A stretch of 32,717 nucleotides of DNA from Sulfurovum sp. (GTDB taxonomy: Bacteria > Campylobacterota > Campylobacteria > Campylobacterales > Sulfurovaceae). A program made the translations under genes and the position numbers. The notes below the pieces were generated by a model. It was given only the letters and a program-made list of their open reading frames with translations, made no database searches and was not told the origin of the DNA. How positions within the stretch are numbered: the stretch's first letter is position 1; every line of letters begins with the position of its first letter. Positions 1-32,717 of the stretch are shown here, piece by piece. Where the stretch lies: the NCBI GenBank assembly GCA_026982075.1, contig JALSHU010000106.1, positions 1 to 32,717 on the forward strand. Reading direction: 5' to 3'.

Positions 1-734
1 TCATTAAACTTCTCCCGCCCAGTACTCTTAGGATAATCCAATGCAAAATACGCATCTGCCATCATCACATCTAGTAAAGTATAGTCTACCTTTCCAGACT
101 TAGCCCACGCTCCATCTTTGTCATAATCAAGATTCTTATGTTTTTTTATCCACATATCCATCAACACATTACCACAGCCCGTGTCGTACCCTACAAGTGT
201 ATCGCCTAGCACTGTAATATTTGCCATGCCACCAATGTTTACCACAGAAACAGAGGTATTAATATTACTAAATATAAACTCATGAAATGCAGGAGCAAAA
301 GGAGCACCCTGTCCACCAAGTGCTACATCTTTACGTCTAAAGTCTGCGATTACAGGTATGCATGTTGTAGCAGCAATGATGTTAGGATTTCCCAGTTGCA
401 TTGTAAAAGCATATTCACCCTGAGGGTCATGCCATAATGTCTGCCCATGTGAACCTATAGCTGTGATGGTGGAAGCATCTATGTTGTGAGACACAAGCAA
501 GGATGCCACAGCCTCTGTAAAGAGCAAGCCTAAAGCGTGATCTGCCCGCCCTACTTCTTCTAGGGTACAAGTGCCTGATATCATAGAGAGTAGTTCAGCT
601 TTAAGTTCTGAGGGGAAGGGGTATTCTATAGCATGTATAAGCTTACATGACTTATCATTTATTTCACAGAGTACTACGTCAACACCATCTAACGATGTAC
701 CTGACATAATGCCAATATAGTGTTCTTTATTCAT
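1..734 (-). CDS. anmK: Anhydro-N-acetylmuramic acid kinase, 3' part cut by window edge
   Basis: About 244 N-terminal codons lie in the window and the C-terminal part is beyond base 1. AnmK phosphorylates and opens 1,6-anhydro-MurNAc from peptidoglycan turnover, giving MurNAc-6-phosphate in the cytoplasm. The start MNKEHYIG is followed at once by the ASKHA-type phosphate loop GIMSGTSLDGVD (residues 8-19). Further in are SHGQTLWHD, the family segment RRKDVALGGQGAPFAP, which carries the presumed catalytic Asp, and the sugar/ATP-site motifs NIGGMAN and DTGCGNVLMD. The fragment ends in a TGRE-type motif. Translation starts at the ATG at 734-732. The gene points away from the plus-strand aminotransferase, with 198 bases between them. 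The identification is firm; only completeness is unknown. Confidence 0.95.
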   Translation of the reverse strand, partial: MNKEHYIGIMSGTSLDGVDVVLCEINDKSCKLIHAIEYPFPSELKAELLSMISGTCTLEEVGRADHALGLLFTEAVASLLVSHNIDASTITAIGSHGQTLWHDPQGEYAFTMQLGNPNIIAATTCIPVIADFRRKDVALGGQGAPFAPAFHEFIFSNINTSVSVVNIGGMANITVLGDTLVGYDTGCGNVLMDMWIKKHKNLDYDKDGAWAKSGKVDYTLLDVMMADAYFALDYPKSTGREKFN

Positions 735-932
735 TTATATATTTCTTTAATAATGCCAATAGGACAATGATTTATTACATGTATACAATAGTTGTTTATA
801 CTATAAAGATTATACATACTTAGAGCTTAATGTGATTTAATCATAGAACTATCGAAGACAATCAATCTCATAACAGTATGTGTATAAGTAAAGTTCAACT
901 ATACTTCACCTATTAATACTAGTGAGGTAGAT

Positions 933-2078
933 ATGAAACTAAGCAATCGAGCCAAAAATATAGCACAATCTGAGATAAGAGCAATGTCTATCCTTTGTAA
1001 CGAGAAAAACGGACTCAACATGGCACAAGGGCTTTGTGACCTTGATGTGCCACTTCCTGTGTCTCAAGGTGCAAAAGAAGGCATAGACAGTGGTAAAAAT
1101 ACCTATACCTCCGCATACGGAAACTACAAGCTAAGAGAAGCTATCGCTAAAAAACAAAATGATTTTTACGAGCAAAATGTCGAGCCTGACAATGTCTTAG
1201 TCAGTTTAGGTGCTACTGGTGCTTTTTATGCCACGGCCATGTCACTACTCAATGAGGGTGATGAAGTTGTACTTTTTGAGCCTTACTATGGATACCATGT
1301 TGCCACACTAGAGTCCATGGGTTGTAAAATAAAATACATTAGAACTGCCCCACCAGAGTATGCCATAGACTTTGAATATCTCAAAAGTCAAATATCTGAA
1401 AACACCAAGGCAATACTCATCTGTAACCCATCAAACCCTAGTGGAAAAGTGTATACAATACAGGAGTTAGAAAAGCTCTCAGATATCATCAATCAAAATG
1501 ACCTCATTCTTTTTAGTGATGAAATGTATGAACACTTCGTTTATGACGGACTTACGTTTATATCTGCATTGAGTGTTGAGGGTTTAAAAGAAAGAACAGT
1601 AGTGATATCTGGATTTTCAAAAATATACTCTATCACAGGATGGAGACTGGGTTACGCTATTACGCAAAAAAATATCATCGATGCAGCCTCAGCATTGAAT
1701 GATCTAGTGTATGTCTGCCCACCTGCCCCACTACAACACGGCATACTCAAAGGCTTAAATGAACTGCCAATGTCCTACTATACAGATGTAGCCAAAGCAC
1801 ATCAGCTAAAAAGAGACAAGTTCATCAAAGCACTGAATGAGGTGGGTTTGACTGCCCAGTACGTCAAAGGTGCCTACTATGTACTAGCTGACATCTCAAA
1901 GCTAGAAGGTGAAGATGACAAGCAAAAAGTGCTAACACTTCTAGAAAAGGCAGGTATCGCCACTGTTCCAGCAAGGGCATTTTACCAAGACAGCAAAGAT
2001 ATTCACTTAGCAAGGTTTTGTTTTTCTAAAAAAGAAGAAGAGTTGGATGAGGCTATTGAGCGTTTGAAGAAATTGTAA
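933..2078 (+). CDS. PLP-dependent class I/II aminotransferase (AspC/kynurenine aminotransferase type)
   Basis: This 381-aa cytosolic fold-type I transaminase most resembles aspartate, methionine or kynurenine aminotransferases. The internal aldimine lysine is K230 in SGFSKIYSITGWRLGY. NPSNPSG (165-171) and SDEMYE (195-200, D196 contacting the PLP pyridine nitrogen) are classical. The substrate-carboxylate Arg is probably R361 in HLARFCFS. Length is normal for the family. The ATG at 933 has GAGG seven bases upstream. It is transcribed alone between anmK (divergent) and the SSS symporter (convergent, 11 bases away). Amino-acid specificity cannot be fixed from sequence alone; a keto-acid aminotransferase acting on aromatic amino acids or methionine is equally possible. 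Confidence 0.9.
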   Translation: MKLSNRAKNIAQSEIRAMSILCNEKNGLNMAQGLCDLDVPLPVSQGAKEGIDSGKNTYTSAYGNYKLREAIAKKQNDFYEQNVEPDNVLVSLGATGAFYATAMSLLNEGDEVVLFEPYYGYHVATLESMGCKIKYIRTAPPEYAIDFEYLKSQISENTKAILICNPSNPSGKVYTIQELEKLSDIINQNDLILFSDEMYEHFVYDGLTFISALSVEGLKERTVVISGFSKIYSITGWRLGYAITQKNIIDAASALNDLVYVCPPAPLQHGILKGLNELPMSYYTDVAKAHQLKRDKFIKALNEVGLTAQYVKGAYYVLADISKLEGEDDKQKVLTLLEKAGIATVPARAFYQDSKDIHLARFCFSKKEEELDEAIERLKKL

Positions 2079-2089
2079 ATATTTAAAGA

Positions 2090-3616
2090 CTAGTTTCTTT
2101 GATTCTCTTTCCCCATCATCATTACTCCGTAAGCCACAAATGTACCGCCCAATATCTGCCAAGCAAAGCCAAGTTTAAAGCCTAAGAGTTCTCCTAGACT
2201 ATCGCCTAGTACATAAGGCTGAAGTAGAAGCACTGTCATAAACCCACCTATTAAAGCAAGAGGCACAGTTGTGGCATTGCCACGTTTAGTAAAGATAGCT
2301 GCCCCAAATACACCAAGTAGCCCTGTATAAGCAAACGCCATCACACCAAGAGCAAAACTAAGCAATGGTAGCTCAGTGTAGCGTTGCCAGTAGTAGCTTA
2401 GCATCGCCATAGCAGAAAGTGCCACAGCAAAGAAAAGTACTGCATTTCGCCCTGCTTTGACAAAGTGCATCTCATCTGTAGAACCCTGTTTCATCTTCCA
2501 TGGTTTATACAGGTCTTCTATGGCTACAGAAGACATCGCACCTAACACTGAGTTAGATGAAGAGAGTGCGGCTGCCACAGCACCCACAGTCACAAGTCCA
2601 CGCATACCCTCAGGCATTTCGTGGAGTATGTAGTACATAAAAATGGTTATCTTTTCGCCCTCAAACTTTTGCACCACTTCTGTACTTAGCCCTGAGAGTT
2701 CGGGATGTTGGTAAAAGAGATAGAGCAATAAACCAATCATTAAAAAAAGTATGGCTACAGGAATAGTCATATAAATACTCATCATCAGTGAGCGCTGGGC
2801 AGATTTTGTATCTTTACAGCTTAGTGCACGTTGTGTCATGTCTTGGTCTAATCCATACGCTGCAATGTTTAACAGTAACCATCCACCAAGTAATGCCCAT
2901 ACAGAAAAGCCACCAGACATGGAGAAGTCAAGAAGTTTGAGTTTATTATCTGCTTCCAATGTACTTATGACAGTACTAATATCTGCATTGATACTCACAT
3001 AAAGGTAAATTAGTACGGCTATCCCCGCACCTATATAAGTCATAGCTTGTATGATGTCGGAAAAAATGATGGACTTCACTCCTCCAAAATAAGCATATGC
3101 CAAAGCACCCAACATCAAAATACCTATAGAAACAGCCACATGAGAAGCAGAAATATCTAAAAAAAGTATCATTGAGATAGCCAATGCTCCTATATAAAGT
3201 CTTGCTCCAGATGCAAATAAACGTCCTATGAGAAACATGACCCCCGCTTGCTTCTTTGCAGACTCACCATAACGGATGTCAAGCAGTTCATACACTGTCA
3301 CCGCATGAATAGCGTAAAATCTGGGTATAAGCACTTTTGCGACAAAAATAACTGCTAAAAAGGCTGATATATAAAACCCTATAAATGTTAAATCTTTTCC
3401 ATACGAATACTCAGGTCCACCCAAAAAAGTAGCTGCAGACTGTGAAGTAGCAAGGACTGAAATAGCCACTGCAAACATAGGCACAGAGTTTCCACCTACA
3501 AAATAATCACGTGTACTCTTCACTTTCACACGACTTAAAATCACACTCGTAAAAGTTAATACTAAAAAATATGCAATGAACACACCCCAATCAACTATAG
3601 AAAAAGCTGAGTTCAT
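2090..3616 (-). CDS. Sodium:solute symporter (SSS family)
   Basis: This 508-aa polytopic inner-membrane protein has about 13 hydrophobic segments. It begins with an SSS-type first helix followed by the hallmark TRDYFVGGNSVPMFAVAISVLATSQSAATFLGG stretch in several parts: YFVGG near 38-42 and the small-residue sodium-site helix after it. GGVKSIIFSDIIQ around 178-190 is the other conserved SSS signature. Such proteins couple Na+ influx to uptake of sugars, amino acids, sialic acid or similar solutes; the substrate is unknown here. Its ATG overlaps the TAA of the upstream amidase by one base (TAATG), so the two are translationally coupled. That, and anmK nearby, make a cell-wall-derived solute a reasonable guess but no more than that. 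It is the last gene of the hemL operon. Confidence 0.88.
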   Translation of the reverse strand: MNSAFSIVDWGVFIAYFLVLTFTSVILSRVKVKSTRDYFVGGNSVPMFAVAISVLATSQSAATFLGGPEYSYGKDLTFIGFYISAFLAVIFVAKVLIPRFYAIHAVTVYELLDIRYGESAKKQAGVMFLIGRLFASGARLYIGALAISMILFLDISASHVAVSIGILMLGALAYAYFGGVKSIIFSDIIQAMTYIGAGIAVLIYLYVSINADISTVISTLEADNKLKLLDFSMSGGFSVWALLGGWLLLNIAAYGLDQDMTQRALSCKDTKSAQRSLMMSIYMTIPVAILFLMIGLLLYLFYQHPELSGLSTEVVQKFEGEKITIFMYYILHEMPEGMRGLVTVGAVAAALSSSNSVLGAMSSVAIEDLYKPWKMKQGSTDEMHFVKAGRNAVLFFAVALSAMAMLSYYWQRYTELPLLSFALGVMAFAYTGLLGVFGAAIFTKRGNATTVPLALIGGFMTVLLLQPYVLGDSLGELLGFKLGFAWQILGGTFVAYGVMMMGKENQRN

Positions 3617-4329
3617 TACTGCCCTTTGGGAGGTGTTTTGAGTTGTAAATTTTTTACTGCTTTACGTACATCAGACATAAATTCAGCACCGGGGTCTGAC
3701 TTTACGGTTCTGTATCCTTTGTCTTTCTCCAACCATAAAGAAGTAGCCTCCATTTGTTTATATTCGTGATGCCCTATCATATATGTTATGCTTGGGTATT
3801 TGGCTTTGAGATATCTCACCAAATCTATATTGGCTTGTAACTGTGCGGGAGTTAAATCTTCTGCTTTATTATCTTTTCCACCAATGTTTTCTATACCTAT
3901 GCTTGAGTAATTAAGTCCTATCACATGTCTAGCCATCCAGTTTTCCGGCATAAGCCTATAGATTGTTCCATCACGATCTACCATGAATTGTGAAGAGACA
4001 TTGAGTGCTGAAGCTTTGACAATGTCTTTTCTATCAGTTAAAAGTCTCTGTGGTTTGAGACGCTTAAAGGATTTGTCAAAATCCATCTCCGCTGTCCAGT
4101 GTAAAACAATGATTTTAGGGACTATTTCGATATTTGAAACTGTTTGACCGTAGTGTGATTTGATATAGGCTTTTGTCATGGCTATACGCTCCGCCCCAAA
4201 ATCTATGGGTTTATCTATAATCTGAAGAGGTTGTATAGGTTTTGTGGTACAAACCAAAGGTTTTGGTTTTTCTTTTCCACAAGCAGTCAGTGAGAGTATC
4301 ATAAGAGCGAGTAAAAGCGTTTTTATCAT
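3616..4329 (-). CDS. N-acetylmuramoyl-L-alanine amidase, lipoprotein (AmiD/AmpD-like)
   Basis: A 237-aa predicted lipoprotein of the Amidase_2/PGRP fold, which cleaves the MurNAc-L-Ala bond of peptidoglycan or muropeptides. I chose the ATG at 4329 because it begins a clean lipoprotein signal, MIKTLLLALMILSLTAC (Cys17), and has AGGA upstream. A longer reading frame continues upstream to 4431, but it adds a hydrophilic leader and would bury the signal peptide. Probable zinc ligands are H77 (VLHWTA), H187 or H188 (IGHHEY) and D212 (SDPGAEF); E147 in GIENIG is the likely catalytic glutamate. Being an outer-membrane-type lipoprotein, it should act in the periplasm, like E. coli AmiD. It overlaps the symporter start by one base. 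Confidence 0.88.
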   Translation of the reverse strand: MIKTLLLALMILSLTACGKEKPKPLVCTTKPIQPLQIIDKPIDFGAERIAMTKAYIKSHYGQTVSNIEIVPKIIVLHWTAEMDFDKSFKRLKPQRLLTDRKDIVKASALNVSSQFMVDRDGTIYRLMPENWMARHVIGLNYSSIGIENIGGKDNKAEDLTPAQLQANIDLVRYLKAKYPSITYMIGHHEYKQMEATSLWLEKDKGYRTVKSDPGAEFMSDVRKAVKNLQLKTPPKGQ

Positions 4330-4354
4330 GTTAAGTCCTAGGTGCCTCGTGAGA

Positions 4355-4903
4355 TTATTGTAGCGTATCTTCTGTGTGTGTTTCTTGTGATCGTAAAAGT
4401 ATCCCCACAATAATAATAGGGGGAATGCCAAGAGCCACTATATAGCTAGGGATATGTAACAGACCATGTCTGTTAAGATATAAAAACCCCAAAATAAGTA
4501 TAGCATATGCGCCTAGTCTATAGAAAGAAAGTGCTGCTTTGGTATCTTTCATCGTTTGAAAAAGAGATCGATTGTTTTTGAGTTTTTTTCGTTCTTCTTT
4601 TACCACTTCAACAAAATCTTTTTCATCCTCGTGATGTACATCTTCAGAATAAAGGTCATAAGGGTCTTCCAGATGGTCAATCACATCTTTAGAGTCATCA
4701 TACGTAATAACATTATGTTCTACTCTGGCGTCAACCATACGTTTATACGCTGCTATCGAGGCTGACATCACCAATACCGAGGATAAAAAACCTACTTGCG
4801 TACTCCAAAGTGTATTGATATCAAAAAATATTACAGTCATAATAATCCATAGAAAATCAACGATGATGAGTGTTTTAAGAATTTTTAAATTAGTATTTGT
4901 CAT
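4355..4903 (-). CDS. Conserved four-helix membrane protein of unknown function
   Basis: I do not recognise a named family. The protein has two hydrophobic segments near the N-terminus (about 10-32 and 36-52), then a very acidic, charged cytoplasmic-looking stretch rich in Asp, Glu, His and Lys, and two more hydrophobic segments near the C-terminus. A start at MTNTNLK (4903) is preferred, but two other in-frame ATGs (4921, 4918) and the adjacent Met codons at 4909 and 4906 are possible. All overlap the end of the AtpZ-like gene, so translation is probably coupled. Its location directly after an AtpZ/AtpI-type gene suggests a membrane role, possibly related to ion handling or ATP synthase assembly. 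That link is inference from position only. Confidence 0.7.
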   Translation of the reverse strand: MTNTNLKILKTLIIVDFLWIIMTVIFFDINTLWSTQVGFLSSVLVMSASIAAYKRMVDARVEHNVITYDDSKDVIDHLEDPYDLYSEDVHHEDEKDFVEVVKEERKKLKNNRSLFQTMKDTKAALSFYRLGAYAILILGFLYLNRHGLLHIPSYIVALGIPPIIIVGILLRSQETHTEDTLQ

Positions 4904-5204
4904 CATCATCTTCAGCATCATATTTTTCTTGTTGTTCCTGTTTGTACGTATATTTTGGGTCTTGCGCTAAGGTATCAAAAACTTTTTTTTGTTTGGCATA
5001 GGCTTTATATACATTTGATATCGCTGCACCTACACCTACAAATACACCTATCCACAATGTCCACCAAGCACCTGTGAGTTTTTGTAGTCCTATTCCTATA
5101 GCTACGCCTATCAGAACAGCAACTACGATAGAGATGCCCAAACTCAACCCATCTGCCGCATCTACCAATTTTTTCATTTTAGGTGTTTCTGCTTTTTTAT
5201 CCAT
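4890..5204 (-). CDS. AtpZ/AtpI-family small membrane protein
   Basis: A 104-aa protein with two transmembrane helices, GLSLGISIVVAVLIGVAIG and WWTLWIGVFVGVGAAISN, separated by a short QKLTGA turn, and with a charged C-terminus ending in an Asp-rich tail. This is the layout of AtpZ/AtpI, accessory proteins of F1Fo ATP synthase implicated in c-ring assembly or divalent-ion supply. I placed the start at the ATG at 5204 because AGGAGG sits five bases upstream; upstream in-frame Met codons (5228, 5216) and 5207 lack good spacing. The gene is not beside atp genes but inside a hemL operon, so a role in ATP synthase is family inference. Confidence 0.75.
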   Translation of the reverse strand: MDKKAETPKMKKLVDAADGLSLGISIVVAVLIGVAIGIGLQKLTGAWWTLWIGVFVGVGAAISNVYKAYAKQKKVFDTLAQDPKYTYKQEQQEKYDAEDDDDKY

Positions 5205-5228
5205 CATATCCTCCTGCATCACATACAT

Positions 5229-5609
5229 TTAATCATTAAAATTCTTTTTTCTCTTCACAAAAAAAAGATACATACTAAAACAAAGTTGAAATACCAATAT
5301 ACCTGCAAAATTTGCTAAAATATCAAAAATACTTTCCCCGCGTTCTGGTATAAATGCCTGTAGACATTCTATAACTATACCAAAACTAAACAAGGCTAAT
5401 ACATTACGTAAACGATGTATTCTCGTATCTGAAGCTCTATTTAAAAGAAAAGATAAAAGAAAAAAAGCGATGAAATGTTCACCTTTATCATTGAAACCCA
5501 AAAAAGAAATAAAATCAAGAAAATCATCTGGTAATACCGGTGATAACATTAATGCTATCACTACAATAAAAAAGAGGATTTTAAATACTGTTTTATTTAA
5601 ATATTTCAA
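5229..5609 (-). CDS. VanZ-like family membrane protein
   Basis: A 126-aa protein with four predicted transmembrane helices. The VanZ-like pattern is visible as DKGEHFIAFFLLSFLL (about 42-57), then ECLQAFIPERGESIFDILANFAGI (about 81-104), where the E-x-x-Q-x-F-x-P-x-R-x-x-S-x-x-D-x-x-x-N-x-x-G spacing is typical. Many VanZ-like proteins have no known function; glycopeptide resistance should not be inferred. The start is a TTG at 5609, nine bases after the hemL stop codon, with only a weak AGAG upstream. The gene ends 24 bases before the preferred AtpZ-like start, so it belongs to the same transcript. Confidence 0.82.
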   Translation of the reverse strand: MKYLNKTVFKILFFIVVIALMLSPVLPDDFLDFISFLGFNDKGEHFIAFFLLSFLLNRASDTRIHRLRNVLALFSFGIVIECLQAFIPERGESIFDILANFAGILVFQLCFSMYLFFVKRKKNFND

Positions 5610-5618
5610 ACAGACTCT

Positions 5619-6908
5619 TTACGCTATCTCTGACATCACTTCATAAGCAGCTTTGATACTCGTATCTATCATCTCATCTGTAGTTTCTGCACAAATAAAT
5701 CCTGTCTCATACGAAGAACAAGCGAGGTAAATACCACGGTCTAACATTCCTTTATGAAATTTCGCAAACATCTTCGTATCATTGTCACACGCATCTGCAA
5801 AGTTTTTTACAGGTTTGTCTGAAAAGAAAAAACCAAACATAGAGCCCCTTACTTCTGTCACCATTGGTACATTAACTGCTGCAGCTGCTTTTGCAAAACC
5901 ATCTACAAGTTTTTTTGCTTTTGTAGCAAACTCCACATACATACCAGGGTTTGTTTTAAGCTTTTTAAGACTGGTAAGTCCTGCGGCCATTGCCACAGGA
6001 TTTCCAGAAAGTGTTCCTGCCTGATAGACTGGACCTTCAGGTGAAAGGTATGCCATAATCTCAGCGCTTGCACCAAAAGCACCTACGGGCATACCCGCAC
6101 CAATGACCTTACCCAACGTTACCATGTCGGGTTTCACAGCTGAGATACCCTGTGCTCCTTTAAGTGATGCCCTAAATCCAGACATCACCTCATCAAATAT
6201 GAGTAAAGTACCATGTGCATCACATAAAGCTCTTAAGCCCTCTAAAAATGTTTCATCAGCAGGCACTAAACCCATATTACCTGCAATCGGTTCTATGATG
6301 ACACAAGCGATATTTCCCTTGGCATCTTTGAAACATTTTTCCACCGAATCCATATCATTATAAGTGGCAAGCAATGTATGTTTAGTAAGGTCTGCAGGTA
6401 CACCAGGGCTTGATGGTGTCCCAAAAGTAGCTAAACCAGAACCTGCTTGTACCAACAGTGAGTCAGAGTGTCCATGGTAACACCCTGTAAATTTCAAAAT
6501 GTTGTCTCTACTGGTAACCCCACGTGCAAGACGTATGGCAGACATCACAGCTTCTGTTCCAGAACTTACAAAACGTACTTTATCAATGCTGTCAAAAAGT
6601 GACACAATCTCATTTGCCAATTGCGTTTCTACCGTCGTTGGTGCACCAAAACTAAGCCCTCTTTTGACTGCATCTATCACTGATGTTTCAATGTCACGAT
6701 TACAATGACCAAAAATAAGCGGTCCCCAGCTTTGCACATAATCAATATATTTGTTACCATCAATGTCAACAAGATATCCACCCTCACCATGTGAGATAAA
6801 CGGGGGTGTACCTTCTACACCAGAAAATGCACGAACAGGTGAGTCTACACCTCCAGGTATTACGTGATATGCTTCTTCAAATGCTACGATACTTTTGTCA
6901 TATGCCAT
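5619..6908 (-). CDS. hemL: Glutamate-1-semialdehyde 2,1-aminomutase
   Basis: A full-length 429-aa cytosolic PLP enzyme. It converts glutamate-1-semialdehyde to 5-aminolevulinate, the committed precursor of haem in the C5 pathway. The PLP lysine is K267 in [27 protein letters not shown] (239-246), the N-terminal [22 protein letters not shown] and [16 protein letters not shown] are diagnostic of HemL over ordinary class III transaminases. The ATG at 6908 has AGGA about nine bases upstream. It is the first gene of a compact minus-strand operon reaching the SSS symporter at 2090, and is divergently transcribed from the TonB-like gene. Confidence 0.97.
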
Positions 6909-6927
6909 GTTGTTAATCCTCGTTATG

Positions 6928-6933
6928 TATAAT
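6928..6933 (+). promoter_or_regulatory. -10 box for the tonB-like gene (divergent promoter pair)
   Basis: A perfect TATAAT preceded directly by TG. Predicted transcription start is near 6940, giving a leader of about 43 bases before the non-AUG start of the TonB-like gene. No good -35 is visible. Confidence 0.45.
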
Positions 6934-6952
6934 TCTATTTATAAATTGATGG

Positions 6953-6958
6953 ATTATA
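6953..6958 (-). promoter_or_regulatory. -10 box for the hemL operon (divergent promoter pair)
   Basis: On the minus strand this reads TATAAT, again preceded by TG, with a predicted start near 6946 and a leader of about 38 bases before hemL. Together with 6926-6933 it forms an inverted pair of TGTATAAT octamers whose facing edges are 19 bases apart. Confidence 0.45.
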
Positions 6959-6982
6959 CACTAAAGCGCATAAGAGGAGAAA

Positions 6983-7870
6983 ATTATCAGAATTTATAAA
7001 GCTTTAATCCTCTCATTATTATTACACTTACTCCTCTTGCTGCTCTTGACAAAAAACTTTAAAGAGATGCTATTTGTACCGCCTCAAGCGCAAGAAAAAA
7101 AAATATCTTTAAACATACAACAAGTCATCACACCACCACCCGCACCCAAGCCAACACCTAAACCCCTTGTCATACCCTCCGTACCCTCTCAGCCTGTTGT
7201 GCAAAAAGAAGTAAAACCTACACCTAAAAAAAAAGAGGTCAAAAAGAAACTTTTAGATAAAAGCCAAAAGATTTTTGCACAAAAAAGTAGTGAGGAGAAC
7301 AATGTCACAAAAGTTGAGCCTAAACCTCAAAAAAAGACAGTCAAAAAAGAAGTGACTAAAAAACCCAAAAAAATAGTGAAACAAAAAAGAAAAAAGAAAA
7401 AACGTCGAGTCAAAAAAAGAAAATCCAAACGATCCAATGATCGTCTTGCCAATGCCTTAATGGGCTCAGCCTCCTTCTATCCTACCAAATCACCATCCCC
7501 TTCTCGTGCAGGAAGCTATGGAGACAGGATGATAAAAAAACTCTATGGTTCAGAGTTCAACACCTATAGTCCTACACAAAAAAAATTCATCCGAAATAAC
7601 CTCGGTACCATTCATCGCATTACACAACGTACTCTCACACGTAACGGATACCCAGATGTCGCTGTAAGTACAGGACAACAGGGTACCAATGTCGTTGCAT
7701 TTTATCTCCATCCTAATGGTGACATTACAGGACTACGACTCAAAAGGCATATAGGTTATGAAGCTTTAGACAAAAATACCTTACAAGTAATCCGTCTTGC
7801 CTATAAAGACTATCCCCTGCCCAACAAAAAAACGAAAATTATATTTTATGTGCGCTATAGTATGTATTAA
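6983..7870 (+). CDS. TonB-family energy transducer with a non-AUG (AUU/AUC) start
   Basis: The frame encodes a short basic N-terminus (IIRIYK), a hydrophobic helix ALILSLLLHLLLLLLL, a Pro/Lys-rich periplasmic spacer (TPPPAPKPTPKP and long Lys/Arg runs up to about residue 152) and a C-terminal TonB domain (NVVAFYLHPNGDITGLRL onward, ending IIFYVRYSMY). The helix carries the S-x-x-x-H pair (S11, H15 from the ATT) that TonB needs for coupling to ExbBD. No ATG, GTG or TTG precedes the helix. The first standard start is a TTG at 7037 at the end of the helix, with no ribosome site. AGGAG at 6975-6979 lies three bases before ATT 6983 and six before ATC 6986, so one of these is the likely initiator. 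TonB energises outer-membrane receptors. No exbBD genes adjoin it. Confidence 0.82.
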   Translation: MIRIYKALILSLLLHLLLLLLLTKNFKEMLFVPPQAQEKKISLNIQQVITPPPAPKPTPKPLVIPSVPSQPVVQKEVKPTPKKKEVKKKLLDKSQKIFAQKSSEENNVTKVEPKPQKKTVKKEVTKKPKKIVKQKRKKKKRRVKKRKSKRSNDRLANALMGSASFYPTKSPSPSRAGSYGDRMIKKLYGSEFNTYSPTQKKFIRNNLGTIHRITQRTLTRNGYPDVAVSTGQQGTNVVAFYLHPNGDITGLRLKRHIGYEALDKNTLQVIRLAYKDYPLPNKKTKIIFYVRYSMY

Positions 7871-7882
7871 AAAAGGTGTCTA

Positions 7883-9352
7883 TTGCAGTTTTTTAAAAAT
7901 TATTGGATACATCTATCTATCTGGTCTATCAAAAAAATCTACAAAATCATCTGGTTACTCTCTATTGGTGCATTTTTTATAGGGCTCATAGCATTTTACC
8001 TTTATATGAATGCTCTGCCAAGCCTTTCTATTTGGCATACAAAACTCCTAAAAAATGAGTTTCACATACATTCAAATGTGAAAAACTTTACAAGTTATAT
8101 CCGTTTAGAAGAAAAACTCTTTAAAGAACTTGAAACAGAAATCTACAATAAGGTTTTACCCAAAGAGCGAAACACCATCAACCGATATACCACAAACAGT
8201 CTAAGTGACCCTAGACGATGGGATATAAACTGGAACAAAAGTTTTGAGATGCAAGTAAAAGAGCCAAAAGGTGCAGTACTTCTTCTTCACGGTATGTCAG
8301 ACTCTCCTTATAGCCTTCACCATCAAGCTACTTCTTTATATAAAAATGGATGGTATGTACTGGGTGTACGTCTTCCTGGTCATGGTACTATCCCCTCTGG
8401 ACTGAGAAATGTAACATGGGAAGAGATGGCAGCAGTCGTTCAACTCTCTATGCAACATCTTAAAGCCAAAATAGGAGATAAAGCTATCCATATTATAGGG
8501 TACTCTACAGGTGCTCCGTTGGCATTAAACTATACTCTACATGCCTTACAAGAGAGCTCTACGCTCACTTTACCCTCAAGTCTTATCTTTTATTCACCCG
8601 CCATAGGCGTCAGTAAAGCTGCACCTCTAGCTGTATGGCAAAGTCGTTTTGGTTATATATTGGGGCTACCAAAACTAGAATGGAATTCACTAAACCCAGA
8701 ATATGACCCTTTCAAATACAATTCATTTGCTGTTAATGCAGGAGACCAAGTCTATAGACTCAGCAATGAAGTGCAACAACAGTTTGACACCTTTGAAAAA
8801 CATCCTAGTAAAAAAACCTTCCCCCCTGTACTAAGTTTTGCATCTATTGTTGACAGTACAGTCTCCATACCCGCAGTTATAGACAAACTATATAATAGAC
8901 TTCCAAAAGGCGATCATACTCTCGTACTTTTTGACATTAACCACAATTTTAGCCAAAATCACCTCATCAAGAAAGCCAAAAGTACACAAATACAAGCCTT
9001 ACGTGATACACCCATACATGGCAACTACACCTTTGAACTCATCAGTAATATCAACACAAAAAACCGCACAGTAGAACAAATAATTCACCATAAAAAAGTA
9101 AATCCTCTGCCTTACCAATGGGCAAAAGGTCTCTACTCACTCTCCCACTTAGCCATACCCATGAGTCCAAATGATCCACTCTATGGAAGTAAAAATGCAC
9201 CCAAAAGTCCAGGCATACAACTAGGTCACTTAGCCTTGTACGGAGAGACTGGTGTACTCCAAACTTCTACTGACATACTACTCAGACAGAGATGGAATCC
9301 TTTTTATAACTATACAAACGAGAGGGTTTTAGTGTTTTTAGAGGGGAAGTAA
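7883..9352 (+). CDS. Membrane-anchored alpha/beta hydrolase (lysophospholipase/esterase-like)
   Basis: A 489-aa protein with one N-terminal transmembrane helix (about 24-42) and an alpha/beta-hydrolase domain from about residue 120. The oxyanion-loop motif LLLHGMSDSPYSL (133-145) and the nucleophile elbow GYSTG (S208) are clear, as is LPGHG (164-168). The acid and histidine of the triad are not certain; candidates are D in VLFDINHN and H in QLGHLALYGE. It begins with TTG at 7883, AAGGTG just upstream, 12 bases after the TonB-like stop, so the two form an operon. The substrate is unknown: a lipid, ester or thioester in or near the membrane is plausible. Confidence 0.8.
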   Translation: MQFFKNYWIHLSIWSIKKIYKIIWLLSIGAFFIGLIAFYLYMNALPSLSIWHTKLLKNEFHIHSNVKNFTSYIRLEEKLFKELETEIYNKVLPKERNTINRYTTNSLSDPRRWDINWNKSFEMQVKEPKGAVLLLHGMSDSPYSLHHQATSLYKNGWYVLGVRLPGHGTIPSGLRNVTWEEMAAVVQLSMQHLKAKIGDKAIHIIGYSTGAPLALNYTLHALQESSTLTLPSSLIFYSPAIGVSKAAPLAVWQSRFGYILGLPKLEWNSLNPEYDPFKYNSFAVNAGDQVYRLSNEVQQQFDTFEKHPSKKTFPPVLSFASIVDSTVSIPAVIDKLYNRLPKGDHTLVLFDINHNFSQNHLIKKAKSTQIQALRDTPIHGNYTFELISNINTKNRTVEQIIHHKKVNPLPYQWAKGLYSLSHLAIPMSPNDPLYGSKNAPKSPGIQLGHLALYGETGVLQTSTDILLRQRWNPFYNYTNERVLVFLEGK

Positions 9353-9368
9353 TATGCATATAAAAATG

Positions 9369-10064
9369 TCATTTTACAATTTTCATCAACCCATTCACAA
9401 CCCCAACAGTCCCCTGCACCAACAAAGGTTCACTTTTCGTATCTAGCCACTGTATAATCTCTTTCATCTCATCTTCTCTCATAACCGTACACCCTGCAGT
9501 AGGTACTTTTTTGATGTGTATAAAGATGCAAGACCCTGCACCCTTAACAGCCCCTGCTTCATCTATATGGTTATGGTTTACTACTATGCCGTACTTGTAA
9601 TAGTCTTTTGAAAAACGCATATGCTCAAAACTTTTATAGTCGATATTGACTTTGTTGGAGTCTACTATTTTGTTATACAATTTAGAGTGTACATCATCTA
9701 CACAGTGGTCTGTTTCTTTATAAACGGTATAAGGGTATCTAACGTTAAAAGGCGCATATCCAAAAGCCTGTTTTAAAGAAAAGATACCCGCAGGTGCTTT
9801 GCCATCTCCCTCTTTTTTGATGTACTTAGCGTCTTTAGGTATGGTATGTAACCCTATACCCCATCCTAAGCCATTACGTCCTAGTTTAATGTCTATAGCT
9901 TTACCTATTTTATTCCAAGTATTATTCTTCTTTTCATAACGTTGGAGTATTCCGTTTGGAGTTGACCAGTTTTGTGTGCTAACTACTATGAGTTGTTTGG
10001 TGTTGGGGAGTTTGGCATGTAGTGTGAGCACAAATATAGTAAGGATTAGTAATATTTTTTTCAT
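9369..10064 (-). CDS. Secreted L,D-transpeptidase (YkuD-type catalytic domain)
   Basis: A 231-aa protein with a typical signal peptide (MKKILLILTIFVLTLHA). It then has a YkuD-like domain whose catalytic motif is seen as FIHIKKVPTAGCTVM, with H183 and the nucleophile C192; GDGKAPAGIFSL (87-98) is the other conserved block. Such enzymes form or trim peptidoglycan 3-3 cross-links, or attach proteins to the wall, in the periplasm. In Campylobacterota, related YkuD-domain proteins include carboxypeptidases that determine cell shape, so hydrolytic activity is an alternative. The ATG at 10064 has AAGGA upstream. It is transcribed convergently with the hydrolase, only 16 bases apart. Confidence 0.82.
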   Translation of the reverse strand: MKKILLILTIFVLTLHAKLPNTKQLIVVSTQNWSTPNGILQRYEKKNNTWNKIGKAIDIKLGRNGLGWGIGLHTIPKDAKYIKKEGDGKAPAGIFSLKQAFGYAPFNVRYPYTVYKETDHCVDDVHSKLYNKIVDSNKVNIDYKSFEHMRFSKDYYKYGIVVNHNHIDEAGAVKGAGSCIFIHIKKVPTAGCTVMREDEMKEIIQWLDTKSEPLLVQGTVGVVNGLMKIVK

Positions 10065-10259
10065 AGAATGTTTCCTTTTTGCATAGTATATTGCAACAGA
10101 ATGTGTTTTTATTGCCTAGATCAACAAATAAAAGAACAAAATGTTCAAATATCGCCAAATTACCCACTTAAAACACATACGATAGTTAAAAAAGTTGCAT
10201 ATTGACATACTTTTTGAAAATCATGAAGAGTGCCATATGTTGTGGACTAATACAGATTC

Positions 10260-10289
10260 TTGACATTATATATAAAAATATGTTATATG
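10260..10289 (+). promoter_or_regulatory. Sigma70-type promoter for the cupin gene
   Basis: A consensus TTGACA (10260-10265) is followed after 18 bases by TATATG (10284-10289) with an upstream TG at the extended -10 position. The predicted start is near 10297, leaving about 59 bases of leader with AGGAG before the cupin ATG. The surrounding 10065-10355 gap (291 bases) otherwise shows only AT-rich sequence. Confidence 0.55.
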
Positions 10290-10355
10290 ATAATATTGGT
10301 TCAATAAATAGTTGAAAAAATAAATCGAGACATTTTCAAAAAGGAGAAATACATT

Positions 10356-10790
10356 ATGAATCAACAAGAAAAGCTAATTACACCAAGCGATAGAAGTACG
10401 GTACTTAATGTTATTGGAGTAAACATCACTGTACTCACTGATTCGAAAGCACAAAAGATCACCCTTCAATCTGGTAATGAAGGTGCAGGCCCACCTCCTC
10501 ATAGCCACCCTTGGGATGAATCATTTTATGTTACAAAAGGCAGTGTACAGTTTATTTGTAATGGTCAAACGACCAACTGTCACGAAGGCACTTTTGTAAA
10601 TGTACCTGCTGGCACTGTACATGCATTTAGCTTTGGCGAAGGTGGTGGTGAGCTGATTGAAGTAACAACATCCAATAGTAAAGCCATTGAAATGTTCTCG
10701 GCACTCGACCGTGAAATACCGCCAGGTCCACCAGATGTAACAAAAGTTATAGAAGTCTGTGGCGAATATGATGTTGAATTTCATCTTTAA
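10356..10790 (+). CDS. Single-domain cupin protein
   Basis: A 144-aa soluble protein with one cupin barrel. Motif 1 is GPPPHSHPWDESFYVTKG (45-62), supplying H49, H51 and E55; motif 2 is GTFVNVPAGTVHAF (78-91), supplying H89. The complete 3-His/1-Glu set predicts a bound divalent metal. Small cupins of this type serve as dioxygenases, isomerases or sugar/ligand-binding proteins, and the sequence does not decide among them. The ATG at 10356 has AGGAG 9 bases upstream. It is monocistronic, with its own strong promoter and a perfect inverted repeat after its stop codon. Confidence 0.85.
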   Translation: MNQQEKLITPSDRSTVLNVIGVNITVLTDSKAQKITLQSGNEGAGPPPHSHPWDESFYVTKGSVQFICNGQTTNCHEGTFVNVPAGTVHAFSFGEGGGELIEVTTSNSKAIEMFSALDREIPPGPPDVTKVIEVCGEYDVEFHL

Positions 10791-10815
10791 AAACACCAAA
10801 TAAGTCACTTCATCG

Positions 10816-10847
10816 GACAGTCAAAAACATCACATCCTTTGACTGTC
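10816..10847 (+). repeat. Perfect 10-bp inverted repeat after the cupin gene
   Basis: GACAGTCAAA (10816-10825) and TTTGACTGTC (10838-10847) are perfectly complementary around a 12-base loop, 25 bases after the cupin stop. The position suits a transcription terminator or 3'-end stabilising hairpin. No U-tract follows on either strand, so a simple intrinsic terminator is not supported. Confidence 0.5.
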
Positions 10848-10885
10848 ACAAAAGCTATGCCCCCTTTCGACTGCCACTGTATTTT

Positions 10886-10897
10886 GACGTTAACGTC
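10886..10897. promoter_or_regulatory. 12-bp perfect palindrome upstream of the NhaC gene
   Basis: GACGTTAACGTC is fully symmetric and lies about 35 bases upstream of the strong extended -10 of the antiporter gene, centred near -53. It could be an activator or repressor site. The binding protein is unknown. Confidence 0.35.
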
Positions 10898-10929
10898 TCA
10901 ATTCCCTCTTATAAAATTGAATGTCCCTA

Positions 10930-10938
10930 TGCTATAAT
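10930..10938 (+). promoter_or_regulatory. Extended -10 promoter for the NhaC gene
   Basis: TGC followed by a perfect TATAAT (10933-10938). No convincing -35 is seen, as expected for an extended -10 promoter. Predicted start is near 10945, about 19 bases before the ATG, with AAGGT as ribosome site. Confidence 0.55.
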
Positions 10939-10963
10939 CCAATCAAAACTACAAGGTCACCTC

Positions 10964-12355
10964 ATGGAATACGGAATACTCTCAGTTGCCATCCCCATAC
11001 TCACCATCATTTTAGCCATACTAACAAAAGATGTTATTGTCTCATTAATAGGTGGAATCTTTGCTGGTTTTCTAGTTTTAAATGCGTATAATCCTGCAAA
11101 CGCATTTATAGCACTCTTTGATGGTGTTATTACACTTTTTTCAGAAGGTTGGATAGTCAAAACGCTTTTGTTTATGCTGCTTATCGGTGCTATCATAAAC
11201 TTACTTTCACGTTCAGGTGCAGTAGAGAGCTTTGTGGTTTACCTAAGCCAAAAAGCAAAACGCATAGACTCTCCCAAAGGCGCAATGCTTTTAGCCTACA
11301 TCATAGGCATACTTATCTTCATAGAGTCTAGTATCACTGCTTTGGTAGCAGGTACAGTAGCCAAACCTCTCTTTGATAAAAACGGCGTAAGTAGAGAAAA
11401 ACTAGCCTATATCTGTGACTCAAGTTCGTCACCCATCTGTACGCTCATACCTCTAAATGCATGGGGCGCTTTACTCTTAGGACTCATAGTCACTGCCATA
11501 GATGCTCAAGTCATCTCTGGGGATGCTGTCTCTCTGCTCATCGCTTCTATACCATATAACTTTTACTCTATCTTTACCCTACTCATTTTACTCGCTACCA
11601 TACTATGGAAATGGGACATAGGTCCCATGAGAGAAGCCCAAAAAGAGGCGCAAGCCATCCCTTGTATCACACCCATAGTAGATTCCACAGTTAAAGCCAC
11701 ACCCTACAAAATGGTGTTGCCATTACTCGTGATGATACTTATGGTTCCTGTAGGATTGTATCTTACAGGGGATGGTGACATTTTTAAAGGCTCAGGCTCT
11801 ACTTCTGTTTACTATGCAGTGATAGTGACACTTTTGTTCGTTTATGCCTACTTTGTACCTAGCAAATCTCTCTCTCATACAAGCTTTTTTAAAGGGATGT
11901 ATGAAGGTATGGCACACATGTTGCCCGTTACCAGTATCTTGATTTTTGCACTTCTCATAGGTAAAGTCATCGGTGATTTAGGTACTGCGGAGTACTTGGC
12001 TACACTCTTACAAGGTAACATCTCTCCTGTGGTGGTACCCCTGCTTATCTTTTGGGTAGCGAGCATCACTGCATTTTCTACGGGGACAAGCTGGGGGACA
12101 TTCTCTATCATGATGCCCATAGGTTTAGCACTTGCAGCTACTTTACATTTGGACATCCCCTTAGTCATCGCTGCTGTGATTAGTGGTGGAATCTTTGGTG
12201 ACCATGCCTCTCCCATCTCAGATACTACTATTATCTCTTCCATGGCAGCAGACTGTGACCACATCAGCCATGTGCGAACACAGTTGCCTTATGCATTGCT
12301 AGGTGCTGGGTTGGCTAGTGTTGGTTTTTTACTGTTTGGATGGATCAACATTTAG
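10964..12355 (+). CDS. Na+/H+ antiporter, NhaC family
   Basis: A 463-aa polytopic inner-membrane protein with roughly 12 hydrophobic segments. Family signs are the early SLIGGIFAGFLVL, the polar FIESSITALVAGTVAKPLFDK segment, the SSSSPICTLIPLNAWGA loop and the C-terminal GGIFGDHASPISDTTIISSMAADCDHISHVRTQLPYAL, split here for length: GDHASPISDTT is the most telling. NhaC-type antiporters expel Na+ (or exchange organic ions) using the proton gradient. It is transcribed alone from an extended -10 promoter. Substrate could be Na+/H+ or a malate/lactate-type exchange; the family label is safe and the exact substrate is not. Confidence 0.9.
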   Translation: MEYGILSVAIPILTIILAILTKDVIVSLIGGIFAGFLVLNAYNPANAFIALFDGVITLFSEGWIVKTLLFMLLIGAIINLLSRSGAVESFVVYLSQKAKRIDSPKGAMLLAYIIGILIFIESSITALVAGTVAKPLFDKNGVSREKLAYICDSSSSPICTLIPLNAWGALLLGLIVTAIDAQVISGDAVSLLIASIPYNFYSIFTLLILLATILWKWDIGPMREAQKEAQAIPCITPIVDSTVKATPYKMVLPLLVMILMVPVGLYLTGDGDIFKGSGSTSVYYAVIVTLLFVYAYFVPSKSLSHTSFFKGMYEGMAHMLPVTSILIFALLIGKVIGDLGTAEYLATLLQGNISPVVVPLLIFWVASITAFSTGTSWGTFSIMMPIGLALAATLHLDIPLVIAAVISGGIFGDHASPISDTTIISSMAADCDHISHVRTQLPYALLGAGLASVGFLLFGWINI

Positions 12356-12363
12356 TAAAAAAA

Positions 12364-12393
12364 TTGAACCCAAAAACCAAATTATGTTAAAAT
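12364..12393 (+). promoter_or_regulatory. Promoter for sixA-lpxB
   Basis: TTGAAC (12364-12369), an 18-base spacer ending TGT, then TAAAAT (12388-12393), i.e. an extended -10. Predicted start is near 12400, about 26 bases before the sixA ATG. Confidence 0.5.
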
Positions 12394-12425
12394 AGAATCA
12401 AAAGCAAAAAAACTGGAATACAAAG

Positions 12426-12905
12426 ATGCCTACAAAGATACTATACATTGCCCGTCATGCCAAGTCTGATTGGGGTGACAATACACTCAGTGATTTTGAG
12501 CGCCCACTTAATCCAAGAGGAGAAAGAGATGCCCCTTTTATGGCAAACCTCCTTAAAACAAAAGGTGTCACACCTGAACTGATACTCTCTTCCCCTGCCA
12601 AACGTGCCAAAACAACAGCTGAACATTATCATGAAGCTTTGGGTGGTACGCTTCGTTTTGATAAACGCATTTATGAAGCATCTCACATTAGCCTTCAGTA
12701 TTTAATAGAAGAGATGTTTCAAGAAGTAGATAGCCTGATGATGGTAGGACACAACCCTGGGCTTACTGCCCTCAATGACATGCTCTCAAATAAATCCATC
12801 TATAACTTGGCTACTGCTGCAGTAGTCGCCATAGAATTTGAAGATGGTGTCGCTCCACATAAGGGAAAACAGAAGTTTTTTGAGTATCCTAAAAAATATA
12901 AATAA
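12426..12905 (+). CDS. sixA: Histidine phosphatase, SixA-like
   Basis: A 159-aa cytosolic protein of the short histidine phosphatase (phosphoglycerate mutase-like) branch. The RHG-type active site is IARHAKSDWGD with R10 and nucleophile H11. R60 in SSPAKRAKTTAEH and H109 in MMVGHNPGL complete the pocket. SixA removes phosphate from phosphohistidine in proteins; related short members may have other substrates. The gene is followed after 22 bases by lpxB, probably on the same mRNA. Confidence 0.88.
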   Translation: MPTKILYIARHAKSDWGDNTLSDFERPLNPRGERDAPFMANLLKTKGVTPELILSSPAKRAKTTAEHYHEALGGTLRFDKRIYEASHISLQYLIEEMFQEVDSLMMVGHNPGLTALNDMLSNKSIYNLATAAVVAIEFEDGVAPHKGKQKFFEYPKKYK

Positions 12906-12927
12906 TGTAAATAAATCTGGAAAAAGT

Positions 12928-13971
12928 ATGAAATTATTAGTCAGTGCCTTAGAACCTTCCTCAAACCTCCACCTAAAAGAAGTACTTAAACATATCAAAG
13001 ATGTAGAACTATTAGGTATTTTTGACAAATCACTGGGTACACCTCTTCATGACATCTCTGAAATGGCCATCATGGGTGTGGTAGATGCCATCATAAAGAT
13101 ACGTTGGTTTTTTAAAGTAGCCGATGAGCTAGTCACATTAGCTAAAGATGCAGACAAAATACTCCTCATGGACTCTTCAGGATTTAACTTGCCTTTGGCC
13201 AAAAAACTCAAAGAGAAGTACCCCAATAAAGAAATCATGTACTATATTTTACCCCAAGTGTGGGCAAGCCGCCCAAAACGTGTAGAAAAACTGGAAAAAT
13301 ACTGTGACAAACTTCTGGGTATACTCCCTTTTGAAGTAGACTATTATCCCCAAGGAAAAGCACAATATGTTGGTCACCCTCTATTGGATGAGATAGACAT
13401 ACATCGAAATGAAACCCAGACAAAAAACGTCATTGCATTTATGCCAGGTTCTCGTGCTTCAGAGATAACACGACTCATGCCTATATTTTTAGAACTACGA
13501 CGGAAACTGGGTAATGACATCCGTCCACTTCTTGTTATACCTCCTTCATTTAGTAGAAATAAAATTGCCAGACTCTATAGAGGTAACCGTGAGTTTGAAG
13601 TCCTGCGTGATACTCACGAAGCACTCAGACGCTCAGAATTTGCATTTATCTGTTCTGGGACTGCCACACTTGAGGCTGCACTGATAGGTGTACCCTTTAC
13701 CCTTGCTTACATCGCAAAAAAAATAGATTTTTTTATAGGTACCAAAATACTGGGTATCAAACAAGTAGGTCTTGCAAACATTATACTCAGCAACTACAAT
13801 CATACAACCCTACACAATGAGCTACTGCAAGATGAAGTAACCGTTGACAATTTATTACAAGAGTACTACAATACAGACCGAGATATCTTCGCTCAAAAAG
13901 CAGAAGAATTAAAAGCATATCTTTCTCATGGTAGCAGTGAGAATGTAGCAAAAATCATTATGGAATCATAA
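12928..13971 (+). CDS. lpxB: Lipid-A-disaccharide synthase
   Basis: A 347-aa GT19 glycosyltransferase at the inner membrane that joins UDP-2,3-diacylglucosamine and lipid X into the lipid A disaccharide. I start at MKLLVSALEPSSNLHL (ATG 12928), which matches the family N-terminus; an in-frame start at 12838 would overlap sixA. Typical blocks are YYILPQVWASRPKRVEKLEKY, FEVDYYP, YVGHPLLDE, FMPGSRASEITRLMP and FICSGTATLEAALIGVPF. It is shorter than the roughly 380 residues usual in gammaproteobacteria, as is common in Campylobacterota. It shares an operon with sixA. Confidence 0.95.
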   Translation: MKLLVSALEPSSNLHLKEVLKHIKDVELLGIFDKSLGTPLHDISEMAIMGVVDAIIKIRWFFKVADELVTLAKDADKILLMDSSGFNLPLAKKLKEKYPNKEIMYYILPQVWASRPKRVEKLEKYCDKLLGILPFEVDYYPQGKAQYVGHPLLDEIDIHRNETQTKNVIAFMPGSRASEITRLMPIFLELRRKLGNDIRPLLVIPPSFSRNKIARLYRGNREFEVLRDTHEALRRSEFAFICSGTATLEAALIGVPFTLAYIAKKIDFFIGTKILGIKQVGLANIILSNYNHTTLHNELLQDEVTVDNLLQEYYNTDRDIFAQKAEELKAYLSHGSSENVAKIIMES

Positions 13972-14012
13972 TCTAAGCTATATATCAAACTTTTGCCCTA
14001 GGGCTAACAAAA

Positions 14013-14032
14013 GGTACATTTGCAAACGTACC
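14013..14032. promoter_or_regulatory. 20-bp near-perfect palindrome upstream of queH
   Basis: GGTACATTTGCAAACGTACC is symmetric at 18 of 20 positions, with one mismatched pair. It lies between lpxB and the queH ribosome site. No T-run follows, so it is more operator-like than terminator-like. Confidence 0.35.
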
Positions 14033-14058
14033 CTACAAATATTTAAAAAGGAAAAGCC

Positions 14059-15138
14059 TTGTTGGTTCATATATGTTGCAGCGTCGATAGCCACTACTTC
14101 CTACAGAAGTTACAAGAAGAGTACCCGAAAGAAAAACTGACAGGGTTTTTTTATGACCCAAATATACATCCCTACTCTGAGTACTATTTACGTTTACTTG
14201 ATGTTAAACGTAGCTGTAAAATGCTAGGTATCGACCTTATAGAAGGTGAATACGATGTAGAAAAATGGCTCTCTTTAGTTAAAGGTTTTGAAAATGAGCC
14301 TGAAAAAGGGGCTCGTTGTGGTATATGCTTCGACAGGCGATTTGAAGTCTCGGCACACAAAGCCAAAGAGCTTGGAGAAAGTAGTTATACTTCTACCCTA
14401 CTCACTAGTCCTAAAAAATCACTCGAACAGCTTAGCGTTGCTGGTGATGCTTTAGGTAAAGAACTAGGACTTACATTTTTAGCACCTGATTACAGAAAAG
14501 CCTCAGGCACACAAGAGCAAAATATCATGGCAAAAGAAGATGCCCTCTACCGCCAAGACTACTGTGGTTGCCTCTATGCACTCAACATCCAAAGAGACCA
14601 ACAAGAAAAACTAGCCGATGAACTCTTTGAGCCTATTTCTGGACAAATCCAACCAGAATCTATAGAAGAACGTATTAAGATGTATGAACACCGCTGGAAG
14701 CTGGAAGACAAAAACATTGCCCACAAAATCATCAAACAACGTTTTTTAAACTGGCGTTTGCTTTCAGGTCTCTTACGTGTTCGCAAAGAAGTTGTACCTG
14801 CACACTTTTTACCCTACTCCACACTTAAAGGTGAATACAGCAGAGGTAAAATAGAATATACTGTTGGAAATGTCCACCATATGAACCGTGATGAAGTACG
14901 TTTTATTACCTTAAGCTATTACAATAACCTGGCAAACACAAATTATCAAACAGTCACTGAGCTTATCTATGCACCTCCTCTTTTTGAAGAGGAAATAGCC
15001 TTACGTGAAAAACTTGGTGTGACACCTTATGATCTTTCCAGCATACTCGTTGTAGATGAAATACCAGATAAAAAAATAGAAATCATTTGTCAAAGTAAAA
15101 CCTACAGTGATGTAAAAGAAGTGCTCCTACCATGCTAA
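14059..15138 (+). CDS. queH: Epoxyqueuosine reductase QueH with C-terminal extension
   Basis: QueH reduces epoxyqueuosine to queuosine in tRNA, the final step of queuosine synthesis, using an iron-sulfur cluster. The diagnostic cysteines are present: C6-C7 in HICC, C87 and C90 (RCGICFDRR), and C169 and C171 (DYCGCLYAL), with TSTLLTSPKKSLEQL between them. The conserved domain ends near residue 180; the remaining roughly 180 residues are a hydrophilic extension, so at 359 aa the protein is much longer than minimal QueH. Translation starts at TTG 14059 after AAAAAGGAAAAGCC; a second TTG follows directly. It overlaps the next gene by 7 bases. Confidence 0.92.
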   Translation: MLVHICCSVDSHYFLQKLQEEYPKEKLTGFFYDPNIHPYSEYYLRLLDVKRSCKMLGIDLIEGEYDVEKWLSLVKGFENEPEKGARCGICFDRRFEVSAHKAKELGESSYTSTLLTSPKKSLEQLSVAGDALGKELGLTFLAPDYRKASGTQEQNIMAKEDALYRQDYCGCLYALNIQRDQQEKLADELFEPISGQIQPESIEERIKMYEHRWKLEDKNIAHKIIKQRFLNWRLLSGLLRVRKEVVPAHFLPYSTLKGEYSRGKIEYTVGNVHHMNRDEVRFITLSYYNNLANTNYQTVTELIYAPPLFEEEIALREKLGVTPYDLSSILVVDEIPDKKIEIICQSKTYSDVKEVLLPC

Positions 15139-15566
15139 AAAATAAAGTCTTTCTCACACAAACCGATACTACCATCGGTTTTGTCTCACAAAATGCAGAT
15201 AAACTTACTGCCATTAAGCAACGACCCCCACATAAACACTATATCAAAGCGGTCAATAGTCTCCAAACACTTCAAAGGTTTTCCCGTGTCCCTACTGCCT
15301 ATAAAAATAAAGTAAGACGGGCTAAAAAAACAACTTTTATTATGCCAAATGGACACTCTTATCGTGTTATAAAAGACAAACATCACCTCCTTCTTTTAAA
15401 TCGACTTACATGGGCATATACAACTTCTGCAAACCTCAGTAGTAAAGCGTATGATGAAACATTTGCAAAAGAGATGGCAGATATTATTATAGAACCGTTA
15501 CAAGCAAACACACAGGCTTCAACTATTTATCAACTTGGAAGACATTCTATTAAAAGGATACGTTAA
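15132..15566 (+). CDS. Short Sua5/YciO/YrdC-family protein (threonylcarbamoyl-AMP synthase-like)
   Basis: A 144-aa protein beginning KVFLTQTDTTIGFVSQNADKL, with KQRPPHKHYI (positively charged substrate site) and the late TTSANLSSKAYDE motif of the YrdC fold. The full-length enzyme makes threonylcarbamoyl-AMP for t6A37 in tRNA. This version lacks roughly 40-60 residues relative to typical TsaC and has a C-terminus ending in GRHSIKRIR. It may be a minimal lineage-specific TsaC or a YciO-like paralogue. It starts inside the queH end (ATGCTAA overlap) and its stop overlaps the next ATG, so it is firmly embedded in the operon. Confidence 0.8.
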   Translation: MLKNKVFLTQTDTTIGFVSQNADKLTAIKQRPPHKHYIKAVNSLQTLQRFSRVPTAYKNKVRRAKKTTFIMPNGHSYRVIKDKHHLLLLNRLTWAYTTSANLSSKAYDETFAKEMADIIIEPLQANTQASTIYQLGRHSIKRIR

Positions 15567-15937
15567 TGATACTCTATGAAAATGAAACCATTAAAATAGA
15601 AACGGAAACATCTCAAATCCCTTGGCTCAAAATATTTACCCAATACCCATACAAAGAGATGAGTGAAGTACCCAAACACATCCGTACAGAAATTTATGAT
15701 GTATTAGACATCATTGAGAAAGAGATGTTATCCTACTATAAACCTACGAAGATAAATATCGCTTCTTTTGGAAACTATATGCCACATGTACACTGGCATA
15801 TTATGGCACGTTTTGAAGATGACAGTTGTTATCCAGAACCTATGTGGGGAGCAAAACAAAGAAATGCTGATTTACATCTACCTGATTTTACACTTTTTTG
15901 TATACAAATTACAAAAAGGCTTAACAATGGAAAATGA
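15566..15937 (+). CDS. HIT-family nucleotide hydrolase/transferase
   Basis: A 123-aa protein carrying the histidine triad PHVHWHIMARF (H74, H76, H78), preceded by INIASFGNYMPH and followed by DDSCYPEPMWG. HIT proteins hydrolyse or transfer nucleotidyl groups from dinucleotides and nucleoside phosphoramidates in the cytosol. The TAATG overlap with the preceding Sua5-like gene shows translational coupling. The physiological substrate is unknown. Clean-up of AMP-type intermediates next to a threonylcarbamoyl-AMP enzyme is an attractive but unproven link. Confidence 0.88.
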   Translation: MILYENETIKIETETSQIPWLKIFTQYPYKEMSEVPKHIRTEIYDVLDIIEKEMLSYYKPTKINIASFGNYMPHVHWHIMARFEDDSCYPEPMWGAKQRNADLHLPDFTLFCIQITKRLNNGK

Positions 15938-16070
15938 AGAACTGCTAAACCTTTATCTTGAAAAATTACGGCTATTGTCTCTTGAATACCTAGATGAAAA
16001 AAATATTTCGGTCATAGAAGCTCTAAAACTGTCTATACGCTACCTAGAAGGTGAAATGAAAGGGTACTAA
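15927..16070 (+). CDS. Small 47-aa conserved-looking protein
   Basis: The sequence is MENEELLNLYLEKLRLLSLE followed by YLDEKNISVIEALKLSIRYL and a short EGEMKGY tail: hydrophilic, helical and without Cys or signal peptide. The ATG at 15927 lies inside the last codons of the HIT gene (11-base overlap) with AAGG eight bases upstream. The Leu/Glu spacing suggests two amphipathic helices forming a hairpin. The protein is not recognised. Start and ribosome site look genuine, and the longer frame starting at 15768 is an out-of-frame shadow of the HIT gene. Confidence 0.65.
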   Translation: MENEELLNLYLEKLRLLSLEYLDEKNISVIEALKLSIRYLEGEMKGY

Positions 16071-16105
16071 TAATACCCCTATAAGGTGTGTATTTTAGAC
16101 AGATC

Positions 16106-16639
16106 TTATCGATGTGGTCTGCTTCTTGTTGTTTGATGTGTTGTTCTATTTCTTCTGGTATTATTTTTTCTGTAAGTATTACTACTTCGTGATCTATTCT
16201 TTACATGTTGTCTGTTTGAAGATCTATTATACGTATTTCCTCGATTTACATTTCTTTTTCTGCTTCGATAATGATTTGAGCGTTTATAATGGCCTCTACT
16301 TTGATAATACCCATGTGAACCATTTACAGCTCTATAACGTCTCCCATTATAGTATCTATGCCCTCTATTATAGTAGTGCCCATTTCTATATCTGTTATTG
16401 CCATAATGGTAATAACCATTTCTATAATAACCTCCATAAAAATACCTTCCACCATAATAATAATAGGGTCTATTAAAATAATAGGGATAGCCATAGCTAG
16501 CTAGAGCCACATTAACCTGAGGTGCTCCATAGCCATAATTACCATAATACCCATTATTGACAGGCACACAACCTGTAAACAATAAAGTAGAAGTCAATGC
16601 AGTAGCAACCAATGCCAAACGTTTTGTTTTAACTGTCAT
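16106..16639 (-). CDS. Tyr/Gly/Asn/Arg-rich low-complexity lipoprotein
   Basis: A 177-aa protein with a lipoprotein signal ending LLFTGC (Cys24). The mature part is extremely biased. Up to about residue 115 it consists mainly of Tyr, Gly and Asn with scattered Arg (YYYYGGRYFYGGYYRNGYYH style), and after that mainly Arg, Ser, Asn, His and Thr. No catalytic domain is visible. The pI must be very high. Such surface or periplasmic lipoproteins may interact with polyanions, peptidoglycan or the outer membrane, but that is speculation. The ATG at 16639 has AAGGA upstream and a TATAGT -10 at about 16664-16669 with TTCACG as a weak -35. It is monocistronic. Confidence 0.72.
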   Translation of the reverse strand: MTVKTKRLALVATALTSTLLFTGCVPVNNGYYGNYGYGAPQVNVALASYGYPYYFNRPYYYYGGRYFYGGYYRNGYYHYGNNRYRNGHYYNRGHRYYNGRRYRAVNGSHGYYQSRGHYKRSNHYRSRKRNVNRGNTYNRSSNRQHVKNRSRSSNTYRKNNTRRNRTTHQTTRSRPHR

Positions 16640-16728
16640 AATATATCCTTTTCTTACTCTTATACTATAAAAGAAAAGTGTAACTATCGTGAAGTTAGTT
16701 CGTAAGAAAAATGTATTAGACCTCTCCT

Positions 16729-17943
16729 CTAAATACCATTTACCCTAAGTAATTTTGTCTTTCCCACCATCAAGTCAATAGTCATCCCAATTCTTTTAAA
16801 TACAGATTCCTGTCTGTATTCAAGGTTATGTTTTTTACAGATATCTTTTACGATAGGTTGCATCTTTTGATAATAACTCAGAGGCATGTTTGGAAATAAA
16901 TGATGCTCTATCTGATAATTCAAAAAACCATGTGCAAAATCTATGGCATCAGAACCAGTGTTATAATTCACTGACCCCATAATCTGTCTCAAGTAAAATT
17001 CACCTTGACTTTTACTAGGTTCGGAAAACATATAGATGTCTTCTGCTGAGTGGTTAGGCACAATAACCAAGAAAGAATGCAGATTGGCAAAAAACTCAGC
17101 GAACAACATAATAATCAAGGCATTCAATACAGCTGCTGTCCCCAACGGTAAAAAAAGTGCTGGGAAAACAACAAACTTCAAAAGTCCATAGGGAAGTAGA
17201 TATTCCATCCAAAGTTCTAAACCTGCTTTGGTACGGGGGTTTAACTCAAAATCTGTAATTTCTTTTTTATGCGCTTCTTTTAATTTTTTATTTGCCAAAA
17301 TTCTAAGTGTATTGGGTGCATAATACGTAAACTTCCATGTCCCTGCAAATGCATATACAATAATATAACGAAGCCACATCGGTATCTTAGATTGGATTAG
17401 CCACTGTAAATTGTTCTCTACATGATCGGGATCTTCATCTTCTCCCAAATGATAATGGTGCATAATATTATGTTCATACGACCAAGCATCTGGTTTAATC
17501 CAATCCATCCAATCCACATAACGTCTTGCACCTTTAGCAAAATATTTTTTTGTATATCGCTCTGGGATATTTGGTACTTTATCATACCCTCCATGAAAGA
17601 TTGGGTGTGCAGTATTTGCCCATCTTGAAACATTTCCTGTACTTATAAGAAGTGCAGCAACCATAGCAAGAGGCCAAAAAATCCAAGCACTCAAACCACC
17701 AAGTATTACTTCAGCTATACTTAATATCAAAGTGAGTGCAAGCCCAGAATATGTAAACATTTTACCCCAACGCTCAAGCTTTAATAAATGCTTAAAATCT
17801 TCTTCCCCTACCGGGGTCATAGTGTCTCTAATAGCATCAATATCTTTTTCTAATTGTTCTTTATCTACATCTTCATATGAAGTATATATAGATGCATTAC
17901 TCCCTACAAGACCATTCTTCTCATGCTTTGGAAAACTTCCCAT
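16729..17943 (-). CDS. Membrane fatty acid desaturase with front-end-type third histidine box
   Basis: A 404-aa inner-membrane di-iron enzyme introducing a double bond into acyl lipids. Three histidine boxes are present: HPIFH (113-117), HNIMHH (158-163) and QIEHH (344-348). The Gln in place of the first His of the last box is the hallmark of front-end (delta-5/6-like) acyl-lipid desaturases. Hydrophobic segments occur at about 64-102, 190-208 and 250-296. There is no fused cytochrome b5 domain, so an external electron donor is needed. The ATG at 17943 lies behind AGGG-type sequence and a very AT-rich promoter region. It is monocistronic. The position of the double bond cannot be predicted. 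Confidence 0.9.
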   Translation of the reverse strand: MGSFPKHEKNGLVGSNASIYTSYEDVDKEQLEKDIDAIRDTMTPVGEEDFKHLLKLERWGKMFTYSGLALTLILSIAEVILGGLSAWIFWPLAMVAALLISTGNVSRWANTAHPIFHGGYDKVPNIPERYTKKYFAKGARRYVDWMDWIKPDAWSYEHNIMHHYHLGEDEDPDHVENNLQWLIQSKIPMWLRYIIVYAFAGTWKFTYYAPNTLRILANKKLKEAHKKEITDFELNPRTKAGLELWMEYLLPYGLLKFVVFPALFLPLGTAAVLNALIIMLFAEFFANLHSFLVIVPNHSAEDIYMFSEPSKSQGEFYLRQIMGSVNYNTGSDAIDFAHGFLNYQIEHHLFPNMPLSYYQKMQPIVKDICKKHNLEYRQESVFKRIGMTIDLMVGKTKLLRVNGI

Positions 17944-18011
17944 TTATACCCTCAATATTTTATATAATCTTTATTATATAATAAGCGTAATTAATATATT
18001 ACCTTTTTAGA

Positions 18012-18017
18012 TATAAT
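18012..18017 (+). promoter_or_regulatory. -10 box upstream of the 18046 gene
   Basis: A perfect TATAAT with no recognisable -35, in an AT-rich divergent region shared with the desaturase gene. Predicted start is near 18024, some 22 bases before the ATG. Confidence 0.4.
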
Positions 18018-18045
18018 TACAAAAATTAATATAAAGAACTAAAGA

Positions 18046-18543
18046 ATGTGTGACTTTAATACCTTAACTGATGACGAAAAAAAACTTTACCATGAAAAAT
18101 TACTTACCTCTGCTAATAACTTTGGAGGGAAAAACTTCTTCCTGCAACTTCTAGAGGCTATTCGTGAGACAAAACCTCACCCACTGACTTCGGGAAACTC
18201 AAGATTCGATATTGAACTAGGAACAATCACATGGAACAAAGTTATTTTTAACGACAAACTCCAGCTCCTCCTAAAAGCACGTGTCAATGAAAGTAAGCAA
18301 GACAATCTACTACCAAACCCAGATGAAAAAAATTATAAAAAAATACTCAACCTTGTACGTACACTCAAGCCCATAGTATTTCATGTAAAACCAGCCCATA
18401 AAGAAGATGGTTCAGGTTTTTTCTTTCAAGCTTTTGATCTTATTAGCGATACCCAAACAAAACTCAATCCTTTGTTTGATGCACTCTTTTTCTGCTCTGT
18501 TGATACAGTTAAAAAAATACTTAACTATTCACCTAAGGCCTAA
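18046..18543 (+). CDS. Conserved hypothetical soluble protein
   Basis: I do not recognise this 165-aa protein. It has no signal peptide or membrane segment. An N-terminal helical part (TDDEKKLYHEKLLTSANNF) leads into a mixed region that looks alpha/beta. Notable segments are TITWNKVIFNDKLQLLLKARVN and IVFHVKPAHKEDGSGFFFQAFDLI, the latter with the look of a beta-hairpin. It precedes ywbE by two bases and yaiI after that, so it is the first gene of a three-gene operon of poorly understood cytosolic proteins. No function is proposed. Confidence 0.65.
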   Translation: MCDFNTLTDDEKKLYHEKLLTSANNFGGKNFFLQLLEAIRETKPHPLTSGNSRFDIELGTITWNKVIFNDKLQLLLKARVNESKQDNLLPNPDEKNYKKILNLVRTLKPIVFHVKPAHKEDGSGFFFQAFDLISDTQTKLNPLFDALFFCSVDTVKKILNYSPKA

Positions 18544-18545
18544 AA

Positions 18546-18743
18546 GTGGCTGAGGGACAAAAAAGATCAGACATAAAGTATGGCATGAATGTAGGGATTG
18601 TTTTAAAAGAAGATCAATCATCTGGCTATATTACCTATGGCAAAGTGCAAAAAATACTTACCAACTCACCTACACATCCCCATGGTATAAAAGTACGTTT
18701 AACTTCAGGTGAAGTCGGTCGTGTTAAAGAGTTTGTTAGATAA
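18546..18743 (+). CDS. ywbE: YwbE-family (DUF2196) small protein
   Basis: A 65-aa protein starting at GTG 18546. The sequence pattern RSDIKYGMNVGIVLKEDQ, then GKVQKILTNSPTHPHGIKV and RLTSGEVGRVKEFV, is characteristic of YwbE: a small beta-rich protein of unknown role, with a conserved SPTHPHGIKVRL core. It sits two bases after the 18046 gene stop and overlaps yaiI by one base (TAATG). Confidence 0.88.
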   Translation: MAEGQKRSDIKYGMNVGIVLKEDQSSGYITYGKVQKILTNSPTHPHGIKVRLTSGEVGRVKEFVR

Positions 18744-19189
18744 TGACTCTTTTTATAGATGGCGATGCCTTGCCAAATCTTCTCAAACCTATTATTTTAC
18801 GAAGTATTGAACGTTTAGCACTTAGAACTAAAGTTATAGCAAACAAAAAAATACATATAGGGTCATCAAAATATATTGAGTACATCATCGTAAATCAAGG
18901 TGCAGATGAAGCGGATCATCATATTGTTGCACTCTGCCAAGAACATGACCTTGTAATTACTGCTGATATTCCCTTAGCAGATCGTATCATATCTAAACAT
19001 GCACATGCTATTGACCATAGAGGAGAACTCTATTCAGTTGATAACATCAAACAATACCTAGCCATGCGAAACCTTATGGAAAGCATCAGAGAAAGTGGTG
19101 AAATAACTGGAGGTCCAAAATCCTTCGGACCAAAAGATGCCCATGCTTTTGCAAATCAGTTTAATGCATTTTTAGCAAAACAGTGCTAA
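18743..19189 (+). CDS. YaiI/YqxD-family (DUF188) protein, PIN-like fold
   Basis: A 148-aa protein beginning LFIDGDALPNLLKPIILRSIE. The acidic residues of IDGDA, ADEADHHI and TADIPLADRI are laid out as in DUF188, whose fold is PIN-related and presumably metal-binding; nuclease function is suspected but not established in the family. The C-terminal GGPKSFGPKDAHAFANQFN motif is diagnostic. Its ATG overlaps the ywbE stop. It is the last gene of the operon. Confidence 0.9.
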   Translation: MTLFIDGDALPNLLKPIILRSIERLALRTKVIANKKIHIGSSKYIEYIIVNQGADEADHHIVALCQEHDLVITADIPLADRIISKHAHAIDHRGELYSVDNIKQYLAMRNLMESIRESGEITGGPKSFGPKDAHAFANQFNAFLAKQC

Positions 19190-19233
19190 CACTACGTTCA
19201 TTTTACCCATAGTTTTTAGATATCACACAACTT

Positions 19234-19242
19234 TGTTATAAT
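19234..19242 (+). promoter_or_regulatory. Extended -10 promoter immediately before mltG
   Basis: TGT followed by a perfect TATAAT (19237-19242). A start seven or eight bases downstream would fall on or just before the mltG ATG at 19250, predicting a leaderless or nearly leaderless mRNA. Confidence 0.5.
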
Positions 19243-19249
19243 AAGTACC

Positions 19250-20305
19250 ATGATACATATACTAAGCAAAAAATACAAACGTTTTATTTTTTATATTGAA
19301 ATCATACTTATTCTTTTTTTACTGTCCCTTGCTTATCATTTTATACCCATAAATGATGGTAAAAAAGTATTTTACATTCCCTCATCAAACATACGTGACA
19401 TTGTACATACACTTAAAGATAATGGCTATGAGGTAACTTGGATAGATAAAAAAATGTTGACACTAAAAAAAATACCTGAAAAAGGTTGGTATAATGTAAA
19501 TCCCAGTAAACAAGGTCGCTTTTCATTTTTTCTTCACCTTCATACTCAAAAAACAAATGCCCTTATGGATATCATCATATATGCAGGAGAAACAAAAGAA
19601 GAAATCACTCAACGTCTTGCAAAGGATATGAAACTTGAGCAAAAATCACTTATTCAACATTACCAAACCCTTGCGCAATTTGAAGAAGGTGATATACTCG
19701 CACAGCGTTATACTCTAGCCAGAAATGCAGATGAAAATACAACTATACATTATCTCTTTCTTGCATCCAACCGTACATTAAAAGAATTTCAAAATGTATA
19801 TATAACAACGCCTATGGATAAGGAAAGTCTTAAAAGGCTCTTTACCATCGCATCGATTATTCAAAAAGAGAGTAACTCTGTACAAGAAATGCCCCTTATA
19901 TCTTCTGTTATTTATAACCGACTGGAAAAAAATATGCGATTACAAATGGATGGGACACTCAACTATGGTAACTATTCACATACGATAATTACTCCAGAAC
20001 GTATTAAAAATGATACGAGCCTATACAATACTTACAAACATAAGGGCTTGCCTCCTCACCCCCTAAGTTCTGTCTCAATAGATGCATTAAAAGCTTCAGT
20101 AACTCCCCAAGAGAGTAAGTATCTTTTTTTTATGCTCAACCCACAAGGCACACATGGATTTAGTGAAACATATAAAGAACATTTAGAAAAAATTACTGTT
20201 TTTAGAAAGCACCAAAAAGAAAAAGAAGAGAAGGAAAAAGTAGAGAACAATCAAACCAAATCATTTGGCATTGGCTTTAAAGCATTTGAAAAATTCAGAC
20301 TTTAA
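19250..20305 (+). CDS. mltG: Endolytic murein transglycosylase MltG
   Basis: A 351-aa inner-membrane-anchored lytic transglycosylase that cuts nascent glycan strands in the periplasm. It has an N-terminal transmembrane helix (about 13-33), a LysM-like region with IIYAGETKEEITQRLA and the YceG catalytic core. The catalytic glutamate is E207 in IASIIQKESNSVQEMPLISS. IYNRLEKNMRLQMDGTLNYG and KGLPPHPLSSVSIDALKA are family hallmarks. A highly charged, Lys/Glu-rich C-terminal tail follows. There is no Shine-Dalgarno before the ATG. The stop overlaps the tail of the convergent 54-aa gene by 11 bases. Confidence 0.93.
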   Translation: MIHILSKKYKRFIFYIEIILILFLLSLAYHFIPINDGKKVFYIPSSNIRDIVHTLKDNGYEVTWIDKKMLTLKKIPEKGWYNVNPSKQGRFSFFLHLHTQKTNALMDIIIYAGETKEEITQRLAKDMKLEQKSLIQHYQTLAQFEEGDILAQRYTLARNADENTTIHYLFLASNRTLKEFQNVYITTPMDKESLKRLFTIASIIQKESNSVQEMPLISSVIYNRLEKNMRLQMDGTLNYGNYSHTIITPERIKNDTSLYNTYKHKGLPPHPLSSVSIDALKASVTPQESKYLFFMLNPQGTHGFSETYKEHLEKITVFRKHQKEKEEKEKVENNQTKSFGIGFKAFEKFRL

Positions 20306-20459
20306 ACAAACGTATAAATTTGTCCCATAAAGAGGGTTCTTTTAAAATTCCTTTTTTATACTCTTCATTTATATATGCATATTCCTCTACTTTTTTAAGA
20401 TGTTTTTCCAAAGCTTTTGTGGCTTTTTGTAAATGCCTAGGTTCAAAATCATTGTGCAT
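20295..20459 (-). CDS. 54-aa protein, third gene of the motor-like operon
   Basis: The frame reads MHNDFEPRHLQKATKALEKH, then LKKVEEYAYINEEYKKGILK and a C-terminal EPSLWDKFIRLFKV. It is a small, mostly helical, charged protein with an aromatic amphipathic C-terminus that could touch the membrane. The ATG at 20459 lies 11 bases inside the end of the OmpA-domain gene, so it is probably made by translational coupling. Its 3' end overlaps the mltG 3' end. I recognise no family. Position makes it a candidate accessory or regulatory subunit of the adjacent channel pair. Confidence 0.6.
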   Translation of the reverse strand: MHNDFEPRHLQKATKALEKHLKKVEEYAYINEEYKKGILKEPSLWDKFIRLFKV

Positions 20460-21633
20460 CTAGTACCTTCTCTATCTCATGCATTGCATCTTCATTTTTA
20501 AGTCTAAACTTTATTTCTATCCGTCTTGATGCCTCTTTATCTTCTACACCGTTCTTTTTTATTGCGTCAAGATAGGAACGTCCTGATGCTATCACTAATG
20601 GCTTAATATTATATTTTTTACTAAACTCTAATGTAAGCAAGTACTCCATCACGGCTAAAGCTCTATCTTGTGAAAGTTTTAAATTATAAATATACCCTCC
20701 ATCACTATCTGTGTGCCCCTCTATGATAATTTTATCAAGATGTGGTTTGATATTTTCATCTGTTACCAGGGTACCTATATACTCTTCAAAAGCTTTTTTA
20801 AGTTCTTCTTTGGCTTCATCTTTCAGTGTAGCCTGTCCTACAGAAAAAAGTATATTGGATGCAAGTTTGAGAGACCCCGTTTTTTTATCTATATTGATTT
20901 TAGATCCCAAGGCCTCTTTGAGCGATGCTACAACCTGTAGTTTAATACCCGTTAGTGTTTTAATCTTTGCTTTTTGTCTTTGTAAATTTGCAAGCAAATC
21001 ATCATATTTTGTTTTTTGCTCAGCCATTAAAGCCAATACATTCAAAAGTTTTTCATCTTTAATCTTTACCGCATCTTTAGCATCTGTCAAAGCACTTGAG
21101 AGTACAAGTACTTTATCGTGATACTCTTCGAGTGTTTTCTTTGTCTTTTTCAATGTAGTCGTATTTTTATCTAACATTGCTTGAACCATTACTATTTTAG
21201 TGTTAAGTACATCTACTTTTGTCTTGCTTAGCAATAGTTTTTTGTTTAACTCCGAAATCTCAGAAAGTTTTAATTTTATAAGCCTCTCTTTTTCGGATAA
21301 TAAGAGATTTGACTTAGCTATACTGGCATTTTTAGCTTCTAAAGCTTTTTCCTGTTCAGTTATACGTTTTTTATCTTTTTTTAAATCTGCCATTAATCGT
21401 GCTACCAATGTATCTTTTTCTAACATATCATTCTCTTGTTCTTCTACAAGTGCCAAACTTTTTTCTAAAGAATCTTCTTTGTCATGCAACACAGACTTGA
21501 GTATAGAAGACTTGGAAACGATAGCACCGATAAGAAGAATAAATACAAAAAGTAAACCTGCCATGAGGTCGGCGTAAGATATCCAAAAGTTACTGTCTGA
21601 ATCACTTTTATCATGATGAAACATACTATGCAT
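20449..21633 (-). CDS. MotB/ZorB-like protein: TM helix, long coiled coil, OmpA peptidoglycan-binding domain
   Basis: A 394-aa protein. The N-terminal helix (17-39) contains the stator pattern FWISYADLMAGLLFVFILL, with D22 in the place of the proton-carrying Asp of MotB. Residues about 45-230 form an exceptionally long Lys/Glu/Leu coiled coil. Residues about 235-377 are an OmpA-like domain (LFSVGQATLKDEAKEELKKA, EGHTDSDGG, LSQDRALAVMEYLL, ASRRIEIKF), which binds peptidoglycan. It starts 8 bases inside the preceding channel gene. The layout resembles ZorB of Zorya defence and MotB, but the coiled coil is far longer than in either. No flagellar, ExbD or Tol neighbours are present. Confidence 0.82.
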   Translation of the reverse strand: MHSMFHHDKSDSDSNFWISYADLMAGLLFVFILLIGAIVSKSSILKSVLHDKEDSLEKSLALVEEQENDMLEKDTLVARLMADLKKDKKRITEQEKALEAKNASIAKSNLLLSEKERLIKLKLSEISELNKKLLLSKTKVDVLNTKIVMVQAMLDKNTTTLKKTKKTLEEYHDKVLVLSSALTDAKDAVKIKDEKLLNVLALMAEQKTKYDDLLANLQRQKAKIKTLTGIKLQVVASLKEALGSKINIDKKTGSLKLASNILFSVGQATLKDEAKEELKKAFEEYIGTLVTDENIKPHLDKIIIEGHTDSDGGYIYNLKLSQDRALAVMEYLLTLEFSKKYNIKPLVIASGRSYLDAIKKNGVEDKEASRRIEIKFRLKNEDAMHEIEKVLDAQ

Positions 21634-22744
21634 TTTCCTGTTTTTCTTCTTCTTTCAATGTAACCATGTTTTTCAATATGAGTTGATTTTGTTCAGAAAT
21701 AATACGTGCAAAGGTAGTAAGCTTTTCAACTGCCACGCCTAACTCTTTATCAATTTTGTCAAACGTATGCTCTACAGAACCATCAAAACGTTCCATAGAT
21801 CGTTGTAAACTTAATGCATTATTGTTAAATCCTTCAATATTCTCTTGCATGGCAGAAACTGCATCTACTGTCTCCTGTCTATTTTGTATGCTTTCTAGGG
21901 TATCTCGAAGTTCTGCTGATGCTTCCTGCATGTGTACAGTAAGTTTTGTAAAACTGCTACTGGTATCATGTATGATAGTTGTAAAGTTTTTCAGGTACTG
22001 TTCATTTAGCTCTTTGATAAAATCCATATTAAATGTATCTTTAAGTGTCTGGACTATCTGTTGATCTTTTAGTTCACTTTGCATATGCTCGTGTTTGATA
22101 AGTTCAGATTTTTTCCATACCCTTGAGCCATATATCTTTTCTAGTTCAAATATCTGTTTATCTACTTTTGCCAAGCCTCTTTTTTCAAAATATGTCCAGA
22201 TTAAAGAAAGCATAATTCCATAGATAGAAGCATAAAATGCTGTACCGATACCTGATAAGAGCAAAGATATCTCACGGTCTAAAGCTTCGATATCTTGTAC
22301 CGTAAAATCAGGCATAGATAGAGCTATAGCAATGAACGTACCCAAAATACCAAGCATAGGGAATACAGATGGTGCTACACGCGCAAAATTATCATTTCGA
22401 ATATCCTTATAATACTCAGCTATAAAATCTTTAACATGTAGTGTAGACTTGGTCTTACCCATAATGGTCAAAGCATTTGCGCGCAATGCGGTATGTAAGT
22501 CATCTTCCATACCTGTAAAAGTATTATGCATATGGCAGATACTGTAGTTAGCATTGTGTTTAACAAAAAATGCAAACACAATAAAAATAAAAGCAACAAT
22601 GATTAATGTATGTATTTCAACTTTCAAAGAAAATATATTTACATACGCCAGTAACAGCCCTAGTAAAAAAAGAAAAGGTAGCAAAAGTATCACTAAAGAA
22701 TGCGATATACATGAAGTTGTGTTTTTTTGTTCAAGTTGTAGCAT
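21626..22744 (-). CDS. MotA/TolQ/ExbB-family channel with long cytoplasmic tail (ZorA-like)
   Basis: A 372-aa inner-membrane protein with four hydrophobic segments: about 17-37, 44-62, 122-143 and 159-185. The third, VFPMLGILGTFIAIALSM, and the fourth, LLLSGIGTAFYASIYGIMLSL, carry the small-residue/Thr pattern of the pore-lining helices of MotA, TolQ, ExbB and ZorA. Residues 186-372 form a long predicted helical/coiled-coil tail in the cytoplasm, as in ZorA. With the next gene it should assemble a proton- or sodium-driven 5:2 motor. The ATG at 22744 has AGGA upstream and a TATAAT box at 22775-22780. Confidence 0.82.
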   Translation of the reverse strand: MLQLEQKNTTSCISHSLVILLLPFLFLLGLLLAYVNIFSLKVEIHTLIIVAFIFIVFAFFVKHNANYSICHMHNTFTGMEDDLHTALRANALTIMGKTKSTLHVKDFIAEYYKDIRNDNFARVAPSVFPMLGILGTFIAIALSMPDFTVQDIEALDREISLLLSGIGTAFYASIYGIMLSLIWTYFEKRGLAKVDKQIFELEKIYGSRVWKKSELIKHEHMQSELKDQQIVQTLKDTFNMDFIKELNEQYLKNFTTIIHDTSSSFTKLTVHMQEASAELRDTLESIQNRQETVDAVSAMQENIEGFNNNALSLQRSMERFDGSVEHTFDKIDKELGVAVEKLTTFARIISEQNQLILKNMVTLKEEEKQENA

Positions 22745-22774
22745 AGAAGAATCCTATAATATATAATTGCGGAA

Positions 22775-22780
22775 ATTATA
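22775..22780 (-). promoter_or_regulatory. -10 box for the motor-like operon
   Basis: TATAAT on the minus strand, preceded by TG. Predicted start is near 22768, giving a leader of about 24 bases with AGGA before the ATG. This separates the operon from the upstream 177-aa gene, whose stop is 58 bases away. Confidence 0.4.
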
Positions 22781-22802
22781 CATGATGAATATAAACCAAC
22801 TA

Positions 22803-23336
22803 TTAACTCTCTACAACTTCATTTTTATAGACTATTTCTTCATTATCACTTATTTTTTCATTTTCCAATTCCGTAAAAAAAACTTGATTTGATTTTTCTT
22901 CTTGCTTTACGGAGATATATTTTTCGACCATTTTAAAGATGACTTCTTGTATTGAATGTTTGGTTGATTTCAGCACTGTTTCTACACAATAAGTACCATG
23001 ACCACCATTCATACCTATATTAGATATCAAAATTTCTGCGAATTTTTTACCACCCTCACGATCTGTCGATTGGCAGATAAGTACATAAACATTTTTAGCT
23101 GGATCAATTTCTATTAAAACATCTGTGTTACGCTTCCATTTTTGAAGCCATACTCCCAACTTGATATCATCGGCAGATAATATAATCATCGTGAACGAAA
23201 CTTTTCCTCTATAGTCCATCAGGTAATAGAGAAACTCTACAGTTGTTCTTAACTTATCCATCACTGTTTTTGCCAACTTGACTTCATCTTCATGAAATGA
23301 GACTTCAATATTGGTTCTTCTCTCATGTTGCATCAT
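22803..23336 (-). CDS. Unknown 177-aa protein, possibly a degenerate GGDEF-like fold
   Basis: No family is recognised with confidence. I chose the ATG at 23336 (MMQHERR), which has AAAAGGG six bases upstream; an in-frame start at 23417 lacks a ribosome site. The middle, IDPAKNVYVLICQSTDREGGKKFAEILISNI followed by a GTYCVETV strand and a terminal helix, follows the order of secondary structures at the end of a GGDEF domain (beta-strand, helix, strand, helix) but has no GGDEF signature. The C-terminus (from about 150) is acidic and probably disordered. It is divergent from znuA and co-directional with the motor-like operon. Confidence 0.6.
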   Translation of the reverse strand: MMQHERRTNIEVSFHEDEVKLAKTVMDKLRTTVEFLYYLMDYRGKVSFTMIILSADDIKLGVWLQKWKRNTDVLIEIDPAKNVYVLICQSTDREGGKKFAEILISNIGMNGGHGTYCVETVLKSTKHSIQEVIFKMVEKYISVKQEEKSNQVFFTELENEKISDNEEIVYKNEVVES

Positions 23337-23428
23337 ACATAACCCTTTTGGAAATAATAAAACTTCAAAATATTTAGTTTTGATTTTATAACAAACTATC
23401 TTATAGACAGATATCATACAATATTCGC

Positions 23429-23434
23429 TATAAT
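23429..23434 (+). promoter_or_regulatory. -10 box of the znuACB operon
   Basis: A perfect TATAAT whose 3' end is only six bases from the znuA ATG; TAGACA at 23404-23409 is a possible -35 (spacing 19). Two copies of ATTCGC (23423-23428 and 23433-23438), ten bases apart, flank and overlap the box and could be an operator. Confidence 0.5.
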
Positions 23435-23440
23435 TCGCAT

Positions 23441-24286
23441 ATGCATAAATTCATACTTATTTTTCTATTGTCCACAAGCTACCTGTTGTCAAATATACAT
23501 GCAATAGTCAGTATCTTACCTCAAGTCACATTTCTTAAAGCCATTGGAGGAGATAAAGTAACGATTGAACTTATGGTTCAACCTGGAAACTCCCCACATA
23601 TCTATGAGCCAAAACCTTCACAGATGTTGGCTATTGCAAAAGCAGACCTTTATTTTGCGATAGATGTCGAATTTGAAAATGTATGGCTACCCAAATTTAT
23701 GAACTTAAATAAAAAAATGAAAGTGATTGATATCGCAGATTCTATACCTAAAATACAGATGAAAACGTCCCATCGTACACATGCTCAACATTCACATGAA
23801 GGTGATGACCCACATATCTGGACAGATCCGAAGAATGTAAAGATGATTGCACAAAATATATACAAGGCATTGGCACAATACGACCCTGAGAATAAAAGCT
23901 ATTACAAAACAAAGCTTGAAACTTTTTTAGATTTTATAAACGATACTGACATGAAAATAAAAAAAATCTTTTCTTCCTTAAAAGAAAAACCTACTTTTAT
24001 GGTATTTCATCCTTCGTGGAGTTACTTCGCTAAAGCGTATAACTTAGAACAAATTGTGGTAGAAGTTGAAGGGAAAGCCCCTAAACCAAAAGAGCTCATC
24101 CACCTTATCAAGGAAGCACGAAAAACACAAGTTAAGGCTATTTTTACACAAGCAGAGTTTTCAGATGCAAGTGCACGTATTATTGCTAAAGAATTAGGTA
24201 TTCCTGTCATTAAAGTAAGCCCATTAGCCCCAAACTGGTCAGAAAACCTCCTATCCATTGCCAAAACAATGACAGGAAAACACTAA
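23441..24286 (+). CDS. znuA: Zinc ABC transporter, periplasmic substrate-binding protein
   Basis: A 281-aa cluster A-I binding protein with a signal peptide (about 1-20). Metal ligands are H53 (NSPHIYEP), H125 (DDPHIWTD) and H190 (VFHPSWSYF). A short His-rich loop (about 111-119, HRTHAQHSH) precedes the second ligand. The C-terminal Asp that completes the manganese site in TroA/PsaA is replaced by Ser in VSPLAPNW, so the 3-His set points to zinc. It delivers Zn2+ to the ZnuBC importer. The stop is one base before the znuC ATG. There is no Shine-Dalgarno before its ATG. Confidence 0.92.
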   Translation: MHKFILIFLLSTSYLLSNIHAIVSILPQVTFLKAIGGDKVTIELMVQPGNSPHIYEPKPSQMLAIAKADLYFAIDVEFENVWLPKFMNLNKKMKVIDIADSIPKIQMKTSHRTHAQHSHEGDDPHIWTDPKNVKMIAQNIYKALAQYDPENKSYYKTKLETFLDFINDTDMKIKKIFSSLKEKPTFMVFHPSWSYFAKAYNLEQIVVEVEGKAPKPKELIHLIKEARKTQVKAIFTQAEFSDASARIIAKELGIPVIKVSPLAPNWSENLLSIAKTMTGKH

Positions 24287-24287
24287 T

Positions 24288-25073
24288 ATGTCTGTTGTTG
24301 AAATCACTGATCTTAGTTTTTCCTATGAAAAACAAACTGTATTGGAAAACATCGACCTCAAAGTAGAAGAGAAAGACTTTCTTGCCATCATAGGACCAAA
24401 TGGTGGAGGAAAATCCACACTTCTTAAACTTATTTTGGGCATTTATACCCCAAAAAAAGGAAATATTACAGTTTTAGGAAAAATGCCAAAACATAGTCTT
24501 ACGCAAATAGGTTATGTACCTCAAAACACCAATGTAAATACAGACTTTCCCATTAAGGTTATTGAAGTCGTAATGATGGGTCATGTTGAAGGTAAACGTC
24601 CACTATTTGGTTATGGTAAGCACGAAGAACTCTGTGCTCTTGGTGCCTTGGAAAAAGTAGGCATGGATGATTATGCTCAAACCAAAATAGGTTCTCTTTC
24701 TGGTGGACAACGTCAAAGGGTTATGATAGCACGTGCACTATGTACACATCCCCAAATACTTATACTTGATGAGCCTACCTCAAGCATAGATATTACCGGA
24801 CAGAAAGAAATCTATGAATTACTCAAAACTTTAAATGAACATATCACCATCATCGTTGTAAGTCATGATATCTCTGTCATACTTGAATATGCGAACAAGG
24901 CAACACACATTAATAAAACACTCTCATATCATGATATATCAGACAAAAAACAAACCTTCCATACCCATGGAAAAGATGAACACTTTTGTGAAATAGAACT
25001 TTTACAAATGTTAGGAGCTGAAAATTGTGATACTTGTGAAGAAGAGATACCCACATGGAGACAAAAACCATGA
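24288..25073 (+). CDS. znuC: Zinc ABC transporter, ATP-binding protein
   Basis: A 261-aa ATPase with Walker A GPNGGGKST (36-44), Q-loop YVPQN (76-80), signature LSGGQ (137-141), Walker B LILDEP (158-163) and the H-loop VVSHD. It powers zinc import at the inner-membrane face. The C-terminal tail is unusually rich in potential metal ligands: FHTHGKDEHFC and then CDTCEEE. It follows znuA by one base and overlaps the permease start by four (ATGA). Confidence 0.93.
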   Translation: MSVVEITDLSFSYEKQTVLENIDLKVEEKDFLAIIGPNGGGKSTLLKLILGIYTPKKGNITVLGKMPKHSLTQIGYVPQNTNVNTDFPIKVIEVVMMGHVEGKRPLFGYGKHEELCALGALEKVGMDDYAQTKIGSLSGGQRQRVMIARALCTHPQILILDEPTSSIDITGQKEIYELLKTLNEHITIIVVSHDISVILEYANKATHINKTLSYHDISDKKQTFHTHGKDEHFCEIELLQMLGAENCDTCEEEIPTWRQKP

Positions 25074-25876
25074 TGGAAGCCTTACAATTTGAATTTATGC
25101 AACATGCCATACTTGCTGGTATTTTAGTCAGTTTTGCTGCTGGTATTATTGGGTCTTTAATTGTTGTGAACCGTATGGTATTTTTGGCAGGTGGTATCGC
25201 CCACACATCCTATGGGGGTATAGGACTTGCTGTCTATTTTGGTCTTCCCATATTTTTAGGTGCATCAATTTTTGCAGTAGGTGCTGCCCTGCTCATAGCA
25301 GCACTTACTCTCAAAAAACGCCATCGTATGGACACATTTATTGGACTTATTTGGGCTGTAGGTATGGCTATAGGTGTAATCTTTGTAGATTTAACTCCTG
25401 GATACAATGTAGATCTTATGAGTTATCTTTTTGGCTCAATACTCGCTGTGAGTTCAGAAGATCTTTATTTTATGGCTGGACTACTGGCTCTTATACTCTT
25501 TATCGTAACCTTTTGGTACCGTGATATACTTGCTATCTCTTATGACTCAGAGTATGCTGCATTACGTGATGTTAATGTCAAGTTCTTCTATACACTCATA
25601 CTTGTACTCTCCGCCTTAACTGTGGTTGTTGCCATCAAAGTGGTAGGTCTTATTTTGGTTATTGCGATGCTTACGATTCCTGTTTATATTGCAGAAAAGC
25701 TTTCAAACAGTCTATTTTCTATGATGTTTATCTCTGGTAGTATTGCTACACTCTTTACACTCCTTGGCTTATGGACTTCCTATACTTATAACCTTACGTC
25801 CGGGGCATCTATCATCATTGTCTCCGCTGTATCACTAGGTATTTTCTTACTTTTCAACAAAAAGGTTATTTTATGA
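25070..25876 (+). CDS. znuB: Zinc ABC transporter, permease
   Basis: A 268-aa inner-membrane permease of the ABC-3 family with about eight or nine hydrophobic segments. The early GIIGSLIVVNRMVFLAGGIAHTSYGGIGLAVYF (in pieces: SLIVVNRMVFLAGGIAH) is the conserved family block, and VVAIKVVGLILVIAMLTIP is the second. I start at ATG 25070, which has GGAG nine bases upstream and overlaps the znuC stop as ATGA; an in-frame ATG at 25055 is also possible. It forms the channel for Zn2+ delivered by ZnuA. Confidence 0.92.
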   Translation: MMEALQFEFMQHAILAGILVSFAAGIIGSLIVVNRMVFLAGGIAHTSYGGIGLAVYFGLPIFLGASIFAVGAALLIAALTLKKRHRMDTFIGLIWAVGMAIGVIFVDLTPGYNVDLMSYLFGSILAVSSEDLYFMAGLLALILFIVTFWYRDILAISYDSEYAALRDVNVKFFYTLILVLSALTVVVAIKVVGLILVIAMLTIPVYIAEKLSNSLFSMMFISGSIATLFTLLGLWTSYTYNLTSGASIIIVSAVSLGIFLLFNKKVIL

Positions 25877-26052
25877 AACCTCTCCTCAAACTACTTTTCG
25901 TGACACTTTTCTTACATGGATGTACACCAGGCATTGGAATAGGTATTCCACTAGGTCCAGTTGGATTTATAGGGGTTGGTGCAAACAAAAATGGTATACA
26001 TCCTACTGCTGGGGTTCGAGCTGGACCTGTGGGTGTCGGAGTGAGTGGTTAA
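25873..26052 (+). CDS. Tiny glycine-rich lipoprotein at the end of the znu operon
   Basis: A 59-aa protein whose ATG overlaps the znuB stop (ATGA). The signal MKPLLKLLFVTLFLHGC ends in a lipobox (Cys17). The mature 43 residues are mostly Gly, Val, Pro, Ile and Ala with a repeated GPVG motif: GIPLGPVGFIGVG and later RAGPVGVGVSG. There are no Cys or His residues beyond the lipidated Cys and one His, so it is not an obvious zinc carrier. I do not recognise a family. Coupling to znuB suggests an outer-membrane accessory to zinc uptake, but only by position. Confidence 0.65.
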   Translation: MKPLLKLLFVTLFLHGCTPGIGIGIPLGPVGFIGVGANKNGIHPTAGVRAGPVGVGVSG

Positions 26053-26134
26053 ATTATTTTACATTGTGCCTACTATAGTTCTATATACGTCTTATGTTCT
26101 TGATACATCTAAGGTTTTACGATACACTACCCAT

Positions 26135-26470
26135 ATGAAAAACTTTTTACAAACTGTCAGTGCACTCAACGATGAGACTAGACTAACCATACTTAGATTT
26201 ATAGATCTCAATGGTTCTGTATGTGTATGCGATATAGAGGCAGCCTTTTGCATGATTCAATCTCGGATTTCAAGACATCTTAAAATCCTAAAAGAAGCTG
26301 GATTCTTACGTGTCAAACGTCAAGGACGTTGGGCATTTTACTCTATACGCTCTCCTCTTGATACATTTCGTCAAGATATTTTAAAAGAAATTTCTTATTT
26401 AGAGATGCATGTACCTCAACTTGAGAAAAACTGTAAGAACAATATAAAAGAGACATACTTAAAAGATTAA
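26135..26470 (+). CDS. ArsR/SmtB-family metal-responsive repressor
   Basis: A 111-aa winged-helix regulator: ALNDETRLTILRFI (about 9-22), then CVCDIEAAFCMIQSRISRHLK, the recognition helix region, and LRVKRQGRWAFYSI, the wing. The CVCD segment is the thiolate site of arsenite/antimonite-sensing ArsR proteins (alpha-3 site), with another Cys seven residues on. I start at ATG 26135 because MKNFLQTVSALND matches the family N-terminus; an in-frame GTG at 26045 overlaps the lipoprotein gene. There is no clear Shine-Dalgarno. It may read through from the znu operon or use its own TTGATA/TACACT promoter. Ligand and target are unproven. Confidence 0.87.
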   Translation: MKNFLQTVSALNDETRLTILRFIDLNGSVCVCDIEAAFCMIQSRISRHLKILKEAGFLRVKRQGRWAFYSIRSPLDTFRQDILKEISYLEMHVPQLEKNCKNNIKETYLKD

Positions 26471-26483
26471 TGGATTCCCCCTC

Positions 26484-27236
26484 TCAATATGAAAACCATA
26501 TTTTTTTCACCAACATACCCAATGCAAAGATATAAAGTAACAATAATGCCATTTTATGATTTTTAGATGAAATATGCTCTTTTAACCAAATACCCAGCGT
26601 CACACCTAACAATGAAGCTGTTGCAACAATCAACCCATTTTGAAAATCTATTGTACCCGAGCTTAATCTACTTATCATCCCCGCAACAGATGAAAAGGCA
26701 ACAAAAAACAGTCCTGCACTGACTGCTTTTTTTATAGGGTAGTGTAATACTCCAACAAGTAAAGGAATCAATATGATAGAACCTCCAATACCCAGTGTAA
26801 TAGCAAAAATACCAATACCTACACCTAGACTGAAAAGTAGCATAACAGAAAGCGTTTTTGTTTGGGAATCATCTTCATGGTTTTGAGAGAAAAAAAGTCT
26901 AAAAAGTGCAAAAATCAAAAGACTGAAAAATAAAAACTGTAAGACTTCATCCGAAATATACTCGGTTACATATCCACCTATATAACCACCTACAAAACCA
27001 CCTAAACCTACATACAATCCTTCACCAATGATAAGTGAACCTCTTTTATAATTCAAGTATGAACCATATACGGAAGAAAACACCATCTGAATAATAGAAA
27101 TACCAATCGCTGTTTTAATATCAAAACCAAGTACCAAAAGCATAGGTATGAGTATCATACCCCCACCTATACCAAAGAACCCAGACATAGTTCCTATAAA
27201 AATACCAACAAACACAAGTTCCATCATCTCATACAC
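26484..27236 (-). CDS. TauE/SafE-family transporter
   Basis: A 250-aa membrane protein with about eight helices in two homologous halves. Each half starts with the family motif: GFFGIGGGMILIPMLL (about 20-35) and TLGIGGSIILIPLLVGV in the second. TauE/SafE proteins are thought to export sulfite, sulfoacetate or related sulfur compounds. It is convergent with arsR (13 bases apart). Substrate is not predictable. In a sulfur-metabolising organism a sulfur oxyanion would be natural, but an arsR-linked thiol-related ligand cannot be excluded. Confidence 0.87.
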   Translation of the reverse strand: MYEMMELVFVGIFIGTMSGFFGIGGGMILIPMLLVLGFDIKTAIGISIIQMVFSSVYGSYLNYKRGSLIIGEGLYVGLGGFVGGYIGGYVTEYISDEVLQFLFFSLLIFALFRLFFSQNHEDDSQTKTLSVMLLFSLGVGIGIFAITLGIGGSIILIPLLVGVLHYPIKKAVSAGLFFVAFSSVAGMISRLSSGTIDFQNGLIVATASLLGVTLGIWLKEHISSKNHKMALLLLYIFALGMLVKKIWFSY

Positions 27237-27309
27237 TCCAGCAATAAACTTGGAAGTATATCATTTTTAATTTTTTAAATTGAAAGAAAGTACTTTGAAG
27301 GTATTTGAC

Positions 27310-28269
27310 TTAACTCGATGTACCGATAAATTTTTGAGAAAAGAATGCTTCTATCATCTCTCTCATCTCTGTAGGATCTTCTGTTCGATTCACATCATTC
27401 CTAAAAAGTGATGCACCCTGATAACCTGCTTTAGAGTATGAGTGAAGGTTTTTTCTGAAAATAATAGCCCCATATGCATCATAATGTTTTATCATTTGGT
27501 CAAAATGCTCTAAGACTACTTCTTTAATGAGTTCAGAAGTAGGCTCTTGCAGTCCTTCTTTTATTTGACTGAAAATCCAGGGTTTTCCAACTGCAGCACG
27601 TCCTATCATTACTCCATCTGCTTTTGTGTGATCCAAAACCCACTGAGCCTTAGCAGGAGAATCAATATCACCATTTGCAAGCATAGGAATGGATACAGAC
27701 TGCTTTATCTCTGCTAATGCATCATAATCTACTGCTGCTTTATATCTCCCTGCTCTCGTACGCCCATGTACTGCAATATAATCAGCGCCTGATTCTTGGC
27801 AAATATGCGCTATCTCTATATGGTTTTTTTCATTGAAGCCTAAGCGGAATTTTACAGAAGTATATTCTTTATTAGAATATTTTTTAATGGTTTCTATTAC
27901 TTTAGCCATTTGGGGTAAATCCGTTAACAGTGAAGATCCTTGCAGATTATTCACTACTTTTGGTGCAGGACATCCACAATTTAAATCTATAGATGTAATC
28001 TCTTCACGTGCATTGATGATTTCCACTGCACGTTTAATAACTTCAAGGTCAGACCCCGCAATCTGAATGGCATAAGGATTTTCTATAGGTGCCTTTTCAA
28101 GCATCTTATATGTTTTTTTTGAATGGTGAATCAGTGCATTGGAAGATATCATTTCACTTATAGTAAGGTCAACCCCAAATTTTTTCACAACAGAACGAAA
28201 AGGGAGATCTGTAAAGCCAGCTAAAGGTGCTAAAACATACAAAGGTTTAGAAAAATCGAGTGAAGCCAT
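27310..28269 (-). CDS. dus: tRNA-dihydrouridine synthase (DusB-like)
   Basis: A 319-aa FMN enzyme that reduces uridine in the tRNA D-loop. It begins YVLAPLAGFTDLPFRSVV and contains SIDLNCGCPAPKVVNN, with C100 as the probable catalytic acid. TSVKFRLGF, IAVHGRTRAGRY and MLANGDIDSPAKA complete the flavin and substrate site; VMIGRAAVGKPWIF is the phosphate loop. It ends a minus-strand operon and lies six bases after the preceding membrane protein. The DusB-type assignment is by overall pattern; the exact uridine target is not certain. Confidence 0.93.
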   Translation of the reverse strand: MASLDFSKPLYVLAPLAGFTDLPFRSVVKKFGVDLTISEMISSNALIHHSKKTYKMLEKAPIENPYAIQIAGSDLEVIKRAVEIINAREEITSIDLNCGCPAPKVVNNLQGSSLLTDLPQMAKVIETIKKYSNKEYTSVKFRLGFNEKNHIEIAHICQESGADYIAVHGRTRAGRYKAAVDYDALAEIKQSVSIPMLANGDIDSPAKAQWVLDHTKADGVMIGRAAVGKPWIFSQIKEGLQEPTSELIKEVVLEHFDQMIKHYDAYGAIIFRKNLHSYSKAGYQGASLFRNDVNRTEDPTEMREMIEAFFSQKFIGTSS

Positions 28270-28275
28270 ACAGAT

Positions 28276-29325
28276 TTATAACATTTTGGTCTCTGTACAC
28301 ACAGAATGTACATCGATAATATCTTCTAATTTATATTTGTTATTGCTACGTTTAAGCTCATATAACGCCCTATACTTCATAAACTCATCTTCTTCTTGCT
28401 CTTCTAAATATGCCGCAACTTGATCTAACAGTTCATATTCAAATAAAAGATAAAGATATGCATTTTGTGCTTTATTATTGTCATTTTGATATTTATGGAA
28501 TAAACTTAGATTTTCATCAGGTTTAAAATATTTTTTAGTTACCTGTGCAATCTTAATAAAGTCAATACAAGAGAGTTTTAATGTCTCTACAAAATCGTTT
28601 AATATCTCTTTTGTTAAGCCCATATCATCTTCTGTATTAAGCCTCTCCAGCATCACAAAAAAGTTTTCAACATCAAATATTTTAATATATTTTCGTGCCA
28701 TTTCAAAATTTTCTTTTTTTGCATATATTTTTAATGCTTGTTTTTGAACTCTCTGAGAATAGTTTGAAGGAGACTTCATGACATCTTCAATAAACTTTTC
28801 ATCAGATTCTAAACAGTTCAGTCTATTTTGTATCAAAATTGGATTACCTTCATTAAATACTTTAGCTATTTTTTCCTCTTTAAGATTAATATATTCTCCA
28901 TTTTTAATCTTTTGAATGATATTGACGATTTTAGCCAATCTTGGACTTAAACCCTCAACATTATCAATGATATTTAGTGAAGACTTACCTAAAAGTACTG
29001 CTGAACTTTTGATTTCAGACATCACATATTTTTGTTCTTTTGGTTCATTTACAAGTGACCAATAAAGTGCATCTTCCAATGTATTCGCATCACGTTGCCA
29101 TTTTTTTAACTTGAAATAGTTTCTTACCCCATAAAAAAGCATATGTCCAAGTGTAAATACAAATAAAAGTAACATAGGTAAAATGACCCATACTGCCACG
29201 GGAAAATTAAAATTGATTCCCATTACTTCTACAATAAAATTATTTGCATTAATCGTGTATGTAAATGCACCAATAATTGCAATAAGTGCAAATGTTGCAA
29301 AAATATATAAACCAAGTCTCATCAT
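28276..29325 (-). CDS. Conserved membrane protein with helical cytoplasmic domain
   Basis: A 349-aa protein with two N-terminal transmembrane helices (about 4-24 and 42-66) separated by a short extracytoplasmic loop, then a large all-helical domain (70-340). Helix lengths and spacing there (YSQRVQKQALKIYAKKENFEMARKYIKIFD) suggest tetratricopeptide-like hairpins. No catalytic motif is seen. It stands between dksA and dus, an order that I recall as conserved in Campylobacterota (in Campylobacter jejuni an uncharacterised membrane protein occupies the same place). Either MMRLG Met can serve as start; AAAGGA is upstream. Confidence 0.75.
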   Translation of the reverse strand: MMRLGLYIFATFALIAIIGAFTYTINANNFIVEVMGINFNFPVAVWVILPMLLLFVFTLGHMLFYGVRNYFKLKKWQRDANTLEDALYWSLVNEPKEQKYVMSEIKSSAVLLGKSSLNIIDNVEGLSPRLAKIVNIIQKIKNGEYINLKEEKIAKVFNEGNPILIQNRLNCLESDEKFIEDVMKSPSNYSQRVQKQALKIYAKKENFEMARKYIKIFDVENFFVMLERLNTEDDMGLTKEILNDFVETLKLSCIDFIKIAQVTKKYFKPDENLSLFHKYQNDNNKAQNAYLYLLFEYELLDQVAAYLEEQEEDEFMKYRALYELKRSNNKYKLEDIIDVHSVCTETKML

Positions 29326-29376
29326 AAATCCTTTATATAACTTAGTAAATTTAACGAAAACCCTATAACAGAGTTT

Positions 29377-29736
29377 TTATTTCATCTCTTCTTTTTCATT
29401 AATTTCACGACAGGTAATACAATAACGCGCAAAATTTTTCACTTCTAACCGTGGTATTGCGATATCTTCTTCACACATTTCACATATGCCATATGTGCCT
29501 TCTTTAATTTTATCTAAAGCAAGTTCAATTTCGTTTAATTCTTTTCGTTGTTGTATTAAAATAGCATTATCAACAACAGTTTCTGCAGATGCGGAAGAAT
29601 AATCACCTTCATCATTTAATTCCAATCCTCTTATCTCTTCCAATTCAAGAGAAGTCCCTCGAAGGTTTCTCTCTATTTGTACTCTTCTATCTAATAACTT
29701 ATTTTGGAACTCTTCTAACTCTATTTTTGTTAACAT
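29377..29736 (-). CDS. dksA: DksA/TraR-family transcription factor
   Basis: A 119-aa RNA polymerase-binding protein that acts with ppGpp. It is made of a long antiparallel coiled coil (about 1-80) and a C4 zinc finger (C85, C88, C106, C109). At the coiled-coil tip the motif is D42-E-G-D45-Y-S47: the two acidic residues of the classical DxxDxA are kept, but Ala is replaced by Ser. Start is ATG 29736, ten bases after rlmH. Shorter than E. coli DksA by about 30 residues, as is typical in Campylobacterota. Confidence 0.9.
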   Translation of the reverse strand: MLTKIELEEFQNKLLDRRVQIERNLRGTSLELEEIRGLELNDEGDYSSASAETVVDNAILIQQRKELNEIELALDKIKEGTYGICEMCEEDIAIPRLEVKNFARYCITCREINEKEEMK

Positions 29737-29746
29737 TTAAGTTTTC

Positions 29747-30208
29747 CTATTTATGATATGGATGGTTGTTGTTAATACTCAAACCTCTAAAAATTTGTTC
29801 TAATAAAACAACTTTCACAAGTTTGTGTGAAAGCGTTATTCTACCAAATGAAATTGAAGTTTTACATTTATCTAAAAAAATGCTTTCAAAGCCGTATGCA
29901 CCGCCAATAAAAAAATTTACCTGCATACTATTCTTAAGCAATTTTGCAAAATCGTGACTATCTACCTCCTTGGATCCTGGATCCAATGCAATATTGAGTC
30001 CTTTTGACATATATTTTTCCAAAGCTTGTGAATATGCTCTTTGTGCCGTTTTGGGTGAACTATCTTGCGCTTTTGAAATCTCTTTATCAAACACTTCAAT
30101 CACTTCAACAGTTGCAAATGGTTTTGCTATTTTCTTATAGTGTTCTATCAAACCAGTGTAAAGTATATCTTTCCCTTTTTTATCTATGATAATTACTCTA
30201 ATTTTCAT
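29747..30208 (-). CDS. rlmH: 23S rRNA (pseudouridine1915-N3)-methyltransferase
   Basis: A 153-aa SPOUT methyltransferase that methylates pseudouridine 1915 in helix 69 of 23S rRNA, inside the cytoplasm. The SAM-binding knot is visible as LNIALDPGSKE, then NFFIGGAYGFE and ITLSHKLVKVVLLEQIFRG. The C-terminus NNNHPYHK is diagnostic. Its ATG lies 11 bases inside the mltB coding sequence, with no gap to dksA beyond ten bases, so it is translationally coupled. Confidence 0.96.
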   Translation of the reverse strand: MKIRVIIIDKKGKDILYTGLIEHYKKIAKPFATVEVIEVFDKEISKAQDSSPKTAQRAYSQALEKYMSKGLNIALDPGSKEVDSHDFAKLLKNSMQVNFFIGGAYGFESIFLDKCKTSISFGRITLSHKLVKVVLLEQIFRGLSINNNHPYHK

Positions 30209-31223
30209 GACTTTTTTCCTTTAACTTCTCAGCAAGTTGATGTACTGACATAGCATAATAGGCACTGTGATTGTAACGTGTGATAACAAAAAAGTTTTTA
30301 GCGCCATACCAGAGTTCATCATATCTCTTTAAGGTGAGTTTTATCAAGCGAACTTTCCCCTTGTAATCCCATGTTTTTTTGGGTGCTATACCTTCTAAAG
30401 TACCTCGATCATACGTTTTTTTGTATCCCGTCTCATACTTGCTAAAGCGTATCCCTTTATAGCTCACCCTTGTTGCAACGACTTCTCCTTTACGCCAACC
30501 ATTTTTTTTAAGATAGTTGGCAATACTGGCTATTGCATCATGTGGATTTTGAAGTGTAATGCGTCCATCCCCATTAAAATCAACCCCATACGCATCGTAA
30601 TTACTAGGCATAAACTGCCCCAACCCTATTGCACCCGCATAAGAACCATAAACATTTTTAGGATTGAATTTCTGGGTATAAGCTAACTGTATAAATTTTT
30701 CTAACTCTTTTTTAAAAAAATTATTTCTTCTATTTTTTTCAAAAGCCAAAGTTGTTAATGTGTCAAATACAGGGTATTTCCCAACATTACTACCATAATT
30801 TGTTTCGATACCTATAATAGCTGCTATATATTCTTTAGGCACACCATATTTCTTTTCTACACGTTGAAAAACATCTTGATACTTTTTCAAAAAGACAACT
30901 CCCCTCTTTACTTGTTTATGATTGAGTTTTTGTCTAGAATATCTTTCCCAAGATCCATATTTTTGATAATATTTTTTTGATTGCTTTATCTCTTGAGCAG
31001 TTCGTTTATCTTGTAAGCGTTTTTGTTGCTTCCTTGGGGTAAAAGCACGTAAAGCTGTCTGTTGGACATGTACATCTAAAAATAGTTTTTCCAATGTCTC
31101 TTTTTTAAAATCATATTTCTGTGTCAGGGTATTGATAAATGAAATCACATCATCATCTCTTGTATAATCTTTAGCAAATGAAAAGAATGTCAATAAAAAG
31201 AATAAAATGATACTTTTTTTCAT
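30198..31223 (-). CDS. mltB: Lytic murein transglycosylase B
   Basis: A 341-aa periplasmic enzyme with an N-terminal signal peptide (about 1-17) and no lipobox Cys, so it is soluble. It cleaves peptidoglycan glycan strands with 1,6-anhydroMurNAc formation. The catalytic glutamate is E140 in IIGIETNYGSNVGKYPVFD, and the lysozyme-like SYAGAIGLGQFMPSNYDAYG and DAIASIANYLKKNGW segments are clear. It heads the operon mltB-rlmH-dksA-membrane protein-dus and makes the substrate type that AnmK at the other end of the window recycles. Confidence 0.94.
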   Translation of the reverse strand: MKKSIILFFLLTFFSFAKDYTRDDDVISFINTLTQKYDFKKETLEKLFLDVHVQQTALRAFTPRKQQKRLQDKRTAQEIKQSKKYYQKYGSWERYSRQKLNHKQVKRGVVFLKKYQDVFQRVEKKYGVPKEYIAAIIGIETNYGSNVGKYPVFDTLTTLAFEKNRRNNFFKKELEKFIQLAYTQKFNPKNVYGSYAGAIGLGQFMPSNYDAYGVDFNGDGRITLQNPHDAIASIANYLKKNGWRKGEVVATRVSYKGIRFSKYETGYKKTYDRGTLEGIAPKKTWDYKGKVRLIKLTLKRYDELWYGAKNFFVITRYNHSAYYAMSVHQLAEKLKEKSHEN

Positions 31224-31278
31224 CTACAGTTCCTATTTTTTTGCTATTGTAACTAAATAGTTTATAGGAAGGTATAAA

Positions 31279-31737
31279 ATGAAAAAAGTTTTATTTGTAT
31301 GTCTAGGGAATATTTGTAGAAGCCCATTAGCACAGGGCATTGCTCAACAACTTAGTCAAAAAACAAACCTAAAGTTAGAGATAGACTCAGCAGGAACTAG
31401 TGCATGGCATATTGGAGAAGCACCTTGTGACAACTCCGTCAAAGTTGCCCTTGATCATCATATTGATATTAGTCAACAGCACTCTCGAACTATCACAAAT
31501 GAAGATATTCATAAATTTGATTATGTCATAGCTATGGACAAAAAAAACAAAACAGATCTTGAAAATTTTGGTTTTAAAAATATCTATCTTTTGGGTGATT
31601 TTGGTGAATATAAAGGTGCAGATGTCCCTGACCCTTATTTTTTTGATGCTTTTGAAGGCTTTGAAAAAGTCTACTCTATGATAGAGCTTTGCGTAACTGA
31701 TATGATTCAAAAAATAGAACAAGGAAATCTAAAATAA
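31279..31737 (+). CDS. Low-molecular-weight protein-tyrosine phosphatase
   Basis: A 152-aa cytosolic phosphatase with the P-loop CLGNICRSP (C8 nucleophile, R14) at the very N-terminus and the general acid Asp in the DPYF loop (VPDPYFFD, about residue 117). The family dephosphorylates phosphotyrosine, often of exopolysaccharide kinases, or arsenate in related proteins. It is divergent from mltB with 55 bases between. AGGAAGG stands upstream of the ATG at 31279. No tyrosine-kinase gene is in the window, so the partner is unknown. Confidence 0.92.
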   Translation: MKKVLFVCLGNICRSPLAQGIAQQLSQKTNLKLEIDSAGTSAWHIGEAPCDNSVKVALDHHIDISQQHSRTITNEDIHKFDYVIAMDKKNKTDLENFGFKNIYLLGDFGEYKGADVPDPYFFDAFEGFEKVYSMIELCVTDMIQKIEQGNLK

Positions 31738-31788
31738 CACTAAACAGCATAATCTAATAGAATCAAAAAACAAATGGCGCCAACTCTT

Positions 31789-32717
31789 TTAAAACCTTTT
31801 TTCCAATAGTTTCAAGCTTTGGCATCCTTCTTGAATGCCCCCATCACATGCTAAGCCATAAAAATGCATAGCATCTTGTTTATTTTGCTCTCTGCCTATA
31901 CCATTCTCATATATATTCCCCATATTATAACATCCCAAAGCATCTGCATTCTGACATGCCTTATCAAAAAAATCATGGGCTTTTTTATAATCTTCTTTCA
32001 CGCCTTGTGCTGTAATATATAATGTACCTAAAGTAGAACATGATCTTGCATTATCTTCCTTACACGCCCGATTTAAGAGACTGACCGCTTGAGAGTAGTC
32101 TTGTTTTACCCCATTTCCATCAAGATACATATGCCCTAAATCAGCACAACCTTTAGAGTATGTTTCATTACATGTATGTTCAAAAAGTTGTTTTGCTTTG
32201 GTATAATTACGTTGTACACCTACTCCTTTGAGATAGAATGTTCCCACCATATAACAAGAATCAAAAGTACGTTTACTACTTAACTCACAACCTGCAGTAT
32301 ATGCTTTGAGTGCTTCTTTATTACTTTTTTTTGTACCAATACCTTTAAGATACATATCACCTAGACTATAGCAAGCATCTCCATCACCTTGCGTACAAGC
32401 ATTTTTTGTACTCTCAAATAGTTGTGGATTAATCACAGAATTACTTTGACTCTTGTCTGTAGTTTTTTTCACCATATAATCATCACGCCTCTCTCCTAAA
32501 CCCTGAACTTCCATCTTTCCAAATTCACTACAGGAATCTTCATGATTTGCTTTTTTACATCCACGTTTATATGCTTCTCTTGCTTTATAGAAACTTTTTT
32601 CTGTACCTATGCCTTCATTATACATCTTGCCTAAACTATAACATGCATCTCCATCACCTAGGGCACATGCATTTTTAATTCCTATAAACTCTGAAGCATC
32701 AGGAGTTGCACATCCAG
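31789..32717 (-). CDS. Sel1-repeat protein with Cys pairs (Hcp-like), 5' end outside window
   Basis: The frame stays open to the right edge and the first visible codons read GCATPDASEFIGIKNACALG. The Gly-Cys may be a lipobox, with the signal peptide just outside the window. About seven 36-residue Sel1/TPR-like repeats follow, each with an A-x-x-x-Y or L-G-x-M-Y-x-x-G-x-G core and a pair of cysteines spaced C-x7-C (ACKEDNARSC and similar), forming a disulfide per repeat. This is the plan of Helicobacter cysteine-rich proteins (Hcp), secreted or periplasmic. The start at 32625 would be an internal Met. Confidence 0.87.
   Translation of the reverse strand, partial: GCATPDASEFIGIKNACALGDGDACYSLGKMYNEGIGTEKSFYKAREAYKRGCKKANHEDSCSEFGKMEVQGLGERRDDYMVKKTTDKSQSNSVINPQLFESTKNACTQGDGDACYSLGDMYLKGIGTKKSNKEALKAYTAGCELSSKRTFDSCYMVGTFYLKGVGVQRNYTKAKQLFEHTCNETYSKGCADLGHMYLDGNGVKQDYSQAVSLLNRACKEDNARSCSTLGTLYITAQGVKEDYKKAHDFFDKACQNADALGCYNMGNIYENGIGREQNKQDAMHFYGLACDGGIQEGCQSLKLLEKRF

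Follow-up and report, generated by a model that had tools for sequence, protein, structure and literature searches.

What does a motor that resembles the one powering Zorya, a phage-defence system, do when it stands by itself? This question is raised by three overlapping genes on the minus strand of a Sulfurovum sp. contig, of which a stretch of 32,717 nucleotides (hereafter the window) was analysed. The first gene encodes an A subunit of the ZorA/MotA/TolQ type (372 aa, positions 21626..22744) and the second a B subunit of the ZorB/MotB type (394 aa, 20449..21633), the two frames overlapping by 8 bp. The third (20295..20459) encodes a basic protein of 54 aa, a candidate partner, and overlaps the B gene by 11 bp, to which it is probably translationally coupled. 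The original prediction described a MotA/TolQ-type channel, a protein with D22, a coiled coil and an OmpA domain, and a 54-aa frame, all overlapping; we observed that the frames, the Pfam matches and the AlphaFold models agree on this architecture. The neighbours were also as described in the window, mltG on one side and a zinc transporter (znuABC) on the other, with no Zorya effector alongside; mltG is convergent with the 54-aa frame, whose end overlaps it by 11 bp.

Pfam detected MotA_ExbB (PF01618, 1.8e-8) in the A subunit and OmpA (2.8e-12), together with a weak MotB plug, in the B subunit. With PADLOC the pair matched ZorA (7.5e-18) and ZorB (5.6e-56), and Pfam, PADLOC and NCBIfam together place it closest to ZorA/ZorB, the NCBIfam ZorA and ZorB cut-offs being missed by far. 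The best PDB folds were ZorA for the A model (E 3.5e-5, with low TM-scores) and ZorB for the B model (8.9e-11). In a channel-core tree built on 85 columns, the family forms one clade (support 90) that is joined with the Zorya A subunits (94), in an inner order that is not resolved, and lies apart from MotA, TolQ and ExbB. Two further PF01618 channels of the same genome resemble TolQ and ExbB.

The AlphaFold model of the A subunit has four predicted membrane helices, a helical cytoplasmic tail of about 180 residues (approximately residues 191-372, 21629..22174) and, between the helices of the cytoplasmic loop, a beta hairpin (residues 91-100). Such a hairpin is a trait of Zorya-type A subunits (PMC12505986), which the model resembles in this respect. 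The tail has a heptad periodicity of 3.50, higher than in 99.8% of 500 shuffled sequences. We also observed that residues C12, H45, H63 and C70, within or close to membrane helices 1 and 2, are nearly invariant; the motor model leaves them unexplained.

In the B subunit, the membrane helix carries the aspartate expected of the 5:2 ion-driven motor superfamily, D22 (21568..21570), which lies in the putative ion pathway and is invariant in every alignment (35, 33 and 44 homologues). The solved ZorAB complexes (PMC11890865) are the basis, by homology, for assuming five A and two B subunits. A single helix is modelled from residue 12 to 165 and another from 178 to 242, with low confidence at residues 164-180, followed by an OmpA-type peptidoglycan-binding domain (residues 262-362, 20548..20850) in which D309 and R324 are invariant (alignment A4). 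Between membrane and wall domain lies a proline-free periplasmic coiled coil (approximately residues 41-225, 20959..21513). Its heptad periodicity of 3.50 exceeds that of all 500 shuffles, and the heptad phase is steady along the whole coil, starting at the membrane helix, with no lasting jump in the four proteins examined. Across homologues, we counted 24,788 linker residues, none of them a proline and only 0.9% of them glycine. The coiled coil first proposed, put at about 185 residues, is thus supported, and it is unusually long.

The length of this rod varies widely. Measured from the membrane motif to the LTG motif, the linker has 181 residues in the window protein and 114-272 across homologues, while the whole B subunit ranges from 317 to 491 aa; fully extended, the rod would measure about 27 nm in this species and 17-40 nm across the phylum. 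We compared linker lengths between two conserved anchors in 145 homologues with the window protein as reference, and observed that the difference is an exact multiple of 7 in 126 of them. The others fall in classes 4 (n = 15), 6 (n = 3) and 3 (n = 1) modulo 7, classes 1, 2 and 5 being empty. Class 4 is the outcome of one 11-residue (hendecad) step, which is likewise tolerated in a coiled coil. When only distinct lengths are counted, 18 of 29 lie at multiples of 7 from that of the window (p = 4e-9). When length changes are inferred on a tree restricted to the membrane and OmpA portions of B, multiples of 7 account for 54 of 68 under unordered parsimony (p = 3e-33 against 1 in 7) and for 61 of 76 under linear parsimony (p = 8e-38 against 1 in 7). 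Mutual nearest pairs with unequal linkers gave the same picture (12 of 13 differ by multiples of 7). In the same homologue comparison, the A tail lengths follow no multiple-of-7 rule, the tail being an imperfect control because its end is free.

These data support the view that the linker forms a single uninterrupted coiled coil, with selection keeping its register, and its heptad-stepped length evolution is what is new here. Repeat slippage in units of 21 bp was considered as the source of the steps and rejected, the B gene having no tandem repeat. Of the recent indels examined, most fall at residues 56-78 and are not evidently tandem duplications, and inserted segments are mostly little closer to their own flanks than shuffled sequences are. 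A trade-off between rod and tail length was also discarded (correlation weak at -0.19 and confounded by ancestry). Two irregular cases were seen: at one locus (L048, G011:C154, 10265-14358) the A-B pair is tandemly duplicated and one B copy is cut to 199 aa, and several genomes of the same genus encode, away from this locus, larger B-like proteins (L062-L066, 359-624 aa as read) that may form a second family.

How widespread is the motor? At E ≤ 1e-30 the B subunit was detected in 190 of the 397 genomes sampled across Campylobacterota, in 23 of 68 genera, and those members of the window's family that lack a match fall in two genera. Most matched genomes have one match, some two or three, a figure that includes split or partial matches. 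Among 60 relatives searched, strong matches occurred in most genomes of the same genus. An A gene adjoins B at 147 of 152 loci, and some of the remaining five end at a contig edge. The three-gene conservation across Campylobacterota that the original prediction proposed to look for therefore holds in part: the A-B pair is widespread, but the trio is found mainly in Sulfurovaceae.

For the gene neighbourhood, we read 38 regions from relatives, of up to 19.5 kb each. No single neighbour is common to all loci. In Sulfurovaceae-type loci, mltG follows in convergent orientation at 17 of 73, as in the window; since it is convergent, co-regulation is not implied. The MreC gene precedes A at 12 of 73, in the order lpxA-clpX-mreB-mreC-A-B where this was read, with a 4-bp overlap of mreC and A in four loci. 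These mreBC-linked loci make up one clade (13 leaves, support 0.995), so the linkage probably arose in one event. Of the hints at wall growth it is the strongest, if a modest one. Directly upstream of A, 14 of 73 loci have a DUF2201 metallopeptidase-VWA gene (L034:5061-6263 and further loci), on the strand of A and often 46-90 bp from it; we rejected it as a required partner, as it is absent from the window's own genome and many others. In Campylobacter, the order peb4-fbaA-A-B-PLP enzyme is fixed at 17 of 17 loci, and an nth-like gene usually lies upstream in the opposite orientation. At one of them (L182) the gene two places upstream of A has a match, covering all 252 residues, to the solved structure of PEB4 (cell-binding factor 2) from Campylobacter jejuni, which identifies this family (f10) as Campylobacteraceae. 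We take the Campylobacter A and B proteins to be Cj0598 and Cj0599, and the whole locus to be Cj0596-Cj0600. Cj0598 is named in the literature searched only as a hypothetical protein, with no phenotype.

The third gene is kept at 77 of the 80 named Sulfurovaceae loci, and at the three others only 129, 18 and 0 bases remain past the B gene. The 11-bp overlap of its start with the B stop recurs in 54 of the 77. Across 28 close pairs, codon positions 1, 2 and 3 have 296, 200 and 485 substitutions, and in 25 of these pairs dN/dS was mostly well below 1; this purifying selection indicates that the frame encodes a real protein. It has a median net charge of +6, an N-terminal F-x-P/A motif (72/78) and a conserved C-terminal aromatic-basic stretch. 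An amphipathic membrane anchor was considered and dropped, the C-terminal amphipathicity being not above that of shuffles in most sequences. Weak 54-aa-like frames occupy the same position in other families, with E-values that are relative to a small candidate set, and none was found in the 17 Campylobacter loci. Of the three-part system first proposed, the conserved small gene thus stands; its generality does not, as Campylobacter has the pair alone.

How might these parts work together? We give an even chance to the reading that the pair is an ion-driven, peptidoglycan-anchored motor of the ZorAB class with a rigid strut, acting alone in wall or envelope upkeep. By analogy with solved complexes, five A subunits would surround a B dimer that grips the peptidoglycan through its OmpA heads, with D22 of the membrane helices in the ion path. 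The straight, unbroken coiled-coil strut, kept in heptad register, would join the membrane helices to the heads. When the wall loads the strut, ion flow would turn the A ring, together with its tail bundle in the cytoplasm, relative to the anchored B dimer; stoichiometry, ion flow, rotation and gating by the wall are all taken from the analogy. In Sulfurovaceae, the small basic product, presumably cytoplasmic, might dock as an adaptor on the tail or on the inner-membrane face. The likely use would be to link the growth or maintenance of the envelope to the condition of the wall. This purpose is suggested by the gene neighbourhood (mreB-mreC, mltG), which hints at a wall role. It was proposed at the outset that the motor is a stand-alone envelope device, possibly related to wall synthesis, motility-free transport or defence: it does stand alone, the wall is the better supported option, and envelope or wall upkeep is more likely than defence. 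A rod range of 17-40 nm, on the other hand, does not fit easily with a single set distance between membrane and wall and counts against this reading.

A different use would be that of an outer-membrane energiser or tether like TolQR-Pal, in which the rod would carry the OmpA head to the outer wall and hold or pull the outer membrane. A coil of about 27 nm when extended could span much of the periplasm, and the Campylobacter pair has as a neighbour peb4, which encodes a chaperone of outer-membrane proteins. Nevertheless, no outer-membrane partner gene is linked to the motor, the genomes carry TolQ/ExbB-type channels as well, and the OmpA domain resembles the wall-binding type, so that we consider a tether unlikely, if still the first of the alternatives. 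Rather unlikely, too, is a passive sensor of wall tension or a gated ion leak, where the strut would open the channel under load and nothing would usefully rotate. Mechanical gating might indeed need no more than a rigid strut with a head that binds the wall, but this would leave the long heptad-periodic A tail without an obvious role, and published models depict the related complexes as rotary motors.

Phage defence, by an orphan ZorAB sensor-motor whose effector is encoded elsewhere in the genome, is suggested by the profiles and folds described above, the Zorya models being the best database matches of both subunits. However, the motor is inherited broadly and clade-wise beside housekeeping genes, whereas defence genes are patchy, and ZorAB by itself was reported to be insufficient for defence (PMC8565338). 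With an E. coli query, ZorE was found in 7 of the 397 genomes, each time adjoined by a ZorB2-like frame of 236-251 aa, and the same search found no ZorE in the window's own genome. These seven Zorya II-type sets (L256-L262) have ZorB- and ZorE-like frames and most also a ZorA-like frame. Three of the seven genomes (G142, G179 and G224) hold a genuine Zorya II and, elsewhere, the stand-alone pair; the two are therefore separate. The ZorC model gave no match in the own genome or the 397 genomes, nor did the EH_Signature search give any, both being searches without a positive control that carry no weight here. No effector type (ZorC/D, ZorE, ZorF/G) was matched by PADLOC among the ten flanking proteins, ZorF and ZorG having been sought in the window only, and no same-strand neighbour of effector type recurs across the compared loci. 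A ZorB search in plasmids gave no match. Given the clade-wise inheritance and the separate Zorya II sets, we consider the defence option, which the original prediction had kept, improbable, and it is well supported that the motor is not a Zorya system but forms a family that is sister to its engine: the channel pair is there, but an effector in the same operon and a compact B subunit (here 394 aa) are not. Two side observations concern defence annotation. The flanking proteins matched no defence model, save HTH-type models on a small protein (26045-26470) with matches to HTH-type Csa3 and CARF profile regions, which is probably an ordinary regulator. In addition, a 6.5-kb faecal scaffold labelled Bacteriophage sp. 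(L253, MT837639.1) encodes a ZorA-like and a 233-aa ZorB-like protein followed by frames of 618 and 787 aa, and looks like a bacterial Zorya-type operon although it is filed as phage.

Finally, it is very improbable that the motor drives wall growth with the register-locked rod as a true drive shaft, the A tail being fixed to cytoplasmic partners (the 54-aa protein or, in the mreB-mreC-A-B clade, MreB-MreC) while ion flow would turn the B dimer and the rod would turn or ratchet the OmpA head against the peptidoglycan, so that the elongation machinery would receive an ion-powered push; heptad steps alone do not prove torque transmission, as any unbroken coiled coil favours them. The stepped rod does predict that transmission of torque or tension depends on register, insertions of seven residues working and others failing. 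The motor is a widely conserved machine, unstudied in the literature searched, in a phylum that includes Campylobacter. With a ZorAB engine set apart from phage defence, tools that call the pair Zorya may overcount defence systems.

Compared with known systems, the motor shares with the flagellar stator MotA-MotB four predicted A membrane helices, an aspartate in the B helix and an OmpA domain, but it forms a separate clade in the channel tree, lies outside flagellar loci and has a long continuous coil where the stator has a short plug and linker. TolQ-TolR and ExbB-ExbD belong to the same channel superfamily; the motor differs from them by its separate clade, the OmpA domain on B, the long rod and the lack of a TolA or TonB gene nearby. 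Flagellar or exbBD-tolA loci, which would have spoken against a separate system, were not encountered in the neighbourhood comparison. With ZorA-ZorB of Zorya types I-III it shares most, namely the channel core, the aspartate of the B helix, the OmpA head, an extended helical A tail and the beta hairpin of the A loop. It is distinguished from Zorya, a separation that is well supported like the gene architecture itself, by the lack of an adjoining ZorC, ZorD, ZorE, ZorF or ZorG among the genes searched, by its own 54-aa partner, by its broad clade-wise inheritance and by a B subunit of 317-491 aa with a heptad rod of 114-272 residues, whereas the Zorya II-like examples read have 223-251 aa (236-251 aa in Campylobacterota, 223 and 235 aa in plasmid examples).
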